DNA from: Gemmatimonadaceae bacterium | GTDB taxonomy: Bacteria > Gemmatimonadota > Gemmatimonadetes > Gemmatimonadales > Gemmatimonadaceae | Length of the DNA: 64,000 bases | Assembly: GCA_036273715.1 (NCBI GenBank) | Contig: DASUHB010000069.1 | Location: 124,001 to 188,000, forward strand | Direction: 5' to 3' | Shown here: positions 1 through 64,000 of the stretch, piece after piece | Numbering within the stretch: position 1 is the stretch's first letter | Layout of the letters: each line of letters begins with the position of its first letter | The notes under the pieces: generated by a model | Told to the model about the DNA's origin: nothing | What the model saw: only the letters and a program-made list of their open reading frames with translations | The model's database searches: none | Position numbers and translations under genes: made by a program

Positions 1-124
1 AGAGCACGAACAGAATTTCGCCCAGCCGCGTTTCGATGCGGCCCACCTGATACGTCTTGTCGGCCCGCGGCGTCGCCGAGAGCAAGGGCGCGGCGAGGAG
101 CAACGTGGAGAAGAGTCGGCGCAT
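1..124 (-). CDS. Cyclophilin-type peptidyl-prolyl isomerase, N-terminal fragment (cut by window edge)
   Basis: Reading leftward from an ATG at 124, 41 codons stay open to the window edge. The first ~20 residues look like a Sec signal peptide (MRRLFSTLLLAAPLLS...). They are followed by GRIETRLGEILFVL, which fits the first strand of periplasmic cyclophilins (pattern T-x-L-G-E/D-I-x-x-x-L). The likely role is proline isomerisation during folding of exported proteins. It lies 41 bases downstream of the RND operon on the same strand and could be its last cistron. Only the N-terminus is visible, so the catalytic Arg/Phe/His residues cannot be checked. An unrelated exported protein remains possible. 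Confidence 0.5.
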   Translation of the reverse strand, partial: MRRLFSTLLLAAPLLSATPRADKTYQVGRIETRLGEILFVL

Positions 125-165
125 GGATCAAACTTGACATGAGACGGTGCGGACCGACAGAGGGA

Positions 166-3100
166 TCAGTCGCCGCTCGGGTTGGGTGCCGGCTCCGGCG
201 CCGCGGCGCCCCGCGGTCCGCGCCGCCAATGGGCAAACTTGAATTGGAGCTCGTCGAAGTACGTGTAGAACACGGGCGTGACGTACAGCGTCACGAGCTG
301 CGAGAACGCCAGGCCGCCGACCACCGCCACGCCTAACGGACGCCGTGTCGCCGCGCCCGCGCCCCAGCCGACGGCGATCGGCAGCGCGGCCATGAGCGCC
401 GCCATGGTCGTCATCATGATCGGGCGGAAGCGCACGCTGGCGGCCTGCACGATCGCCTCCTGCGGCGACTTGTGTCCGGCGCGCTCGGCGTCGAGCGCGA
501 AATCGATCATCATGATGGCGTTCTTCTTCACGATCCCGATGAGCATGATGATGCCGACGAAGCCGTAGACATCGAGGCTCAGGCCGCAGACCACGAGCGC
601 CACCAGCGCGCCGAACGCGGCGAACGGCAGACCCGACAGGATCGTGATGGGGTGGACGAAGCTCTCGTACAACACGCCGAGGATCACGTAGATCACGAAG
701 ATCGCCAGCACCACGAGCAGCACCAGGCCCTGCTGCGTCACCATGAACGCCTGCGCGAGGCCGGAGAAGCTGGCGGCGATCGTCGAGGGCAGAACCTGCC
801 GCGCCTGCGCCTCCACGGCCGCGACCGCATTGCCTAACGACGCGCCCGGCGCGAGGTCGAACGAGATGGTCACCGCGGGCAGCTGGCCGGCGTGATTCAC
901 CGTCACCGGGCCGATACCCGTCTTGAAGGTGGCCACCGCGCTCAGCGGCAGGATCGTTCCCGTGGACGACCGCACCCAGAGTGAGCGCAACGATGGCACG
1001 TCCTGTTGGAACTGGGGCAGCAGCTCCATCACCACCCAGTACTCGTTGGTCGGCGTGTAGATCGTGGACACCTGCCGCTGGCCGAAGGCGTCGTACAGCG
1101 TGTTCTCGATTTCGGTGGCCGATACGCCTAACTGGCCGGCGCGGTCGCGGTCGATGTCGACCGTCACCTGCGGGCTCGCGATGAGCAGGTCGCTGGTCAC
1201 GTTCGCCAGCTGCGGCAGCGCGCGCAGCCGGGCCTCGAGCGTGCGCGACGCCTGGTCCAGCGCGTCGATGTCGCCGCTCTGCAGCGTGTACTGGTAGAGG
1301 CTCTTCGTCGTTAGGCCACCGATCTGGATGACCGGCGGATTCTGCACGTACACCGTGATGCCGGGGACGCCGCTGGTGGCGCGCGCCAGGTCGCGCGCCA
1401 CGTCGTCGGCGCCGCGGCGCCGGTCGGCGATCGGCTTCACGTCGATCGTCATCTGCCCCTGATTCGCCGCCGCCGATGTGCCCACCGATGACGTCACCGA
1501 CACTACGGCCGGATCTTTGGCGATGATCGCCGCGGCTTCGCCCTGCCGCCGGATCAATTGGTCGTACGACACGCCCTGCGCTGCTTCCGTGGTCGCGGTG
1601 AGCTGGCCCGTGTCGTCGCTCGGGAACAAGCCCTTTGGCGTCACCCAGAACAGCCACGCCGTGGCCACCAGCACGATGAACGAGAACACGAGCGTGCGCA
1701 CACGATGCAGCATCACCCAGTCGAGGCTCCGCTCGTACGCCTTGAGCCATCGCTCGTAGATGCGCTCCGTGGTCATGTAGAACTTGCCGTGCGTGCGCCC
1801 GTGATCGCCGCGCAGGAAGCGGCTCGACAACATCGGCGTGAGCGTGAGCGACACGAAGCCCGACACGAGAATCGAAACCGCAATCGTGACCGCGAATTCG
1901 TGGAACAGCTTGCCGATGATCCCGCCCATGAACAGGATCGGAATGAACACCGCGGCCAGCGACAACGTCATCGAGAGAATCGTGAACCCCACCTCGCTTG
2001 CGCCGTCGAGCGCGGCTTGCATGGGCGGTTTTCCCATCTCGAGATGGCGCACGATGTTCTCGAGCATCACGATCGCGTCGTCGACCACGAAGCCCACGGC
2101 GAGGGTGAGCGCCATGAGCGAGAGGTTGTCGAGACTGTAGTGGAGCAGGTACATCGCCGAGAACGTGCCGATGATCGACATCGGCAGCGCCAGACTCGGG
2201 ATGATCGTGGCCGACGCATTTCTGAGGAACAGAAAGATCACGAGCACGACGAGCGCGAGCGTCAGCTCGAGCGTGAACGTGACGTCGTGCACCGATGCCT
2301 GGATCGACGTCGACCGGTCGTACAGCAGATGCACCTGCACGCCGGCCGGAATGTCGCCCGAGAGCTTTGCCAGCGCCGCTTTGACGCGCTCGGCGACGGC
2401 GACGGTGTTCGTGCCCGGCTGCCGTTGAATCGCGAGCACCACCGCGCGCGATCCGTTGTACCAGCTCGCGGTCTTGGTGTTCTGCACGTTGTCGGTCACC
2501 TGGCCTAACTCATCCAGGTGCACGGGCGCGCCGTTGTGGTAGGCAACGACCATGTTCCGGAACTGCTGCGCGTCCGACAATTGACCGGTGGCCTGCACGG
2601 TGAGGGCCGCCTTGGGTCCCCACAGCACGCCGGTGGGCAGGTTGACATTCTGCGCGGCGACGGCGGTTGCGACGTCTTCGAGCGCCAGATTGCGCGACGC
2701 GAGCTGCGACGGGTCGAGCTGGATGCGCACCGCGTATTTTTCGGACCCGAACACCAGCACCTGCGCGACGCCGCCGACCATGGACAGATGTTGCGCGATG
2801 GTCGTCTCGCCCACCTCGTCGAGTGTGTAGAGCGGCACGACGTCCGACGTGAGCGCGAGCGTGATGATCGGGGCGCTCGCCGGATTCGTTTTCTGATACG
2901 ACGGCGGCAGGATGCCCTGCGGCAGCGTGCGCAACGTTTGGGTGATCGCCGCCTGCACGTCCTGCGCGGCGGCATCGATGTCGCGGTCCAACGTGAACTG
3001 CACGACGATCTGCGTTTGGCCGAGGCTCGACGTCGAGGTCATGTTGTCGATGCCGGCGATCGTCGAGAATTGCTTTTCGAGCGGCGTGGCCACGGTCGCC

Positions 3101-3279
3101 GCCATCGTCGCCGGGCTCGCGCCGGGCAGCACCGCACTGACGGTAATGGTCGGATAGTCGACGTTGGGGAGGTCGCTCACCGGCAGGCCGCGATAGGCGA
3201 TGATCCCGAAGAACAGGATCGCCACCATGACCAGCGTGGTCATGATCGGCCGCTTGATGAACAGGGTGGTGAAGTTCAT
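166..3279 (-). CDS. RND efflux pump inner-membrane permease (HAE1/AcrB-MdtC type), second copy of the operon
   Basis: A 1037-residue RND permease, the normal length for the family. It has the N-terminal cytoplasmic start and TM1 (FIKRPIMTTLVMVAILFFG), two large periplasmic loops, and the proton-relay pair D400-D401 in TM4 (GFVVDDAIVMLENI), equivalent to the AcrB Asp pair. The C-terminal half repeats the fold (GFVGIIMLIGIVKKNAIMM around residue 930). It exports drugs or other amphiphiles using the proton gradient. Its ATG lies 3 bases after the stop of the upstream permease, so the two are translationally coupled. Two different permeases in tandem recall MdtB/MdtC, which work as a heteromultimer. 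No TolC-like outer-membrane channel gene lies in the window, so the pump must borrow one. The substrate cannot be read from sequence. Confidence 0.95.
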   Translation of the reverse strand: MNFTTLFIKRPIMTTLVMVAILFFGIIAYRGLPVSDLPNVDYPTITVSAVLPGASPATMAATVATPLEKQFSTIAGIDNMTSTSSLGQTQIVVQFTLDRDIDAAAQDVQAAITQTLRTLPQGILPPSYQKTNPASAPIITLALTSDVVPLYTLDEVGETTIAQHLSMVGGVAQVLVFGSEKYAVRIQLDPSQLASRNLALEDVATAVAAQNVNLPTGVLWGPKAALTVQATGQLSDAQQFRNMVVAYHNGAPVHLDELGQVTDNVQNTKTASWYNGSRAVVLAIQRQPGTNTVAVAERVKAALAKLSGDIPAGVQVHLLYDRSTSIQASVHDVTFTLELTLALVVLVIFLFLRNASATIIPSLALPMSIIGTFSAMYLLHYSLDNLSLMALTLAVGFVVDDAIVMLENIVRHLEMGKPPMQAALDGASEVGFTILSMTLSLAAVFIPILFMGGIIGKLFHEFAVTIAVSILVSGFVSLTLTPMLSSRFLRGDHGRTHGKFYMTTERIYERWLKAYERSLDWVMLHRVRTLVFSFIVLVATAWLFWVTPKGLFPSDDTGQLTATTEAAQGVSYDQLIRRQGEAAAIIAKDPAVVSVTSSVGTSAAANQGQMTIDVKPIADRRRGADDVARDLARATSGVPGITVYVQNPPVIQIGGLTTKSLYQYTLQSGDIDALDQASRTLEARLRALPQLANVTSDLLIASPQVTVDIDRDRAGQLGVSATEIENTLYDAFGQRQVSTIYTPTNEYWVVMELLPQFQQDVPSLRSLWVRSSTGTILPLSAVATFKTGIGPVTVNHAGQLPAVTISFDLAPGASLGNAVAAVEAQARQVLPSTIAASFSGLAQAFMVTQQGLVLLVVLAIFVIYVILGVLYESFVHPITILSGLPFAAFGALVALVVCGLSLDVYGFVGIIMLIGIVKKNAIMMIDFALDAERAGHKSPQEAIVQAASVRFRPIMMTTMAALMAALPIAVGWGAGAATRRPLGVAVVGGLAFSQLVTLYVTPVFYTYFDELQFKFAHWRRGPRGAAAPEPAPNPSGD

Positions 3280-3282
3280 CGG

Positions 3283-6200
3283 TTAGTCGTCCGCGCCCGG
3301 AGACGGCTCGGGCTCGAGCGGCGTGCGATGCAACCGGCGGCTGATGCGGCCCGGCAGGCCGGCGAGCCAGCTCTGCGCGTCGTCCAGATACGTGTAGAAC
3401 ACGGGCGTCACGTACAGCGTCACGATCTGCGAGAAGGCGAGGCCGCCGACGACGGCGACGCCTAACGGACGCCGCGACGCGGCGCTCGGCCCGACGCCAA
3501 TGGCGATCGGCAGCGTCCCCATGATCGCCGCACAGGTGGTCATGATGATCGGCCGGAACCGGACGCTGGCCGCCTTCACGATCGCCTCGGCCGGCGAGGA
3601 ATGCTCGGTGCGCTCGGTCTGCACCGCGAAGTCGATCATCATGATCGCGTTCTTCTTGACAATGCCGATGAGCATGATGACCCCGACGTAGCCGTACACG
3701 TCCAGCTCGACGTGCGTGATCACGAGCGCCAGGAGCGCGCCGAACGCGGCGAAGGGCAATCCGGTCAGAATCGTGATCGGATGGATGAAGCTCTCGTAGA
3801 GGATGCCGAGGATCACGTAGATCACGAAGATCGTGATCAGGAGCAGCACGCCGAGTCCCTGCTCGGACGATTGGAACGCCTGCGCCGTGCCGGCGAAGCC
3901 GGTGGTGATGTCCGCCGGCAGCGTGGTGCGCGCGACGTCCTCCACCGCCGCCACCGCCGCGCCCAACGATTCGTTGGGCGGCGTGTTGAACGAGATGGTG
4001 ACCGACGGCAGCTGGCCCGAATGATTCACCGCCGCCGGCCCGACGCCGCGCTCGAAGTCGGCGATGTCCGCCAGGCGGACCGCCTTGCTCCCGCTGCCGG
4101 GCACGTACAGGTGGGCGAGCGCGGCGGCATCGAGCTGGTCCTTGGGCAGCGTCTGCATCACCACCCAATACTCGTTGCTCGCGGTGTAGATGGTCGAGAC
4201 CTGCTGCTCGTTGTACGCCGTGGCGAGCGACTGCTCGATCGCCTGCGGCGTTACGCCTAACTGAGCCGCGCGGTCGCGGTCGATCCGCACCGTGATCTGC
4301 GGGTTCTGGTTGAGCAGGTCGGTGGTCACGCCGGTGAGAATCGGCAGCGTCCGCAGCTTCGCCACCAGGACGTCCGTCCAGTGGTACAGCTCGTTCACAT
4401 CGCTGCTCTGCAGCGTGAACTGGTACTGCCCCTTCGACGACCGCCCGCCGATGCGAATGCTCGGGGGATTTTGGATGAACACGGTGAGCCCGGGAATGCG
4501 CGAGAGCTTGCGCGACAGTTCGGCGGACACGACGTCGCCGGATGGCCGCTGGCCCGCGGGCTTGAGCGCGAGGAACAACGAGCCCTGGTTGGTCGCGCTC
4601 GACGGACCGCCGGAGCCAACCGATGTCATGTAGCCGGCGACGTTCGTGTCCTTGGCGACGATCGACCGCGCAATGGTGCTGAGCCGCACCATCTCGTCGT
4701 AAGACGTGCCCTCTGCTGCTTCGGTGGTCCCGGACAAGAGACCGGAGTCGTCCGGTGGGAAGAGCCCCTTGGGCACGATCGCGAACAACACCACCGTGAG
4801 CACGAGGATCAACACCGAGAACACGAGCGTGAGCGGGCGGTGGCGCATCGTCCATGCAAGGCTGCGCTCGTACGCGCGCAGCCAACCGTTGAACATGCGC
4901 TCGCTCCACTCGTACACCCGGCCGTGGTGCACCTCGTGGGGCGGTTTCAGGAACCGGCTGCAGAGCATCGGCGTGAGCGTCACCGAGACGAAGCCGGACA
5001 CGATCACCGCGGCGGCAATCGTGATCGCGAACTCGCGGAACAGCCGGCCGATGAGGCCGCCCATGAAAATGAGCGGAATGAACACCGCCGCCAGCGACAG
5101 CGTCATCGAGAGAATCGTGAAACCGACCTCCGAGGCGCCTTCGAGCGCCGCCGCGAGCGGCGGTTTGCCCATCTCCTGATGCCTAACGATGTTCTCCAGC
5201 ATCACGATGGCGTCATCGATCACGAAGCCGACCGCCAGCGTGAGCGCCATGAGCGAGAGGTTGTCGATGCTGAAATTGAGCAGCGCCATGACGGCGAAGG
5301 TCCCGACCACCGCCATCGGCAGCGTGAGACTCGGGATCAGCGTCGCGACACCGTTGCGGATGAACAGGAAGATCACGAGGATCACGAGCGCCAGCGCCAG
5401 CACGAGCGAGAACTTGACATCGTGCACCGATCGCTCGATCGATACCGAGCGATCGTACCGCACGTTCATCGAAACATCGGATGGAATTTCGTGCTGGATC
5501 TCGGCGAGCACGGCTTTGACGGCAGTCGCGACGGCGACGGTGTTCGTGCCCGGCTGCCGCTCCACCGCGAGCACGATCGCGCGTTCATCGTTGTACCAGC
5601 TCGCCGCCTTGTCGTTTTGCACGTCGTCCAGCACGTTGCCTAACTCTGCCAGGTGGACCGGCGAGCCGTTGTGGTAGGCGACGACCAGCCGGCGGAACTG
5701 TGCGGCGTCGCTGAGCTGTCCGGTGGCCAACACGGTGTAGGTGCGCGCGGGACCGTACAGCACGCCCGTGGGCAGCACCACGTTGTTGGCGCGTATCGCC
5801 TGCGACACTTGCTGCATGCTCAGGTTGCGCGCCGCGAGCTGCTGCGGGTCGAGCTCGATGCGCACCGCATACTTCTGCGAGCCGTACACCGAGACCTCGG
5901 CGACGCCGTCCACCATCGACAGTCGTTGGGCGATCGTGGTCTCGCCATATTCATCCAGCACCGGCAGCGGCACCACCTTGGACGTGAGCGCGATGAACAG
6001 AATGGGCGCGGCCGCGGGATTCTGCTTGCGGTACGACGGCGGGATGATGTTCGACGGAAGATTCGGCAGCGCCTGGGAGATGGCCGCGTTCACGTCCTGC
6101 GCGGCCGCGTCGACGTTGCGGTCGAGCGAGAATTGCAGCGTCACCCGCGTCGAGCCCAGTGTGCTGGTCGACGTGATGTTGTCGATGCCGGCGATGGCGG

Positions 6201-6414
6201 AGAACGACTTCTCGAGTGGCGTCGCCACGGTGGCAGCCATCGTCTCCGGGCTCGCGCCGGAGAGACTCGCACTCACGGAAATCGTGGGATAGTCCACCGT
6301 CGGCAAGTCGCTCACGGGCAGTCGCGCGTACGCGACGACGCCGAACACGAGGATCATGACCATGAGCAGCGTCGTCATGACCGGCCGGCGGATGAACAGC
6401 CCGGTGAGTCTCAT
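3283..6414 (-). CDS. RND efflux pump inner-membrane permease (HAE1/AcrB-MdtB type), first copy of the operon
   Basis: A 1043-residue RND permease, paralogous to the next gene and alignable with it almost without gaps over the first 400 residues. The TM4 proton-relay motif GFVIDDAIVMLENI places Asp400-Asp401 in the expected position. The RRPVMTTLLMV start, the GASPETMAATVATPLE motif of the first porter domain and the repeated TM bundle are all present. It begins 34 bases after the adaptor stop and is followed within 3 bases by the second permease. The order adaptor-permease-permease matches mdtABC-type operons. The two permeases differ in the porter loops, so they probably form a mixed trimer rather than being a recent duplication. 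Confidence 0.95.
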   Translation of the reverse strand: MRLTGLFIRRPVMTTLLMVMILVFGVVAYARLPVSDLPTVDYPTISVSASLSGASPETMAATVATPLEKSFSAIAGIDNITSTSTLGSTRVTLQFSLDRNVDAAAQDVNAAISQALPNLPSNIIPPSYRKQNPAAAPILFIALTSKVVPLPVLDEYGETTIAQRLSMVDGVAEVSVYGSQKYAVRIELDPQQLAARNLSMQQVSQAIRANNVVLPTGVLYGPARTYTVLATGQLSDAAQFRRLVVAYHNGSPVHLAELGNVLDDVQNDKAASWYNDERAIVLAVERQPGTNTVAVATAVKAVLAEIQHEIPSDVSMNVRYDRSVSIERSVHDVKFSLVLALALVILVIFLFIRNGVATLIPSLTLPMAVVGTFAVMALLNFSIDNLSLMALTLAVGFVIDDAIVMLENIVRHQEMGKPPLAAALEGASEVGFTILSMTLSLAAVFIPLIFMGGLIGRLFREFAITIAAAVIVSGFVSVTLTPMLCSRFLKPPHEVHHGRVYEWSERMFNGWLRAYERSLAWTMRHRPLTLVFSVLILVLTVVLFAIVPKGLFPPDDSGLLSGTTEAAEGTSYDEMVRLSTIARSIVAKDTNVAGYMTSVGSGGPSSATNQGSLFLALKPAGQRPSGDVVSAELSRKLSRIPGLTVFIQNPPSIRIGGRSSKGQYQFTLQSSDVNELYHWTDVLVAKLRTLPILTGVTTDLLNQNPQITVRIDRDRAAQLGVTPQAIEQSLATAYNEQQVSTIYTASNEYWVVMQTLPKDQLDAAALAHLYVPGSGSKAVRLADIADFERGVGPAAVNHSGQLPSVTISFNTPPNESLGAAVAAVEDVARTTLPADITTGFAGTAQAFQSSEQGLGVLLLITIFVIYVILGILYESFIHPITILTGLPFAAFGALLALVITHVELDVYGYVGVIMLIGIVKKNAIMMIDFAVQTERTEHSSPAEAIVKAASVRFRPIIMTTCAAIMGTLPIAIGVGPSAASRRPLGVAVVGGLAFSQIVTLYVTPVFYTYLDDAQSWLAGLPGRISRRLHRTPLEPEPSPGADD

Positions 6415-6448
6415 CGCATCGCGCGACCGAGGGCCGCGCTCCTCCGCA

Positions 6449-7711
6449 TCATTGCGACTTCCGTCGGCGCGACGTGCCGCTGGATCTCGAATCCGTCGAG
6501 GCAGGCGACGCCACAGCGGCCGCCGAGCTCAAGATCGAAACCTTGGCGCCGGGCGTCAGGCGCGACTGGCCGTCGGTGACCACGCGCTGGCCTGCCGTTA
6601 GGCCGGAGGCGATCACCGTCACGTTGCCGGCCACCCGCTCGACCGAGACGGGGATCTGCCGGGCGACGTCCGCGCTGTCGACCACGTAGACGTAGGTTCC
6701 CTGCTGGCCCGTCTGCACGGCCGTTGCCGGCACCGTGAGCGCGTTCTGTTCGGTAAAGAGCCGCAGGGACGTGGACACGAACTCGCCCGCCCACAGCGTC
6801 GCCGCCGTATTGTCGAACGTCGCCTTGAGCGTGATCGTGCCGGTCGTCGTGTCGACCGCGTTGTCGATGAAAAACAGGCGGCCGGTGGCCGGTGGAATCG
6901 ATGGCATCTGCCGCGACGCGATCGTGTCCGACGCGTAAGGCGATGCGCCGTTAGGATCGCCTGGCGGTCCGGTCGTCGACGTGGTGGAGTCGGCCGTCGA
7001 TTGCGTACTCGGCACCGCGGTCACCGGCAGCGCCGATTGCGCCGCATAGCGCTGGATGAGCGGCAGATCGGTGCCGGGAACCGCGAAGCGAACGAGGATC
7101 GGCTTGATCTGATTGATCACCACGAGCGGCGTGCCCTGGGCCGCGTGCACGAGATTGCCTTCGCGCACGAGCAACGCGCCGGTGCGGCCATCGATCGGCG
7201 CGCGCACGGTGGTGTTGCGGAGATTGAATGCGGCGTTGGCGAGCGTAGCGCGGTCTGCCTTGACCGTTGCGACGGCGGCGGCGGCGGTGGCGCGAATCTG
7301 ATCGGCCTGCTCGTGCGTGACGTAATCCTGCTTGACTAACGAATCGTACCGCGGCACTTCGCGCTCGGCGTTCGCGGCCGTGGCGCTGTCGCGAGCCAGC
7401 GCGGCGAGGGCTTGATCGTATGCCGCCTGGTATGGCCTGGGTTCGATCTGGAACAACGGCTGCCCCTGCTTCACGTCGTCGCCTTCGCGAAAATCGACGC
7501 GCGTGATCACGCCATCGACTTGCGGCGCAACGTTCGCGAGTTGCGTCGGCATGACGAGACCGTTGGCATCAATGTCGTACGGGACGGCCGCGCGGGCGAC
7601 CGGCTTGACCGTGACCGGGATTGCGGCGCGCCGCGGCGCGGCCTTGGTCTTGGAGCACCCGGCGGCGAGCAGCGCCGCCAGGCACGCGGCGGCGGCCGCG
7701 CGAGCGATCAC
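6449..7711 (-). CDS. RND efflux periplasmic adaptor lipoprotein (MFP/HlyD family, MdtA-like)
   Basis: The membrane-fusion subunit that links the two RND permeases to an outer-membrane channel. I place the start at the GTG at 7711, because it gives a clean lipoprotein signal (ARAAAAACLAALLAAGC, lipobox LAAG-C). An in-frame ATG at 7819 would add 36 Arg/Pro-rich residues in front of the signal. After the lipid anchor come the barrel/lipoyl-like half motif (VDGVITRVDFREGDDVKQGQPLFQI), a helical hairpin rich in Ala and charged residues, and the second lipoyl half (TTVRAPIDGRTGALLVREGNLV). A beta-barrel and membrane-proximal domain end the protein. A Ser/Thr/Pro/Gly-rich insertion (about residues 240-265) is unusual for the family. 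First gene of the efflux operon. Confidence 0.9.
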   Translation of the reverse strand: MIARAAAAACLAALLAAGCSKTKAAPRRAAIPVTVKPVARAAVPYDIDANGLVMPTQLANVAPQVDGVITRVDFREGDDVKQGQPLFQIEPRPYQAAYDQALAALARDSATAANAEREVPRYDSLVKQDYVTHEQADQIRATAAAAVATVKADRATLANAAFNLRNTTVRAPIDGRTGALLVREGNLVHAAQGTPLVVINQIKPILVRFAVPGTDLPLIQRYAAQSALPVTAVPSTQSTADSTTSTTGPPGDPNGASPYASDTIASRQMPSIPPATGRLFFIDNAVDTTTGTITLKATFDNTAATLWAGEFVSTSLRLFTEQNALTVPATAVQTGQQGTYVYVVDSADVARQIPVSVERVAGNVTVIASGLTAGQRVVTDGQSRLTPGAKVSILSSAAAVASPASTDSRSSGTSRRRKSQ

Positions 7712-8115
7712 CGTGTCACCGACCCTCGCCGGCGGCCTGCCTAACGCGGTGCGGGCGGCGCCCGGAGAGGCCGGCGCGGCAGCGCGTCCATCGCGGTCCT
7801 GCGGAGAGGGCCAGCGCATCGTGGATTGGGTTCCGTGGCAAGGTGTTCGGCCCGGGTCTCGTGGTTCTCAAGTAATATGCCGGAGGCTGCCCTTTCGTTG
7901 GACGCGAGCCGCGAGCGAGCGCACGGTGCGCCGGGCGGCGGCGAGCGGACTCTGCCCTGCAACCGGCGCTGCTGCCTCTCGGGCGCCGGCATGTGACCGC
8001 AATCGCGTCGCGATGCGCGATCGCCCGGGGCCACTGTCGCAGCGGGAATGAGACTTGATGGAATGCCGGGGTTCGACGCCCGAGATGCGGATCACTACCG
8101 ACGCGGAGGTATTCC
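7712..8115 (+). other. Non-coding stretch between the RND operon and a divergent small gene
   Basis: About 400 bases, of which the first 108 would be coding if the adaptor starts at the upstream ATG. Open frames here are arginine/alanine-rich and look like GC-driven shadows. The region must hold the divergent promoters for the efflux operon and the CxxC gene, but I see no convincing -35/-10 pair or operator. The only clear signal is the ribosome binding site GGAGG at about 8105-8109, just before the ATG at 8116. Confidence 0.4.
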
Positions 8116-8370
8116 ATGGCGCGATGTGAAGTGTGCGGCAACGACTACGACATGGCCTTCCAAGTCGTAACCGCCGGCTACACACACACCTTCGACAGTT
8201 TCGAGTGCGCCATTCACAAGTTGGCGCCGATGTGCGAGCACTGCGGATGCCGGGTCATCGGACACGGCGTGCAGGCAGGTGCGTCGTACTATTGCTGCGC
8301 GCACTGCGCACGCGAGCACGGGGCAACGGCGGCGGTCGACAACGTCGAGCACGCCATGCACGCCGGTTAG
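8116..8370 (+). CDS. Small cysteine-rich putative metal-binding protein, 84 aa
   Basis: A short cytosolic protein with paired cysteines: C4-x2-C7 at the start (CEVCGNDY), C32 within FECAIH, and a second cluster MCEHCGCRVIG followed by YYCCAHCAREHG. The arrangement of two CxxC knuckles and a CCxxC motif indicates a zinc ribbon or treble-clef-like metal site. The pattern HTFDSFECAIHxLAP...GCRxIGHGV is one I associate with small uncharacterised proteins in Actinobacteria and Proteobacteria, so it is conserved although the function is unknown. A strong GGAGG lies seven bases before the ATG. It is transcribed away from the efflux operon and towards the convergent ADOP permease. No signal peptide. 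Confidence 0.75.
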   Translation: MARCEVCGNDYDMAFQVVTAGYTHTFDSFECAIHKLAPMCEHCGCRVIGHGVQAGASYYCCAHCAREHGATAAVDNVEHAMHAG

Positions 8371-8390
8371 CACTCGCGCGGACGCGATCG

Positions 8391-11081
8391 TCAGTCCACG
8401 CGCAGGGCGGCCATCGGATCGAGACGCGCCGCGCGACGGGCGGGAATCCAACAGGCGAGGAGCACCATGGCCGTCAGCAGCGCGGCGGCCACGGCGATCG
8501 CGCGCGCATCGAAGGCGCCGACACCCTCGAGCTCTGCGCGCACCAGGCGCATCGCGAGTACCGAGGCGGCGAGTCCGGCGCCGGCGCCCCCTGCGCCTAA
8601 CGAAAGCCCTTCGCCGATCACGAGCCATGCGATCGCCCGCGGCCGGGCGCCGAGTGCGGTGCGCACCGCGAGCTCGCGCCGGCGCTGCAACACGCCCTGC
8701 GCCACGACGCCGTACAAGCCGACCGCCGCCAGCACCAGCGCCAGCGAGCCGAACGCTCCGATCCACAGGCTCGCGAGTCGCTGGGGCTCGAGCGTCATCG
8801 CGATCACACTCCCCAGTGGCCGCGGTTCTTCGACTCTCGCCGAAGGTGCGATGCCCGCGACGATGCGGCGGATCCACGCCGCGGACACCGGCGCGCCGTC
8901 GCGCGTGCGCACGAGCAGCGACAGATTGGTCGGTCGCTCCTGCGTGTATGGGACGTACATCACGAACGGCGGCTCGGCGTCGGCGAGCGAGGCGTGCTTG
9001 GTGTCGGCCACCTCCCCGACCACGAGCAGCGGCGGGCGCGGCGCGCCGGAGAGGTTAGGCCACACGAGCAGCTTGCCGATGGGGTTCACACCCGGCCACA
9101 GCGCCTCACCGAGGCGGCGGCTCACGATGACGACGTGCGCGGCGTGCTCGTCGTCCGCCGACGTGAACTCTCGACCGCGCAACAGTGGAATGTGCAGCAC
9201 AGCGAAGAGCGCCGGCGACACGTTGTCCATGTAGGACCTGATCGGAAAATCGAAGTCGTGGCCCGCGAGCTGCTCGCGCGATGGTTCTTCACCCGCGCGA
9301 AAGACCGACGCGCGCGTCGACCACTCTTGCGGCGGCGGCGTGGTGGTGAGCGCGGCGGCGGCCACGCTCGCATTCCGTCGCACGTTGGCCAGTAGCTCGC
9401 GGAAAAACGCGAGCTGTCCCGCGCTGTCCAACCGTGCCGTGTGCGGGTCGATCCAGGCGTACGTCACGCCGGGCACATCGAAGCCCGGGTCGGCGGCGAG
9501 CATGTGCTGCATCGCATCGAATACCGCGGCGGCTGCGCCTAACAAAACGAGCGAGGCGGCCACCTGGCCCGCAACCAGCAGCCGCTGCAGGCGCGACCGG
9601 CGCCGCACCGCGCCGGCCGCGCCATCCTTGAGCACCGCTCCCGGCGACAGGTGCATCGCGTGCGCCACCGGCGCGAGCGAGACCAGCACGGCGACGCCTA
9701 ACGCAAGCAGCGCCGCCGCGAACACCACGCGCCAATCCAATGACAGATCGGGATTCGGCATCGCCACTATTGTGTGGACCACGGGGGCCCACACGACCAG
9801 CTGCGCGAGCCCCACGCCAAGCGCCGCGGCAGCCACCGCGAGGATGGCGCCCTCAATGGCCAGACGTCCGGCGAGCGACGTGCGCGACGCGCCGAGCGCC
9901 AGACGCGTCGCCAGCTCGCGCCGGCGCGCCGCCGACCGAACGAGCCCGAGATTGGCGACGTTCGCACAGGCGATGAGCAGCACCATGGCGACGGCTGCGG
10001 ACACGAGGCGCGGCAGCCGCTCCACGTCGCTCCGGTCGTAGCTCGCCATGCCCGCGCCGGCGAACACGCGAACGCCGCGACCGCGATCCTCCGCATACGT
10101 CGCCGCCAGGCGGCTCATGATCAGGGACAGCTCGCGCTGCGCCTCCGCGACCGTGTGTCCGGGCGCCAGCCGCCCAACGGCGCGGAACCAGCCGTCGCCG
10201 CGACGGGCGGTCGGGTCGCCCTCGTTAGACACCGGCTGCAGCATCGTCAGCGGGATCCAGAGATCCATCGGATACAGGTTCATCGCACCGATGAATCCTT
10301 TCGGCGCGACGCCGATGATCGTGAGCGGATAGCCATACACATCGAGCGTCGAGCCGACCGCCGATACCGCTCGGCCGAATCGCTGCTGCCAGAACCGATA
10401 GCTGATCACGACCACCGGCGCGATCGTGCGCGGCACGACATCCGATGGTGCGAGCAGCCGCCCCGCTGCCGCGCGAACGCCGAGCACGGAGAAGAACTCG
10501 CCGCTCACGTAGTTCACCATCGCGCGCGTGTCGCCGGCGGCGTCGTGCACCTGCATCGGCGTTCCGTTGTAGGCCGTTAGGCCAGAAAGCGTGTGGGTCT
10601 CGCCGCGAATGTCCCGAAAATCGGGATAGCTCATTTCGCCGAGCGCGCCCGATGAGGCCACGACCTCAACCGATACGAGCTGCGCGGGCGCACGCACGGC
10701 GGGCAGCGGGCGCAGCAGCGTGCCCTTGAAGATGGTGATCATGGCCGTGGCGCCGCCGATGCCGATGGCCAGCGTCAGAATCGCCGTGCTCGTGTAGACA
10801 GGTGAGCGCGCGAGCGAGCGCAGCGCGTGTCGCACAGCGCGAACGGCGTTGGAGATCGATTCGCCGACCCAGGCGTCACGCGTCTCGTCTTTCACGCGCT
10901 CGATTCCACCGGTGGCAAGGAGCGCGGCTCGCCGCGCCGCCTCGGGTCCGGCACCTGCCCGCTGATGCTCGGCCGCGAGCAACGCGACGTAGGCGTGCAG
11001 TTCCTCGTCCAGGTCGAGCTCGGCGCGCCGCCGGTGGGCGACGGTTCGCCAGATGTGTCGGACCATCGAGATGGGGCGCAT
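8391..11081 (-). CDS. ADOP-family duplicated permease (MacB/FtsX fold), copy 1
   Basis: About 896 residues. Residues 20-75 form the soluble prefix domain typical of these proteins (ELDLDEELHAYVALLA...). TM1 (about 97-117, YTSTAILTLAIGIGGATA) is followed by a MacB-type periplasmic domain and three TM helices. The whole FtsX unit then repeats, ending with the usual PARRAARLDPMAALRVD tail. Such acidobacterial duplicated orphan permeases (TIGR03434) lack an ATPase partner in cis, and none is found here. MacB relatives move peptides, lipoproteins or toxins, but the substrate is unknown. It lies 18 bases downstream of a PadR regulator on the same strand, the standard pairing. One of five such pairs in 23 kb. 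Confidence 0.93.
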   Translation of the reverse strand: MRPISMVRHIWRTVAHRRRAELDLDEELHAYVALLAAEHQRAGAGPEAARRAALLATGGIERVKDETRDAWVGESISNAVRAVRHALRSLARSPVYTSTAILTLAIGIGGATAMITIFKGTLLRPLPAVRAPAQLVSVEVVASSGALGEMSYPDFRDIRGETHTLSGLTAYNGTPMQVHDAAGDTRAMVNYVSGEFFSVLGVRAAAGRLLAPSDVVPRTIAPVVVISYRFWQQRFGRAVSAVGSTLDVYGYPLTIIGVAPKGFIGAMNLYPMDLWIPLTMLQPVSNEGDPTARRGDGWFRAVGRLAPGHTVAEAQRELSLIMSRLAATYAEDRGRGVRVFAGAGMASYDRSDVERLPRLVSAAVAMVLLIACANVANLGLVRSAARRRELATRLALGASRTSLAGRLAIEGAILAVAAAALGVGLAQLVVWAPVVHTIVAMPNPDLSLDWRVVFAAALLALGVAVLVSLAPVAHAMHLSPGAVLKDGAAGAVRRRSRLQRLLVAGQVAASLVLLGAAAAVFDAMQHMLAADPGFDVPGVTYAWIDPHTARLDSAGQLAFFRELLANVRRNASVAAAALTTTPPPQEWSTRASVFRAGEEPSREQLAGHDFDFPIRSYMDNVSPALFAVLHIPLLRGREFTSADDEHAAHVVIVSRRLGEALWPGVNPIGKLLVWPNLSGAPRPPLLVVGEVADTKHASLADAEPPFVMYVPYTQERPTNLSLLVRTRDGAPVSAAWIRRIVAGIAPSARVEEPRPLGSVIAMTLEPQRLASLWIGAFGSLALVLAAVGLYGVVAQGVLQRRRELAVRTALGARPRAIAWLVIGEGLSLGAGGAGAGLAASVLAMRLVRAELEGVGAFDARAIAVAAALLTAMVLLACWIPARRAARLDPMAALRVD

Positions 11082-11099
11082 GCGTGTCGCCGTCCCGGT

Positions 11100-11432
11100 C
11101 TATGCGGATTCGAGCGCGGCGCGCATCGCGCCGGCCACCCGTTTCCACTCGTCGGTTTCGGCGGCCAACTGGCGCCGGCCGGCGGGCGTTAGGCGGTAGT
11201 ACTTGGCGCGGCGGTTGTGCTCGGATGCTCCCCACGAGGCCGCGAGCCATCCGTGCTGCTCGAGGCGATGCAGCGCCGGAAAGAGCGAACCCGGCCGAAC
11301 GCTGTACGCCCCGCGCGTGATCTGCTCGACGCGCCGAGAGACCGCGAGTCCATGCAGCGGCTCGAGGCTCAGGGCCTTGAGGATGAGCAGGTCGAGGGTT
11401 CCCTGTAGCAGCGGCGTCTGCGGCATCTTCAC
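11100..11432 (-). CDS. PadR-family transcriptional regulator paired with ADOP copy 1
   Basis: A 110-residue PadR-type winged helix of the group that accompanies ADOP permeases (TIGR03433). The signature LLQGTLDLLILKALSLEPLHG is followed by helix 3 with GSLFPALHRLEQHGWL, the wing (NRRAKYYRLTPAGRRQL) and a C-terminal dimerisation helix. The frame opens with GTG at 11432, but the ATG at 11426 (MPQTPLLQG) better matches relatives. The gene sits directly upstream of the permease, so it probably represses its own operon and responds to something the permease handles. A promoter and a palindrome overlap its start (see 11431-11481). Confidence 0.92.
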   Translation of the reverse strand: MKMPQTPLLQGTLDLLILKALSLEPLHGLAVSRRVEQITRGAYSVRPGSLFPALHRLEQHGWLAASWGASEHNRRAKYYRLTPAGRRQLAAETDEWKRVAGAMRAALESA

Positions 11433-11481
11433 TCGTATAGGGTGTCTACACGAGTATGCCGCCTGCCCTATCGAATGTCAA
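11431..11481 (-). promoter_or_regulatory. Sigma70-type promoter and PadR operator candidate upstream of PadR copy 1
   Basis: On the minus strand, TTGACA (11481-11476) and CATACT (11458-11453) are separated by exactly 17 bases. Over the expected start of transcription lies an inverted repeat: ACTCGTATAG (11431-11440) and CTACACGAGT (11446-11455), 9 of 10 positions symmetric with a 5-base centre. The palindrome covers the -10 element and the ribosome binding region, the expected place for an autorepressor. The TGTAGAC core recurs in front of PadR copy 4. Confidence 0.6.
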
Positions 11482-11644
11482 TAGGAGCGGCGAGCACAGC
11501 AGGGCGGCCGCGGTCGGACGGCGCGTGGTGGTCCCCGGACCGGCCACGGCGCTCGCACATGGTTAGGCGCCGGGCTTTGACGCGGGATGCGTCGGGCCAA
11601 TATGTTCGTGCTATCCCAGGTTCCTCTCTTCTCCGGACTCGAGC

Positions 11645-12760
11645 ATGCGCCCACTCCGCTTCTTCCTCGTCCTGCCTGTACTCCTTCTCGGCGCGTCGCT
11701 TCCGGCGCAGCAGCCATCGACCACCGGGCCGTATCACGTGCTCAAGCGGGCTCGAGTGGGCGGCGACGGCGGGTACGACTACGTGTACGCCGACGTCGCC
11801 GGCCGGCGCCTCTACATTCCGCGCGGCGGTTCGCGCGCCGAACCGGCCACGGACAGCACGCCCGCCAAGGCGGCGGTGCCGGGCCGGATCACCGTCTTCG
11901 ATCTGCAGACGCTGGCTCCGTTAGGCGAGATTCCCAATAGCGGCGGCCAGGGCGTCGTCGTCGATCCCAAGTCCGGCCACGGCTTCTCGAGCAGTCCCGC
12001 CGTGACGATGTTCGACACCAAGTCGCTCACCATCATCAAGCAGATCCCGGTTGCCCCGGCGCGGCCCGACGGCATTCTCTTCGATCCGTTCAACCGGCGC
12101 GTCTACGTGTTCAGCCATCCGACACGCAACGCCACCGTCATCGACGCCAAGGACGGCACGGTGCTCGGTACCGTCGACCTGGGCGGCACGCCGGAAGAGG
12201 CGGTAACCGACGGGCACGGCACGATCTACGATGTGATGCAGGACTCGGCCGGCAGCGTGACGGTGATCGACGCCAGGACGATGCGCGCCACCGCGCACTA
12301 TTCGTTAGGCGACCACGGCCGCTGCAATGGCCTGGCGCTCGACGACGCGCACCACGTGCTGTTCGCGGCCTGCGCGCAGTCGGGCAATCCGCCGGCGAAT
12401 CCTCCGCAGCCGACGATGGTGATCCTGAGCGCGAGGACCGGCGCGATCCTGGACACGCTGCCGCTGGCCGGCCGGTCGGATGGCGCCGTATTCAATCCGG
12501 CGACCGGGGAAGCGTTCAGCACCGGCGCCAACGGCACGCTGACGGTGGTCAAGGAACGGAGTCCGACGGCGTTCGCGGTCGAAGAGGACCTGCCAACGAT
12601 GAACGGCGCGCGCACGATCACGCTGGACACGAAGACGAATCGCATTTTCACGATCAGCCTCGAGCGCACCCCGCCCCCGGCGGGCGCCGAGCCGGGAAGC
12701 CGGGCCTCGTTCGGGACGCCGGTGCCGGGCTCGTTCACCATCCTCATGATCGGCCGTTAG
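11645..12760 (+). CDS. Exported YVTN/YncE-like beta-propeller protein, 371 aa
   Basis: The ATG is followed by a Sec signal peptide (MRPLRFFLVLPVLLLGASLPA, cleaved near QQPS). The rest consists of repeated ~40-45-residue blades of the type ...ITVFDLQTLAPLGEI..., ...VTMFDTKSLTIIKQIPV..., ...ATVIDAKDGTVLGTVDL... and ...VTVIDARTMRATAHY.... This spacing and the V-I/F-D-x-x-T strand pattern are those of YncE/YVTN seven-bladed propellers, usually periplasmic binding proteins without enzyme activity. A loop with GNPPANPPQP is low-complexity. The MFS gene starts 7 bases after its stop, so the two are probably one operon, which hints at a role near transport. No cofactor motif is visible. Confidence 0.85.
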   Translation: MRPLRFFLVLPVLLLGASLPAQQPSTTGPYHVLKRARVGGDGGYDYVYADVAGRRLYIPRGGSRAEPATDSTPAKAAVPGRITVFDLQTLAPLGEIPNSGGQGVVVDPKSGHGFSSSPAVTMFDTKSLTIIKQIPVAPARPDGILFDPFNRRVYVFSHPTRNATVIDAKDGTVLGTVDLGGTPEEAVTDGHGTIYDVMQDSAGSVTVIDARTMRATAHYSLGDHGRCNGLALDDAHHVLFAACAQSGNPPANPPQPTMVILSARTGAILDTLPLAGRSDGAVFNPATGEAFSTGANGTLTVVKERSPTAFAVEEDLPTMNGARTITLDTKTNRIFTISLERTPPPAGAEPGSRASFGTPVPGSFTILMIGR

Positions 12761-12767
12761 GCATTCG

Positions 12768-13982
12768 GTGAACGAGACGGCATCGGACGCGCCGCGCTCC
12801 CGGTACGCCGCGCTGGCCGCGTCGGCGTTCGCGTTCGTCGTGGTGATGGGCATCGTCAACCTGTTCGCCGACATCACGTACGAGGGCGGCGGCAGCATCA
12901 ACGGCCCCTTCATGGGATCGTTAGGCGCGGGCGCCGCCGCCATCAGCATCGTCGCCGGGCTCGGCGAGTTCTTGGGGTACAGCCTGCGCGCCGTGTCCGG
13001 TTGGGCGGCGGACCGGACCGGCAAGTACTGGGCGCTCACGTTCGTCGGCTACGGCATCAACCTGTTCGCCGTGCCGGCCATGGCGTTCGCCGGCAACTGG
13101 GAAATCGCCGGCGTGCTCATCCTGACCGAGCGCATCGGCCGAGCGATCCGCAAGCCGACCGTCGGCGCGATGCTGTCGTACTCCACCGGCGCGCTGGGCC
13201 GCGGGTGGGTGTACGGGCTCAACTCGGCGCTCGACGAAACCGGGGCCACGATCGGACCGATCATTCTCGCGATCGCGCTGTCGCGCGGACTCGGGTATCG
13301 CCACGGCTACGCCCTGCTCTTCATCTCGGCCGCCTGCGCGATCGCCGCGTTGGTGGTGGCGCGCGTCATTTTTCCGGTGCCATCGCGGCTCGAGACCGAC
13401 AGCGACCGGCGGGCGGCGCCGGCAGGCTTCACGCCGTCGTTCTGGCTGTTCATGTTGGCCGCGGGATGCTTCGGCGCCGGCCTCATGAGCTTCGAGTTTA
13501 TCTCGTTCCATCTGGCGAGCCGGCACGTGGTGTCGCTCGGCTGGATCCCGCTCTTCCTGGCTATCTCGACCGGCGTGGGCGTGTTCGTCAACCTTGCGTT
13601 AGGCAAGCTGTACGATCGCGCCGGCCTGCGCGTCGTGCTCGTGGCGGTGTTCGTGAGCTCCCTGTTTTCGCCGCTCGTGTTCCTGGGCGGTTTCGGCGCC
13701 GCGCTCGTCGGCCTCGTGCTCTGGGGTGTCGGCTACGCGACCCAGGACACGCTGCTCAAGGCCGTGCTCGCCGGCATGCTGCCCGAGGGGAAGCGCAATC
13801 TCGCGTTCGGGTTGTTCTACACCGGCTACGGCGTCGGCTGGCTGATCGGCAGCGTCGTGACCGGGCTGTTGTATCGCAGCTCGATCCCCGCCGTCATCGT
13901 GTTCGCGATGGCAGTGCAGCTCGTGTCGATTCCAATTTTTATCCAGGCGGACAAAAGGCGGAGACTGCCGGACACTGCCTGA
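12768..13982 (+). CDS. Major facilitator superfamily transporter, 404 aa
   Basis: Twelve hydrophobic segments in two halves. The loop between TM2 and TM3 carries the MFS motif A region (SGWAADRTGKYWAL) and the second half has LALGKLYDRAGLRVVL. The GTG start lies 7 bases after the propeller stop. The N-terminal segment VVMGIVNLFADITYEGGGSINGPFMG is distinctive of a bacterial MFS subgroup of unknown substrate. The tail (QADKRRRLPDTA) runs into an inverted repeat, so the last codons are contributed by that element. The direction of transport cannot be told. Confidence 0.88.
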   Translation: MNETASDAPRSRYAALAASAFAFVVVMGIVNLFADITYEGGGSINGPFMGSLGAGAAAISIVAGLGEFLGYSLRAVSGWAADRTGKYWALTFVGYGINLFAVPAMAFAGNWEIAGVLILTERIGRAIRKPTVGAMLSYSTGALGRGWVYGLNSALDETGATIGPIILAIALSRGLGYRHGYALLFISAACAIAALVVARVIFPVPSRLETDSDRRAAPAGFTPSFWLFMLAAGCFGAGLMSFEFISFHLASRHVVSLGWIPLFLAISTGVGVFVNLALGKLYDRAGLRVVLVAVFVSSLFSPLVFLGGFGAALVGLVLWGVGYATQDTLLKAVLAGMLPEGKRNLAFGLFYTGYGVGWLIGSVVTGLLYRSSIPAVIVFAMAVQLVSIPIFIQADKRRRLPDTA

Positions 13983-14085
13983 CACGGTGCGCGTTTGTCC
14001 GGCAGTGTCCGGCAGTATCATAGCTTGCTCCGCCTTTCGCTTTTGTCCGTTAGTGTCAGAGCTTGGTCCGTCTTTTAGCCGCCGC
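13947..14085. repeat. TGTCCG-rich palindromic and tandem repeat element at the MFS 3' end
   Basis: Perfect 16-base arms ACTGCCGGACACTGCC (13964-13979) and GGCAGTGTCCGGCAGT (14001-14016) form a hairpin that includes the MFS stop codon. Outer, less perfect arms (GGACAAAAGGCGGAG at about 13949-13963 and CTCCGCCTTTCGCTTTTGTCC at 14029-14049) extend it. The right side is also tandemly repeated: TGTCCGGCAGTATCATAGCTTG and, about 40 bases on, TGTCCGTTAGTGTCAGAGCTTG. It could act as a bidirectional terminator for the convergent MFS and ADOP genes. The repetition suggests a REP/MITE-like element related to the one at 50537-50657. Confidence 0.65.
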
Positions 14086-16771
14086 GCAACACGTCCATCG
14101 GTTCGAACGCCGCGGCACGGCGCGCCGGGACGTAGCTCGCCACCAGCGCCACGCCGCAGAGCACCACGAGCACCGTCGCGAACGCGATCGGATCGGTGGG
14201 GCTCACCTGATAGAGGAGCCGCTTGAGGACGCGCGTGGCCGCCAGCGCCGCCACACCGCCGATAATCGCGCCCACCAGCGACAACGCCACTCCCTGCTTC
14301 AACACCAGATGCACGATCTGCGGCGCCGAGGCGCCCAACGCGACGCGAATGCTGATCTCGCGCCCGCGTTGGGCGACGAGATACGAGATCACGCTGTAGA
14401 CACCGAGCGTTGCCAGCAGCAGCGCGACCGCCCCGAAGATGCCCACGAGGAGCAGCATGAATCGCTGGCTGTCCACCGACCGGCCGATGATGTCCTCGAC
14501 GGTGAGAAACCGCATCGGCACATCGGCGCGCACCTGCGGGAACGCGCGCCGCGCCGCGGCAATCGCCCCGGCTTCGTTGCTTGCCGCCATGATCACGAAC
14601 ATCTCGTTGCTGTTGCCGGGACGCTGATCGAAGTCGACGTACGCCGCGGGCAGAGGGTCGGCCGCCAGGTCCTGCTCGCGCGTATCGCCGACGATGCCGA
14701 CGATCGTCATCGGCGTCAGGTCGCCGTCGATGTTGCCGAATTCGATCACCTTGCCCATGGCATCTCCGTTAGGCCACCGCTTGTGCGCCAGCGCCGCGTT
14801 GATCACGGCGACTTCCGGCCCGCCCGCGCGGTCGGTCGCATCGAACACCCGACCCGACAGTACCGGGATCCCCATCGCCTTGAAGTAGCCGCCGGTGGCC
14901 GTGCGATAGGTCGCGTAGCCGGTGCGCGCCTTGTCGTTGAACATCCCCTCGAGGGCGCTCGGCGCGAGCTTGATGCCCGCGTTGTCGAGCACCAGGAACT
15001 CGCCGTTGCTGCTGCCGTTCGAGAACGGCGGCGCATCGGAGATGCCGACGCTCGTCACGCCCGGAATGGCGAGCGCGCGCTCGGCGAGCTGCTGATAGTA
15101 CACGGAGCGGCGGCCGATGTAATTCGTGTCGCGCGGCTCATCGAAGACGGTGCCGGCCACCACCATGCCGTGCGTGCGAAATCCCGGGTCGATGCTCATG
15201 AGGCCGACGAAGCTGCGCGCGAGCAGGCCGGCGCCGATGAGCAGCACCACCGTCATCGCGAGCTGCACGACGACGAGCGAGCCGCGCACGCGATAGCTCG
15301 CGCCACCGCCGCCTTGCGTGCGCTGCGACTGTGACAGCGCGGCGCGCAGATCGCCGGCGGTGCCGCGCCACGCGGCGACGAGTGCTAACGCAACCGCCGT
15401 GGCCGCCGAAATGACGACGGCGAACACGAGCACGCGCCAATCGAGCGACAACTCTCCCACGCGCGGGATCAACGCCGGACGCAGCACGAGCAGCATCTTC
15501 ATCCCCGCGGCCGCGATCACCATGCCTCCCAGGCATCCCACCGCGGCCAGCAGCGACGTTTCGATCAGCAGCTGCTGCGCAATCCGCCCCCGCCCGGCGC
15601 CGATGGCCACGCGTACGGCGATTTCACTCTCGCGCACCGCCATGCGCGCGATGAGCAGGTTGGCAACGTTCGCGCACGCGATGAGCAGCAGCACGGCGGA
15701 CGCGCCAAGGATGAGCAAGAGGAGGACTTTGACGCTGCCGATGATCTGATCGCGCAGTGGAATCGCCGTGCCGTCAAGCGTCCACGTCGCATCGCCGACT
15801 GCCGCGTGCAAGCGGCGCAGCACCATCGAAACGTCGCGTGTCGCGGCCTCGGTCGTGACGCCGTCTTTCACGCGCGCGATGACGTTCCAGTTGTGCGCCG
15901 TGTAGCTGGTGGCTTCGCCGAACGGCTCGCGCGGATACCAGGCATCGGTGCCGGCGGGAAATTCCTTGCCGGCCGGCAGCACGCCGATGATCGTGATCGG
16001 CGTTTCGCCGCTCTTGATGATGGTACCGATCACTGACTCCGATCCGCCAAAGAGCCGCATCCAGAGGCCATGGCTGATCAGGATCACCATGGGCGAACCC
16101 TTCTGTTGGTCTTCCGGCGCAAACGATCGACCGAGCTCGGGGCGGACGTTCAGCACGCGAAAAAACTCTTTCGACACCCCGGCCGCGGTCACACGCGTCG
16201 CGGTGCCGTTCGTGGAGAACGACATGTCGCCGGTGTTGTACTCCGCCGCCGCGCTCAGCGTATGGTTTTCGGCGAGGAGATGGTCGAACGTCGGATCTGC
16301 GAAGTGCAGATGGCGCCCGTTGGCGTCGATGCCCCACAGTTGGACCAGCTGCTGCGGATCGGAGAACGGCAGCGGTTTGAGCACGACCCCGTTGACGACG
16401 GAGAAGATCGCTGTCGTGGCGCCGACGCCCAACGCGAGCGTCAGGCTTGCGATGAGAGCGAACGCCGGGGACCGGCGCATCTGACGAAGCGCGAATCGCA
16501 GGTCCTGGGCGATGCTGGAAAGTCGTTCGCGAGCTTGCGCGCGTTGCATGTGCGGCACCTCCAAGGCGACGCAGTAGTCGTGCAGGTCCTGGACGTCTCC
16601 GAATTTCCGTTGGGCTTGAGCGATCGCGTCATCGTGGGACCGTCCCGCACGTTCGAGCGACTGGACGCGCATCGCGACATGGAAAGCCACCTCGTCCTCC
16701 AGGTCGCGCGTGATCTGCCCGCTCGACGCGGGCAGTCGGAACGCGCGGCGAACACCGGAGGGCACCTGCAT
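14075..16771 (-). CDS. ADOP-family duplicated permease (MacB/FtsX fold), copy 2
   Basis: 898 residues with the soluble prefix domain (DLEDEVAFHVAMRVQSLERAG), TM1 around residue 100 (PAFALIASLTLALGVGATTAIFSVVNGVVLKPLP), a MacB-type periplasmic domain, a central TM cluster (LLLLILGASAVLLLIACANVANL) and the repeated second half ending PARRAAAFEPMDVLRGG. The central cluster with IACANVANL is strongly conserved in all five copies. Only 2 bases separate its ATG from the PadR stop, so translation is coupled. No ABC ATPase is nearby. The stop lies at the edge of the TGTCCG-rich repeat. Confidence 0.93.
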   Translation of the reverse strand: MQVPSGVRRAFRLPASSGQITRDLEDEVAFHVAMRVQSLERAGRSHDDAIAQAQRKFGDVQDLHDYCVALEVPHMQRAQARERLSSIAQDLRFALRQMRRSPAFALIASLTLALGVGATTAIFSVVNGVVLKPLPFSDPQQLVQLWGIDANGRHLHFADPTFDHLLAENHTLSAAAEYNTGDMSFSTNGTATRVTAAGVSKEFFRVLNVRPELGRSFAPEDQQKGSPMVILISHGLWMRLFGGSESVIGTIIKSGETPITIIGVLPAGKEFPAGTDAWYPREPFGEATSYTAHNWNVIARVKDGVTTEAATRDVSMVLRRLHAAVGDATWTLDGTAIPLRDQIIGSVKVLLLLILGASAVLLLIACANVANLLIARMAVRESEIAVRVAIGAGRGRIAQQLLIETSLLAAVGCLGGMVIAAAGMKMLLVLRPALIPRVGELSLDWRVLVFAVVISAATAVALALVAAWRGTAGDLRAALSQSQRTQGGGGASYRVRGSLVVVQLAMTVVLLIGAGLLARSFVGLMSIDPGFRTHGMVVAGTVFDEPRDTNYIGRRSVYYQQLAERALAIPGVTSVGISDAPPFSNGSSNGEFLVLDNAGIKLAPSALEGMFNDKARTGYATYRTATGGYFKAMGIPVLSGRVFDATDRAGGPEVAVINAALAHKRWPNGDAMGKVIEFGNIDGDLTPMTIVGIVGDTREQDLAADPLPAAYVDFDQRPGNSNEMFVIMAASNEAGAIAAARRAFPQVRADVPMRFLTVEDIIGRSVDSQRFMLLLVGIFGAVALLLATLGVYSVISYLVAQRGREISIRVALGASAPQIVHLVLKQGVALSLVGAIIGGVAALAATRVLKRLLYQVSPTDPIAFATVLVVLCGVALVASYVPARRAAAFEPMDVLRGG

Positions 16772-16773
16772 GA

Positions 16774-17106
16774 TCAGCTCGACTCGATGATTCGGCCCAC
16801 CGCGAGGGCGTACCGCTTCCAGGTCTCCGATTCAGAGCGGAGTCGCGCGCGGCCGCGCGTTGTGAGCGAGTAGTACTTCGCTCGGCGCTTGTTGTCGGAG
16901 AGTCCCCACTCCGACGTGATGGCACCGCTTTCCTCGAGTCGGTGGAGCGCCTTGTAGAGCGCGGCATCCACGATCACGAGGTGGCCGCCGCCGCGGTGCT
17001 CGATCCATTCGGCGATGGCGTAGCCGTGCATGGCGCCCCAGGAGAGGGTCTTGAGCACCAGCACATCGAGCGTGCCGTGCAGGAGGTCACTGGCGTCGCG
17101 AGGCAT
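16774..17106 (-). CDS. PadR-family transcriptional regulator paired with ADOP copy 2
   Basis: 110 residues: DLLHGTLDVLVLKTLSWGAMHGYAIAEWIE (DNA-binding N-terminus), DAALYKALHRLEESGAITSEWGLSDNKRRAKYYSLTTRGRARL (recognition helix and wing) and a C-terminal helix. The ATG at 17106 agrees with relatives. It almost touches the permease gene downstream and probably controls the pair. The upstream region lacks the TGTAGAC motif seen before PadR copies 1 and 4. It contains ACTATCGTTG, which might be the -10 region, but I cannot assign a promoter with confidence. Confidence 0.92.
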   Translation of the reverse strand: MPRDASDLLHGTLDVLVLKTLSWGAMHGYAIAEWIEHRGGGHLVIVDAALYKALHRLEESGAITSEWGLSDNKRRAKYYSLTTRGRARLRSESETWKRYALAVGRIIESS

Positions 17107-17202
17107 CGTTCGTCCACTAACGAGGTTTGGGCAACGATAGTTTCACCGCTCGCGGAACGCAATCGCTGGGCTGAACCCGGACGGGACAATGTCCCCCGCG
17201 AC

Positions 17203-17251
17203 AGCATCAGAGAGTTTTTGCCTACTTTGTAGGCAAAAACTCCGTGATGCT
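17203..17251. repeat. AT-rich perfect palindrome, copy 1 of a two-copy element
   Basis: Perfect 14-base arms GAGTTTTTGCCTAC (17212-17225) and GTAGGCAAAAACTC (17229-17242) enclose TTT. Outer 7-base arms AGCATCA (17203-17209) and TGATGCT (17245-17251) continue the symmetry. The core AGAGTTTTTGCCTACTTTGT recurs at 61281-61328. Poly-T lies 5' and poly-A 3' of the stem, the wrong order for an intrinsic terminator on either strand, so a protein-binding site or a REP/MITE-like element is more likely. Confidence 0.7.
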
Positions 17252-17287
17252 CCGTCGAGCATGGCCGGGCTCGCGGATGCCCTATCG

Positions 17288-17371
17288 CTAGTCGGCGCGC
17301 ATTGCGATCGCCGGGTCGGCCCATGCGGCGCGCAGAGCCGGACCGAGAACCGCGGCGGCGGTCGCCGCCAG
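17288..17371 (-). pseudogene. Relic of an ADOP permease C-terminus
   Basis: On the minus strand, 27 codons before a TAG at 17288 read LAATAAAVLGPALRAAWADP followed by AIAMRAD. This matches the invariant end of ADOP permeases (…PARRAARxDPMxALRAD), including the Asp-Pro and the final Ala-x-Arg-Ala-Asp. Nothing upstream in frame resembles the rest of the family. It sits between PadR copy 2 and the aldo/keto reductase, where no permease is expected. I read it as the stub of a deleted sixth ADOP gene. The match is short, so chance is not excluded. Confidence 0.45.
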
Positions 17372-17431
17372 CTTTGAAGCTTCCCTTCGAGATGACGATC
17401 CCGCAGGACGCGCCGAGACGGGATATGTTGA

Positions 17432-18496
<1,065 letters not shown>

Positions 18497-18615
18497 TCGC
18501 TCAAGACGCTGAGCCTTGGGTCGCTGCATGGCTACGGCACGGTACTATCGCCTCACGGCGGCCGGCCGCTAACAACTCGGCGTCGAGTCGTCGGCATTCG
18601 CGCGCGCGATGCGCG
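18497..18615 (+). pseudogene. Relic of a PadR regulator with an internal deletion
   Basis: Immediately after the aldo/keto reductase stop, the plus strand reads SLKTLSLGSLHGYG (18497-18538), the N-terminal PadR signature (compare VLKTLSWGAMHGYA in copy 2). A frame change follows, then YYRLTAAGR-stop-QLGVESSAFARAMRA (18543-18615), which matches the wing and following helix of PadR (YYRLTPAGRRQLAAET...). About 50 residues between the blocks are missing and an in-frame TAA interrupts the second. It is not a functional gene. The orientation is opposite to the five living PadR genes. Confidence 0.65.
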
Positions 18616-18698
18616 CTTCGGCATCCGGACGCTCGGCCGCAGCCCAGCCTCGGCACTGCGGCAGGACTGAGCCCGCGACGGCTAACGTGCGCGAACGG

Positions 18699-21374
18699 CT
18701 ATTCCGCCCGCATCGCCCGCGACGGGTCCACCGACATCGCTCGGCGCGCGGGAATGAACAACGCCGCGAAGGAGATCGCCGCGATCACACATGCCGCGAG
18801 CGCGTAGCTCAACACGTCGATCGGCGCAACCTCGTAGAGCAGCGAGCCGAGCGTGCGCGAGAGAAGCGCGCCTGACGTCAACCCGATCGCCAATCCCGCG
18901 AGCACCAGACGGCCGCCGTGGCCGTACACCAACGCCAACACATCGCCACGCTGCGCACCAAGCGCCACCCGGACACCGATCTCGCGCGTCCGCTGAAAGA
19001 CGCTGTACGACACGAGACCGTAGAGTCCCACCGCGGCCAGCAGCAGCGCCAGCGCGGCGAAGGCCGCCAGTACTCTGCTCTGCACGCGCTGTCGCCAGAG
19101 CGACTGGTTCACGGCGTCATCCATTGTCTTGACGTCGTACAGCGCCAGGCCGGGATCCAGGTCGTGCAGGGCGGCACGCATCGCCGGCACGATGGCATAG
19201 GGATTCGTTAGGCGCGTACGCACGACGAGCACCTGCGAGCGCGTCGGTAGCATCCGATACGGCATGTACAGCGCCGGCCCCATCGGCTGCGGCAGGCGGT
19301 AGTGGCGGTAGTCGCGCACCACCCCAACGATCGTCACCCACGGCTGGCCGCTTTCGGGCGGCGCGAATCGCACGCGTTTGCCGATCGGATCTTCGTTTGG
19401 ATACGCACGCCGCACGAAGCTCTCGTTCACGACCGCAACCGGCGCAAGCGTGTCGCGGTCGGCCGCGGCGAGCGCACGTCCTCGGACTAACGCAACGCCC
19501 AGCGCCGGGAAGAAGTCCGGAGACACCACCTGGAAATGCGACTCGAATTCTTCGTTGGGCCGCGCCGGCGGCCGACCGTCAAACCAGACGTCGCTCTGCA
19601 CGTCCCATCCGCTGAACGGAATGCCCTGCGCCGACCCGACGACGCGTACACCAGGAATCGCGCGCACGCGTGCCTCGAGATTCGTGAACAACGCGATGCG
19701 CCGCGCACTCGCCTCGTAGCCCTGGTCGGGCAGTGTCACGCGCGCCGTGAGGATTCCGGCCCGATCGAACCCCAGGTCCGTGTGTGTGTAAGCCCGATAG
19801 CTGCGAACCAGCAGCGCGCCGCCGATCACCAGGACGGTCGAGATGGCGAGCTCGGCGACCACCAGGATCGAGCGGCCGCTCACGTGGGCGTCGCCACTGC
19901 CGCCCGTTCGTGCGCGCTCATCGCGTAGCGCGCGATTCACGTCCAGCTTCGTCACGCGCAGCGCCGGCACGACACCGCACAGCACCGCGGTCATGACAAT
20001 CACGAGCGCCGAGGCGGCGAGCGCCCGCGCATCCACGGTGAAATCGAAATAGAACGGGACGCCGTTCGGAAACGCCAAGCGCGCCAACCGCACCGCCCAG
20101 ATGCCGGCCACGGCGCCGGCGACGCCGCCCGCAACCGCGATGAGCGCGCTCTCCGTGAACAATTGCCTAACGAGATCGCCGCGCGCGGCGCCAAGCGCGG
20201 AGCGCAGCGCAAGCTCCCGGCCACGCGAGATGCCGCGCACGAGCGTCAAGTTCGCCACGTTGGCGCACGCGATCAGCAGCACGAACGCCACCGCGCCGAG
20301 AAACACGAACAGGGGGCGCCGGAAGTCTCCCGTGAGGTCCTCGCGCAGCGTCATCACCTCGGCTGCCCACCCGGTGTTCTCGTTGGGAAATTCGCGCTGC
20401 AGTTGGGCCGATACGCGCGCCAGGTCCGTCGTTGCCTGCTCGACGGTCACGCCGGGTCGCAGCCGGCCGATCGCACCCGCGTATTCGCGATTGTTGCGCG
20501 GTTCGCTCGACGGCCCATCGGTCGCGAACGGCATCCAGAACTGGCCGACATCCGGGAAGCTGAATCCGGGCGGCATCACGCCGGCGACGAGATGCGGCCG
20601 ACCGTCCATCGAGATCGTACGTCCGACGATCGAGCTGTCGCCGCCGAAGCGCCGCTGCCAGAGTCCGTAGCCGAGCAGCACGACGTCTGACGATGCGAGG
20701 CGCTCCTCTTCCGGCCGGAATCCTCTGCCCAACATCGGCCGGACGCCTAACAGCGAGAAGAGATTCGCCGACACCGCGGCGCCGGACACGCGCTCGCTCT
20801 CGCCGGTCGTGATCGTGATCGTCGCCCAGGTCCAGATGCCTAACGCCAAGAGCGACCGGTTCTCGTCGCGCCAGGAGACATAGTCTTTGTAGGAGACGTT
20901 CACGCGGTGATAGTCGTGCGACACGTTCTGCGCGTACACGGACACGAGCTGCCGCGCATTCGGATACGGCAGCGGCCGCACGAGCATCGCGTCGACGGCG
21001 GACAGGATCATCGTCGTCACGCCGACGCCAAGCGCGATGCAGACGATGGACGTGATCGCGAAACCCGGACTCTTCAGGATGGCGCGGAGCGCGACGCGCG
21101 CGTCGCGTGCCACAGCGGCGACGAGGTCGCGCGCACTCTGCCGGCGCTTGTACGCACGCTCCATTCGCACGGCCTCATCGCGCACACTGGAGACCTGGCC
21201 AAAGCGTTGCATGGCGCGCTCGCGTGCGGCGATGGGGTCCAACCCTGCCGCGACGTACTCGGCGACGCGACGCTCGAGGTGATACGCGATCTCATCGTCG
21301 ATGTCGCGCTCCACACCGCGCGACATCAGGCGCGCACGCCAGCCGCGTCGATGCGATCGGTCGTCTCGCCGCAT
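18699..21374 (-). CDS. ADOP-family duplicated permease (MacB/FtsX fold), copy 3
   Basis: 891 residues with the prefix domain (RDIDDEIAYHLERRVAEYVAAG), TM1 (GFAITSIVCIALGVGVTTMILSAV), a MacB-like periplasmic domain, the central cluster AFVLLIACANVANLTLVRGISRGRELALRSALGAARGDLVRQL, and a second FtsX unit ending PARRAMSVDPSRAMRAE. It starts 10 bases after the PadR stop. The conserved ELALRxALGAxRxxL loop is present in both halves, as in bona fide FtsX proteins. The gene is full-length with no sign of decay. The ATP-binding partner, if any, must be encoded elsewhere. Confidence 0.93.
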   Translation of the reverse strand: MRRDDRSHRRGWRARLMSRGVERDIDDEIAYHLERRVAEYVAAGLDPIAARERAMQRFGQVSSVRDEAVRMERAYKRRQSARDLVAAVARDARVALRAILKSPGFAITSIVCIALGVGVTTMILSAVDAMLVRPLPYPNARQLVSVYAQNVSHDYHRVNVSYKDYVSWRDENRSLLALGIWTWATITITTGESERVSGAAVSANLFSLLGVRPMLGRGFRPEEERLASSDVVLLGYGLWQRRFGGDSSIVGRTISMDGRPHLVAGVMPPGFSFPDVGQFWMPFATDGPSSEPRNNREYAGAIGRLRPGVTVEQATTDLARVSAQLQREFPNENTGWAAEVMTLREDLTGDFRRPLFVFLGAVAFVLLIACANVANLTLVRGISRGRELALRSALGAARGDLVRQLFTESALIAVAGGVAGAVAGIWAVRLARLAFPNGVPFYFDFTVDARALAASALVIVMTAVLCGVVPALRVTKLDVNRALRDERARTGGSGDAHVSGRSILVVAELAISTVLVIGGALLVRSYRAYTHTDLGFDRAGILTARVTLPDQGYEASARRIALFTNLEARVRAIPGVRVVGSAQGIPFSGWDVQSDVWFDGRPPARPNEEFESHFQVVSPDFFPALGVALVRGRALAAADRDTLAPVAVVNESFVRRAYPNEDPIGKRVRFAPPESGQPWVTIVGVVRDYRHYRLPQPMGPALYMPYRMLPTRSQVLVVRTRLTNPYAIVPAMRAALHDLDPGLALYDVKTMDDAVNQSLWRQRVQSRVLAAFAALALLLAAVGLYGLVSYSVFQRTREIGVRVALGAQRGDVLALVYGHGGRLVLAGLAIGLTSGALLSRTLGSLLYEVAPIDVLSYALAACVIAAISFAALFIPARRAMSVDPSRAMRAE

Positions 21375-21384
21375 CGGTTCTTCG

Positions 21385-21783
21385 TTAGACCGGGTTGGCC
21401 GGCGCCGAGAGCGCCGCGAACACCGCGGTCGCGTACCGCGTCCAGGTGTCGCGCTCGACGCGCAGTTGCGCCCGGCCTTGCGCGGTGAGCTCGTAGTAGC
21501 AGGCGCGTCGTCCGTTGTCCGAGACGCCCCACGACGGTCGCACCCACCCCTTGCTCCGCAGCCGGTGCAGCGCGGGATAGAGCGTGCCTTCGCCGACGTT
21601 CAGCACGTCGCCGGTTGCGCGCTCGATCCAGCGCGCAACGTCGTAGCCGTGGCTCGGTCCCCACGACAGCGCTTTGAGCACGAGGACGTCGAGGGTGCCG
21701 CGGAGAATGTCGATCGATGCGGGCAGAGGGCACTCCCATTTGGTTTCGATGGATAGGATGCGAGGCCTTCCATCGAAGCGCAA
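21385..21783 (-). CDS. PadR-family transcriptional regulator paired with ADOP copy 3
   Basis: The conserved part begins ASIDILRGTLDVLVLKALSW and continues with GTLYPALHRLRSKGWVRPSWGVSDNGRRACYYELTAQGRAQL, a complete PadR winged helix. The open frame extends upstream to a TTG at 21783, adding about 22 non-homologous residues (MRFDGRPRILSIETKWE...). No in-frame ATG or GTG gives the shorter form, so the true start is uncertain. The permease follows after 10 bases. The streptogramin-lyase-like gene ends on the same strand 45 bases upstream. Confidence 0.9.
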   Translation of the reverse strand: MRFDGRPRILSIETKWECPLPASIDILRGTLDVLVLKALSWGPSHGYDVARWIERATGDVLNVGEGTLYPALHRLRSKGWVRPSWGVSDNGRRACYYELTAQGRAQLRVERDTWTRYATAVFAALSAPANPV

Positions 21784-21828
21784 GGGGGCGGTCAGCCCGT
21801 GCGGTGGTACCTCCTGACGGTCTTTCGG

Positions 21829-22836
21829 TTAGGCGCCGAGTGTGATGAGGCCGAGCCGGCCTGTCCCGCTGAGGGCGAGCCAGAGGCGGCCGCGCGCCGC
21901 GTCGAGCGCCATGTTGCGGACGACCGCACCCTTGGTCGGAATCGCGACCACCTCGGCGACGCGATCGGCGTTCGGGTCGAACACGATCACCTGATTCGTC
22001 CCCGCCTCGTCGTACCAGAGACGGCCGTCCGGCGCGATGGCGATGCCGTAGGGGCCGGCTTCCTTTCCGCCGGGCGTCGCGAACTCCCGCACGGTGCCCG
22101 TGGCCGGATCCAGCACGCCTAACTTGTGCTGCACGTAGTCGGTGAACCACACACGACCTGTCGCGTCGACGACCAGCCGCCGCGGACGCGCGCCGGCATC
22201 GGGCAGCGTGAACTCGCGCAATGCGCCGCTCGATGGATCGATGCGGCCGATGACGTTCGTGCCGAACAAGGCCATCCAGAGACCGCCATCGTGGCCGGCC
22301 ACGAGACCGTACGGCAGCGCGTGCGGCGTCGCGAGCGGAAAGATGCGGACGTGGCCCGTTGCCGGATCGAGCTCGCCGTACAGATTCGAGCCTTGCGCCG
22401 TGAACCAGATCTTGCCGTCGTGAAAGAGCGGCGTATGCGGGTCGCGCGCACGGGCGGGCAACACGTATTCACGAATCTTGCCCGTCGCGGGGTCCAGCCT
22501 GCCTAACCGGCCGGCGGCGTTCGCCGTGTACCACACGGCCCCGTCGGGCGCGACGATGATGCCGTGCGGGCCCGATCGCGGCGTCGGCGTCGGGTAGTCC
22601 GTGATCCTGCCCGTCGACGGATCGAGCCGCCCGATGACGCTGTTGGCCATGTCCGTGTACCACACGATGCCATCGGCGCCGACCGCGGGGTCGTGCGGGA
22701 ATGCGTTAGGCCGAGGGATGGCGTACTCGGTGATGTGGTGCGCGGGCGGGAGCGGCAGCGGGCGCGCGGCGGCGAGACCAAGCGTGAGCGTCGTGACTGC
22801 AACGATCGGCGACGTGAAGCGAAGCGAGCGGCGCAT
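21829..22836 (-). CDS. Exported streptogramin-lyase-like (Vgb/NHL) beta-propeller, 335 aa
   Basis: The ATG at 22836 is preceded by GGAGGG and starts a signal peptide (MRRSLRFTSPIVAVTTLTLG). An upstream start at 22872 is open but adds only a polar leader. The body has regular blades of 40-45 residues with the Vgb hallmark D-G-x-(V/I)-W-(Y/F)-T...G-R-L-D-P-x-T-G (VWYTDMANSVIGRLDPSTG, IWFTAQGSNLYGELDPATG, VWFTDYVQHKLGVLDPATG). True Vgb linearises streptogramin B using His/Glu residues in late blades. I cannot confirm those here, where the late blade has WYDEAG. A periplasmic propeller of unknown ligand is the safer call. Confidence 0.8.
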   Translation of the reverse strand: MRRSLRFTSPIVAVTTLTLGLAAARPLPLPPAHHITEYAIPRPNAFPHDPAVGADGIVWYTDMANSVIGRLDPSTGRITDYPTPTPRSGPHGIIVAPDGAVWYTANAAGRLGRLDPATGKIREYVLPARARDPHTPLFHDGKIWFTAQGSNLYGELDPATGHVRIFPLATPHALPYGLVAGHDGGLWMALFGTNVIGRIDPSSGALREFTLPDAGARPRRLVVDATGRVWFTDYVQHKLGVLDPATGTVREFATPGGKEAGPYGIAIAPDGRLWYDEAGTNQVIVFDPNADRVAEVVAIPTKGAVVRNMALDAARGRLWLALSGTGRLGLITLGA

Positions 22837-23085
22837 CGGGGAACCCTCCGCGGGCGAGCGAAGCGAAGGCACAAAGATCGTGCCCGTGCCGGTGATACGC
22901 GCAAACGAAGCAAATGCTTACATCAACTATCTCCGCAACCCGGCCGCATGCGCAAGAAGGCGAGCGCGACGCAGATGTTTTGTGTCACGCTCGTGCGCGC
23001 CGCGTCAAAGTTTGCGCCGCACCGCTTGCATTTCCGGCCGGCGCTGGTGAGCATGAGGGTCCACGATCATTTGCAGGAGGGACAC

Positions 23086-23574
23086 ATGGCCAAGGCGAAG
23101 AGAACGGTACCCGAGGGGTATCACACCGTCACGCCGCATCTCACCATGGCGAACGCGGCCCAGGCGATCGAATGGTACAAGAAAGCGCTCGGCGCCGAGG
23201 AGGTGGCGCGCGCGGTGGGGCCGGACGGCAAAGTGCTGCACGCGCAGATTCGCATTGGCGATTCTGCGATCATGCTCAACGATGACATGATGGGCGGCAA
23301 CACGACGAAAGATCACAACGGCTCGCCGGTGTCGATCTGGCTGTACGTCGACGACTGCGACACGCTATTCAATCGCGCGCTCAAGGCAGGCGCCAAGGTT
23401 GCGCCCGGCGGCATGGGAGAAATGGCGGATCAATTCTGGGGAGATCGCTGCGGCATGATCGTGGATCCCGAGGGTTATTGGTGGACGATCGCGACCCACA
23501 AGGAAGATCTGACCCCGGAGGAAATGAAGACGCGCACCGAGGAGTTCATGCGGCAGATGGCCGGCGCGCATTAG
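23086..23574 (+). CDS. VOC-family protein (glyoxalase/PhnB-like), 162 aa
   Basis: GGAGG stands six bases before the ATG at 23086 (MAKAKRTVPEGYHTVTPHL). The sequence has the two beta-alpha-beta-beta-beta modules of the vicinal oxygen chelate fold: TPHLTMANAAQAIEWYKKALGAEEV...VLHAQIRIGDSAIMLND, then VSIWLYVDDCDTLFNRALKAGAKV...GDRCGMIVDPEGYWWTIATH. The H in VLHAQI and the E in DPEGYWW occupy usual metal-ligand positions. Relatives include PhnB-like and bleomycin-resistance-like proteins whose substrates are mostly unknown. It is a single gene, followed by a strong hairpin at 23635. Upstream (22837-23085) the DNA is locally AT-richer and probably holds its promoter. Confidence 0.88.
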   Translation: MAKAKRTVPEGYHTVTPHLTMANAAQAIEWYKKALGAEEVARAVGPDGKVLHAQIRIGDSAIMLNDDMMGGNTTKDHNGSPVSIWLYVDDCDTLFNRALKAGAKVAPGGMGEMADQFWGDRCGMIVDPEGYWWTIATHKEDLTPEEMKTRTEEFMRQMAGAH

Positions 23575-23634
23575 CCGACTCCCGTCCCGATTTCGACATT
23601 GTCCGTCGGCGAGCGGGTTCGTCTCGTCGACCAT

Positions 23635-23670
23635 GCGAAGGCCACTGTCCAGTCTGACGGTGGCCTTCGC
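23635..23670 (+). terminator. Hairpin downstream of the VOC gene
   Basis: Perfect 11-base arms GCGAAGGCCAC (23635-23645) and GTGGCCTTCGC (23660-23670) with a 14-base loop, 60 bases after the VOC stop. There is no T-run, so it would be a Rho-dependent or RNA-stabilising hairpin rather than a classical intrinsic terminator. The 200 bases after it, up to the methyltransferase start, show nothing else I can support. Confidence 0.5.
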
Positions 23671-23875
23671 GATCGATGGCAATGCGTTGGGCCTTCGAGC
23701 AGCCGCCTGACACGGGCGGCGTCGACCGCTCGACTCCGAGCGAGCACTTCGGCACGACTCGCGCGGCGATTCGCCCGCTCCGCGAGATGACCGCCTCAGC
23801 GGTTGGCCGCTCGCGGCGGCGCCGGCCGTGCCTAACGGTGCGGCGCGACAACCATGCGACCGAGGATGGTAAGCG

Positions 23876-24865
23876 ATGCCGAACCACCAGCGGAATTATC
23901 GGGCGATACTCGAGCGCAACGTCGGATTCGATGGCAACACGCGCTGGCTGCGATACGCCAGACGCAACGGATTCAAGGAGGTGAAGGCGGAACGCGTGCG
24001 GCGATGCCCGGACTGCGGCGGGCGCCCCAAGCGAAAACCCTGGGGCCAGTACGTCCATTTCAGCACGCTGATTCATCTCCTCGAGTGCAGCCGGTGCGGG
24101 CTCGTTTGGTCCGACGCGCGCATCGATCCGGGTCTCGTCCGCAGGCAATTCGAGGTCATGTACAATGGCGAGAAGTACTTTCGCTTCTCGAGACGCCGCA
24201 TATTCAGGCACTTGGCGCGCGTCATCGACGATCTCGCGCCGCGCGGCGCACACGTGCTCGACATCGGCGGTGCGCGCGGCGATCTCATGGCGCATCTCGT
24301 CGAACGGCGTCCGGACCTGTACGTGGTCGTGAACGACATCTCTGCCTCGGGGACCAAGGCCGCGAACGAGCAACATGGATTCCCGACGATCACCGGCGGC
24401 GCGCAAGCGCTCGACGAGCACGAGCGGCGTTACGACATCGTCGTGCTGAGCGACGTCCTGTACTTCGAACCCGACATCCGGCGTCTCTGGTCTGCGTTAG
24501 ACAAGCTCGTCGCGCCCGGCGGCACGGTGATTCTCCGCCTGCCGCACAAGTGGCCGCTCATCCGGCTGTGGCAGCGGTGGTATCGCGCCACGCGCTCGCG
24601 TGCCCGGCAGCGGCTGCAGCATCGCATTCGCTTTTTCAACCCCGAGCACATCTTCATTTTCCGTCGCCAGTATCTGCGCGCGCGCCTCGCCGCCATGGGC
24701 TTTGGGCGGATTCGCGCGATGCCGTCACCCGTCCTCGCGCATGCGGGCACGCGCGCGTTCGACGCCGCGGCGTACGCCTTCGCCACGCTGCTCTACTGGT
24801 TGACCGCCGGCGCCCTTGCGGTGACGCCGAGCATCGTGGTCGTCGGCGCCGCCCGCCGCGCCTAA
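23876..24865 (+). CDS. Class I SAM-dependent methyltransferase with N-terminal zinc knuckles, 329 aa
   Basis: The N-terminus holds two CxxC pairs (C44/C47 in VRRCPDCGGRP and C71/C74 in LECSRCGLVW) that likely bind one zinc. The Rossmann methyltransferase domain follows: motif I HVLDIGGARGDLMAHL (about 126-141), an acidic strand-2 end (VVVNDISASG), and YDIVVLSDVLYFEPD for motif IV. The C-terminus has two hydrophobic stretches (FDAAAYAFATLLYWLTAGALAV), so it may touch the membrane. Zinc-knuckle methyltransferases of this layout often act on sugars or polyketide-like intermediates, but the substrate here is unknown. Single gene, convergent with ADOP copy 4. Confidence 0.85.
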   Translation: MPNHQRNYRAILERNVGFDGNTRWLRYARRNGFKEVKAERVRRCPDCGGRPKRKPWGQYVHFSTLIHLLECSRCGLVWSDARIDPGLVRRQFEVMYNGEKYFRFSRRRIFRHLARVIDDLAPRGAHVLDIGGARGDLMAHLVERRPDLYVVVNDISASGTKAANEQHGFPTITGGAQALDEHERRYDIVVLSDVLYFEPDIRRLWSALDKLVAPGGTVILRLPHKWPLIRLWQRWYRATRSRARQRLQHRIRFFNPEHIFIFRRQYLRARLAAMGFGRIRAMPSPVLAHAGTRAFDAAAYAFATLLYWLTAGALAVTPSIVVVGAARRA

Positions 24866-24914
24866 CGCGATGCATCCAGGCCGTCGGATGGCCCGGCGTG
24901 CTGCTTGGCCTGTT

Positions 24915-27569
24915 CTATTCGACGAGCGCCGCCGCCGGGTCGGCTCGCGCCGCCCGCCTCGCCGGCAGGTAGCTGGCGAGGACGGCGACCACGCAGAATA
25001 GAGCGGCTACCCCCGCGAACGTGACAGGGTCCAACGGGGAGACGCCGTACAACCATCGGTCGAGCGAATGCATCGCTCCGAGTGTGCACGCCAAGCCGAC
25101 GATCGTCCCGATCGCCGCCAGTCGCAGCGCCCGCACGACGACGAGCCTGACCACGCCGCCGGCGGAGGACCCGAGAGCGATACGCAACCCCATCTCCTGC
25201 CGGCGCTCGTTCACGACGTACGACATGACACCGAATATGCCGACGGCGCCAAGCGCCAGCGCGACTAACGCAAACACCGTCACTAAGCCAGCGGTGAACC
25301 GGGCGCCGGCAACCGAGTTGTCCACGACATCGTTCATCGTCCGCACGTCGCTCACCGGCACGCCGCGGTCGATGTCGTGGACAATGCCACGAATCGCCAT
25401 GCCCGTGGCTGCGGGATCACCCGCGCCGCGCACGACGATCCATAGCTCAGTGCCGACCATGCTGGTGCGCTGCGCCCACGGCATGTACATCGTCGCGCTC
25501 GACGTGTCGCGCAGGCTGTCCTGCTTGGTATCGGGCACCACGCCGACGACCGTGATCCAGGGGCTGTCGAACGGATAGCCGATGCGTTGGCCGATGGCAT
25601 CGCCATTCGGCCAGAACCGCCTCGCGACACTCCTACTAACGACAGCCACCAGCGGCTCACCCGGACGATCCGCATCCGTGAACGATCGTCCGCGCAGAAC
25701 CGGAATCCCCATGGCCGCGAAGTATCCCGGACTCACGGTTTGAAAGTGGTCGACGATCGGCAGCGCATGCTTCACGTCTTCGAACTGTCCCTGGACGCGG
25801 ATCGCCTGACTCCAGACCGGCTCGGCGAGCGAAAGCTGGTTGACTAACGCAGCGCTCGTGACGCCCGGCATGGCGCCCACGCGCTCGAGCACGTCGGCAT
25901 AGAAGTTGGCCAGACGCTCGCTGCCGGAGGTGTACGTCGCCTCGGGCGCCGAGATGCGCGCGGCAACGACGTGAGCGGGATCGAATCCGGGGGCGATCGA
26001 TCGAAGCGCGGCGAAACTGCGTACGAGAAGCATCGAAGCTGCGACGAGCATGACGGCGAGCGCTATTTCACCGCCCACGAGCCACGCCGACACGCGAGCG
26101 TGCGACCTGGACGCCGTCGCTCGGCGGCCAAGCATGGCGCCCGAGGCGGACGCGGCCGCGGACGTGGCGCGAATCGCCGGCACGATGCTGAACACGATGC
26201 CGGTTGCAATGGCCATAACGAGCGCGAAGCCCAACGCTGTGCCGCTGACGCCGATTTCATTCGCTCTCGGAAGGCCCGTCGGCACCGCGGTGACGAGCGC
26301 GTGTACGGTTAGGACGGCAAGCGCGACCCCGGCAACCGCACCAACGGCGGAAAGCAGCAGGCCTTCGGTCACGAGCTGTCGCGTCAGACGGCCGCGGCCG
26401 CCGCCCAACGCCGCACGCACGGCGAGTTCGCGTTCGCGGGAATTCGCTCGAGCGAGCAGCAGATTGGCGACGTTGACGCAGGCGATGGCCAACACGAACA
26501 GCGTTGCGCCAAAGAGCATCCAGAGGAGCGGTTCGCTGCTGCCGACGACATCTGCCTTGAGCGGCGTCACCGTCGCATCCCGGCGATACTGGGGGCCGGG
26601 GTCCCAGATCGGGTTCGATGTACGCAGTGACGGCCACACCACGCGCAGCTCGCGCCGCGCCTGATCGAGCGTCGTGTTAGGCGCGAGCCGGCCGACGAAC
26701 TCCTTGCCGCCCACGCCCCACATGAGGCCGATGTTCTGCGGATCGATGACGTACGGTCGCCAGTACTGAACGTCGGCGTTTGGATAGCGGAACGAGGGGC
26801 CCATGACGCCGATGATGGTGTATGGCAGCCCCTCGAGCGTCACCTTCCGGCCGATGACGTCTCGGGCGCCGCCAAACTCCCGGCGCCAGGTCGCGTAGCT
26901 CAACATCAACACATGAGCGTTGCCGACCTCGCCGTCGTTAGGCGTGAACCCGCGGCCGAGCATCGGCGCGGCGCCGAGCAACGGCATGAGGTTCGGCGTC
27001 ACGGCGACGCCCGTCAGGCGCAGTGCGTCGCGGCCGTCGTCAACCGGATCGGTTGTCGGATCCCATTCCGCGAGACCGGTAATCGTGCGCAAACGCTCCC
27101 GGAGCGCCAGGTACTCTCCCGACGATCCCTGTCCCAGCGTGACCAAACGATCGGGCTGCGAGTATGGCAGCGGCTGCAGCACCACCGCATTGAGCACCGA
27201 AAAGATGGCGGTGTTCGCTCCGATTCCAAGCGCAAGTGTGAGAGCGGCAGCAATCGTAAATGCCGGCGCGCGCCGCAGCGCCCGCCAGCCGAATATGATG
27301 TCCTGCACGAAGTCCGCGAGATACTCGGCCCGTCGCTCGGTCGCCCGCTGCCGTTCGTCATGCCTGACCAGAATAGAGCGAACCGCCGCGATGTCGCCGA
27401 ACCGTTCGACGGCGTCGCGGCGCGCATCCGCCGCCGACATTCCGAGCGCAAGGTTGCGCTCGATGCGCGACTGGATATGAAACGCGAGCTCCTCGTCGAC
27501 ATCGCCGGCGTCGTCGGGGCGCAGAAAGCCCGAGTACCGGCGGCGATGCGATCCGCGACCATCGCTCAT
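24915..27569 (-). CDS. ADOP-family duplicated permease (MacB/FtsX fold), copy 4
   Basis: 884 residues with the prefix domain (AGDVDEELAFHIQSRIERNLALG), TM1 (AFTIAAALTLALGIGANTAIFSVLNAVVLQPLPY), a MacB-like periplasmic domain, central IACVNVANLLLARANSRERELAVRAALGGGRGRLTRQLV, and a second FtsX unit ending PARRAARADPAAALVE. The ATG overlaps the PadR stop in an ATGA arrangement (27566-27569), so the two are translationally coupled. Otherwise it is a typical orphan permease with no neighbouring ATPase. Confidence 0.93.
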   Translation of the reverse strand: MSDGRGSHRRRYSGFLRPDDAGDVDEELAFHIQSRIERNLALGMSAADARRDAVERFGDIAAVRSILVRHDERQRATERRAEYLADFVQDIIFGWRALRRAPAFTIAAALTLALGIGANTAIFSVLNAVVLQPLPYSQPDRLVTLGQGSSGEYLALRERLRTITGLAEWDPTTDPVDDGRDALRLTGVAVTPNLMPLLGAAPMLGRGFTPNDGEVGNAHVLMLSYATWRREFGGARDVIGRKVTLEGLPYTIIGVMGPSFRYPNADVQYWRPYVIDPQNIGLMWGVGGKEFVGRLAPNTTLDQARRELRVVWPSLRTSNPIWDPGPQYRRDATVTPLKADVVGSSEPLLWMLFGATLFVLAIACVNVANLLLARANSRERELAVRAALGGGRGRLTRQLVTEGLLLSAVGAVAGVALAVLTVHALVTAVPTGLPRANEIGVSGTALGFALVMAIATGIVFSIVPAIRATSAAASASGAMLGRRATASRSHARVSAWLVGGEIALAVMLVAASMLLVRSFAALRSIAPGFDPAHVVAARISAPEATYTSGSERLANFYADVLERVGAMPGVTSAALVNQLSLAEPVWSQAIRVQGQFEDVKHALPIVDHFQTVSPGYFAAMGIPVLRGRSFTDADRPGEPLVAVVSRSVARRFWPNGDAIGQRIGYPFDSPWITVVGVVPDTKQDSLRDTSSATMYMPWAQRTSMVGTELWIVVRGAGDPAATGMAIRGIVHDIDRGVPVSDVRTMNDVVDNSVAGARFTAGLVTVFALVALALGAVGIFGVMSYVVNERRQEMGLRIALGSSAGGVVRLVVVRALRLAAIGTIVGLACTLGAMHSLDRWLYGVSPLDPVTFAGVAALFCVVAVLASYLPARRAARADPAAALVE

Positions 27570-27922
27570 GCGAGCGATGGCTCCGCCCGCAGCACGCGTG
27601 TCACGGCGTGGGAATACTCGAGCCAGATCGACGCTTCGGTGCGAAGCAGCGCGCGACCGGCGCGCGTAATACTATAGTAGCGCGCCCGCCGATTGTTCTC
27701 CGACACGCCCCATTCGGAGGTAACGAGCCCGCGATCCTGCAGGCGGCGGAGGGCCGGGTACAGCGACCCCTCCTCGATGCGAAGCACGTCGCCCGTCGTA
27801 TCCTCGATCCAGCGCGATATCGCGTAGCCGTGCGCACGGCCTAACAGGAGCGACTTGAGAATGAGGATGCGCAGGGTGCCCTGGAGCAGGTCACCGGGGT
27901 CGCGAAAGGCTGGCATGTTCAT
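27566..27922 (-). CDS. PadR-family transcriptional regulator paired with ADOP copy 4
   Basis: 118 residues: DLLQGTLRILILKSLLLGRAHGYAISRWIED, then EEGSLYPALRRLQDRGLVTSEWGVSENNRRARYYSITRAGRALL and a C-terminal dimerisation helix. The start is ATG at 27922 (MNMPAFRDPGD). Its promoter is well defined (27947-27974) and has the same TGTAGAC element downstream of -10 as PadR copy 1, which argues for autoregulation. The stop overlaps the permease start by four bases. Confidence 0.92.
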   Translation of the reverse strand: MNMPAFRDPGDLLQGTLRILILKSLLLGRAHGYAISRWIEDTTGDVLRIEEGSLYPALRRLQDRGLVTSEWGVSENNRRARYYSITRAGRALLRTEASIWLEYSHAVTRVLRAEPSLA

Positions 27923-27934
27923 CGTCCCTTGGCA

Positions 27935-27974
27935 AGTCTACATGACGATATGCCGCCCGTCCCTCCCCTGTCAA
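27935..27974 (-). promoter_or_regulatory. Promoter and TGTAGAC element upstream of PadR copy 4
   Basis: On the minus strand TTGACA (27974-27969) and CATATC (27952-27947) are 16 bases apart. They are followed by GTCATGTAGACTTG, which covers the predicted start of transcription. The spacer end GGGCGG, the CATA of the -10 and the TGTAGAC element line up base for base with the promoter of PadR copy 1, so both pairs may answer to related repressors. Confidence 0.55.
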
Positions 27975-28047
27975 GACTATGGGCCGAGCGGGCCCGGTGA
28001 CAGGCGACTGAATTGCCGCCACGGCACCACGCCGACGCGGCCGGCCG

Positions 28048-30690
28048 CTACGAGCTTCGAAGAACGTCCAAGGGGTCGAGCCGCGTCGCGCGACGGCCCG
28101 GGATGTATGCGGCGACGACGGCGACCAGCACCAGGAACGCCGCCACTGCACCAAAGGCTGTCGGATCCGTAGTACTCACGCCAAAGACGAGCGACGCCAT
28201 CACGCGCGTCAGCACGAAGCTGAGGACGATGCCGATGGCAATGCCGGCGAGCGACAAGCGCATGCCTTCCCCAACGACCAAGCCGAGCACGTCCGCCTGC
28301 TGCGCGCCGAGTGCGATGCGGACGCCGATTTCCCGCGTGCGCTGCGTCACCAGATACGACACGATGCCGTACACGCCAAGGGTGGCCAACACGAGGGCCG
28401 CGCCGGCGAACGCCGCGATGATGAAGAGGGTGAAGCGCCGGTCGGCCACCGACGATGCGACCACGCGGTCAATGGTCCGCACCTGAACGGCGACATCCGG
28501 CCGTAGATCGTGCACCACGCGCCTAACGGAGGCGATGATCGTCGCGGGATCACCGGTCGTGCGGACCACCAGCGAGAGCGGCCAGTACGTGGCGAGGCGC
28601 TGCGGATAATACGCATAGAAGGTGGGTGGAGGCGCGGACGCGAGGTCGTCATCGTGGACATCCCCCACGACGCCGATGACCGTAAACGATCGCGGGTCCG
28701 AGTCCATGCTGTATCCGACCACTTTGCCGATCGGATTCTGCCCCGGCCACGCACGGGCGGCGAAGCGCTGGCTGACGACGGCCAGCGGCTGGCTTCCAAC
28801 GCGATCGCGCGCATCGAAGAGGCGCCCCGCTTCGAGCGGGATGCCTAACGTGCGGAAATAGTCGCCATCGACGACCACATAATTCGCGTATCCCTTGCGC
28901 GACGCCGGAAAGGTGAGCCACGCGTTCGCGGGGACAGAGTCGGTTGGCGCGTCGAGGAGCACGTAGCCGCCGTCCGGCGGAGAATTGGCGATCGGCACTC
29001 CGGTTCCCGCCCCTACCCCGCGCACTCCCGGCAGCGCACGCAGACGATCGATCAGCGTGTTGTAATACGCGAGCCGTTGCTGTTGGTCATCGATGCTTGG
29101 CGCCGCGTCGACCACGGCCACGCGCTCCGCGTCGAATCCCGGGTTCACGTGCAGCAGATTGAGAAAGCTGCGTCCGAGAAGCGCCGCGCCGGTGAGCAGC
29201 ACCACGGTCAGCGAAAGTTGGGCGACGACTGTCGCCCGGCGGAGTCCCGCACCCGAGGCGGACACCGATCGCGAGCTGGCAGAGAGCGCATCGCGCACGT
29301 GTTGTCCGGCGATGCGCGACGCCGAGAGCGCTCCGAGCGCCAGGGAGAGGAGCGCGGCAATCGCGACCGTGAAGGCGAGCGCCTGCCAGTCGACCGTGAT
29401 TTCTCCTACGCGAGGCAGCGCCGACACCGGCGCGGCGACAACCAGTCGCACGATGAGCAGCGCGAGCCACACGCCGGCGAACGCGGCCAGCCCCACCAGC
29501 ACCGATGACTCCACAAGCACCTGCCGAACGAGACGAGACGGCGCGGCGCCGAGTGCCACCCGAACGGCGAGCTCGCTGCGGCGGACGGCGAGTCGCGTCG
29601 TCATGAGGTTGAGCGCGTTGGCCAAGCCGATGAGCAACAGGAATCCTGACGCGCCCAGGAGCATGAGGAGCCGCGGACGAACGCCGCCGACCATCTGCTC
29701 GCGAAGCCCAACGAGCATCGCGTCGGACATGGTCGTCTGATTGCCGTACTCCACCTTCATCGCGCGCGAGACTGCGCTCAGATCGCGCTGGGCGGCGTCA
29801 ATCGTGACGCCGGTGCGCAGCCGCGCGATGACGGCGTAGCCTTGCGATGTGCGTCCGGTGCTGGGCGGCAGCAGCTCCATCGGCACCCAGATCTGATTCC
29901 CTTCCGGATAGTCGACGGTGGCAGGGAGCACACCCACGATCGTATAGCTGTCGTTTCCCCAACCGATCTGCCGTCCGATGGCGCGGCGCGCGTCGCCGAA
30001 TTGAGCGCGGGAGAAGGGTTCACTGATGACCGCCGCCCGTTGTCCGCCGAACCGTTGCTCTTCGGGCACGAACAGACGGCCTAACCGCGCGTGCACGCCG
30101 AGCACCTTGAAGAAGTCACGGGTGACCGGCGTCACGCGAGCCAGCGTTGGGCCGGAGGGCATCTCGACCGTGCTCGTTCCCGTCCAGCCGGACAAGAGCG
30201 CCATGGCGGCGAAACTGCGCGTCCGATCGGCCCAGTCGTGGAAGTTAGGCTGCGAGACGGAGTTTCGTGCGCCCTTGTCGCTGATCTGGTACAGGCGAAC
30301 GATGCGCTTCGATTGCGGATAGGGCAGCGGCCTGAGCACGACGCTGTCGACGATGCTGAAGATCGCGGTCGTCGCCGCGATGCCGAGCGCGATCGTGACG
30401 ATGACAATGGCGGCGAAGGCCGGCGCGCGGCGCAGCATGCGGAGCGAGAAGCGCACGTCCTGGCCGAGGTGCTCGAGCCATCGCCCCGCGACGTGCCACT
30501 CGTCGCGCGCGACTTCCTGCACCAGGCCGGCGTTGCCGAACTCTCGGCGCGCATGCGCGGCGGCGTCGCGCGGCGACTCGCCGCGTGCCATCCGGTCGCG
30601 CGCCGACATCTCCAGGTGCGCGCGCAGCTCGTCGGCGAGGTCACCGGTTAGGCGGGCGCGGCGCCCGGGGAGCCAGTCGAGGAGGCTCAT
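28048..30690 (-). CDS. ADOP-family duplicated permease (MacB/FtsX fold), copy 5
   Basis: The frame is open further upstream, but the ATG at 30690 (MSLLDWLPGRRARLTGDLAD) has GGAGG before it and overlaps the PadR stop as ATGA, giving 880 residues. The prefix domain has an FGNAGLVQEVARDEW segment. TM1 is FAAIVIVTIALGIAATTAIFSIV. The central cluster has LLIGLANALNLMTTRLAVRRSELAVRVALG, where the usual ACANVANL becomes GLANALNL. The second half ends PGRRATRLDPLDVLRSS. The gene is intact. As with the others, there is no ATPase beside it. Confidence 0.93.
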   Translation of the reverse strand: MSLLDWLPGRRARLTGDLADELRAHLEMSARDRMARGESPRDAAAHARREFGNAGLVQEVARDEWHVAGRWLEHLGQDVRFSLRMLRRAPAFAAIVIVTIALGIAATTAIFSIVDSVVLRPLPYPQSKRIVRLYQISDKGARNSVSQPNFHDWADRTRSFAAMALLSGWTGTSTVEMPSGPTLARVTPVTRDFFKVLGVHARLGRLFVPEEQRFGGQRAAVISEPFSRAQFGDARRAIGRQIGWGNDSYTIVGVLPATVDYPEGNQIWVPMELLPPSTGRTSQGYAVIARLRTGVTIDAAQRDLSAVSRAMKVEYGNQTTMSDAMLVGLREQMVGGVRPRLLMLLGASGFLLLIGLANALNLMTTRLAVRRSELAVRVALGAAPSRLVRQVLVESSVLVGLAAFAGVWLALLIVRLVVAAPVSALPRVGEITVDWQALAFTVAIAALLSLALGALSASRIAGQHVRDALSASSRSVSASGAGLRRATVVAQLSLTVVLLTGAALLGRSFLNLLHVNPGFDAERVAVVDAAPSIDDQQQRLAYYNTLIDRLRALPGVRGVGAGTGVPIANSPPDGGYVLLDAPTDSVPANAWLTFPASRKGYANYVVVDGDYFRTLGIPLEAGRLFDARDRVGSQPLAVVSQRFAARAWPGQNPIGKVVGYSMDSDPRSFTVIGVVGDVHDDDLASAPPPTFYAYYPQRLATYWPLSLVVRTTGDPATIIASVRRVVHDLRPDVAVQVRTIDRVVASSVADRRFTLFIIAAFAGAALVLATLGVYGIVSYLVTQRTREIGVRIALGAQQADVLGLVVGEGMRLSLAGIAIGIVLSFVLTRVMASLVFGVSTTDPTAFGAVAAFLVLVAVVAAYIPGRRATRLDPLDVLRSS

Positions 30691-31049
30691 GCATCCTCCG
30701 CGGCGGGCGGGTGCATGAGGCCGGCCATGGCTTCCGACATCCGCTCCCACCGCGAGCGTTCGGCCGCCAGGCGCTTCCGCCCCTTGGGCGTCAGCCGATA
30801 GATGCGCACACGGCGCTCGGTGTCGGAGACGCCCCATGCGGCGGCGATGGCGCGCTGGCGGAGCAGGCGTTGAAGCGCGGGATAGAGCGATCCCGTTTCC
30901 ACCTGCAGCACGTTGGCGGTTTGCGCGCGGATGAGGAGCAGGAGGCCGTAGCCGTGGCTCGGTCCCCAGCGCAGCGCCTGGAGGATGATGAAGTCGAGCG
31001 TGCCTTGGAGGAGCTCGATGCGCGAGGTCGGGGCCGGCGAGCGGGCCAT
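30687..31049 (-). CDS. PadR-family transcriptional regulator paired with ADOP copy 5
   Basis: 120 residues: IELLQGTLDFIILQALRWGPSHGYGLLLLIRAQTANVLQVETGSLYPALQRLLRQRAI, then the wing ERRVRIYRLTPKGRKRL and a terminal helix. The Phe-Ile-Ile for Val-Leu-Val change and the RIYRL wing make it the most divergent of the five. The start is ATG at 31049. A palindrome with TAG-N5-CTA symmetry lies 12 bases upstream and a TTGACA hexamer at 31111-31116. The stop is embedded in the start of the permease gene. Confidence 0.9.
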   Translation of the reverse strand: MARSPAPTSRIELLQGTLDFIILQALRWGPSHGYGLLLLIRAQTANVLQVETGSLYPALQRLLRQRAIAAAWGVSDTERRVRIYRLTPKGRKRLAAERSRWERMSEAMAGLMHPPAAEDA

Positions 31050-31058
31050 GACGCCTCC

Positions 31059-31079
31059 ATATGTAGATGCCCTACGTAC
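31059..31079 (-). promoter_or_regulatory. Operator candidate upstream of PadR copy 5
   Basis: ATGTAG (31061-31066), five bases, then CTACGT (31072-31077) form an inverted repeat symmetric at five of six positions. It resembles the CGTATAG-N5-CTACACG palindrome at PadR copy 1. TTGACA (minus strand, 31116-31111) is nearby, but no good -10 lies 16-18 bases from it. The operator assignment rests on position and on similarity between two sites only. Confidence 0.4.
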
Positions 31080-31165
31080 GATGGGTAAGCTGTCTACGCA
31101 TGGGCAGGGCTGTCAAGGCCGGCACCGGGATGCGCCGTGTCCGACGCGATGGTGCGCCGCCAGGC

Positions 31166-31320
31166 ACCTGTTGGTGTCCGGACGCGCGGATGACGTCAGG
31201 CAGCGCGAGGGCGAGTGCCGCGGCTGGCTGTTCGTGGATCGCTCGCCGAGCGGCCACCGGCGGTGGTGCCGCGTGGCCGACTCTGGGAGCCGCGAGAAGG
31301 CGCGGCGTAGTGGTGCGGTT
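31166..31320 (+). pseudogene. Decayed fragment of a CGNR zinc-finger regulator
   Basis: The plus strand encodes LLVSGRADDVRQREGECRG followed by WLFVDRSPSGHRRWCRVADSG and SREKARR. This is nearly the C-terminal half of the intact CGNR protein encoded at 36114-36701, with matching DNA. Of the four zinc cysteines of that protein (C151, C156, C172, C177), only the third is kept in place: the first is Arg, the second has swapped with its neighbour, and the last is Ser. No N-terminal ABATE domain precedes it. It is a non-functional copy, probably left by recombination between the two loci 5 kb apart. Confidence 0.75.
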
Positions 31321-31344
31321 GACTCGCCGGCATTTATTTACTGC

Positions 31345-32067
31345 ATGCCCGACACTTCTACACGCGACACTCCGCTCGTTGCGCTGCTCCGAGGCGTGCC
31401 GCTGTTCGGCGAGCTCGAGGACGATGCGTTGCGGCAGCTCGCAGAGCGGTGCGTCGTGAGATCGATGCCGGCCGGACACGTCCTGTTCACGACGGGCGAA
31501 GCGTGCCGCGGTCTCTACATCATACAATCGGGGCACGTGCGCATCTTTCGCACCGACCTCGCCGGTCGAGAGCAGGTGCTGCACGTCGAAGGGCCGGGGC
31601 GCCCGGTTGCGGAGCTCCCGTTGTTCGACGGCGGACCGTATCCCGCGTCAGCACTGACGATCGACGAGTCGCGACTGGCGTTCCTGCCGCGCGACGCGTT
31701 CGAGCACCTCTATCGCACACATCCCGACATTGCGCAGGCGATGATTCGTGCGTTAGGCAAACGCCTCAGGCACCTCGTCCACGTCACGGAGACGCTGGCG
31801 TTCCGCGACGTCGCGGCTCGACTGGCCATGTTGCTCGTCGGCTACGCGCAACGCGGCGGCACGCGGACCGACGCCGGCACCGTGATCGAGCTGGATCGCA
31901 CCCAGGAGGACATCGCGCACGAAATCGGAACGGCGCGCGAGTCCGTGTCGCGCGCCATGAAACAGCTCCGCGCCCAGAAGCTGATCGTATCGCTCGGCGG
32001 CAAGCGGATTCTGATTCCGGACGCGGACCGTTTGCAGGCGTTGCTGCCGGGCGAGAGCGACAGGTAA
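31345..32067 (+). CDS. Crp/Fnr-family transcriptional regulator, 240 aa
   Basis: The start is ATG at 31345 (MPDTSTRDTPLVALLRGVPLF). Residues 15-130 are a cyclic-nucleotide-binding-type beta-roll (AGHVLFTTGEACRGLYIIQSGHVRIFRTD...GRPVAELPLFDGGPYPASALT). Residues 150-225 are the Crp helix-turn-helix (LDRTQEDIAHEIGTARESVSRAMKQLRAQKLI). It lacks the four-cysteine cluster of FNR; only two isolated cysteines occur (in ERCVV and GEACRG). An oxygen-labile 4Fe-4S cluster is therefore unlikely, and a DNR/heme- or redox-type sensor is more plausible. The membrane protein with conserved histidines starts 77 bases downstream and is its likely target. Confidence 0.9.
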   Translation: MPDTSTRDTPLVALLRGVPLFGELEDDALRQLAERCVVRSMPAGHVLFTTGEACRGLYIIQSGHVRIFRTDLAGREQVLHVEGPGRPVAELPLFDGGPYPASALTIDESRLAFLPRDAFEHLYRTHPDIAQAMIRALGKRLRHLVHVTETLAFRDVAARLAMLLVGYAQRGGTRTDAGTVIELDRTQEDIAHEIGTARESVSRAMKQLRAQKLIVSLGGKRILIPDADRLQALLPGESDR

Positions 32068-32144
32068 GATCGGCGGCGCAGGATCGCCTGCGTTGGTGAG
32101 ACATCCGTCACAGCACGTGGGCGCGGTGACGCCCAACTTTCGGC

Positions 32145-33476
32145 ATGAGCGTTGTGCCTTCCCAGCCGGGCCGGGGGCGGTTCGCGCTCCCCGGCGCGCA
32201 TTTCGCGGTGGCGACGTGCTATCTGGTGGCGGCGGCGGCCGGTCTGGTCTGGATCGCACCGCAGCTGGCGGCCGGCGACTTCGCCTCGCCGCGCGTGGCC
32301 GGCGTCACGCACCTGTTCACGTTAGGCTGGCTCACCACCACTATCTTCGGCGCGCTCTATCAATTGATGCCGAGCGCGCTCGGCGCGCCGATCCGCTGGC
32401 CCAGGATCGGCTATGCCAGCCTCGCCGCGTTTGCGCCCGGCGTGGCGGCGTTTGCGTTAGGCGTTGCCACAGGCGGCGCCGCGGCCCAGTACGCCGGCGT
32501 GTGTCTGGTGGCGCTCGGCGTCGCGCTCGCTGTGGCCAACATCGCGGCGACGCTGCCGCGTGCACGCCGACACGACGTGACGTGGGCCGGCATCGCCATC
32601 GCCATCACCTACCTCTCGGTCGCGCTCCTGCTTGGCGCCCTGCTCTTCCACAATCTTCGCACCGGAGCCATCGCTGCCGCGCGCATCAGGGTGCTGGCGA
32701 CGCATCTGCACGTCGCGATCGTCGGCTGGGTGCTCATGATGATCGTCGGCGTGTCGCACCGCTTGCTGCCGATGTTTCTGATCGCGCGCGGCGCGGACAC
32801 GCGGTGGACCGCCCGGGCGCTGGCGTCGCTCGCCGCCGGCGTTCCGGTCCTCGGCGCGGGATTCCTGACGCATCGCGCGCCGGTTGTCTGGATGGGCGCG
32901 GCAGTGTTGGATCTGGGCGTTGCGCTCTTTCTCTACCAGGCCTTCTGCTTTGTTCGTGCACGCGTACGCAAGCGCATCGACATCGGCATGCGCTACGCGG
33001 GCGTGGGGCTGTCGTTTCTCGCCGCGGCTGCCGTGTTAGGCCCGATCGTTCTCTGGCGCCGCCCGCTTTCCATGCGCCTCGCTACGACGTACGTGCTCCT
33101 GGGACTGCTCGGCGGAATCGTGATGTTCGTGATCGGACTCTTCTATAAAATCGTTCCGATGCTCGCGTGGACGGCGCGCTATGGCGGGCAGGCAAAGCCC
33201 AACGTGCCGACGATCGCCGACATGTTCTCGGAGCCCGTGGCACGCGCACAGCTGGTGCTCATGACCGGTGCGATTCTCGCGATGGCCGGAGCGATCCTGT
33301 CGGGCTCGCCCATCGGCGCCCGGATCGGCGCCGCGGCATTCTTGCTGGGCGTGCTGCTCTTCGGCAGACAGATACTTCGTGTGGCGTTAGGCAGGTCCTC
33401 GAGCCGCCACGAGCCGAACGGGCTTGCGGCGCGGCATTCCGGCCGCTCGGCGCGGGCCGTGGTGACCCGCGTGTAG
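32145..33476 (+). CDS. Histidine-containing polytopic membrane protein resembling heme-copper oxidase subunit I / NnrS-type proteins, 443 aa
   Basis: About 12 hydrophobic segments. Three histidine motifs sit at helix ends: H56 (VAGVTHLFTLGWLTTTIFGALYQ), H187/H189 (RVLATHLHVAIVGW) and H205 (VGVSHRLLPMF). These resemble heme or copper ligands of the haem-copper oxidase subunit I fold and of NnrS-like proteins found in nitric-oxide response regions. The Cu-B-type HH pair is not present, so oxidase activity is not expected. It lies just after a Crp/Fnr regulator, which fits respiratory or NO-related control. The family is recognised by pattern only; function unproven. Confidence 0.65.
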   Translation: MSVVPSQPGRGRFALPGAHFAVATCYLVAAAAGLVWIAPQLAAGDFASPRVAGVTHLFTLGWLTTTIFGALYQLMPSALGAPIRWPRIGYASLAAFAPGVAAFALGVATGGAAAQYAGVCLVALGVALAVANIAATLPRARRHDVTWAGIAIAITYLSVALLLGALLFHNLRTGAIAAARIRVLATHLHVAIVGWVLMMIVGVSHRLLPMFLIARGADTRWTARALASLAAGVPVLGAGFLTHRAPVVWMGAAVLDLGVALFLYQAFCFVRARVRKRIDIGMRYAGVGLSFLAAAAVLGPIVLWRRPLSMRLATTYVLLGLLGGIVMFVIGLFYKIVPMLAWTARYGGQAKPNVPTIADMFSEPVARAQLVLMTGAILAMAGAILSGSPIGARIGAAAFLLGVLLFGRQILRVALGRSSSRHEPNGLAARHSGRSARAVVTRV

Positions 33477-33572
33477 GTCCTGTCGACCTGATGTGCGCCA
33501 CACTGGTCTCGTGCCGTCGCGCAAACGCCCGGACAACGTAGAGATCTGACGCACGCCGCAAAGGTCCGGCAG

Positions 33573-34346
33573 CTAACCTGCGCGGCGCGGTTTCGCTATC
33601 GGGTACGCATAGTGGAAGCGGAGCCCCGATTTTTTCTGGGTCGTCACGGCGTCGAGGATCGCGCGCGAGTTCGCATCAACCAGATATCTGGTCGTGATCA
33701 CCGGATCGGCAAAGCGCACCACCCACGCATCGACCCCGGTCTCCCGCGTCCGGCCCATGACGGTGAGCGTGTCGCGCTCGAGATCGCCGTCCACTTCGGA
33801 GAAGAGCGGCACGACCACCTGCATCCCGCTCCGGTACTCGAGCGATCGCACCAGCGGCTCGATCTCATTGAACGCGAACACGGGCACGTCGAACGTCTGA
33901 TCGTAATCACGCGGCGCCGAGTCGGGGTGCTGAATGGTGCCCGTCACATGCGCGCCGGCGTAGCGATACGCATAGCGCACGTGGTTGAATTCCAGCACCT
34001 CGGAGGCCGGTCGCAGGCTCCGGGCACCGACGATGAGCGTATCGCTGGACTGGAATGGCGGCGCCCAGTTTCTCGTTAGGCGGATGTGGTCGCCCGACCG
34101 GAGCGCTGCCATCGCGACGTGCGCCACGAGACGCGTCGTCGTGTCGCCGGTTGGGCGCTGCGTGAACACGGCCACGTCGGCCGACGAATCGACGAGATCC
34201 GGCGCGCTGAGCGCGTGGGCGCCGGGCAGCAGCATACTGCCCGGCGCATGCGGAGAGGTCGCACACGCGACGGCGATCGCGACGATTGTGGCGATCGCCG
34301 TTTGTCTCGCTCGCCGTGTGGTGGTGGCGACGGCAACGGGTCTCAT
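33573..34346 (-). CDS. Exported DUF3108-like lipoprotein, 257 aa
   Basis: ATG at 34346 with a GGAG upstream; an upstream open stretch lacks signal features. The N-terminus TAIATIVAIAVAC is a lipoprotein signal with cysteine at about residue 27. The mature part is beta-rich and ends TLTVMGRTRETGVDAWVVRFADPVITTRYLVD, then SRAILDAVTTQKKSGLRFHY. This layout (a conversion of a measured quantity into a residue-by-residue beta sheet with TRYLVD) resembles DUF3108 outer-membrane-associated proteins, often upstream of cell-envelope genes. Partner genes are not evident here. Convergent with the oxidase-like gene. Confidence 0.7.
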   Translation of the reverse strand: MRPVAVATTTRRARQTAIATIVAIAVACATSPHAPGSMLLPGAHALSAPDLVDSSADVAVFTQRPTGDTTTRLVAHVAMAALRSGDHIRLTRNWAPPFQSSDTLIVGARSLRPASEVLEFNHVRYAYRYAGAHVTGTIQHPDSAPRDYDQTFDVPVFAFNEIEPLVRSLEYRSGMQVVVPLFSEVDGDLERDTLTVMGRTRETGVDAWVVRFADPVITTRYLVDANSRAILDAVTTQKKSGLRFHYAYPIAKPRRAG

Positions 34347-34735
34347 CAGATGACCATCTCCGGGAAGGTGTGTCACACTCTGCTCCGCCCGCACCTCCGA
34401 TCTCGGCGCCGGCGTGCTGTAGAATAGCCGCCGAATAATGTGTGGAGGCGCGTCGATGATCCACATGCGGCTCGCCAGCCTGTTGGGCCCGCCTTTGGAT
34501 CCCGCGATGTAATCGGCCACGAGTCACCGGTGCACGGCGACGCTCGCGCACCGGAACGCGGTGCTTGGCGCATCGAAAGGCGCCGGCGTGGCCGTTCGAC
34601 TGCGTCGCCTCTTCGGCTACTCGCGGTGCAGGCGACGGCGGATACTCTTGACGGCGCCGGCGTATCTCGTAGTGTTGAGCGTTAACCTGATAGCGGCAGT
34701 TAATGGGGTTAACCCTTTCCGTGGTGTGCGAACCA
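34347..34735. other. 389-base intergenic region with a GTTAACC/GGTTAAC inverted repeat
   Basis: I find no supported gene; the open frames are arginine-rich shadows. Near its right end the half-sites GTTAACC (34681-34687) and GGTTAAC (34707-34713) face each other with 19 bases between. They lie 23 bases before the ATG at 34736. Their AT-rich symmetry in a GC-rich background suggests an operator for the divergent or downstream gene. Confidence 0.4.
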
Positions 34736-36130
34736 ATGGCGCAGTTGACGCGGTCCCGTCGCGTGTGTGTCTCGAGCGCGCTGTTGCTCGTGGCCGTCGT
34801 GCCGTCCCTGCGTGGACAGCATGCCGGCGGCGACGAGCGCGGCGCCGTCTCGATCACGTTGGGCCGGGCGATCGTCCCCCTCGACGGACCATGGCGATTT
34901 CGCACCGGCGACGATTCCCGTTGGGCCGACCCCGATTTTGACGACGCGTCGTGGGAGACGGTCGACCTCACACCGGCCGCCGGCGCCCATGACCCCGATG
35001 TCGGGTTACCGCGATACGTGCCCGGCTGGGGCGCACGCGGGCATCGCGGATATGCCGGCTATGCCTGGTACCGCATGCGGGTCAGCGTCGCCGCAGCGGA
35101 CAGCACGGCGTTAGCACTGGCCGGACCGCTCGAGGTCGATCAGGCCTATGAGCTATTCGTCAACGGCCGGCTGGTGGGCGGCTCCGGCAACTTCGACGGC
35201 GCGGCGCCCGTGGTGTACAACACCCGCCCCGCCACGTTCCCGCTGTCGGACGCGGCGGGCGGCGCCGGGCACACGCCTAACGGCTCGTTGGTCATCGCGG
35301 TGCGGGTCTGGGCCGGCGATGCGTACATGCGCGCGCTGCCGGACGGCGGTGGAATGCGCATTGCGCCGGCGCTCGGCGACGCCGCCGCCGTCGCGGCGCG
35401 CTACAAACTCGACTGGCTGGCCAAGGTCCTCGGCTACGTGGTCGAGGTCGTCGAGGCGGCCGCCCTGCTCCTGCTCGCCGTCATGGCCCTCGCCATCGGA
35501 AAGTTCGAGCCATTTGCTCCCGCCTACCGATGGCTCGCGGCGGCGCTCGTCCTCACGGCGCTGGCGCGCGCCAATCAAGCCGTCTTCTATTGGACCCCAT
35601 GGGAAAGCGCGCACACCGCCATCGTGCTGCGCTACGTCTACCTCGACCCGCTCGCGCTGGGCGCGTGGGCCATGGCGTGGCGCGACTGGTTTCGCCTCGA
35701 GCGGCCGCGATGGCTGCCCGGCGCGATCGCCGCCCTCACCGGACTGTACGTCGTGGCGGACTTCGTCGCCACCGCCGGACTCGGCACGGCGAGCGATGCC
35801 GCGCTCGCCGCCGCCTCGCCGATTCGCCTGACATTCGTCATCGTGACCGTCCTCATCGTCGGCGCAAGTCTGCTGCGTTCCCGACCGAGAGATTGGCTGT
35901 CGACGGCCGCCGCGGTGCTCGTGTCGATCGGTCTCTACGCGCCAGAGGTGAGCGCGCTCCACGTGCCCGGCATCTGGTTTCCCTTTGGCGTTGGTGTGTC
36001 GCGCACCCAATATGCGTACGCGGCCTTCGCCATCCTGCTCTTCGCGGTGCTGTACCAGCGGCTGGCGGCGCACGCTCCCGCCCGGCGGCCGTCCCGCGCG
36101 AACGTACGCCTCCATGCGGCCGCCAACTGA
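34736..36130 (+). CDS. Exported galactose-binding-like domain fused to a 7TM domain (7TMR-DISM-like sensor without output domain), 464 aa
   Basis: The start is ATG at 34736; an ATG 33 bases upstream is also open. After a signal peptide (RRVCVSSALLLVAVVPSLRG) comes a beta-sandwich with sugar-binding glycosidase features (PLDGPWRFRTGDDSRWADPDFDDASWETVDL, WYRMRVSV, YELFVNGRLVGGSGNFDG), residues about 45-220. Seven TM helices follow, from VLGYVVEVVEAAALLLLAVMALAIG to YAYAAFAILLFAVLYQRL. The protein ends 20 residues after TM7, with no kinase, cyclase or phosphatase. 7TMR-DISM receptors bind extracellular carbohydrates. Here the signal could pass to the CGNR regulator, whose gene overlaps the 3' end by 17 bases. 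Confidence 0.8.
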   Translation: MAQLTRSRRVCVSSALLLVAVVPSLRGQHAGGDERGAVSITLGRAIVPLDGPWRFRTGDDSRWADPDFDDASWETVDLTPAAGAHDPDVGLPRYVPGWGARGHRGYAGYAWYRMRVSVAAADSTALALAGPLEVDQAYELFVNGRLVGGSGNFDGAAPVVYNTRPATFPLSDAAGGAGHTPNGSLVIAVRVWAGDAYMRALPDGGGMRIAPALGDAAAVAARYKLDWLAKVLGYVVEVVEAAALLLLAVMALAIGKFEPFAPAYRWLAAALVLTALARANQAVFYWTPWESAHTAIVLRYVYLDPLALGAWAMAWRDWFRLERPRWLPGAIAALTGLYVVADFVATAGLGTASDAALAAASPIRLTFVIVTVLIVGASLLRSRPRDWLSTAAAVLVSIGLYAPEVSALHVPGIWFPFGVGVSRTQYAYAAFAILLFAVLYQRLAAHAPARRPSRANVRLHAAAN

Positions 36131-36701
36131 CGACTTCCAGTGCATCGCCGGCAACCTATCGCTCGACTTCGTGAATACGATCGGCGACCGGTTAGGCGCC
36201 GCGCGCGAGTACCTGACGAGCTCGGCCGAGCTCACGCGGTGGGCGCGCCTGGCCGGCATTCTGCCGCCTAACGGACGGCTGACGCTCTCGGCGCGGCAGA
36301 TGTCGGAGATCCGTACGGCACGCGAGAGCCTGTATCGGCTGTTTCAGCAGCTCGCACGGGGAGGCACGCCGTCGCGCCGCGCGGTGTCCGACCTCAATAC
36401 GCGACTCGCATCGGTGGCCGGCGCGCGGCGTCTCCGTCTCGGCACACGGGGCGTTCGCTGGGAATGGCTGTCGCGCGCGCGCGATGCACGCTCCCTGTTG
36501 GCGCAGGTGTATGCGAGCGCCGCCGAGTTGTTGGTGTCCGAACACGCCGCTGCGGTGAGGCAGTGCGAGGGCGAGCGCTGCGGCTGGCTCTTCGTGGACC
36601 GCTCGCGCAGCGGGCACCGCCGCTGGTGCAGCATGGCGGATTGTGGCAATCGGGAAAAGGCGCGGCGCCATCTCGCTCGCATCCGCCGCAGCGCCCGCTG
36701 A
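36114..36701 (+). CDS. CGNR zinc-finger (ABATE-domain) transcriptional regulator, 195 aa
   Basis: The ATG at 36114 lies inside the last codons of the 7TM gene, giving MRPPTDDFQCIAGNLSLDFVNT. Residues 8-130 form the stress-associated ABATE domain (NLSLDFVNTIGDRLGAAREYL...). The C-terminus carries the CGNR zinc finger with C151, C156 (QCEGERCGWLFVDRS), C172 and C177 (RRWCSMADCGNREKARR). CGNR proteins are DNA-binding regulators, often near stress or degradation genes. The overlapping start implies coupled translation with the 7TM protein. A mutated second copy of the finger lies at 31166-31320. Confidence 0.9.
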   Translation: MRPPTDDFQCIAGNLSLDFVNTIGDRLGAAREYLTSSAELTRWARLAGILPPNGRLTLSARQMSEIRTARESLYRLFQQLARGGTPSRRAVSDLNTRLASVAGARRLRLGTRGVRWEWLSRARDARSLLAQVYASAAELLVSEHAAAVRQCEGERCGWLFVDRSRSGHRRWCSMADCGNREKARRHLARIRRSAR

Positions 36702-36708
36702 GACACCG

Positions 36709-37206
36709 CTATGCGTTGCCCGGCTTCCGCCCTTCGTCGCCCAGCAAGTATGCGCCGAGCCAGCCGAGGACGCGCTCCCAGCCGTGGGCGTGGCCGTCGC
36801 AGGACGCGCGGTCGGTGAAGCCCTCATGCCTAACCGTAAGGCGCGAGCCGCCGGGGATGGCGTCGATGCGATAGCGCACGGTCGTGACATCGCCCGGCTT
36901 GTCCTCGTAGCGCCACGTTTGAACGAGGAGACGCGGCGGCTCGACCTCGAGCACGTCCCCGCCGACAGCGAATGCTTTGCCGTTAGTCGATATGCCCTGG
37001 CTGCGCCACCATCCGCCCGGGCGGATGTCGCCGTCCCACTGCGTGACGCGGTACGCGTCGGTCGATCCCCACCAGCCGGCGATTTCCGCAGAGCTGATGG
37101 CGTGAAACACCCGCTCGGGCGATGCCGCGATCTCGACCACGGCGAGGATGACACCGTCCGTTAGGTCTGCGACAGCTCGCGCGGACGCGAGCTCGGGCTC
37201 GGTCAC
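36709..37206 (-). CDS. SRPBCC (AHSA1-like) domain protein, 165 aa
   Basis: The start is GTG at 37206, overlapping the ArsR stop (GTGA) and preceded by GGAGG. The long open frame further upstream is a shadow over the ArsR gene. The sequence has the helix-grip pattern of AHSA1 proteins: VVEIAASPERVFHAISSAEIAGWWG...GDIRPGGWWRSQG...GDVLEVEPPRLLVQTWRYEDKPGDVTTVRYRID...GSRLTVRHEGF...GWERVLGWLGAYL. Such proteins bind hydrophobic ligands in a deep cavity. An ArsR/AHSA1 pair in this tight order is widespread and its biological role is unknown. Confidence 0.88.
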   Translation of the reverse strand: MTEPELASARAVADLTDGVILAVVEIAASPERVFHAISSAEIAGWWGSTDAYRVTQWDGDIRPGGWWRSQGISTNGKAFAVGGDVLEVEPPRLLVQTWRYEDKPGDVTTVRYRIDAIPGGSRLTVRHEGFTDRASCDGHAHGWERVLGWLGAYLLGDEGRKPGNA

Positions 37207-37523
37207 CGGTCCTCCAGTCGACGTTTGAGGTTGTCGAGGCTCGTCACCCAGAAGGCCCGATATCCTTCGATCCATCCAGCGACCCGTTGCAATGGCAGCG
37301 GGTCGAGCTGGTAAATGCGCTCTCGTCCCACCCGCCGTTCGCGGACGAGGCGCGCCTCGCGCAGCACTTTCAAATGCTTCGAGATGGATGGCCGGCTTTG
37401 CTCGAACTCGGCGGCCAGCGCGTTGACGTGGGCGCCGCCGCCGCGCAATCGGTCGAGAATGGCGCGCCGTGTCGGGTCGGCGACGGCGCGGAAGACGTCG
37501 GAGCTGGCAGCGATTCGTCCCAT
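37203..37523 (-). CDS. ArsR-family transcriptional regulator paired with SRPBCC protein, 106 aa
   Basis: Winged-helix repressor: DVFRAVADPTRRAILDRLRGGGAHVNALAAEFEQSRPSISKHLKVLREARLVRERRVGRERIYQL. No cysteine occurs, so the metal sites of ArsR, CadC and SmtB are absent and a metal ligand is unlikely. Relatives paired with AHSA1-like proteins probably respond to an organic ligand. It is the first gene of a two-gene unit, with its stop overlapping the SRPBCC start. It diverges from the truncated SRPBCC gene at 37648, and the 124 bases between them probably contain promoters for both. Confidence 0.92.
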   Translation of the reverse strand: MGRIAASSDVFRAVADPTRRAILDRLRGGGAHVNALAAEFEQSRPSISKHLKVLREARLVRERRVGRERIYQLDPLPLQRVAGWIEGYRAFWVTSLDNLKRRLEDR

Positions 37524-37599
37524 GCCGGTAACCTATCGGTATCTGCGCCGGACGCAATACGGCGCGGCGCCCTATTGACTCCTTTCGCAGCGCGCAATA

Positions 37600-37628
37600 T
37601 TGTCAGTAACCGATTGACTACTTAATTA
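37600..37628 (+). promoter_or_regulatory. Promoter of the truncated SRPBCC gene
   Basis: TTGTCA (37600-37605) and TAATTA (37623-37628) are 17 bases apart in an AT-rich pocket. The first ATG of the downstream frame (37636) lies seven bases after the -10, where the transcript should begin. That same ATGGAGG also serves as a Shine-Dalgarno sequence for the next in-frame ATG at 37648. Confidence 0.5.
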
Positions 37629-37647
37629 TCCTCTCATGGAGGTCCTG

Positions 37648-37878
37648 ATGTCGGCGACTCATGGCACGCCGCGGTTCGACTATGAAATTCACATTGGCGT
37701 CCCGGTCGCGCGCGTGTGGCACGCACTCGCGGACGGCGAGATGACTCGTCACTACGCGTTTGGAGCCCACTTCGAGGGCCGCCCGGTCGCAGGCGGGCCG
37801 TATGCGTTCATTGCAGACGGGGCGTTCAGGGCGGTGGACGGCGAAACCCTCGACGTGACGACAAGCGGCATGAGGTAA
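37648..37878 (+). CDS. Truncated SRPBCC/AHSA1-like protein, 76 aa
   Basis: MSATHGTPRFDYEIHIGVPVARVWHALADGEMTRHYAFG, then GRPVAGGPYAFIADGAFRAVDGETLDV, matches the first half of SRPBCC proteins. It stops at a TAA where homologs continue with the central strands and the long C-terminal helix. GGAGG precedes this ATG by six bases; a leaderless start 12 bases earlier is also possible. The usual length is about 150 residues, so half the ligand cavity is missing. It is either a decaying gene or a stand-alone fragment. It diverges from an ArsR/SRPBCC pair. Confidence 0.5.
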   Translation: MSATHGTPRFDYEIHIGVPVARVWHALADGEMTRHYAFGAHFEGRPVAGGPYAFIADGAFRAVDGETLDVTTSGMR

Positions 37879-37953
37879 CCGATTGCTCACTCATCATAGC
37901 GCGGCCCGAACACCGGCAGCGTCGTGCACGACTCCACCCCTGCCCCAACGCTC

Positions 37954-38373
37954 ATGAGCCCGAAATCGATCTACCGAATCGTGACCGCCCTCCTTCTCCT
38001 CTTCACGTTAGGCCACACGCTCGGCTTCACTACAATCGACCCGAGCTGGGGGGTGAGCGCGCCCATTATGGCGCTGCGCGAGATTCGGTTCACGGCGCAG
38101 GGCACGCCCAACCGGACGTACTGGGGCTTCTATCTGGGATTCGGGTACTTCTGCTCGGTACTGATGCTCTTCGCCGCCTGCGTCGCATGGCAGCTCAGCC
38201 GGCTGTCCGTCGAGACGCTCCGGCGGATGCAATTCATCTCGTGGGCGTTCGCGCTACTATTTCTCGTGGTCACGGGCATCACGTGGCGATTCTTTTTTAC
38301 GGCGCCGGTCGTGTTCACGGTCGTCATCACGATCGGCTTGATCGCGGGAGCATGGCGCGCGCGAATGGCCTGA
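37954..38373 (+). CDS. Four-TM membrane protein, LIC_13387-like, 139 aa
   Basis: Four predicted TM segments: IYRIVTALLLLFTLGHTLGF, YWGFYLGFGYFCSVLMLFAACVAW, FISWAFALLFLVVTGITWRF and PVVFTVVITIGLIAGAW. The features G-H-T-x-G-F after TM1 and RTYWGFYLGFG are those of the LIC_13387-type small membrane proteins of unknown function. I chose ATG at 37954 (MSPKSIYRIV); a GTG at 37924 is in frame but adds a polar leader. It is surrounded by ArsR/SRPBCC genes, so it might belong to the same stress-responsive set. Confidence 0.75.
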   Translation: MSPKSIYRIVTALLLLFTLGHTLGFTTIDPSWGVSAPIMALREIRFTAQGTPNRTYWGFYLGFGYFCSVLMLFAACVAWQLSRLSVETLRRMQFISWAFALLFLVVTGITWRFFFTAPVVFTVVITIGLIAGAWRARMA

Positions 38374-38535
38374 CCCGATCATCGCCCGGTCAAGTGCAGG
38401 CGTGCGCACGAACGAGCGACGGAGCGCCCGGACGAGCGATATGGGGCATATTGAAAAGACGGGGAAACAAGACGCTGTGACATCAGGCACGCCCCCGGCC
38501 CATCGCGCACTGAGAGCTTACATCAGTCACGACCT

Positions 38536-39624
38536 ATGAATGAGCCCACGCAGCTCGATCCAACTCTTACGATCAACGAGATCGTCGCGGCTGGCCAGCA
38601 AATGAAAAGCGATGACACTCCAAGATCTCCACCTGAGGCGATCCTCACCGGCGATCGACCGACCGGCCCGCTCCATCTCGGTCACTACGTCGGCTCGCTG
38701 GCTAACCGCGTGCGACTCCAGCACGAGCACAAGCAGACCATACTCATCGCTGATCTTCAGGCGCTCACCGACAACGCTGGTCGCGCAGCGGACGTGCGAC
38801 ACAACGTTCGCGAGGTCATGCTCGACTACCTCGCGGTCGGCATCGATCCAGAGCTGACGCCTATTGCATTGCAGTCGGCGATGCCGGAACTCGCCGAGCT
38901 CACGATGCTCTATTTGAATCTCGTCACCGTCGCGCGGCTCGAGCGGAATCCTACGCTGAAAGCCGAGATCGAATTGCGCGGGTTTACGCGAGACATCCCA
39001 GCTGGTTTCCTCGCGTATCCCGTGAGCCAAGCGGCCGACATCACCGCGTTCCGCGCCACACTCGTGCCGGTCGGCGACGATCAGCTCCCCATGATCGAGC
39101 AGACCAATGAAATCGTGCGGCGGCTCGCGCACCTCGCGGGCCGGCCGGTGCTACCGGAATGCCGAGCACTGCTCTCGGCCACGGCGCGGCTGCCCGGGAT
39201 CGATGGCCGCAAGGCGAGCAAGTCGCTCGGAAACGCTATCTCCCTCTCCGCATCGGACGACGAAATCCGTAGGCTCGTCCACGCGATGTTCACCGATCCC
39301 GGCCACGTGCGCGCGAGCGATCCCGGTCGCGTCGAGGACAACGTGGTCTTCGCATACCTGCACGCGTTCGATCCCGATCAGCATGCAGTCGCCGAGCTCG
39401 AGACACACTACCGGCGCGGTGGCTTGGGTGATGCCGCACTCAAGCAGCGCCTCACGCGCATTCTCCAAACATTTCTCGCGCCGATCCGCGAGCGACGCGC
39501 GCTGTACGCGCAGAATCGCGACATCGTCCGCGACGTCCTTCGTGACGGCACCGGGGCTTCGCGCCCAACCGCGCGCGCCGTGCTCGAGGAGGTACGCGAG
39601 GTGTTTGCATTGGGTTCCTGGTGA
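38536..39624 (+). CDS. trpS: Tryptophanyl-tRNA synthetase
   Basis: Class I aminoacyl-tRNA synthetase that charges tRNA-Trp. The nucleotide-binding HIGH motif appears as HLGH (47-50) in [18 protein letters not shown]. The KMSKS loop is KASKS (226-230). Tryptophan-pocket segments are intact ([36 protein letters not shown]). About 30 residues precede the usual family start, so translation may begin at the ATG at 38602. The gene has none of the GTTAGGC heptamers that pepper neighbouring genes, its codon choice is less GC-biased, and it stands alone. This suggests acquisition and perhaps a second synthetase giving resistance to a TrpRS inhibitor, which is inference. Confidence 0.93.
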
Positions 39625-39704
39625 GGGCCGACTCGCACGGCGCCCAATCATGAATGTCGGACGGAACACGACATTCGGTCAGTTAGCGCCGCACAGCGCT
39701 AGCG

Positions 39705-39971
39705 CTAGTGTTGCCGGCATAAGGCGAGAAACTCCGGGGAGCGTACCGCGACGAATCGCGCGGTTCGTCGCACGCTGGCGTCATCGGTCCAGTGGACCCA
39801 GACTTCCGGAAAGAGTTGTACCTGATCCAGCGGTGTTTCTATCCTGGTTAGGCGCGCGACCGGCAGGCGCATTTGCGGGAACGGTCGTCGCAGCACCAGG
39901 TGCTCGTCGCAGCGCCATGCGCCGTGCGCATTGAAGAGCCGGCGCCATATCGCCACACGGCCGCCGAGCAA
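39705..39971 (-). CDS. Small hypothetical protein (possible PH-like fold), up to 88 aa
   Basis: No ATG is available; the frame opens after a TAA with TTG at 39971. Residues run GAWRCDEHLVLRRPFPQMRLPVARLTRIETPLDQVQLFPEVWVHWTDD and end RRTARFVAVRSPEFLALCRQH. The alternation (…LVLRRPF…RLPVARLTRIE…) resembles bacterial PH-type domains, where a recoded strand is followed by a helix with F-L-x-x-L. Coding is supported only by this pattern and by one GTTAGGC motif. It has no visible ribosome binding site. Confidence 0.35.
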   Translation of the reverse strand: MLGGRVAIWRRLFNAHGAWRCDEHLVLRRPFPQMRLPVARLTRIETPLDQVQLFPEVWVHWTDDASVRRTARFVAVRSPEFLALCRQH

Positions 39972-40035
39972 CCCGATTTAGGCAGGTCCTTGGATGTGTT
40001 GACGATTCGGCTCGTCGGTGAGGCTATCTCTCCCA

Positions 40036-40698
40036 TCATGGCGCTGGAATGTTGACCTCGACGCGGATGCCGGCGACTGACTGCGCCGGGAGGGCGTACG
40101 TGACCTGGTGAACGGTGTCAGCGCCGAACGCCACGGACGCCGGTTCGAGATCGCACCGCACAGGCAGTGGGGCCTCAACGTCGATCGGCGTGTACGCCAG
40201 AAACGACGTGCACGACGCGCCAAGCGCGCCTAACGTTACCGTTGGACTTCCGGTGCCAATGAATTCACCCGAGATGCCGGCGGTACCGACGAGCACGCCC
40301 ACCACGTTGCTGCCGACGCTGAAAACCACGATCTGCCTCGCCCGGTCGCCGTCCCATGCCGCCACGGTGTACTCCGAATCGCCCGGCACGCCGTTGAAGT
40401 CCGTCACCTCGAGCTCGGCAATCATGTTCATTCGTTGGGTAGACCCGTTCGTCTCGGTCGCGCCCGTGGCAACAGGTGCGCCTTCGGCCAGCATCTGCGC
40501 GATCTGCAGGAGCGCGCCGGCTCGGGCGTCGTCGTTCGTCTCGTTGGCCATCGAGTCGAAGCGCAGCATGAGCGTGAGGTTCCGATCCGTCGATGGCCCG
40601 CTCACCGCATCGCTGGAACAGGCAGCGACGACGATGGCGGCGCCAATCGCACCAATGACGCGGCGGCGAGGCAGGCGCCTAACGAGCAGCGGACGCAC
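40036..40698 (-). CDS. AGIR-type lipoprotein, member G of a paralogous family
   Basis: I set the start at GTG 40698, giving a basic N-terminus, the signal VIGAIGAAIVVAAC and a lipobox cysteine. The body has the family signature: CSSDAVSGPSTDRNLTLMLRFDS after the lipid anchor, IAQMLAEGAPVATG, DSEYTVAAWDGD, a C-x18-C pair (CTSFLAYTPIDVEAPLPVRC), and the C-terminus LPAQSVAGIRVEVNIPAP. Six more members or relics stand at 54223-58500. The mature part looks like two small beta domains, exported and tethered to the membrane. Function unknown. The start is uncertain because no ATG fits. Confidence 0.7.
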   Translation of the reverse strand: MRPLLVRRLPRRRVIGAIGAAIVVAACSSDAVSGPSTDRNLTLMLRFDSMANETNDDARAGALLQIAQMLAEGAPVATGATETNGSTQRMNMIAELEVTDFNGVPGDSEYTVAAWDGDRARQIVVFSVGSNVVGVLVGTAGISGEFIGTGSPTVTLGALGASCTSFLAYTPIDVEAPLPVRCDLEPASVAFGADTVHQVTYALPAQSVAGIRVEVNIPAP

Positions 40699-41379
40699 CG
40701 AGCACGCGGCTGGGTGTTGACGCGAGTCGAGGCCGCGCCGATAGACTCGGGAGCGCGACGTCGTCGCCGAGGTGCACGCCGCGGCAATACTTGATGGTTC
40801 GAAACATCGCGTCCTCACGCTCCGGAGCAGTATCGTGTACGTCTGCGCACGGCGACTGCGAGCACTTCGATCGTTCGTTAGGATGCCTGCCGAAGTTGCC
40901 ACGCGTCGGCGCCTGGCGCAAGATAGTTCGGCACCCAATGCGGAACATGCGGTCGGCAGCCGCGTGCGCGCGCCCCAGCATTTGTCGTGGCCGCCCGCGG
41001 GACGCCCCCCGGCGCGCCTAACGGCACGGCGTGCCATCCATGATCAATGGGCCCGTGGAAGCCTCGACGCCCGGAGGTGTATCGGCTACGACCTTCGGCT
41101 GACAGGGGAACGAAGGGCCTGATCCGCGCCCGAGCCCGGCCTCTCGCCGCCGCGGACGAGTACGGTCAGAGACTCGCGGCGCGCCATGCGACGCTCGCCA
41201 CGCGTGCACATCCCTCCGCGACGCATGCGCCGGAGCTTCGCACTCAAGTCCGCATCCGGTTCACGCCTTGCAGGCGCGCGCACCGAAGCGCGTCGATCGG
41301 CCCGGGACACATCCGCCGGCGCCCCTCGCGTCGTATCGGCGCGCGATGTCCACCATCCCCTTTTTTCCCGGAGGCTCGT
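40699..41379. other. 681-base gap without a supported gene
   Basis: The longest frames here are Arg/Pro-rich and unlike proteins. Two partial frames upstream of member G (for example MFRTIKYCRGVHLGDD on the minus strand) might be remnants of an older, longer N-terminus, but they are out of frame. The region contains one exact GTTAGGC copy near 41016. Just before the next gene a CGGAGG ribosome binding site (41369-41374) precedes the ATG at 41380. No tRNA, hairpin or promoter stands out. Confidence 0.4.
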
Positions 41380-42042
41380 ATGCGACGAGCTACCATGGTA
41401 GTCCCCGCTGTACTCGCGCTCGCTGCCGGCATACTCGCCTGCAACGACCAGCGCGCTCCGACCGAGGCATCATCCCGCGGCGGGATGGCCGTCATGGGGA
41501 ACAGCGCCCGAGACGGCGCACCCGCGGGCTTCACCGCGGGGTGGGACGACGGACAGACGGTCACGTTCTTTTATCACAAGCCGTTCTTCTGCGCGGAGCC
41601 GCCGTCGAGTGGCGCGACGACGCACTGCGAGGTCGGAGAGGATGGATCGGTGGATCCGCGTCCTGGCCCAATTCCGATTCTGTTCGTCATGACGCCGATG
41701 GGATTCCGGCCGCCGGACAGCACGCTCCAGTGCCCGACCGTCGGCAACTGCATCAACCATCCATCGACGATCGATCTGTCGCGCCTCGCCGGCCCCGGAG
41801 CCGCGAACGCGCCGCTGCCGGCACACAGCCACATCATCTCCAGCAGCTTGCACGCCGATGGCGGCAATGCGGGCTGGTGGGAGATAGTGGTGATCGGTGT
41901 GACCGACCCTGCGGTGTGGGACAAGATCGTAGCGGGCAAAAGCCTCGCGACGGTGCGCGCCCTCCAGGCCTCCGGTGCGGGGATCACCGGCGACATCCGG
42001 TCGAACGCGTATCTGTTCTTCGCCGTTAGGCGGCCGAAATGA
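41380..42042 (+). CDS. Putative lipoprotein, 220 aa
   Basis: A GGAGG lies six bases before the ATG. The signal MRRATMVVPAVLALAAGILAC ends in a lipobox cysteine at residue 21. The mature protein has FHKP/CAEPPSSGATTHCE, a proline-rich stretch, a cysteine pair in CPTVGNCINHPSTIDLSRL and the block APLPAHSHIISSSLHADGGNAGWWEIVVIGV. The His-Ser-His and Trp-Trp residues suggest a ligand or metal site, but I know no named family. Its stop overlaps the start of the four-TM gene (ATGA), so they are cotranscribed. Confidence 0.75.
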   Translation: MRRATMVVPAVLALAAGILACNDQRAPTEASSRGGMAVMGNSARDGAPAGFTAGWDDGQTVTFFYHKPFFCAEPPSSGATTHCEVGEDGSVDPRPGPIPILFVMTPMGFRPPDSTLQCPTVGNCINHPSTIDLSRLAGPGAANAPLPAHSHIISSSLHADGGNAGWWEIVVIGVTDPAVWDKIVAGKSLATVRALQASGAGITGDIRSNAYLFFAVRRPK

Positions 42043-42455
42043 ACGCGGACGGCCAATGCATCGCCCGCCGCCGAGCCGCGGCGACGGTGTTGGGTGGGGC
42101 GCTCGTGGCCACGGGAGCACTGCTCCCGTGGCTCACGCTCTTCGCCGGGCTCCAGCACTACTCGGGACTGATCGGGCTGTACGGTTGGTTGGTCCTCGCG
42201 GGCGGAGCCGCGTCGGTGGCGATCGGCCTCGCCATGCTCGTGCGCCGCGCCCGATGGCTGCAACTCAGCGGCCTAACGATTGGCCTGACACTGACGATTT
42301 TTACGGTGTTTCTCGTAGGCCGATTGTTTGAAACCATGCACGGACTCGGCGCCGACGCCATGATGGTGGCGCGGCCCGGACCGGGGCTGTTCGTGGCGAT
42401 GGCCGGAGCCCTCATCGTGGCCATCGCCGCCATACCACGAATACGCCACGTGTGA
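42039..42455 (+). CDS. Four-TM membrane protein, 138 aa
   Basis: MNADGQCIARRRAAATVLGG leads into four hydrophobic helices: VLGGALVATGALLPWLTLF, GLIGLYGWLVLAGGAASVAIGLAMLV, LSGLTIGLTLTIFTVFLVGRLF and GLFVAMAGALIVAIAAI. The W-L-T-L-F and Y-G-W sequence resembles small actinobacterial membrane proteins without assigned function. It overlaps the preceding lipoprotein gene by four bases, so the pair is probably one membrane-associated unit. Confidence 0.7.
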   Translation: MNADGQCIARRRAAATVLGGALVATGALLPWLTLFAGLQHYSGLIGLYGWLVLAGGAASVAIGLAMLVRRARWLQLSGLTIGLTLTIFTVFLVGRLFETMHGLGADAMMVARPGPGLFVAMAGALIVAIAAIPRIRHV

Positions 42456-42483
42456 TCACTCATGGTGATGCCGCCGCGAACGC

Positions 42484-42786
42484 TTACGCCTGCGCCGCGG
42501 CGGCAAGGTCGTTCGACTCCGCCGTCGTTGCATCGATGATCGCCGCGACTTCGAGCACGCGATCGGCCGGGAATCCCCCGCGCCTGGCGTGTTCCCGGAT
42601 CAGCTCCGCGTCCCGTGCGATGTACTCGCAGATGATCTTGTCCTCGGTCACGAAGCTCTGCACCCACTGGATGCTCGGCCCCAGCTGCTGCAAGACATCG
42701 CAGGACCGCCGCGCGATCGCCTTGAGGTCCGCAGCCGACAGCGCCGCTGCGTTAGGAATCTCGCGTTCGATGATGTACCTCGGCAT
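42484..42786 (-). CDS. DUF4242 (SCO4226-type nickel-binding-like) protein, 100 aa
   Basis: AGGAG precedes the ATG at 42786. MPRYIIEREIPNAAALSAADL...AIARRSCDVLQQLGPSIQWVQSFVTEDKIICEYIARDAELIREHARRGGFPADRVLEVAAIIDATTAE contains all the core of the DUF4242 family: the MPRYIIER opening, G-x-x-I-Q-W-V-Q-S, and E-H-A-R-R-G-G-F-P. Related SCO4226 from Streptomyces binds nickel at a dimer interface. Here the histidine in REHARRGGFP is kept, but metal binding is unproven. Cotranscribed with the lipoprotein gene 32 bases upstream. Confidence 0.85.
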   Translation of the reverse strand: MPRYIIEREIPNAAALSAADLKAIARRSCDVLQQLGPSIQWVQSFVTEDKIICEYIARDAELIREHARRGGFPADRVLEVAAIIDATTAESNDLAAAAQA

Positions 42787-42818
42787 CGGAATTCTCCTCG
42801 CAAGTAGGTCGACCGTGG

Positions 42819-43397
42819 TCAGTTGTGAGCCATGGCTGCGGCAACGTCCGTGGTGTGGTCGCACGTGACCCGAGGGTTCCAGTTGGCGAAGACTCCGCTC
42901 GGATTGTGCTTCCACGCCCAGACGTGCAGCCCCCACAGCTGAAACACGTCATTTTGCAGGAACTTTTGCCCGAATAGCACCGGCGGCGCGGCGTCTCGAC
43001 TCACAGCGGTGTATGGGATGATGTACTCGACGGCCACCAGCTCGAGCCGGCCATTCTTCTCCGGCTCGTACAGCAGGAGCTCGGGCTGATCCACACTCAC
43101 CGTTCCGTCGATGAGCGAGGTGTTGCCGTAATGGAAGCCCATCCCGCCGGCGCCAGCCGGATCGGTCATACAAGCGGTGATCTTCGCGCTCCATCCGGCC
43201 GCCACCGCTTTGTCGAACTCGTGGAACGGCGCGGTCACTCGGCGGAGCTCTGCGACATCCGCTCGCTGGGCCGCGCTCAGCTCCGCGTACGCGGCAACCT
43301 CCGGATCGACGCTGCCATTGACTCTGCCGGCGACAGTCTGGCCGCCGCACCCGGCCAGTATCGCGATGCCTACCATCCAGTGCGCGCTGCGTGTCAT
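42819..43397 (-). CDS. Putative lipoprotein, 192 aa
   Basis: MTRSAHWMVGIAILAGC is a short lipoprotein signal with cysteine at 17. The mature part contains FHEFDKAVAAGWSAKITACM, GMGFHYGNTSLIDGTV, QPELLLYEP and LHVWAWKHNPSGVFANWNPRVTCDH. The MGFHYG and WAWKHNPxGVFxxWNPxVxC blocks belong to a conserved family of exported bacterial proteins without known function. The histidines and two cysteines could form a metal or disulphide site. It is divergent from the BTAD regulator (112 bases between starts) and probably controlled by it. Confidence 0.75.
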   Translation of the reverse strand: MTRSAHWMVGIAILAGCGGQTVAGRVNGSVDPEVAAYAELSAAQRADVAELRRVTAPFHEFDKAVAAGWSAKITACMTDPAGAGGMGFHYGNTSLIDGTVSVDQPELLLYEPEKNGRLELVAVEYIIPYTAVSRDAAPPVLFGQKFLQNDVFQLWGLHVWAWKHNPSGVFANWNPRVTCDHTTDVAAAMAHN

Positions 43398-43509
43398 GTT
43401 TGCCTCGCTTGGTGTAGGTTATCTTGAACCCGCGGCAAACTTGCGCTCGAGCGATTAACGGCATCATGCGCCGAGAGTTAGCCACCGATTAGCTGGCACA
43501 CGGGACACC

Positions 43510-45633
43510 ATGATCACCGTCCAACTGCTCGGCGGCGCATGCCTGCGGTCCGGCGATACGGTCCTCACCGGTCCGCCCGCTCAGCGTCACCGCATTGCGC
43601 TGTTGACGATGATCGTCACGGCGTGGCCGCAGCCCCTCGCCCGCGACCGCGCGATGGCGCTGCTCTGGCCCGAGCGCGACACGGCCAATGCGCGCCGTCT
43701 GCTCAACCTTGCCGTACACGTGCTGCGGTCTGCGTTAGGCGAGGGCGCGATCGCATCGGCGGGCGACGGCTTGGTCATGAGCCCGCCCCACATCGCCTGC
43801 GACCTGCACGAATTGCGTTCGGCAATCGCGCAGGATGCATCCGAGCGCGTCGTGCAACTGTACTCTGGGCCGTTGCTCGATGGCTTTCATCTCGACGAGT
43901 CGACGGACTTCAGCTACTGGCTCGATGAGCACCGCAGCGAGCTCTCGCACGCGTACATCGGTGCGCTCCTCGCGGTCGCGGCGCGGCAGGAGCTGGTAGG
44001 CGACGTACACGGGCGAGTCGGCACGTGCCGCCGCCTGGTGGCCGCCGACCCGCACTCCGGCGTATACGCGCAGACACTGATGCGCGCGCTCCATGCGGCG
44101 GGCGATCACGCCGGCGCGATCCAGCACGCGAGCGAGCACGCGAGCCGTCTGCGCGCGGACCTCGATCTCGGACCCGATCCGGAGGTCGTCGCGCTCGCGG
44201 AACGGCTCCGCCGCTCGGGCGCGGCGCGGAACCAGATGCCTAACGAACGCGACCGCGCCGCCGCGGCGTCGGTGGCCGTCCTCCCGTTCGTCGACCTGAA
44301 CGCCGACCCGGACAAGGACTACTTCGCGGACGGCATCACCGAAGATGTCATCGCGCAGCTATCCAACATCCGGGCATTGCGAGTGATCTCGCGTGCATCG
44401 GTGATGCCGTTCAAGCAGCGACGGCAGAGCCTCAAGGAGATCGGCATGGCGCTCGGCGCGCGCACGGTGCTCGACGGGAGCATCCGCCACGCCGGCGACC
44501 GCGTGCGTATCGTGGCCAAGCTCGTCGATCCGGAAACCGGTCAGCATCTCTGGGCGGAGACGTACGACCGGCAGCTCACGGACATCTTCGCGATCCAGAC
44601 CGACGTCGCGCTGCACATCGCCGAGGCGCTGAAGGCGGAGTTATCGCGAGACGAACGAGACCGCGTGCGGAGGCAGCCGACGAAGGACCTCCATGCCTAC
44701 CAGCTTTTTCTACAGGGTCGCGAGTGGTTCATCAAGTACAACCCGGACTCCCTCACGCGGGCGATCGAATACTTCGATCGCGCGATCGCGCGCGACCCGG
44801 CGTTCGCGCTCGCGTACGCGCACCTGGCGATGGCGTACATCGAACTGGCCGAGAATGGTGTGATCGCTCCCGACGTGTCGTATGGGCGCGCGTCGGAGGC
44901 GGCGGCGACGGCGCTTCGGCTCGATCCGGCGTTAGGCGCCGCACATTGCACGATGGGATACCTCAAGACCGTTCGCGAGTTCGACTGGGCGAGCGCCGAA
45001 CAGGAATTCAAGCGCGCCCTGGAGTTGCGACCGAGCAACGCCGACGCGTTCGATTTGTACGGGCGGCTGTGCGCGGCCCACGAGCGGTACGATGAGGCGA
45101 TCGCGATGCACGAGCGCGCCAATGAACTGGACCCGCTGGCGCACCGTCTCGATGTCATCACGACGCTCTTGCGCGCCGGGCGCTACGATCAAGCCGTCCT
45201 TCGCGCCGAGGTGGCGGTGGAGCTCGACCCCGACTACGATCGCGCGCGCGCCACGCTCGGTTGGGCGCACTTGCTGAGTGGGCGACAGGACGCCGGACTG
45301 GCGGAGCTGGAGCGCGCGGTGTCGGTATCGCGCGGCAACACGCTGTGGTTAGGCCAACTGGGCCACGCGTACGCGTTCGCCGGACAGACCTCCAAGGCGC
45401 TCGCGATTCTGCGAGAGCTCGAGGAGCGAGCGCGGGCGGTGTACGTGTCGCCCTATCATTTCGCTTACGTGTACGTGGGACTCGGCGACAACGAGCAGGC
45501 GCTGGATTGGCTGGAGCGGGCGGTGGCGGAGCGCACGGGCGCCGCGTACGGCATCAAGGGCTCGTTCCTCTTCACGCCGCTTCGCGCACATCCGCGATTT
45601 CGTGCGCTGCTCAAGCAGATGAAGCTGGCGTAA
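43510..45633 (+). CDS. BTAD-TolB-TPR transcriptional regulator, 707 aa
   Basis: Residues 1-90 form a winged helix like the OmpR-type domain of SARP regulators (VQLLGGACLRSGDTVLT...RAMALLWPERDTANARRLLNLAVHVLR). Residues 95-245 are the bacterial transcriptional activator domain (BTAD), with DGFHLDES, FSYWLDEHR and the helical YAQTLMRALHAAGDHAGAIQ. Residues about 258-385 match the TolB/FlgO-like N-terminal domain (SVAVLPFVDLNADPDKDYFADGITEDVIAQLSNIRALRVISR). The rest is TPR repeats to the end. Such proteins are common in Gemmatimonadota and Acidobacteriota; targets are unknown. Tandem regulatory, ligand-sensing and TPR parts suggest an autoregulated activator. Confidence 0.88.
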   Translation: MITVQLLGGACLRSGDTVLTGPPAQRHRIALLTMIVTAWPQPLARDRAMALLWPERDTANARRLLNLAVHVLRSALGEGAIASAGDGLVMSPPHIACDLHELRSAIAQDASERVVQLYSGPLLDGFHLDESTDFSYWLDEHRSELSHAYIGALLAVAARQELVGDVHGRVGTCRRLVAADPHSGVYAQTLMRALHAAGDHAGAIQHASEHASRLRADLDLGPDPEVVALAERLRRSGAARNQMPNERDRAAAASVAVLPFVDLNADPDKDYFADGITEDVIAQLSNIRALRVISRASVMPFKQRRQSLKEIGMALGARTVLDGSIRHAGDRVRIVAKLVDPETGQHLWAETYDRQLTDIFAIQTDVALHIAEALKAELSRDERDRVRRQPTKDLHAYQLFLQGREWFIKYNPDSLTRAIEYFDRAIARDPAFALAYAHLAMAYIELAENGVIAPDVSYGRASEAAATALRLDPALGAAHCTMGYLKTVREFDWASAEQEFKRALELRPSNADAFDLYGRLCAAHERYDEAIAMHERANELDPLAHRLDVITTLLRAGRYDQAVLRAEVAVELDPDYDRARATLGWAHLLSGRQDAGLAELERAVSVSRGNTLWLGQLGHAYAFAGQTSKALAILRELEERARAVYVSPYHFAYVYVGLGDNEQALDWLERAVAERTGAAYGIKGSFLFTPLRAHPRFRALLKQMKLA

Positions 45634-45944
45634 CGCGCCGAGCAGCATCGCCGCACGCCCTCCCTCGGTGGCGATCAATCGGCCGCGCGTTATTCACCAG
45701 AGATCTGCGCGCGTGGTCGAGCACTGCCACGTTCCCTTCAAGCTTCGCCTAACCCCGGCGGACAAGCATGACGTGATCGAATGCGTGAAGTCGTTATAGC
45801 GATAGCCGCGTCGCCGAGCACGCAGCCATTCTTGTAGAAGCGCAACAGGTCGCCGCAGCGACCGGTCGCCGAAACAGTCGTGGGTCAACTCTCCCATTGC
45901 GTCGAAGCGCCCACATCCGTTCGCTAAAGGCATTGGTTGCGCGA
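45634..45944. other. 311-base gap without a supported gene
   Basis: Between the TPR regulator and the convergent acetyltransferase I see no credible coding frame, hairpin or repeat beyond a single GCCTAAC copy at about 45747. A minus-strand frame of 79 codons has an atypical composition and no ribosome binding site. Confidence 0.4.
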
Positions 45945-46457
45945 TTAGGCGTGCAAAGGCGGCTCGAGCTCGCGGGTCATCTCGACCATGGTTCGGCGAA
46001 AGCCGGCGCTCGCGAATAGACGTTGCGCCGCCTCGTTCCGCTCTGCCGTCGACAACACGACTTGTGATGAGCCGCTCGTGCGAAGCGCCTCGAGCATCGC
46101 GTGCAACAGCTGTCGTCCAATCCCGCGACCGCGGAATTGCGGGTCGACGATGATGTCCTGAATAACAGCGGCTGGTCCGCGAAGCGCCATGTAATCGTAG
46201 CCTTCGATCGTCGCGTACGCGTAGCCGACCACATCCCCGTGGTCGTCGGCGACCAGCACAATCACATGCGGATCGGCTAGCTGCCTAACGAGGAATGCCG
46301 CGTAGTCGGCGGGCGTGCGATCGCGCGTCGGAAGGAACCGCCGCTCGTCAAAGTGGTGGTGCTCCTCGACGAGCAGCGCGCCGAGTCTGCCCAGCCGGGG
46401 CAGATCGGCGGTCGAGGCGCGCCGGATGGCGGTGGTGGAAGCTTGCGTTCTCGACAT
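45945..46457 (-). CDS. GNAT-family N-acetyltransferase, 170 aa
   Basis: GNAT fold: TTAIRRASTADLPRLGRLGALLVEEHHHFDER (alpha1-2), VIVLVADDHGDVVGYAYATIEG, then acetyl-CoA motif A VIQDIIVDPQFRGRGIGRQLLHAMLEALRTSG (the R-G-R-G-I-G P-loop) and motif B VVLSTAERNEAAQRLFASAGFRRTMVEM. The length and order are typical of protein or small-molecule acetyltransferases. A HHHF cluster in the first loop could matter for substrate. Single gene; ATG at 46457. Confidence 0.92.
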   Translation of the reverse strand: MSRTQASTTAIRRASTADLPRLGRLGALLVEEHHHFDERRFLPTRDRTPADYAAFLVRQLADPHVIVLVADDHGDVVGYAYATIEGYDYMALRGPAAVIQDIIVDPQFRGRGIGRQLLHAMLEALRTSGSSQVVLSTAERNEAAQRLFASAGFRRTMVEMTRELEPPLHA

Positions 46458-46543
46458 AGTAGCTACTCGTTAGGCTGGTTGGTGCCGGCAACGCGTTGCG
46501 CTGCACAAAAATGTGTCCGACCGAAGGCACGGCCGAAAGATGT

Positions 46544-46801
46544 TCACCACGGCGACCGCGCGAATCGGGCGATCAGCGGACGGCGACGCTCGGCGGCCGC
46601 GCGCAGTTCGCCCGAGAGATCGCAATTGACGAGGTCAGCCGTCAGCTCGATGCGCGTGCCCCGCACGTAGCCCACCGAGACTTCGCCCGCCAGCCTTGGC
46701 AACGCCCACGTCGAGCTCACCTGGCCGCAGGAGAAAGAAGCGGTCGGGAAATCGACTTTCGGGGATTCCAGACTTCGAGTAGGTACACGCGTATTTGTCA
46801 T
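46544..46801 (-). CDS. Small hypothetical protein, 85 aa
   Basis: ATG at 46801 preceded by AAGG. The product, VPTRSLESPKVDFPTASFSCGQVSSTWALPRL then GEVSVGYVRGTRIELTADLVNCDLSGELRAAAERRRPLI, looks like a beta-rich segment followed by a helix. An overlapping frame (46635-46871) carries a different reading, so a frameshifted longer gene is possible. No family recognised. It lies between the acetyltransferase and the Nudix gene, all on the minus strand. Confidence 0.3.
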   Translation of the reverse strand: MTNTRVPTRSLESPKVDFPTASFSCGQVSSTWALPRLAGEVSVGYVRGTRIELTADLVNCDLSGELRAAAERRRPLIARFARSPW

Positions 46802-46877
46802 AGCCCTTAATGAAATTCGAGAGGACCGTGACGTGCCAGAGCTGCTCTGGAGCTTCCGGGTTCACGCGCATGCGTGC

Positions 46878-47567
46878 CTACAGTTCAAAGTTGAAGCCGC
46901 CCTTCTTGAGCGCGGCGTACTTTGCGTGGTTGAATCGGAACAGCTGCGCCGGTCGATGGGCGCCCTGCACTGCGAACTCATTGAGCGGCGTGAGGACGTC
47001 CATTGCCAATATCTTCTTTCGAAAATTTCGCTTGTCGATCGAGCATTGAGTCACGGCCTCGTAGAGGGTCTGAAGCTGCGATAGCGCGAATTTGCCTGGC
47101 AACAGCTCAAACCCAAGTGGTTCGTAGCGCACCTTCGCGCGAAGCCGCCCGACGGCTTTGGCTACTATCCGATCGTGATCGAAGGCCAGCGGCGGCAGCT
47201 TCGGAAGAGGAAACCATGCCGCGGCGTCAGCATCGGTTGCTCCGATTGCAGGATGTCCGGCGAGATCGACGAGGGCATAGTAGGCTACACTAACCACTCG
47301 CCCCCTCGGGTCCCGATCCAGCGCGCCGAACGTATACAACTGCTCCAAGAACACGTCCTGCAAGGTCGTTTCTTCCCGCAGTTCGCGCCGGGCGGCGTCA
47401 TCGAGTGTCTCGTCGATGTGTGCGAACCCACCCGGCAGTGCCCAACGACCCTTGAATGGCTCCAGTCCCCGTTGGATGAGAAGGATCTTGAGTTTGGCGT
47501 CATCGAAGCCGAAAGCGACACAGTCTACCGTCAGCGCCGGCCGCGGAAATTTGTAGGAATGGCCCAT
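46878..47567 (-). CDS. Nudix protein of the NrtR/ADP-ribose type, 229 aa
   Basis: The ATG at 47567 gives [22 protein letters not shown]. The Nudix box [24 protein letters not shown] (about residues 45-70) is nearly canonical, with EET instead of EExG at the end. The C-terminal part has the winged helix with [23 protein letters not shown], as in NrtR, the repressor of NAD salvage that senses ADP-ribose. Whether this copy hydrolyses substrate or only senses it cannot be decided; the Nudix box is largely intact. No NAD biosynthesis gene is adjacent. Upstream, 47701-47709 is a run of nine G, a possible slippage site. Confidence 0.87.
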
Positions 47568-47807
47568 GGCTACACGTAGTCGGCGCGCTATTCGGCAATG
47601 ACCGCGACAGCGGGTCGATAGAGCGTAGTAGTTGACATCGAAGGTATCTTGATGCGCCCCCAGATGCCCACCCAGGGCGTGGGAGGTTCGCCGCGATCCC
47701 GGGGGGGGGTCCATCCCCGCCACCGTCCCGAATACGACGAAGACCGCCGGCGTCGCAGCGGAATCGATGCGGAACTGCTTGCCGAATGCCGCGAGCTGCC
47801 GCGCTTC

Positions 47808-48272
47808 TCAAATCAGCGTCTCCAGTCGCGCAAAGCTCGCCTCCATTCCTCCCTCCATTCCCGTCGCCAACATCGCCGCGCGCGTCGCTGCGTTAGGCAG
47901 CGTCATTCGCATCGTCATGACCGTCCCCGATCCATTCGCCTCGAACGTCGTTTCGACGTGATTGTCCGGCGTCGGATCCGGCAAGTGCATCCGCTCGACG
48001 TGCACGATTCTGCGATAGGGCGTGAGCTCGATGAACTCGCCGGTCAAGAAGAATCCGGCCTGACCGCTGCTCGCCCATTCGAAGCGCATCTTGCCCCCCG
48101 GGCGCGCGTCGCAGATACAGACCGGCATCGTCCAGCCGTCGGGGCCGAGCATCCATTGTTGGATGAGCTTGGGGTCGGTGTGCGCGCGGTACAGCGCCTC
48201 GGGCGTCGCCGCGAACTGCCTCGTGACCACCACGTAGCGATCGCCCTGCGTCTCGAGTTTGAGTTTGCTCAT
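47808..48272 (-). CDS. SRPBCC (AHSA1-like) domain protein, 154 aa
   Basis: MSKLKLETQGDRYVVVTRQFAATPEALYRAHTDPKLIQQWMLGPDGWTMPVCICDARPGGKMRFEWASSG... fits AHSA1, complete with the C-terminal helix (MEGGMEASFARLETLI). W and PGG landmarks are intact. The ATG overlaps the ArsR stop (ATGA) and is preceded by GGAGG. The product probably binds a hydrophobic ligand in its cavity, as inferred from the family. Second ArsR/SRPBCC unit of the window; nucleotide composition is lower in GC than in flanking operons and no GTTAGGC motif occurs after 47890. Confidence 0.9.
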   Translation of the reverse strand: MSKLKLETQGDRYVVVTRQFAATPEALYRAHTDPKLIQQWMLGPDGWTMPVCICDARPGGKMRFEWASSGQAGFFLTGEFIELTPYRRIVHVERMHLPDPTPDNHVETTFEANGSGTVMTMRMTLPNAATRAAMLATGMEGGMEASFARLETLI

Positions 48273-48622
48273 CGCTTTCCTCCTTTTTTTCGGGGTGCCG
48301 ATTCCATGTCCGCGAGCACGTGGTCGAGCCGGTCGTAGTTCCGCTCGAGGGCCGTTCGCAGCATCTCGAGCCAGCGGTCCATCGCGTCGATTCCCGCAGT
48401 GGCGAGGCGACGCGGACGCCGCGTGCCCTCCGTGCGCTGCGCGACGAGCCCTGCGTCCTCGAGCACTTTGAGGTGCTGCGAGATCGCGGGCTGCGACATC
48501 GCGAACGGCTTGGCGAGTTCCATGACGGTGGCCTCGCCTTTGGCGAGGCGGGTCAGGATCGCGCGGCGCGTGGGATCGGCGAGGGCGAGGAAGGCGCTGT
48601 CGAGGCGGTCGGTGCTTATCAT
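48269..48622 (-). CDS. ArsR-family transcriptional regulator paired with SRPBCC protein, 117 aa
   Basis: Winged helix: STDRLDSAFLALADPTRRAILTRLAKGEATVMELAKPFAMSQPAISQHLKVLEDAGLVAQRTEGTRRPRRL. No cysteines, so no metal site of the known ArsR types. The ATG at 48622 lies seven bases after a strong -10, so the message is probably leaderless. A 22-base palindrome covering the -10 is the likely operator (see 48626-48658). The stop overlaps the SRPBCC start. Confidence 0.93.
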   Translation of the reverse strand: MISTDRLDSAFLALADPTRRAILTRLAKGEATVMELAKPFAMSQPAISQHLKVLEDAGLVAQRTEGTRRPRRLATAGIDAMDRWLEMLRTALERNYDRLDHVLADMESAPRKKGGKR

Positions 48623-48625
48623 AGG

Positions 48626-48658
48626 ATGTATCTTATATAAGTTACATATTATTGTCAA
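48626..48658 (-). promoter_or_regulatory. Leaderless promoter and ArsR operator (minus strand)
   Basis: TTGACA (48658-48653), 17 bases, TAAGAT (48635-48630), then seven bases to the ATG at 48622. The interval 48626-48647 is a palindrome with arms ATGTATCTTAT and ATAAGTTACAT, symmetric at 20 of 22 positions. It overlaps the -10 and the start of transcription, so bound ArsR would block RNA polymerase. Confidence 0.75.
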
Positions 48659-48724
48659 GCCCGCGCCAAAAGTCACGGTCCAGGGTTACTGGTGCAAGGA
48701 TGTTCCAGCGTCACAACCGGTTAG

Positions 48725-48759
48725 TTGACACAATTACATTATATGGTGTACTATAGGAA
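48725..48759 (+). promoter_or_regulatory. Leaderless promoter and ArsR operator (plus strand)
   Basis: TTGACA (48725-48730) and TACTAT (48749-48754) are 18 bases apart, and the ATG follows five bases after the -10, so the transcript likely starts at or next to the start codon. TACATTATATGGTGTA (48735-48750) is an imperfect palindrome (TACA-x2-ATAT-x2-TGTA) just upstream and over the -10. The two ArsR promoters face away from each other in a 137-base AT-rich region. Confidence 0.65.
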
Positions 48760-49158
48760 ATGCATTGCTCACCAGTGACAGGACGGATCCCCGCTTCGCT
48801 CGGCAAGCCCGAACCACGTGACCGTCCGCTCCTCGATGCCGCTCGCGCCGCGGAACTCAGCCGGCTGTTCAAGATGTTCGCGAACGATACCCGGCTTCGC
48901 TTGTTGCACGCGCTCGAGCGCAGCCGCGAGATCTGTGTGACGGATCTCGCCGCCGAAGTCGAGATGGCACCACAAGCGGTTTCGAATCAGCTCCAGCGAC
49001 TAGCGGATCGCCGTCTCGTTGCCGCACGACGTGAGGGCACGCGCTTGTATTACAGCATCGCTGACCCATGTGTGGGCGGCTTTCTCGACCTTGGTCTCTG
49101 TCTCCTGGAAGAGACCGCGAAATCTGCGAAGCCTGGCCGACGTCGGACGCGCAAGTGA
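48760..49158 (+). CDS. ArsR-family transcriptional regulator with candidate thiol site, 132 aa
   Basis: ArsR/SmtB winged helix: ELSRLFKMFANDTRLRLLHALERSREICVTDLAAEVEMAPQAVSNQLQRLADRRLVAARREGTRLYYSIAD. Cysteine C59 (in the ELCV-like EICV of helix 3) and C104/C114 in the C-terminal helix (DPCVGGFLDLGLC) could bind a thiophilic metal, as in CmtR-type sensors, although not all its ligands are conserved. The start codon appears leaderless. The hydrolase gene begins in its stop codon (GTGA overlap), so both are in one transcript. Confidence 0.9.
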   Translation: MHCSPVTGRIPASLGKPEPRDRPLLDAARAAELSRLFKMFANDTRLRLLHALERSREICVTDLAAEVEMAPQAVSNQLQRLADRRLVAARREGTRLYYSIADPCVGGFLDLGLCLLEETAKSAKPGRRRTRK

Positions 49159-50024
49159 ATGCATCGACCAACGGGCAGCGACGCGTTCTGCCGTTACAGG
49201 ATGCACGAGTCGCCTATCTGGACGAGGGAAGCGGCACGCCGGTGCTCCTCCTTCATGGCTGTCCGTTCGCGTCATTCGTATGGCGGCGCGTGATTCCCCT
49301 CTTGGCTCCGACCCATCGATGCATCGCACCCGATCTGCTCGGCCTCGGCGACACTGAGACAGATCCAAACGCCGATTGGTCGCTGCGTGCCCAAGCAACG
49401 ATGGCGATCCGTCTGCTCGATGCGCTCGGCATCGACCGCGCCCACGTCGTTGGACACGACCATGGCGGCGCCATTGCGCAACTTCTTGCGGCGGAGCATC
49501 CGTCACGAGTCGGCCGTCTCGTTCTTGCCGATGTCGAGGCGTACGACAACTGGCCGTCGGCCGAGGAGAAGCCGTTCGTACGGGTGGCCCTGTTGCCGAT
49601 CGTCGGCGACGCGGTGCTCTGGCTGTGGTCACGAAAGGCGGTTCTGCGATCCACGCTCGTTCGGGCGAAGGCCGTCTCCGATCCGCATGCGCTCACGCAG
49701 GCGTTTCTCGACGCGTTCATTCGCGCCAACCTCGGCGATCGCAGACGGAGGAACAAGACGAAGCGATTCCTCGCTGGGCAATTTGATCCGCAGAACAATC
49801 GCGTCACCATGGACCTGCTCGACGGTCTGCGTCGGTTCGATCATCCAACGTTGCTCGTCTGGGCGCAGGACGATCCGCACTTCGGACCGGCGTGGGGCGA
49901 ACGACTGCGGGGCGACATCCCCGGGGCCGTGGACCTCGTGCTACTGCAGTCGACCGGTCATCTGCTCATGGAGGAGCGCCCAGAGCGCTTCGCCACACTC
50001 GTTCGCGGCTTTCTTCTCACGTGA
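49155..50024 (+). CDS. Alpha/beta hydrolase, haloalkane dehalogenase/epoxide hydrolase-like, 289 aa
   Basis: The start is GTG at 49155 (VNASTNGQRRVLPLQ). The oxyanion loop is LLLHGCPFASFVW. The nucleophile elbow VVGHDHGG has Asp102 in the place of Ser, as in epoxide hydrolases and haloalkane dehalogenases. The catalytic acid region is VWAQDDPHFG (Asp239/240) and the histidine is H269 in STGHLLMEERPE. A cap domain occupies about residues 130-220. The context, a thiol-type ArsR regulator and a small membrane protein, suggests a detoxification operon. The substrate is unknown. Confidence 0.9.
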   Translation: MNASTNGQRRVLPLQDARVAYLDEGSGTPVLLLHGCPFASFVWRRVIPLLAPTHRCIAPDLLGLGDTETDPNADWSLRAQATMAIRLLDALGIDRAHVVGHDHGGAIAQLLAAEHPSRVGRLVLADVEAYDNWPSAEEKPFVRVALLPIVGDAVLWLWSRKAVLRSTLVRAKAVSDPHALTQAFLDAFIRANLGDRRRRNKTKRFLAGQFDPQNNRVTMDLLDGLRRFDHPTLLVWAQDDPHFGPAWGERLRGDIPGAVDLVLLQSTGHLLMEERPERFATLVRGFLLT

Positions 50025-50040
50025 ATCGCAGAGGAGTCGA

Positions 50041-50511
50041 ATGTCATCCGGCGTAGCGCGCGCGTGGCTCTCACTCGTCTCGATTGTCCTCGTGCTCTGG
50101 GGAATTGTCTTCGCCTTTTTCGGCCTCAAGATCCTGCCGGTCGAGCGAGTCGTGCTTCTGGATTGGGAGAGCGCGATCTACGGCACGATCATGATGGGTT
50201 GGGGCGTCACCCTGTTGCTCGTCGGGCAAATCGCCCTCACGCGAAGGGATCGGCAACTCACGCGAGCGTTGTTGATTGGCGTGACTGTGTGGTTGCTGGC
50301 GGAAGCGACGTTCTCCTTGCGCTACGCCGTGTGGTTCAACATCGGCGTCGACGTTGGCGTCTTCGTCCTGTTTGCCGTGCCGCTCCTCAGCGGCGTTCGA
50401 AGCAAACACCCGAGCGACAGCGGGCGAAGCGACGAGGGGAAAAAACGCTCTTCCGGAATTCCCGGGAAACGCAGCGTGAGAAGTCCAAGGAAAGCAGATC
50501 AAGGATCGTGA
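50041..50511 (+). CDS. Four-TM membrane protein with repeat-derived C-terminal tail, 156 aa
   Basis: GAGGAG precedes the ATG. Four TM helices: WLSLVSIVLVLWGIVFAFFGL, AIYGTIMMGWGVTLLLVGQIAL, LLIGVTVWLLAEATFSLRY and GVDVGVFVLFAVPLLSG. After residue about 122 the tail (RSKHPSDSGRSDEGKKRSS...) is encoded by GCGAAGCGACG-type repeat DNA that recurs at 50729 and 50772, so the natural end of the protein has probably been replaced. Third gene of the ArsR-hydrolase operon. Function unknown. Confidence 0.75.
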   Translation: MSSGVARAWLSLVSIVLVLWGIVFAFFGLKILPVERVVLLDWESAIYGTIMMGWGVTLLLVGQIALTRRDRQLTRALLIGVTVWLLAEATFSLRYAVWFNIGVDVGVFVLFAVPLLSGVRSKHPSDSGRSDEGKKRSSGIPGKRSVRSPRKADQGS

Positions 50512-50536
50512 GGCAGGCCCCGACGGCCAGAGTGCT

Positions 50537-50657
50537 ACGCTCATGAAGACGCGGACAAAGCCGGACACAACGGGCACAGCCCGAATAACAGGCAAAGACT
50601 TTGTGTTGCCCTGTCGTGTCCACCGTGTCCGCGCCGTGTCCGCGTCTTCATGAGCGT
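50537..50657. repeat. 121-base hairpin element with perfect 21-base arms
   Basis: The arms at 50537-50557 (ACGCTCATGAAGACGCGGAC, plus A) and 50637-50657 are perfect reverse complements. Between them are several shorter TGTCCG/CGGACA motifs, including a direct repeat GTGTCCGCGCCGTGTCCGCG on the right side. The element resembles the one at 13947 in its TGTCCG content. It lies just after the hydrolase operon and may work as a terminator, but its size and internal repetition point to a small non-autonomous mobile element. Confidence 0.7.
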
Positions 50658-50697
50658 ATCACTCTCCTCGGCTGGGTCCCGCTTCACTATCCAAGGG

Positions 50698-50783
50698 GCC
50701 GGATTTTACCGGACTGTCGCGAGCCGCAGGCGAAGCGACGGCGGGATTTGACCCGACTGTCGCGAGCCGCAGGCGAAGCGACG
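50698..50783. repeat. Tandem 43-base repeat, two units
   Basis: Units 50698-50740 and 50741-50783 share GGATTT(T/G)ACC(G/C)GACTGTC and the identical 3' part GCGAGCCGCAGGCGAAGCGACG. The ending GGCGAAGCGACGAGGG also occurs at 50423-50438, inside the gene before. These copies flank the hairpin element. Confidence 0.7.
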
Positions 50784-50811
50784 AGGGAAAAAAGAGCGCC
50801 GGCACGACAAA

Positions 50812-50836
50812 GCCCCCGGCCGTTTAGGCCGGGGGC
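50812..50836 (-). terminator. Intrinsic terminator of tRNA-Pro
   Basis: Perfect 10-base arms GCCCCCGGCC (50812-50821) and GGCCGGGGGC (50827-50836) around a 5-base loop. On the minus strand the stem follows the tRNA by three bases and is followed by TTTGTCG, a short U-tract. It fits the end of the tRNA transcript. Confidence 0.8.
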
Positions 50837-50839
50837 GAG

Positions 50840-50913
50840 TCGGGACGGCGGGATTTGAACCCGCGACCCCCTGAACCCCATTCAGGTGCGCTACCGGGCT
50901 GCGCCACGTCCCG
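50840..50913 (-). tRNA. tRNA-Pro (anticodon GGG)
   Basis: On the minus strand the 7-base acceptor stem CGGGACG/CGTCCCG closes a full cloverleaf: D-arm GCGCAGCCCGGTAGCGC, anticodon stem CCTGA/TCAGG with loop ATGGGGT (anticodon GGG at the centre), variable loop GGGTC, and T-arm GCGGG-TTCAAAT-CCCGC. The discriminator base is A, no CCA is encoded. It reads CCC and CCU codons. A strong terminator follows. The gene stands alone and could serve as an integration target, but no integrase is near. Confidence 0.97.
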
Positions 50914-51136
50914 TCTGATCGCCCACTCAGGCAATCGACTGCGACAATCTACCGGACCCGCCACTCGCCCACAACTCGGACACAGCACCGCAGATCTTCG
51001 GAAGTTCGCGCCAGAGCGGCAATTGCCTCGCTTCCCCACCCCCGCGCACCGACGTAAACTTCCCCGCGTCCGCGATACGCCCGCCGCCTAAAGCGGGTCT
51101 CACGGACCAGCTCCTCAAGATGACGGCGGTGCCCGC

Positions 51137-52327
51137 ATGAAGATCGGAGTCCCTCGAGAAACCATACCAGGCGAGAAGCGAGTCGCCGTTACACCTGAGG
51201 TCGCTTCAAAACTGGCGAAAGGCGGTTTCGAAGTCGCAATCGAGACGGGCGCCGGCCAGGCCGCGGGATTCTCGGACAACGAGTACAAGTCGGCCGGCGC
51301 TGCTGTTGCCACCACCGCAGCCGCGGCACTCGGCGACGCCGACGCAGTCCTCAAGGTCCGCCGGCCGGTGCTCAACCCGGCCACGGGCACGCACGAAATC
51401 GAGCTCGTCAAGCCTAACGCACTCCTCATCGGGCTCTTGGATCCCCGCGGCGACCAAGACGGACTTCGCACGATCGCCCAACGCGGGGTGACCGCGGCGT
51501 CCATGGAGTTGGTGCCGCGCATCACCCGCGCGCAGATGATGGACGCGCTCTCATCGCAGAGCACCGTCGCGGGCTATAAAGCCGTGCTCCTCGCGGCGAA
51601 CTCCGTTGGGCGCTTCTTCCCGCTCCTCATGACGGCGGCCGGCACCATCCGCCCGGCCAAGGTCCTCGTCATCGGCGCGGGGGTTGCGGGCCTCCAGGCG
51701 ATCGCCACCGCCCGCCGGTTAGGCGCGGTGGTCGAAGCGTTCGACACGCGGCCCGTCGTCAAGGAACAGGTCCAATCGTTAGGCGCAAAGTTCGTCGAGC
51801 TCGACGTCGCCGAGACCGAAGCGCAGGATGCGGGGGGCTACGCCAAGGAGCTGGCAGCCGAGCACATCGCGCGAGAAAAGCAGCTCATCCATGCGCACGC
51901 ATCCCAAGCCGACGTCGTCATCACTACGGCCCTCGTGCCGGGCCGTCGGGCACCCGTTCTGATTTCCGCCCAGACCGTGCGCGCCATGCGCGCGGGTTCG
52001 GCGATCGTCGATCTGGCGGCCGAGCAAGGCGGGAACTGCGAGCTGAGCCAGCCGGGCACGACGGTGGTCGAGAACGGTGTGTCGATCCTCGCCCCGCTGA
52101 ATTTGCCGAGCGAGTTGCCGTACGACGCGAGCCAAATGTACGCGCGCAACGTCGCCGCGCTGCTCGCGCACTTTGCGCCGAAAGGAGCCATCACGTTGGA
52201 CTTCAACGACGAGATCACCAAGGCCGTGGTGATCGCCGCGCACGGCGAGCTGCGGCTCTCGCCTTCGCCGGCCGCAGCGCCGGCGCCGGCACCTACGCCT
52301 AACCGGCCCTCGGGAGCGCGCGTATGA
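51137..52327 (+). CDS. pntAA: NAD(P) transhydrogenase subunit alpha part 1 (NAD-binding)
   Basis: Peripheral NAD(H)-binding subunit of the proton-translocating transhydrogenase. MKIGVPRETIPGEKRVAVTPEVASKL opens the alanine-dehydrogenase-like fold. The Rossmann motif VLVIGAGVAGLQAIATARRLGA has GAGVAG at 180-185, and the DTRP..KEQVQSLGAKFVE and AHASQADVVITTALVPGRRAP segments are intact. The protein ends after residue 396 with an Ala/Pro tail, without the membrane helices, so the alpha subunit is split in two as in Rhodospirillum. The next gene overlaps by four bases. Confidence 0.95.
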   Translation: MKIGVPRETIPGEKRVAVTPEVASKLAKGGFEVAIETGAGQAAGFSDNEYKSAGAAVATTAAAALGDADAVLKVRRPVLNPATGTHEIELVKPNALLIGLLDPRGDQDGLRTIAQRGVTAASMELVPRITRAQMMDALSSQSTVAGYKAVLLAANSVGRFFPLLMTAAGTIRPAKVLVIGAGVAGLQAIATARRLGAVVEAFDTRPVVKEQVQSLGAKFVELDVAETEAQDAGGYAKELAAEHIAREKQLIHAHASQADVVITTALVPGRRAPVLISAQTVRAMRAGSAIVDLAAEQGGNCELSQPGTTVVENGVSILAPLNLPSELPYDASQMYARNVAALLAHFAPKGAITLDFNDEITKAVVIAAHGELRLSPSPAAAPAPAPTPNRPSGARV

Positions 52328-52620
52328 GCCGCGAGCTGGTGCTCTCGATCTACGTCGTCATCCTCGCCATCTTCACCGGGTACGAAGTCATCTCCCGGGT
52401 GCCGTCCATTCTGCACACGCCGCTCATGTCGGCCACCAACGCCATCCACGGCATCGTCCTGTTAGGCGCGATGCTCGTGTTGGGCGCCGCCGACACGCCG
52501 GTGCTCCATGTGCTGGGCTTCATCGCCGTCGTGTTGGGCGCGGCCAACGTCTTCGGCGGATTCGTCGTCACCGACCGCATGCTCGAAATGTTCAAGAAGA
52601 AGCCGGAGGAACGGAAGTGA
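52324..52620 (+). CDS. pntAB: NAD(P) transhydrogenase subunit alpha part 2 (membrane)
   Basis: 98 residues carrying the three TM helices that complete the alpha subunit: LVLSIYVVILAIFTGYEVISRVP, INAIHGIVLLGAMLVLGA-type (TNAIHGIVLLGAMLVLG) and LHVLGFIAVVLGAANVFGGFVVTDRMLEMF. The IHGIVLLGA and NVFGGF..TDRML motifs are diagnostic. ATG overlaps the pntAA stop (ATGA); its own stop overlaps the pntB start (GTGA). One operon with strict translational coupling. Confidence 0.95.
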   Translation: MSRELVLSIYVVILAIFTGYEVISRVPSILHTPLMSATNAIHGIVLLGAMLVLGAADTPVLHVLGFIAVVLGAANVFGGFVVTDRMLEMFKKKPEERK

Positions 52621-54020
52621 TCCTCGACACGAGAGCGAGCATCATCGCTGTCGCCTACATCCTCGCCGCAGTCCTCCTCATTTTCGGTCTCCGCAAACTC
52701 AGTTCCCCCGCCACCGCACGCAACGGCAACCTGCTGGCGGCGGCCGGCGTGTTCCTGGCGCTGGCGATCACGCTACTCGACCGGTCGATCGTCTCGTACT
52801 GGGAGCTGGCGTTGGGCATCGTCATTGGCGGCGCGATCGGCATCATCGCGGCGCGCAAAGTCCAGATGACCGCCATGCCGCAGATGGTCGGCCTGCTCAA
52901 TGGGTTGGGCGGCGGCACGGCGGCGCTCGTCTCGCTGTCCGAGTATCTCCGCCTGTCGTTCGCGGCGCCGGTCCGCGGCGGCGAAGCGGTGAGCGTCGTG
53001 TTAGGCACCGCGATCGGATCGGTGTCGTTCACCGGCAGCGTCGTCGCCTTCGCCAAGCTGCAGGAGCTGCTCTCGAGCAAGCCGTTCCAGTTCCCGCTCC
53101 AGCGCGCCTTCAACGGACTGCTCCTCCTCGTCATCCTCGCACTCGGCGCCACGATGGTCGTCGGCGGCGACACCGCGAGCACGCCCTGGATCGTGTTCGC
53201 CGTGGCGCTCGCGTTGGGCGCGCTGCTCGTGCTGCCGATCGGCGGCGGGGACATGCCCGTCGTCATCGCGACCCTGAACGCGCTCACCGGCATCGCGGCG
53301 GCGTTTACCGGACTGGTGCTGCACAACCAGATCCTCGTCGTCGCCGGCATCCTGGTGGGCGCATCGGGCACCTTGCTCACGCTGCTCATGGGCAAGGCGA
53401 TGAACCGCTCGTTAGGCAACGTCTTCTTCGGCGGGTTCGGGGCGGCGACGGCAGCCGCGGGCGGGCCGGCCGGCAGCGCGGTCGCCAAGACCGTTCGGCA
53501 GACGAGCGCCGAGGATACGGCGATCGCGCTGGCGTACGCGCGCAAAGTGGTGATCGTGCCCGGCTACGGCCTCGCCGTGGCCGAGGGGCAGCACGCGGTC
53601 CGGGAGCTGGCGCAGGAGCTCGAGCGCCGCGGCGTCGACGTCAAATTTGCGATTCATCCGGTGGCCGGCCGCATGCCCGGCCACATGAACGTACTCCTGG
53701 CCGAAGCGAACATCCCATACGACGAGCTGGTCGAGATGGACCAGATCAACGGCGACTTCGACAGCACCGACGTGGTGCTCGTCGTGGGCGCGAACGACGT
53801 GGTCAATCCCGCCGCGCGCGATGATCCGTCGAGTCCGATTTATGGGATGCCCATTCTCGACGTCGACAAAGCGCGCAACGTGATCGTGCTCAAGCGCAGC
53901 ATGGGCACCGGCTTCGCGGGCATCGACAACGCGCTGTTTTATCGCGACCGCACGCGGATGCTGTTCGGCGACGCGAAGAAGTCGCTGACGTCGTTAGTCG
54001 AGGCGCTCAAGACGGTCTAA
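52617..54020 (+). CDS. pntB: NAD(P) transhydrogenase subunit beta
   Basis: 467 residues, GTG start. The N-terminal ~260 residues form the TM domain II (VQMTAMPQMVGLLNGLGGGTAALVS is the signature). The C-terminal domain III binds NADP(H): VIVPGYGLAVAEGQHAVRELAQEL, the HPVAGRMPGHMNVLLAEANIPYDEL loop, VVLVVGANDVVNPAA, and KRSMGTGFAGIDNALFY. With PntAA/PntAB it makes NADPH from NADH using the proton gradient. The last 69 bases of the gene are duplicated at 55975-56041. Confidence 0.96.
   Translation: MILDTRASIIAVAYILAAVLLIFGLRKLSSPATARNGNLLAAAGVFLALAITLLDRSIVSYWELALGIVIGGAIGIIAARKVQMTAMPQMVGLLNGLGGGTAALVSLSEYLRLSFAAPVRGGEAVSVVLGTAIGSVSFTGSVVAFAKLQELLSSKPFQFPLQRAFNGLLLLVILALGATMVVGGDTASTPWIVFAVALALGALLVLPIGGGDMPVVIATLNALTGIAAAFTGLVLHNQILVVAGILVGASGTLLTLLMGKAMNRSLGNVFFGGFGAATAAAGGPAGSAVAKTVRQTSAEDTAIALAYARKVVIVPGYGLAVAEGQHAVRELAQELERRGVDVKFAIHPVAGRMPGHMNVLLAEANIPYDELVEMDQINGDFDSTDVVLVVGANDVVNPAARDDPSSPIYGMPILDVDKARNVIVLKRSMGTGFAGIDNALFYRDRTRMLFGDAKKSLTSLVEALKTV
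53947..54015 (+). repeat. pntB 3' end, left copy of a 69-base direct repeat
   Basis: This segment encodes the RTRMLFGDAKKSLTSLVEAL end of PntB. It recurs at 55975-56041 with one substitution and a 2-base deletion, 2028 bases apart and in the same orientation. The DNA between (small ORF, lipoproteins A and B) is bracketed by the two copies. Confidence 0.9.
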
Positions 54021-54036
54021 CGACTCCGTGCTGCGC

Positions 54037-54174
54037 CTAACGTTGCGCCAGTGGCTTTATGGTCGAGTCGAACGCCGTGCGCACGTCGCGGATGCGCTGG
54101 AACGGCATGACCACCGTGTCCTGCACCACCAGCTCCGGCAGGGTCGTGAACTGAACCGAACGCACGACCGTCAT
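54037..54174 (-). CDS. Possible 45-aa open reading frame in the pntB downstream region
   Basis: ATG at 54174 with GGAG upstream; product MTVVRSVQFTTLPELVVQ, then DTVVMPFQRIRDVRTAFDST and IKPLAQR. The stop TAG lies inside a GCCTAAC motif. The C-terminus (VMPFQRIRDV) is distantly like the AGIR tail of the neighbouring lipoproteins, so it may be a relic of another family member rather than a peptide gene. No homolog known to me. Confidence 0.3.
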   Translation of the reverse strand: MTVVRSVQFTTLPELVVQDTVVMPFQRIRDVRTAFDSTIKPLAQR

Positions 54175-54197
54175 GGGAATCTCCGGAGCGGCGCAGA

Positions 54198-54217
54198 GTT
54201 AGGCGCACGCGCCTAAC
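54198..54217. repeat. Inverted pair of GTTAGGC heptamers (hairpin)
   Basis: GTTAGGCGC (54198-54206) and GCGCCTAAC (54209-54217) are perfect reverse complements separated by AC. The hairpin starts six bases beyond the stop of lipoprotein A (minus strand). Two copies of the genome-wide heptamer facing each other right after a gene resemble the way paired DNA uptake sequences double as terminators in Neisseria, though no U-tract follows here. Confidence 0.7.
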
Positions 54218-54222
54218 GATTG

Positions 54223-54876
54223 CTAGTTTGCCTTGGCGATCAGATGGATACCGTCGACGACCTGCGGCGGCATGATCACGTCCATGGTTGCTCCCGGAAG
54301 AGTAAGCTCTCCGGACATGGCCATCATCACCATCTGGCGCCGGCAATCGACGCCAAACGGCACGTCCACGTCCGGCGGGACCGGCGGCTGAAGGGCGGTG
54401 CAGGCTCCGGACGGTCTCGAAGGCGTCACCGTGCTGACTAACGATGCCGGCGAGGCGCCAAAGATGGTGTCCTTCGTGACCAGTCCCAGGTGCGGCCCGT
54501 GATAGTCCTCGATCACCCAGATCGTATCCGCCGTGCGGGACCATGCAGACACCTGATAGACGGAGTCGAACCCTCTCCCTCCGACGTCCTGCACCGTATA
54601 GGCGGCAATCATCGGATAGGTCACGGCAGTTCCATTTACGGTCAAGTGAACGGTGCCGACCTCCGCGCCGAGCACCAGTTCCTGCTGCATCCCGAGGACG
54701 ACGCTGGAGTAGTCGGCGTTCCCATGCGCGCGCGCGGAGTCGAGCAGTGCGAGCGCGGCGGCTCGCGTCGCGCTCGGCGGTGCCGTCGCTGATTCGCTCG
54801 AGCAAGCGAGCACGGCAGTGGCTGCGGCGACGGCCAAGAGGCCTCGGGACAGGCGCGGCGACAGTGATCGGTGCAT
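54223..54876 (-). CDS. AGIR-type lipoprotein family, member A (divergent)
   Basis: ATG at 54876 (MHRSLSPRLSRGLLAVAAATAVLAC), lipobox cysteine at residue 25. The mature part begins SSESATAPPSATRAAALALLDSA and keeps the family features DSVYQVSAWSR, CTALQPPVPPDVDVPFGVDC (C-x18-C) and the tail MPPQVVDGIHLIAKAN in place of LPxQxVAGIRLE. It is the most divergent full-length member. A hairpin of two GTTAGGC motifs follows its stop. Predicted exported and membrane-anchored; function unknown. Confidence 0.7.
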   Translation of the reverse strand: MHRSLSPRLSRGLLAVAAATAVLACSSESATAPPSATRAAALALLDSARAHGNADYSSVVLGMQQELVLGAEVGTVHLTVNGTAVTYPMIAAYTVQDVGGRGFDSVYQVSAWSRTADTIWVIEDYHGPHLGLVTKDTIFGASPASLVSTVTPSRPSGACTALQPPVPPDVDVPFGVDCRRQMVMMAMSGELTLPGATMDVIMPPQVVDGIHLIAKAN

Positions 54877-55047
54877 CGCGGCTACGCTCCAGATCGTGGT
54901 CGAGGGTTCGTGACATCCGAACTGCTTCCGCACTCCGGCGTTCGCGGAAGCTACGCGATAAACCCGCCGCGCGCTTCCGCGGTTCCCGTCGTTAGCCCGT
55001 AAGGCGAACGGTCACAATTGATCGGACAAAAGCGCGATGCGGAATCG

Positions 55048-55701
55048 TCAGTCAGTCGCCGTCGTCTCGAGACGAATGCCCGCGACCTGTTGGTTAGGCA
55101 ACGAGATGCTGTCGCCGCCGGCGCCCACCGGCACCGTGAAGGACGCCTGTACGGTTTGGAGCGTGCAACCGATCGGAGTGGGCGCATCGAGATCGGGCGG
55201 CGCCTGCCCGAGTAGCGATTTGCACGCGGTGCCGGGCGCGCCGGGCGTGATGGCGACTGTTCCGCCAATCGTACCTACCGATGCGGCGTGATCCGAGACG
55301 AGCGAGAAGACCGCGGTGCTCGTTGCGTTGAACACGACGACGCTGTCCGGCGCGTTACCCTCGTAGCCGATCACCGTGTACTGGGAATCGACGGGCTGAC
55401 CGTTGACGTCGTCCACCACCAGCGCGGCGACCATCGAGAATCGGCCGGTCACGCTACCGTTCTTGATGAGGCCGGTGCCGAGTGGTGCGCCTTCGGCCAG
55501 GATCTGCGCGATGCTCAGGAACGCGTTGGCGCGCTCGGGGTCGGCGGTGGTACCGCGCAGGGAGTCGAAGCGCGACAGGGTGCGCAGGTTCTGTGACGTG
55601 CTCGGACCAGTGGACGAGTCGCTGGAGCACGCGGCGGTGACGGCGATCGCCGCGAGCACGGACGCGGCGCAGCAACCACGAAGCAGACGAACGATGCACA
55701 T
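55048..55701 (-). CDS. AGIR-type lipoprotein family, member B
   Basis: ATG at 55701, signal RGCCAASVLAAIAVTAAC with lipobox cysteine at about residue 25, then SSDSSTGPSTSQNLRTLSRFDSLRG. Family blocks: FLSIAQILAEGAPLGTG, DDVNGQPVDSQYTVIGYEGN, C-x18-C (CKSLLGQAPPDLDAPTPIGC), and the C-terminus LPNQQVAGIRLETTATD. Closely similar to members E and G. No transporter or enzyme is adjacent. The coding density and motif content suggest a functional gene. Confidence 0.8.
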   Translation of the reverse strand: MCIVRLLRGCCAASVLAAIAVTAACSSDSSTGPSTSQNLRTLSRFDSLRGTTADPERANAFLSIAQILAEGAPLGTGLIKNGSVTGRFSMVAALVVDDVNGQPVDSQYTVIGYEGNAPDSVVVFNATSTAVFSLVSDHAASVGTIGGTVAITPGAPGTACKSLLGQAPPDLDAPTPIGCTLQTVQASFTVPVGAGGDSISLPNQQVAGIRLETTATD

Positions 55702-55974
55702 GGGACCCTCCGCTCATGGGGTGGTTGTGCTTAACGCATCGCGGCAGTGGCGCGCGAGCGCCGGCATGCCTCCACCATAGAGCGGGGGACGGGCTCCGTG
55801 CTAAAGGATGAGCGAAAGCAAATCGGATTCTGACACGCCGCTCACAAACGATCCCCTCGCGCGACGCGGCAAACGCGTGTCATGTCCTCGTGGCGATCGC
55901 AGACGTCCGTTAGCCGGCGCTCTCCGATGAGTTGGATGCCCGGCGACGTCGACGAATGGGCCACGGCAGTTGTC

Positions 55975-56041
55975 ACCGCACGCGCATGCTGTTCGGCGAC
56001 GCGAAGAAGTCGCTGACGTCGTTAGTCGGTGCTCAAGACGG
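55975..56041 (+). repeat. Duplicated pntB 3' end fragment, right copy
   Basis: ACCGCACGCG...CTCAAGACGG repeats the final segment of pntB (53947-54015) with one substitution and a 2-base deletion that would break the frame. It is not preceded by any other part of pntB. It ends 3-9 bases inside the 3' end of the lipoprotein relic C. See the finding on duplication. Confidence 0.9.
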
Positions 56042-56540
56042 CGTAGCGGTCGCGGCGGCACAGGCCACGCGCTCACGTAGCTGCTCGAGCGCGGACTCGT
56101 TGAATTCGTACCGGATCGCGGCGAGCGTTTGCTGGGATAAGGAGAAGTTCACGCTGACCCCGGTGCTGTCGGTTAATTTCCCGGTCGCCAAGGCCGAGAC
56201 CCGCTCGCGAGCGCACGACACCTCGGGCGGGATGAATGTACTCGGCGGCAGCACCGAGACAAACGACCTGCACCAGCCGTTAGGCGCCGACGGCGTTCCC
56301 AACCAGCGTTCCATGCCCGACCGGTGTCCCTTCACTGAGCCGGTCGGCCAGATTGATGAGCTGGCCCGCGTGAAGGGCTTGTGACGTCCTGCTCAACGCC
56401 TGAAAGCGCGCAATGAGCTGCGCGTTGTTGGCCGCGGTCGGTCCGGTGGCAGAATCAGAGCACGCCGCGGCCACGGCGACAGTTGCAGCGCTAACAACGA
56501 CTGTACGCCAGCGGCCCGCATGCATGCGTGTCATTCGCAT
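56033..56540 (-). pseudogene. AGIR-type lipoprotein family, member C, frameshifted
   Basis: The ATG at 56540 gives MRMTRMHAGRWRTVVVSAATVAVAAAC, CSDSATGPTAANNAQLIARFQALS and SEGTPVGHGTLVGNAVGA, ending at a TAA (56280) that lies in a GCCTAAC motif. In the next frame the family continues: NGWCRSFVSVLPPSTFIPPEVSC (the C-x18-C), then VNFSLSQQTLAAIRYEFNES and a basic tail ending at 56033. The middle beta domain is missing between the two halves. I read it as a pseudogene created by deletion and frameshift. Confidence 0.75.
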
Positions 56541-56577
56541 TCTCCGTACGGCTAAGCGGCCGGTCTGCCGGACCTGG

Positions 56578-57114
56578 TCACAGCAAGTTGGACTCGACGC
56601 GAATACCCGCTGCCCTCTGCGCCGGCATGGCAAACGACGCCGGCGGGTCGCCGTTGTCGTTCAATGACGCGGCGGCAGAGATGGAAATCGACAAGGTTGG
56701 CGCCGTGACCGACTCACCGGAGCAGCCCACGATCACAGCCCCGGCGGCAAGGCCCGCGAACGCGCCGCTGTTGCACATCGAATAGATGGTACGCATTGAG
56801 GATTCTGAGGCGGCAGGCGTCTGACAAGTTAGGCGGGCGTTACCGCTCAGCGCAACCCGGTGGATCAATACAGGAACGACAGCGACTCCGCCTCCGATAT
56901 GTCGCCCGGTAGCGAGCTGCGCCGCCATGGCACGCAGCTGGTTGGAGTGGACCGCTGGCGCTGTCTTGCTGAGTAAGGCGAAACGCGCAATGAGTTGCGC
57001 GTTGCTGGCGACGGTTGGGCCGGTCGCCGAGCTACACGAAGACGCCACCGCAGCGATCGCCGCGACGATGCATCCGATGGCATGTCGTCCACGACTGTTG
57101 GGCGCTGTCAGCAT
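56578..57114 (-). CDS. AGIR-type lipoprotein family, member D (abnormal)
   Basis: I take ATG 57114 (MLTAPNSRGRHAIGCIVAAIAAVASSC) as the start; a longer frame upstream has no signal. The first part shows SSATGPTVASNAQLIARFALLSK. The middle beta domain is short and divergent. A later internal ATG (56796) opens a second signal-like stretch (YSMCNSGAFAGLAAGAVIVGC) overlying the family's C-x16-C position. The end keeps FAMPAQRAAGIRVESNLL. It may be a fusion of two members or a fast-diverging copy. Confidence 0.5.
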   Translation of the reverse strand: MLTAPNSRGRHAIGCIVAAIAAVASSCSSATGPTVASNAQLIARFALLSKTAPAVHSNQLRAMAAQLATGRHIGGGVAVVPVLIHRVALSGNARLTCQTPAASESSMRTIYSMCNSGAFAGLAAGAVIVGCSGESVTAPTLSISISAAASLNDNGDPPASFAMPAQRAAGIRVESNLL

Positions 57115-57357
57115 GGCGGTGGAGCGCCCTGATGTCGACGCGACCGCCCGCAACCAATGACTTGTGCGGCTGACGTATGCAAAGCAATCGCGTGATGCCC
57201 GTAAACCGAACACCTGCTGCGCATCGCATCCTGTGGCGAGAGACGAACTCGTTGCATCCTCCAGCGACGACCTGTCCTCCGACGACGTCACGACTCGACG
57301 CTTCGCGGCGCGAAACGAAGAATCGAGCAAACGGACAAGATGCCCAACGGCGATGAC

Positions 57358-58020
57358 TCAGGGAGCCGGTGGCTGGATTTCCACCTCGAGCCGGATGCCG
57401 GCCACCGACTGGCTCGGAAGCGCGAACGTGCTGCCGACCACCGATTCGGCGTCGAACGCGACGGTTGTGCTCTGACGTTGGCACGTGACCGGCGTGGGCG
57501 CCGAGACGTCCGGCGGCGTCACCGAGAGAAAGGACACGCAGGCGGCACCCGGCGCGCCTAACGTAAGCGTCGGCGCGCCCTGTCCGATGAATTCGCCCGA
57601 GCCGGCCGGCGTACCGACGAGCACGGCCACGAATCCCGCGCTCGCGTTGAATACGACGATGCTGTCCGTTCCGTCGCCTTTCCATGCCGCCACGCTGTAC
57701 TGCGAATCCACGGGAGCGCCCTGCTCATCCAGCACCTGGAGCTCGGCCGTCATGTGATATTGCTCGGCGACGCCGTTCACCATCACGGTTCCGGTGGCAA
57801 CGGGAGCGCCCTCGGCCAGAATCTGCGCGATGTCCAACATGGCGCTCGATCGGCTTTCATCGGCTGTGGCGTTATGCAGGGAGTCGAATCGAAGAATGAG
57901 CTGCGCGTTCTGATTCGTCGTGGGTCCGGTGACCGAATCGCTGGAACAGGCCGCTAAGGCGAGAGTGGCGATAGCGAGCACAACAGTCGAACGCATCCGG
58001 AGCGAACGATAGGTCGTCAT
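57358..58020 (-). CDS. AGIR-type lipoprotein family, member E
   Basis: Best-preserved member, 220 residues. Signal STVVLAIATLALAAC with lipobox cysteine at about residue 24, SSDSVTGPTTNQNAQLILRFDSLHN, LDIAQILAEGAPVATGTV, QGAPVDSQYSVAAWKGDG, CVSFLSVTPPDVSAPTPVTC and LPSQSVAGIRLEVEIQPPAP. An alternative ATG is eight codons downstream. About 90 percent of its layout coincides with G at 40036, so duplication is likely. Role unknown, exported. Confidence 0.85.
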   Translation of the reverse strand: MTTYRSLRMRSTVVLAIATLALAACSSDSVTGPTTNQNAQLILRFDSLHNATADESRSSAMLDIAQILAEGAPVATGTVMVNGVAEQYHMTAELQVLDEQGAPVDSQYSVAAWKGDGTDSIVVFNASAGFVAVLVGTPAGSGEFIGQGAPTLTLGAPGAACVSFLSVTPPDVSAPTPVTCQRQSTTVAFDAESVVGSTFALPSQSVAGIRLEVEIQPPAP

Positions 58021-58195
58021 TGGGCACCTCCCGAGGGCGGGCGAGCCGAGCCGTTGGGCGCCGAGTCCTACCGCACGGTCGTACCCGGCGCAGCAGTCAG
58101 CTTGGAAATCCGCCGCACGGGCGGGCGGTTCCCCGCTTCGGCATCGGCGTTATTCGGCACCTGTCTAACGTGGTCAACCGGCACGGGGGTCCAAC

Positions 58196-58460
58196 CTACC
58201 GGATGGCCGACGCGCCTAACGCTCCCTGAGCCGGGTGGTACGGTGTTGAGCTGGATGCGGATTCCGGACACGGACTGTGTGGGCAGTGCGACGGTCGACG
58301 TATTGTCGTCGTCCAGCAGAGGCGAGAACGCATCCGTCGAACGCTCGACGCGGGTGCCGGCGGTGTCGACAGCGAATCAGCGCGTGCAGCGGCGCCGGCC
58401 GCAACCGCGAGTCCGAGCGCCCAACACGTACGGCGCAACGCACCAGGCGGCACCGAGCAA
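58196..58460 (-). pseudogene. AGIR-type lipoprotein family, remnant F
   Basis: A signal-like N-terminus (ALRRTCWALGLAVAAGAAARA) lies in one frame and the family C-terminus (DDDNTSTVALPTQSVSGIRI) in another, with the central domains deleted. After the tail the frame runs on into unrelated sequence. The C-terminal motif SVSGIRIQLN is a clear family hallmark, so this is a decayed copy. Confidence 0.6.
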
Positions 58461-58563
58461 GCGCGGCGCCCGGCCCCGGCCGGAATCTTCGAAGGGTATT
58501 TGATCGGACAAAAGGCCAGGCGCCGCCGTGTCTAACTGTGGCCTTGCCCGAGGGGCCGACCGG

Positions 58564-59553
58564 TCAATACAGTAGCGAGAGCAGCTCCGTCTCGGAAACG
58601 CCGCTCACGAAGGTGCCCGCCTCGCACCGCCCCAGCGCCGCGGCGAGGTCGTCGCGGCGATAGCGGACGCCAGTTAGACAGCGCTCGAGATCGGCGATCT
58701 CGCGGCTCGAGAAGAAATCGCCGAAGAATTTCGCCGTCTTGATGAACCCGTCGTCGACGAACAGGCGGATGTCGACTTCCCCGCTCGGAAAGCGACGTGT
58801 CCGCTGCAGGTTGAAGGGCGGCGACTCGCCGTAGTTCCAGTCCCAGCTCCGGTACTTCGCGTTGGCCAGCTCTTCGACGCGCGCGCGATCGTCGGGCGAG
58901 AATTCGTGGGTCGGCACAGGACCGCCGCCGGGGAACAGGTGCGCGAGCAGCGCGGCCCGAAAATCGGCCATCGGCAGCGGCGCCCCGAGAAACTCGCGGA
59001 TGTTCGCGACCCTGCTCCGCACCGACTGAATGCCCTTGGACTCCACCTTGCCGGGCTTGGGCTTGAGCGCGCGCGTGACGTCGTCGAGGTTCGAGTCGAG
59101 CAGCAGCGTCCCATGGCTGAACATGCGGTCGCCCCGCACCACCTGCGCGTTGCCCGATACCTTGCGCCCTTCCACGACGATGTCGTTCCGGCCGGTGCGC
59201 TCCGCCGCCACGCCTAACTCGCGCAGGGCCTCGACGACCGGACCGGTGAACTCGGCGTAGTTGTTGAATCGCTGCGGGGTGTAGCGCGTGATGAAGCTGA
59301 AGCTGAGGTTGCCAAGATCGTGGTACACGGCGCCGCCGCCGGAAATGCGGCGCACCACCGTGATGTCGTGCTGGTCCACGAAATCGGCGTCGATCTCTTC
59401 GATGGTATTCTGGTGCTTGCCGATGATGATCGACGGCCGATTGACGTAGAACAGCAGGTAGCTGTCCGAGAGGTCGAGGGTGAGCAGCGCGTACTCTTCG
59501 AGCGCCAAATTGAGCGTCGCATCGGTCGTGCCGCCGTTGTCGAGAAACCGCAT
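58564..59553 (-). CDS. lplA: Lipoate-protein ligase A
   Basis: Attaches lipoic acid to lipoyl domains using ATP. The biotin/lipoate ligase signature RRISGGGAVYHDLGNLSFS (68-86) and the catalytic lysine motif GRNDIVVEGRKVSGNAQ (K131) are intact. The C-terminal accessory domain (SWDWNYGESPPFNLQRTRRFPSGEVDIRLFVDDGFIKTAKFFGDFF...LTGVRYRRDDL) is present. Length 329 is normal. It follows hemQ by six bases, in a three-gene operon with the nucleotidyltransferase-like gene. The ATG at 59553 is the natural start. Confidence 0.94.
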   Translation of the reverse strand: MRFLDNGGTTDATLNLALEEYALLTLDLSDSYLLFYVNRPSIIIGKHQNTIEEIDADFVDQHDITVVRRISGGGAVYHDLGNLSFSFITRYTPQRFNNYAEFTGPVVEALRELGVAAERTGRNDIVVEGRKVSGNAQVVRGDRMFSHGTLLLDSNLDDVTRALKPKPGKVESKGIQSVRSRVANIREFLGAPLPMADFRAALLAHLFPGGGPVPTHEFSPDDRARVEELANAKYRSWDWNYGESPPFNLQRTRRFPSGEVDIRLFVDDGFIKTAKFFGDFFSSREIADLERCLTGVRYRRDDLAAALGRCEAGTFVSGVSETELLSLLY

Positions 59554-59559
59554 GCGTCG

Positions 59560-60348
59560 TTAGGCGGGCCACTCGCCGTCGGCGGTCAACCGGCCGACGA
59601 AAAACTCGCCGAACTCCGCGTAGCGCGCGGACGTCTCGTCGAAGCGCATGTCGGTGACGAGCTTCTTGAAGTCGAGCGGGTCGCGCGCAAACAGCGTGAC
59701 GCCCCACTCCCACGCGTCGAGGCCGATCGCGCCCGTGATGACCTGCACCACCCGGCCCGCGTACCGGCGCCCGACCATCCCGTGTGCCGTCATGAGCCGG
59801 CTGCGCTCCTCGAGCGATAGCTCGTACCAATTCTGACCCGGCTGCCTGCGTTTCGACATGGGATAGAAGCAGACGTACGGCATCTCGGGCATGCGTTGTG
59901 GATACAGCCGCCGCCGCACGTGTGCAGTCGCAAGTTCGGCTGCCGATCGTTGGGCGAGAGCGTCGCGGTACGCGTCGTCGCCCACCGCACCGCCCCGCTC
60001 TTCTGCTTCCTTGGCCAGGCGGGCCGACAGGTGGTAGAGCCCCGCCTCGGTCACACTCAAGAAGGAGTAGACCAGGCTCGACCGCTCGACGACCGCCTCG
60101 CTGCCTAACCGGCGCTGCACCCGGCCGATGTCATCGAGGGTCGGCCGGAAGTGGACGAGCATCACGTCGGCGCGCGAGCCAACGAGCGATGCGGCCGCCG
60201 TCCAGCCGCCCTCGGCCGGACACGCCAAGTCGGCCAGCGCGCGCGACATGCCGTCCCGGGCCGCCACGTCCGCGCTCAGCGACGCCGGCACCCGGTAGAT
60301 CTGATGAAGGGCGTACCAGCCCTCGAGCGTTTCGGGCGCGTAATTCAC
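59560..60348 (-). CDS. hemQ: Coproheme decarboxylase (chlorite-dismutase family, HemQ)
   Basis: Last step of the coproporphyrin-dependent heme pathway: decarboxylates coproheme to heme b. The start is GTG at 60348. The coproheme-binding half contains Y162 of CFYPMSKRRQPGQNWYELS, H189 in RLMTAHGMVGRRYAG (axial ligand) and the signature GAIGLDAWEWGVTLFARDP followed by DMRFDETSARYAEFGEFFVGRL. The N-terminal half is the noncatalytic ferredoxin-like repeat. It lies 4 bases after the nucleotidyltransferase-like gene. No other heme genes are nearby. Confidence 0.94.
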   Translation of the reverse strand: MNYAPETLEGWYALHQIYRVPASLSADVAARDGMSRALADLACPAEGGWTAAASLVGSRADVMLVHFRPTLDDIGRVQRRLGSEAVVERSSLVYSFLSVTEAGLYHLSARLAKEAEERGGAVGDDAYRDALAQRSAAELATAHVRRRLYPQRMPEMPYVCFYPMSKRRQPGQNWYELSLEERSRLMTAHGMVGRRYAGRVVQVITGAIGLDAWEWGVTLFARDPLDFKKLVTDMRFDETSARYAEFGEFFVGRLTADGEWPA

Positions 60349-60352
60349 GCTT

Positions 60353-61285
60353 TCAATCTACGCGACGGAGGACCACTTGGGCGGCCTCGAGCTCAAGGAT
60401 CGCGGGCAGCGGCACCCGGCGACGGCTCGCGCGCAACGCCGACGCCAGCGACTCCAACCGGAGCACGCGAGGTTGCGCATGGCCCAGCTCGAGGATGTCG
60501 GATCCCGCGGCCAACGCGGCGAATTCCGCATCCGAGGCGCGACGAAAGACGACGGCACCGCCGTAGATCGCCAGCGCGAGCACGGGCGCATCGTGGACGA
60601 TTTGCTCGTCGGTGACAAACGGGTACTCGTCCCGAACCCCAAGGGGCCGCGCGTTCCAGTGTGCGGCAAGCGCTGCGACGCGCGCGATACCATCGCCGGC
60701 GTAGCAAACTTCGAGGCGGGGCTGATTGCGTGGTACGCCGCGCAGGACGGCAGCGACGTCGCCGATCACGACATGGGGCAATCCACTGATCACCAGATCT
60801 CGCAGGACCGCGCGGACCTCTTCGCCTAACGCTCGGGCCCGGATGGCCGGCGACGCGAGCGCGAGCCCGCGCAGGAGACGCGTGTCGAGGCCCACTGCGG
60901 TGGCATGGGAAAGAATGGCGGGCCGGCTTCGCGCTCGGTGTCGCACGTACCACGGCGATGGTCCGCGCCGGTACTTCCCGTCGAGCATGGCGGCCGAGAG
61001 CCGTAGGCTGCAGCGGGTGTGATATCGGTCGAGGTCGACCAGGAGGCGCAGGCCGGCGTCGCGGGACAGCGGGATCGCGCCCGAATTCGCCTGCAGCGCT
61101 TTGGTCGCAAGCGCGGCGGCGCGAGAGATCCTCATGCGGGAACAGCGCACCATTTCGAAGACCAGGCCGAGCCAGCGGGCTTCGCCTTCCGTGCGGTCGA
61201 ACCGGCGGCCCAGAAGGCGGCCCGCGTTATCGACCCATTTTTCGGTGGCGCCGGTGGCGCACGCGAACTGTCTTTTCGAGAGCAT
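60353..61285 (-). CDS. Nucleotidyltransferase-fold protein with degenerate active site, 310 aa
   Basis: Residues 1-40 look like a helix-turn-helix (MLSKRQFACATGATEKWVDNAGRLLG). Residues 170-200, HVVIGDVAAVLRGVPRNQPRLEVCY, fit the MNT/AbiEii motif (hxGGxAxxLxGxxRxTxDhDh), but the second Gly is Asp and the catalytic Asp-x-Asp is Leu-x-Val, so catalysis is doubtful. The C-terminus has YGGAVVFRRASDAEFAALAAG and LPAILELEAAQVVLRRVD. It precedes hemQ by four bases and shares its operon. The start lies in the arm of the palindromic element at 61281. Possibly a regulator or antitoxin-like protein. Confidence 0.55.
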   Translation of the reverse strand: MLSKRQFACATGATEKWVDNAGRLLGRRFDRTEGEARWLGLVFEMVRCSRMRISRAAALATKALQANSGAIPLSRDAGLRLLVDLDRYHTRCSLRLSAAMLDGKYRRGPSPWYVRHRARSRPAILSHATAVGLDTRLLRGLALASPAIRARALGEEVRAVLRDLVISGLPHVVIGDVAAVLRGVPRNQPRLEVCYAGDGIARVAALAAHWNARPLGVRDEYPFVTDEQIVHDAPVLALAIYGGAVVFRRASDAEFAALAAGSDILELGHAQPRVLRLESLASALRASRRRVPLPAILELEAAQVVLRRVD

Positions 61286-61328
61286 CGGAGAGTTTTTGCC
61301 TACTTTGTAGGCGATAATTATCCGATGC
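61281..61328. repeat. AT-rich palindromic element, copy 2
   Basis: Outer arms GCATCGGA (61282-61289) and TCCGATGC (61321-61328); inner GCCTAC (61298-61303), TTT, GTAGGC (61307-61312). The stretch GAGAGTTTTTGCCTACTTTG is shared exactly with copy 1 at 17203. A second small palindrome GATAATTATC (61313-61322) follows. The ATG of the nucleotidyltransferase-like gene lies inside the left outer arm, so here the element overlaps a promoter or start region. Confidence 0.75.
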
Positions 61329-61395
61329 CGCGCGGGAAGACGTGCGAACGTTTCGGCGCACGGAGCATCATTCCCACGCCGCCGCTCGCACGCTG

Positions 61396-62979
61396 CTACC
61401 GCGCCCAGCGACTCAATTTTTTTTTCGGTGCGCTCGGACGCACGTGCTCAGTCGTGATGCCGATCGAGCCCAGCGCGCGCGCTGCGGCAGCCGCACGCAA
61501 ATTCCACTCGTACCAGTGTGTGCGGGACGGCAGGCGTCCGCGGTAAGTGGCCACGAGACCGCTATACAGCGAATCGCGATCCGCTTGGGGCAACCGCGGC
61601 AAGGCGCTCACAATTTCCGGAACCGCGTTCGGCGACAGACCCAACAGGTACTGGGTATCGAGTCGGGAGAATCTGGTTGCCGTGTATGCGTCGATGTTCT
61701 TGCGCGCGATCCAGGCCTCGTGGTTCCAGAGGCAGAGCCCGATCACCGCGGCGGCACCCATCAACGCGACCCGGCGCGCCAACCGCTTCGCGTCGATCGA
61801 GGTCCAGGTCTCGATGCCCAGCGCCATCAACGCGAGCGACACGATGATCATGTACACGCGGGCGTACAAGCGCGCCGCCGTGTAGCCGTAGGCTGATTCG
61901 TACAAGACGACGCGATGGTACGCGGAGTCGAGCAGGAGCTGCACGAGAAAAATCAGCACGAGGCCCGCCACGCGCGTTCTCGCTTCGGCGTCGCTCCGTG
62001 CCGCGTGGTGATCGAGGAACACGATCAGGAGGGTCGCCACGGTCGCGGCAACGGTGATCTCGCCGAAGCCCTTGCGCGCATATTCGGCGTAGGTCACGCC
62101 GCTACCGGCCAAGCCGGCAACGTTGCCGAAGAAGTACGAAACCTGCAGTCCGAGGAAGAGCGCGAACAGCGCGGCCACCGATGCGAGCACGACGAATCGC
62201 TCGGTCTCTCCCAGACCGCGGCGCGATTCGGCGGCCCGCGCGGGCGGGTTGCTCGAGCGGCGGATGGAAATCCCGTACGCGCCCACGGTGAGCGCTCCCA
62301 GGCCCAGGAAGAACACGAGCCGCGGAACGAGCATGCCGTCTTTGCCTAACGCGATGAGCTCGTCGCGCAATCGAGCCAGCACCGGGTCGGCGCCGGAGAG
62401 CAGCAGTGCGAGCGCGCCGACCACCGGAATCGCCAACAAGACGCCGCGCACGCGCGCCTGGGCCCGTTCGCTTCCCGATCCGGGTAGACTCGCGAGCTCG
62501 GCGAGCCTGAGCGCGGCCTCGCGAATCGAACGGGCGGCGCCGGCGACCGGCGTCACGACAAACGCGATGGGGCCGATCGATCGGAGCGGCACCCCTTCGG
62601 CGAGCGCGACGCCGAGGGCGAGCAGCACGGCAACGCCCATCATGATGATGGGAGCAAAGTCGAAATCGGCGGTCACCGCCATGCAGGACGCAAGCGCGCA
62701 CGCAACCGCGAGCGCGACGCCGACCGGCAGGCCGATGCGCCCGCGCGCGCGATGCACCACCCAGGCCAGCCCGAGCGCCGCCGCATACGTCCAGAGCGCC
62801 CAGTTGAGCCCGGGCGTCGCGTCGAAGCACGTCCACGTGCCTAACGCAGCGACGAGCGTGGCCGGCGGCCAGATGATCGATGCGGTGCGCGCGAGGGCGG
62901 CGACACCGGGGGTCGGCCCGGGCCGGCCGGCAGCAGACGGCATGGGAGAACGCGTTTCCGGAACCGCGGACGCTGGCAT
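61396..62979 (-). CDS. DUF4173-like polytopic membrane protein, 527 aa
   Basis: About ten TM helices. The most telling block is YFFGNVAGLAGSGVTYAEYARKGFGEITVAATVATLLI (about residues 300-340), typical of DUF4173 (LYFGG...GxTYAEYARxGFFEL). A basic C-terminus (THWYEWNLRAAAAARALG...PKKKLSRWAR) follows the last helices. ATG 62979 was chosen because it follows the uppS stop by 7 bases; a shorter start at 62943 is possible. Same strand as uppS, likely cotranscribed. Function unknown. Confidence 0.7.
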   Translation of the reverse strand: MPASAVPETRSPMPSAAGRPGPTPGVAALARTASIIWPPATLVAALGTWTCFDATPGLNWALWTYAAALGLAWVVHRARGRIGLPVGVALAVACALASCMAVTADFDFAPIIMMGVAVLLALGVALAEGVPLRSIGPIAFVVTPVAGAARSIREAALRLAELASLPGSGSERAQARVRGVLLAIPVVGALALLLSGADPVLARLRDELIALGKDGMLVPRLVFFLGLGALTVGAYGISIRRSSNPPARAAESRRGLGETERFVVLASVAALFALFLGLQVSYFFGNVAGLAGSGVTYAEYARKGFGEITVAATVATLLIVFLDHHAARSDAEARTRVAGLVLIFLVQLLLDSAYHRVVLYESAYGYTAARLYARVYMIIVSLALMALGIETWTSIDAKRLARRVALMGAAAVIGLCLWNHEAWIARKNIDAYTATRFSRLDTQYLLGLSPNAVPEIVSALPRLPQADRDSLYSGLVATYRGRLPSRTHWYEWNLRAAAAARALGSIGITTEHVRPSAPKKKLSRWAR

Positions 62980-62986
62980 CGTCGTG

Positions 62987-63742
62987 TCACACCGCCCGCG
63001 CTGCGGGCGCCTCGACGGGTTGGGCCACGAGGCCGCCGAACCGGCGCTCCCGGCGGTGAAAGTCGGCGACCGCGCCGGCAAGATCGGCGGCCGAGAACGC
63101 GGGCCACATGATGTCGCTGAACCAGAGCTCGGCGTAGGCGCACTCCCAGAGCAGGAAGTCGCTCAAGCGGCGCTCGCCGCCGGTACGAATCAGCAAGTCG
63201 ACGTCGGACGCGTCGGGGCCGTAGGCCTCGCCTAACGCAGCGGACAGCGACTCGCTCGTGAAGCAGCCGCCGGACGCGCGCGCCGCTCGGGTCGCGGCCG
63301 CGGCGATCGCGTCGCGGGAGGAGTAATCGATCGCCAGCCGCAAGTGCACCGTCGTGCCGCCCGCGGTCGCGGCTTCGGCCGCCTCGATGGCGCTGCGCAC
63401 CGGGATCTCGAGGCGGTCGCGCCGGCCGATCACCGTCAGCCTAACGCCGTTGGCCAGGAGGCGCTTGGTCTCCGCGCGCAGGTAGGTGCGGAACAGTCGC
63501 ATGAGCGCGCTCACCTCGCGCTCGGGCCGCCGCCAGTTGTCGGAGCTGAACGCATAGAGCGTGAGCGTGCGGATGCCCAAATCCGGTGCGGCCTCGACGA
63601 TGGTGCGGACGGTTTCCGCGCCGCGCCGGTGGCCGGCGGCTCGCGGCAGTCCGCGGGCGACGGCCCACCGACCGTTGCCGTCCATGATGACGGCGACGTG
63701 GAGGCCGGGCGGGATGGATGTGATCAAAGTGCTTGGTCGCAT
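62987..63742 (-). CDS. uppS: Undecaprenyl diphosphate synthase (cis-prenyltransferase)
   Basis: Makes the C55 lipid carrier for peptidoglycan and other envelope polymers. Catalytic DGNGRWA at residues 20-27 ([26 protein letters not shown]), then [15 protein letters not shown], and the C-terminal [23 protein letters not shown] with substrate-binding Arg and Ser. Length 251 is typical. It starts 23 bases after the winged-helix gene, with a run of nine T on the message in between. No cdsA, dxr or other usual neighbours are seen. Confidence 0.96.
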
Positions 63743-63765
63743 AAAGTGGATGGAGAAAAAAAAAT

Positions 63766-64000
63766 TCAGCGCTCCAGCGTATCGCGCGTCGCCCGGATGA
63801 GCGCTTCCATGTGGTCCAGGTACCGCTGCAACGCCTTGCGGCCGGCCGCGGTGAGCCGGTAGTCCGTGCGCGGGCGCCGGTCCTCGAACCGCTTGGTGAC
63901 GGTCACGTACTGCGCGTCCTCGAGCTTGCGCGCATGGACGCTCAGGTTGCCATCCGTCGTGCGGAGCAGCGCCTTGAGCTCGTTGAACGTGAGCGACTCT
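63766..64000 (-). CDS. Winged-helix transcriptional regulator, C-terminal part (cut by window edge)
   Basis: The frame ends at a TGA at 63766 and stays open to the edge. It reads [34 protein letters not shown], then [33 protein letters not shown]. This is the recognition helix, wing and final helix of small ArsR/MarR-like regulators that contain the L-R-T-T-D-G-N-L-S-x-H motif. The start lies beyond the window. Upstream of uppS on the same strand, so possibly in the same operon. Confidence 0.8.

What the first reader, a model, noticed from the sequence alone, without database searches (positions are those of the whole stretch)
58564..61285. Degenerate nucleotidyltransferase-like protein in an operon with HemQ and LplA
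The protein has an N-terminal helix-turn-helix and an MNT-type motif without the catalytic Asp pair. It is coupled to hemQ (4 bases) and lplA (6 bases). A cofactor-linked role is unexpected for this fold, usually toxin-antitoxin or RNA-modifying. It might be a heme- or lipoate-responsive regulator.
Basis: partly seen in the sequence, partly recalled or inferred. Interest (0 to 1): 0.6.

Follow-up and report, generated by a model that had tools for sequence, protein, structure and literature searches.

The report
Dead toxin-like fusion acting as repressor
The gene in front of the heme gene hemQ encodes a fused, enzymatically dead relative of a two-gene regulator-plus-nucleotidyltransferase pair; it probably works as a DNA-binding repressor whose palindromic target, a single-copy site in the relatives tested, has spread to more than a dozen places in this bacterium's genome.

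Summary
In detail: an intact 310-aa gene (X, 60353-61285, minus strand) precedes hemQ by 4 bp and lplA follows hemQ by 6 bp. X pairs a helix-turn-helix with a nucleotidyltransferase (NTase) domain that lacks its catalytic residues.

X is the fused form of a two-gene operon found patchily across Gemmatimonadota: gene A (predicted MerR/CvkR-like DNA-binding protein) and gene B (catalytically intact AbiEii/MenT/DUF2204-like NTase). Most split relatives carry a palindrome just before the start codon. In one, G173 (another genus), the identical 13-bp core CCTACAAAGTAGG occurs once in the genome, exactly there. X is therefore most likely a self-regulating repressor built from a toxin-antitoxin-like pair whose enzyme half is dead but still under purifying selection.

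The hemQ link is local: X lies between DUF4153 and hemQ in four sister species; two congeners lack it. No heme or lipoate theme emerged.

Unexpectedly, those four species carry 6-16 copies each of an extended 45-bp palindrome containing this core; all copies examined are intergenic and many sit at orthologous positions. It may be an expanded regulon or a REP-like repeat; which one is not settled. DNA binding was not tested.

The parts
60353..61285 (-). Protein X (310 aa): fused MerR/CvkR-like DNA-binding domain and catalytically dead AbiEii/MenT-like nucleotidyltransferase domain
   Evidence: dN/dS about 0.35
60983..61285 (-). Residues 1-101 of X: predicted MerR-type wHTH plus dimerisation-like segment
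   Evidence: VIA-align to CvkR 7xn2, Z 9.8, rmsd 2.5, 100 residues; gene A of a split relative alone gives Z 9.6
60356..60835 (-). Residues 151-310 of X: NTase fold with D-x-D replaced by R190-L-E192 and motif III/IV Lys/Asp replaced by L284/P292
61283..61327 (.). 45-bp imperfect palindrome CATCGGATAATTATCGCCTACAAAGTAGGCAAAAACTCTCCGATG (minus strand); its last three bases are the ATG of X; predicted operator
61298..61312 (.). Operator core GCCTACAAAGTAGGC; its 13-bp core CCTACAAAGTAGG occurs once in G173, directly upstream of the split gene A
59560..60348 (-). hemQ (coproheme decarboxylase, chlorite dismutase-like), 4 bp after X
58564..59553 (-). lplA (lipoate-protein ligase), 6 bp after hemQ
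17205..17249 (.). Second copy of the 45-bp palindrome in the window, intergenic, about 121 bp (centre to start codon) upstream of a PadR-family regulator gene (16774-17106, -)

Best explanation
X is a single-chain transcriptional autoregulator that arose by head-to-tail fusion of the two genes of a toxin-antitoxin-like operon: gene A, a MerR/CvkR-like DNA-binding protein, and gene B, an AbiEii/MenT-like nucleotidyltransferase. The NTase half has lost all its catalytic residues but was kept as a folded domain. X most likely binds, as a dimer, the palindrome whose arm contains its own start codon, and so limits transcription of its own operon. Because X lies between DUF4153 and hemQ, hemQ and lplA are now in the operon it controls. 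Shown by computation: the homology and fusion, the loss of catalytic residues, the predicted folds, the conserved palindrome at the gene's start across the family, the local insertion (or loss in the sisters), and the spread of that palindrome in X-bearing species. Inferred: DNA binding, dimerisation, repression, control of hemQ-lplA, and action at the dispersed copies. The ancestor's toxicity is inferred from its relatives only.
For: Split A+B operons, with B directly downstream of or overlapping A, occur across the phylum, and their B proteins keep the GG..HGS.R.T.D.D motif. Tree: X's clade (100/99) groups with the split genes of G173/G172 (93/83). A palindrome lies at the start of gene A in most lineages. 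Pattern CTANNNNNTAGNNNTATTT matches a handful of places in 26 genomes, and 8 of those genomes have the match directly upstream of gene A. CCTACAAAGTAGG occurs once in G173, directly upstream of gene A. The g7 operator TGTAGTTAGTATYTGAA occurs once in each of four genomes, each time upstream of the gene. Fold matches. dN/dS is 0.31 for the A part and 0.36 for the B part. AbiEii D67/D69 (even to Glu), R63, K173, R180 and D192 mutants are non-toxic (PMC3985639); MenT1 D41A, K137A and D152A are non-toxic (PMC10435456). AbiEi binds inverted repeats in its own promoter and autorepresses (PMC7319586).
Against: No binding, repression or dimerisation was measured. The CvkR match (Z 9.8) comes from a second look at Foldseek candidates and is only moderately above typical best scores; by sequence there is at best a chance-level MerR hit (E 0.41). 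The scan found no sigma-70-like promoter at X, although that consensus may not fit this phylum. Palindrome and X share a single evolutionary event, so co-occurrence in four sister genomes is one observation, not four. Most genomes are incomplete MAGs.
Confidence: 0.75

Rival explanations
1. X is a dedicated heme- or lipoate-responsive regulator of hemQ and lplA, with the dead NTase pocket as ligand sensor.
For: X-hemQ spacing is +4, +4, -4 and -4 bp in the four species; a catalytically dead NTase domain under purifying selection could have become a nucleotide or small-molecule sensor; MerR-type proteins often sense ligands (general knowledge).
Against: hemQ lacks X in two congeners and at the other hemQ loci examined; homologues of X are not near hemQ; dispersed sites flank unrelated genes (tatA, cupin, YCII, PadR, class II aldolase, MFS, glyoxalase).
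Confidence: 0.1
2. The dispersed 45-bp palindromes are REP-like structural or mobile repeats that spread from X's operator region (perhaps with X's help) and are not regulatory sites. This rivals the regulon extension, not the autoregulator itself.
For: Arms of each copy match each other beyond the consensus (327/416 paired positions against 290 +/- 6.3 in shuffles, max 314); strong hairpins; two copies lie between convergent genes; orthologous copies can have the loop flipped (L110/L119); in G099 one copy is followed by about 40 nt resembling X's first codons.
Against: Low copy number (6-16); many copies at orthologous positions, three position groups in all four species; the core is identical to the single operator of a split relative in another genus.
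Confidence: 0.3
3. X is a decaying toxin-antitoxin remnant that merely hitchhikes in front of hemQ.
For: Its NTase is dead and it evolves faster than hemQ and lplA (dN/dS 0.35 against about 0.10-0.15).
Against: The frame is open in four species (in G100 the gene is cut over two contigs); dN/dS is well below 1 in both halves; the fold is predicted confidently; the operator is conserved.
Confidence: 0.08
4. X remains an active nucleotidyltransferase with unusual catalytic residues (for example tRNA modification).
For: Fold retained.
Against: All four catalytic positions are replaced and the GG motif is altered to GD; Asp-to-Glu changes at these positions abolish AbiEii toxicity (PMC3985639).
Confidence: 0.03

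Closest known systems
AbiE type IV toxin-antitoxin system (AbiEi-AbiEii, DUF1814)
   Same: The split relatives are bicistronic operons of a DNA-binding regulator and a pol-beta-type NTase, with inverted repeats at the promoter; B proteins match AbiEii, DUF2204 and DUF6036 profiles.
   Different: Gene A has no sequence match to an antitoxin family and its predicted fold is MerR/CvkR-like, not AbiEi's wHTH plus COG5340 domain; in X the two genes are fused and the NTase is dead.
MenAT (MenT1/MenA1 and MenT3) of M. tuberculosis
   Same: NTase domain fold (MenT1 Z about 11).
   Different: MenA1 is a 68-aa protein without an apparent DNA-binding domain (PMC10435456); the catalytic D41/K137/D152 equivalents are absent in X.
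CvkR, MerR-type repressor of type V-K CRISPR-associated transposons
   Same: Fold of X residues 1-101 and of gene A (Z 9.8 and 9.6); binds a 15-nt palindrome (AnnACATnATGTnnT) at promoters it represses (PMC9938897).
   Different: 9-10% identity in the structural alignment; different palindrome; no transposon context seen at X; X carries a C-terminal NTase domain.
MtvT/MtvA, inactive toxin-antitoxin system of P. aeruginosa plasmid pPAD8
   Same: A TA-like module without detectable toxicity that acts as a regulator (PMC11826091, abstract).
   Different: Type II, two separate proteins, plasmid-borne.
REP / RAYT repeats (general knowledge)
   Same: Dispersed intergenic palindromes with compensating arm differences.
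   Different: X is not a Y1 transposase; copy number is low; positions are largely orthologous between species.

Membership tests
AbiEii / DUF2204 / DUF6036 nucleotidyltransferases | Pol-beta NTase fold | tested here: met
   X residues 151-309: TM1012 Z 12.2, MenT1 Z about 11
AbiEii / DUF2204 / DUF6036 nucleotidyltransferases | Catalytic motifs hG[G/S]...DhD plus Lys/Asp of motifs III-IV | tested here: not met
   X has G175-D176, R190-L-E192, L284, P292; split gene B proteins have the motif
AbiEii / DUF2204 / DUF6036 nucleotidyltransferases | Pfam profile match | tested here: not met
   X: no Pfam hit at E<=1. Split B proteins: DUF6036 13/13, DUF2204 12/13, AbiEii 11/13 at E<=0.1
Type IV toxin-antitoxin (AbiE-like) | Bicistronic regulator-NTase operon | tested here: not met
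   X is one fused gene; its split relatives are bicistronic
Type IV toxin-antitoxin (AbiE-like) | Inverted repeats at own promoter | tested here: met
   Palindrome at 61283-61327 and at gene A starts of relatives
Type IV toxin-antitoxin (AbiE-like) | Toxicity of the NTase neutralised by partner | not testable with these tools
   Needs expression assays
MerR-type regulators (CvkR-like) | N-terminal MerR wHTH fold | tested here: met
   Predicted structures of X and of gene A: CvkR Z 9.8 and 9.6, CueR about 6.9; prediction only
MerR-type regulators (CvkR-like) | Sequence match to MerR profiles | tested here: not met
   No Pfam hit; PDB profile search gives a MerR chain at E 0.41 only
MerR-type regulators (CvkR-like) | Dimeric binding of a palindrome | not testable with these tools
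   Palindrome present; binding not measured
hemQ-associated heme regulators | Conserved linkage to hemQ | tested here: not met
   4 of 6 species of the genus only; absent at other hemQ loci examined in the family

The most novel reading that the evidence does not exclude
A toxin-antitoxin-like HTH-NTase pair was fused, disarmed and domesticated into a multi-target regulator: in one genus its operator, a single-copy site in relatives, expanded into 6-16 conserved intergenic 45-bp palindromes that form an X regulon (including X-hemQ-lplA), possibly by copying of the operator itself.
Probability: 0.4. Interest if true: 0.75.

Novelty: new variant of a known kind. Interest (0 to 1): 0.6.

Why it matters
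It gives a traceable case of how a toxin-antitoxin-like pair can become a host regulator: split and enzymatically intact in relatives, fused and dead here, with an operator that goes from single-copy to many sites. The intermediate states exist in sequenced relatives, so the order of events and the gain of targets can be tested directly. It also describes a phylum-wide family of MerR/CvkR-like partners of AbiEii/MenT-type NTases that none of the protein-family libraries searched here names.

Tried and rejected
Chance or artefact: rejected (orthologues without stops, dN/dS, confident fold). A general hemQ partner: rejected. An MNT/HEPN antitoxin: no support; the B family matches DUF2204/DUF6036/AbiEii instead. 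A known RNA element upstream: no Rfam hit in 58000-62000. An intrinsic terminator or sigma-70 promoter at the palindrome: no convincing match on X's strand. Gene A on plasmids or phages: no match. Dispersed operators in relatives: looked for and not found; where the patterns match at all, the operators of the split relatives and of the g7 genomes are single-copy. A sequence search of PDB with X alone gave only chance hits. An X copy near the two 45-bp-like sites of G098 was not found. A flank search for empty sites of the dispersed palindrome was prepared but not run; orthology of flanking proteins was used instead.

Full report
What is there. The three minus-strand genes at 58564-61285 are as described: X (60353-61285, 310 aa), hemQ 4 bp later, lplA 6 bp after that. 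The genome (G000, 4.3 Mb) groups with Gemmatimonadaceae MAGs. X has one copy in it and matches no Pfam, NCBIfam or PADLOC family.

X is a fusion of a two-gene module. A search of 179 family genomes found relatives in 42; in many of them the two halves of X are two adjacent genes. Gene A (~170 aa) matches X 1-150 and gene B (~160 aa) matches X 151-310, often with overlapping start and stop codons. A profile of gene A found it in 52 of 298 genomes of the phylum, patchily, including other families and classes. In the full-length loci checked outside the family, gene B was always directly downstream (one further locus was cut by a contig end). A tree of the A domain places the four X proteins together (100/99), grouped with the split genes of G173 and G172 (93/83). 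A separate clade in genus g7 holds its own fused forms and forms with a truncated NTase, so single-gene derivatives with a damaged NTase apparently arose at least twice.

What the halves are. Split gene B proteins match DUF6036 (13/13), DUF2204 (12/13) and AbiEii (11/13) at E<=0.1 and hit MenT1 in the PDB by profile (E 0.001). They keep GG..HGS.R.T.D.D. AlphaFold2 of X gave pLDDT 90; residues 151-309 align to TM1012 (Z 12.2) and MenT1 (Z about 11), and residues 1-101 to CvkR, a MerR-type repressor (Z 9.8, rmsd 2.5, 100 residues). Gene A of a split relative, modelled alone, again gave CvkR first (Z 9.6) followed by CueR. By sequence gene A has only a chance-level MerR hit, so this rests on predicted structure.

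The NTase of X is dead. Aligned with gene B, the catalytic D-x-D is R190-L-E192 in X, GG is G-D, and the C-terminal Lys and Asp are L284 and P292. In AbiEii, changes of these Asp residues even to Glu abolish toxicity (PMC3985639); in MenT1, D41A, K137A and D152A abolish it (PMC10435456). Yet the domain is kept: dN/dS between G000 and G100 is 0.31 for residues 31-150 and 0.36 for 151-310, against 0.27 for DUF4153 and 0.13-0.15 for lplA and hemQ.

The hemQ link is local. In G000, G100, G099 and G097, X lies between DUF4153 (with uppS beyond it) and hemQ, coupled by +4 or -4 bp. In G098 and G096, of the same genus, DUF4153 is followed directly by hemQ. At other hemQ loci in the family neither A nor B profiles were found, and the relatives of X are not near hemQ. 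So X was inserted in this clade, or lost by its nearest sisters, and hemQ and lplA now sit downstream of it.

The operator. Upstream of X lies a palindrome, GCCTACAAAGTAGGC (61298-61312), within a 45-bp imperfect palindrome whose last bases are X's ATG (61283-61327). Most split relatives have a palindrome in the same place, e.g. AAATATATCTAGTCGCTAGATATATTT. The pattern CTANNNNNTAGNNNTATTT matched only a handful of places in 26 genomes with relatives, and in 8 genomes the match lies directly upstream of gene A. CCTACAAAGTAGG occurs once in G173, at the start of its gene A, and in none of 12 other genomes tested apart from G000. In four g7 genomes the corresponding sequence also occurs once each, at the gene. 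This argues strongly that the palindrome is the binding site of this protein family. By analogy AbiEi binds inverted repeats in its promoter and represses itself (PMC7319586), and CvkR binds a palindrome (PMC9938897). Binding by X is inferred, not shown.

The unexpected part. Exact GCCTACAAAGTAGGC was found in 4 of 179 family genomes: exactly the four with X, with the reversed control at zero in all. The extended 45-bp pattern with up to 3 mismatches gave 16, 10, 9 and 6 copies in G000, G099, G100 and G097, two in G098, none in G096 or in seven genomes of other genera, and none in the controls. Of 39 copies examined none lay inside a predicted gene; 19 lay between tandem, 9 between divergent and 2 between convergent genes, with the rest near contig ends. 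Grouping by flanking proteins showed that most G000 copies have a counterpart at the same place in another species; X itself, a PD40 gene and a YCII gene have one in all four. Neighbours (tatA, cupin, PadR regulator, class II aldolase, MFS, glyoxalase and others) show no heme or lipoate theme. The four species are sisters, so the co-occurrence of X and the copies is one event.

Regulon or repeat? Orthologous retention and the shared core favour functional X sites. Against a plain regulon: the two arms of each copy match each other more than shuffled arms do (327 of 416 against 290 +/- 6.3), copies fold into strong hairpins, one orthologous pair (L110/L119) has the loop flipped, and one G099 copy (L108) is followed by about 40 nt resembling the start of X, as if the operator region had been copied. 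Both readings can be partly true.

Verdict. The best reading is a disarmed, fused derivative of a regulator-NTase pair that controls itself and, through its place, hemQ and lplA, with a possible larger set of targets.

Noticed in passing
55811-56041: Short duplicates of two gene ends: 55975-56041 repeats the 3' end of the transhydrogenase-like gene (53947-54015, 94%), and 55811-55922 repeats the 3' end of lplA (58574-58686, 69%), in the same convergent arrangement. This suggests an old duplication of a junction between those genes.
   Followed up: partly
54223-58020: Array of related small putative lipoproteins on the minus strand ('ACSSDS.TGPT..N..LI.RFDSL...'), at least four copies, some apparently degraded.
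   Followed up: no
L108 (G099:C5, near 17940-17984): A copy of the palindrome is followed by about 40 nt that read like the start of X (MSSKRHFATAAGST against MLSKRQFASAVGAT), without a full X gene: a partial copy of X's 5' end.
   Followed up: partly
L193 (G098:C89:11091-11135): G098, which has no X at hemQ, still carries one near-perfect 45-bp-type palindrome (CATCCAATAGATCTTACCTACCAGGTAGGCAACATCTATCGGATG) and one weaker copy; no X homologue nearby. It may have lost X.
   Followed up: partly
L023, L024, L028, L029, L030 (genus g7): A parallel line of gene A proteins followed by a truncated NTase remnant lacking the active-site motif, with a single operator copy per genome where tested.
   Followed up: partly
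61283-61327: There is no visible Shine-Dalgarno between the palindrome and the ATG of X, and the layout is the same in split relatives; this hints at leaderless translation, as reported for cvkR (PMC9938897).
   Followed up: no
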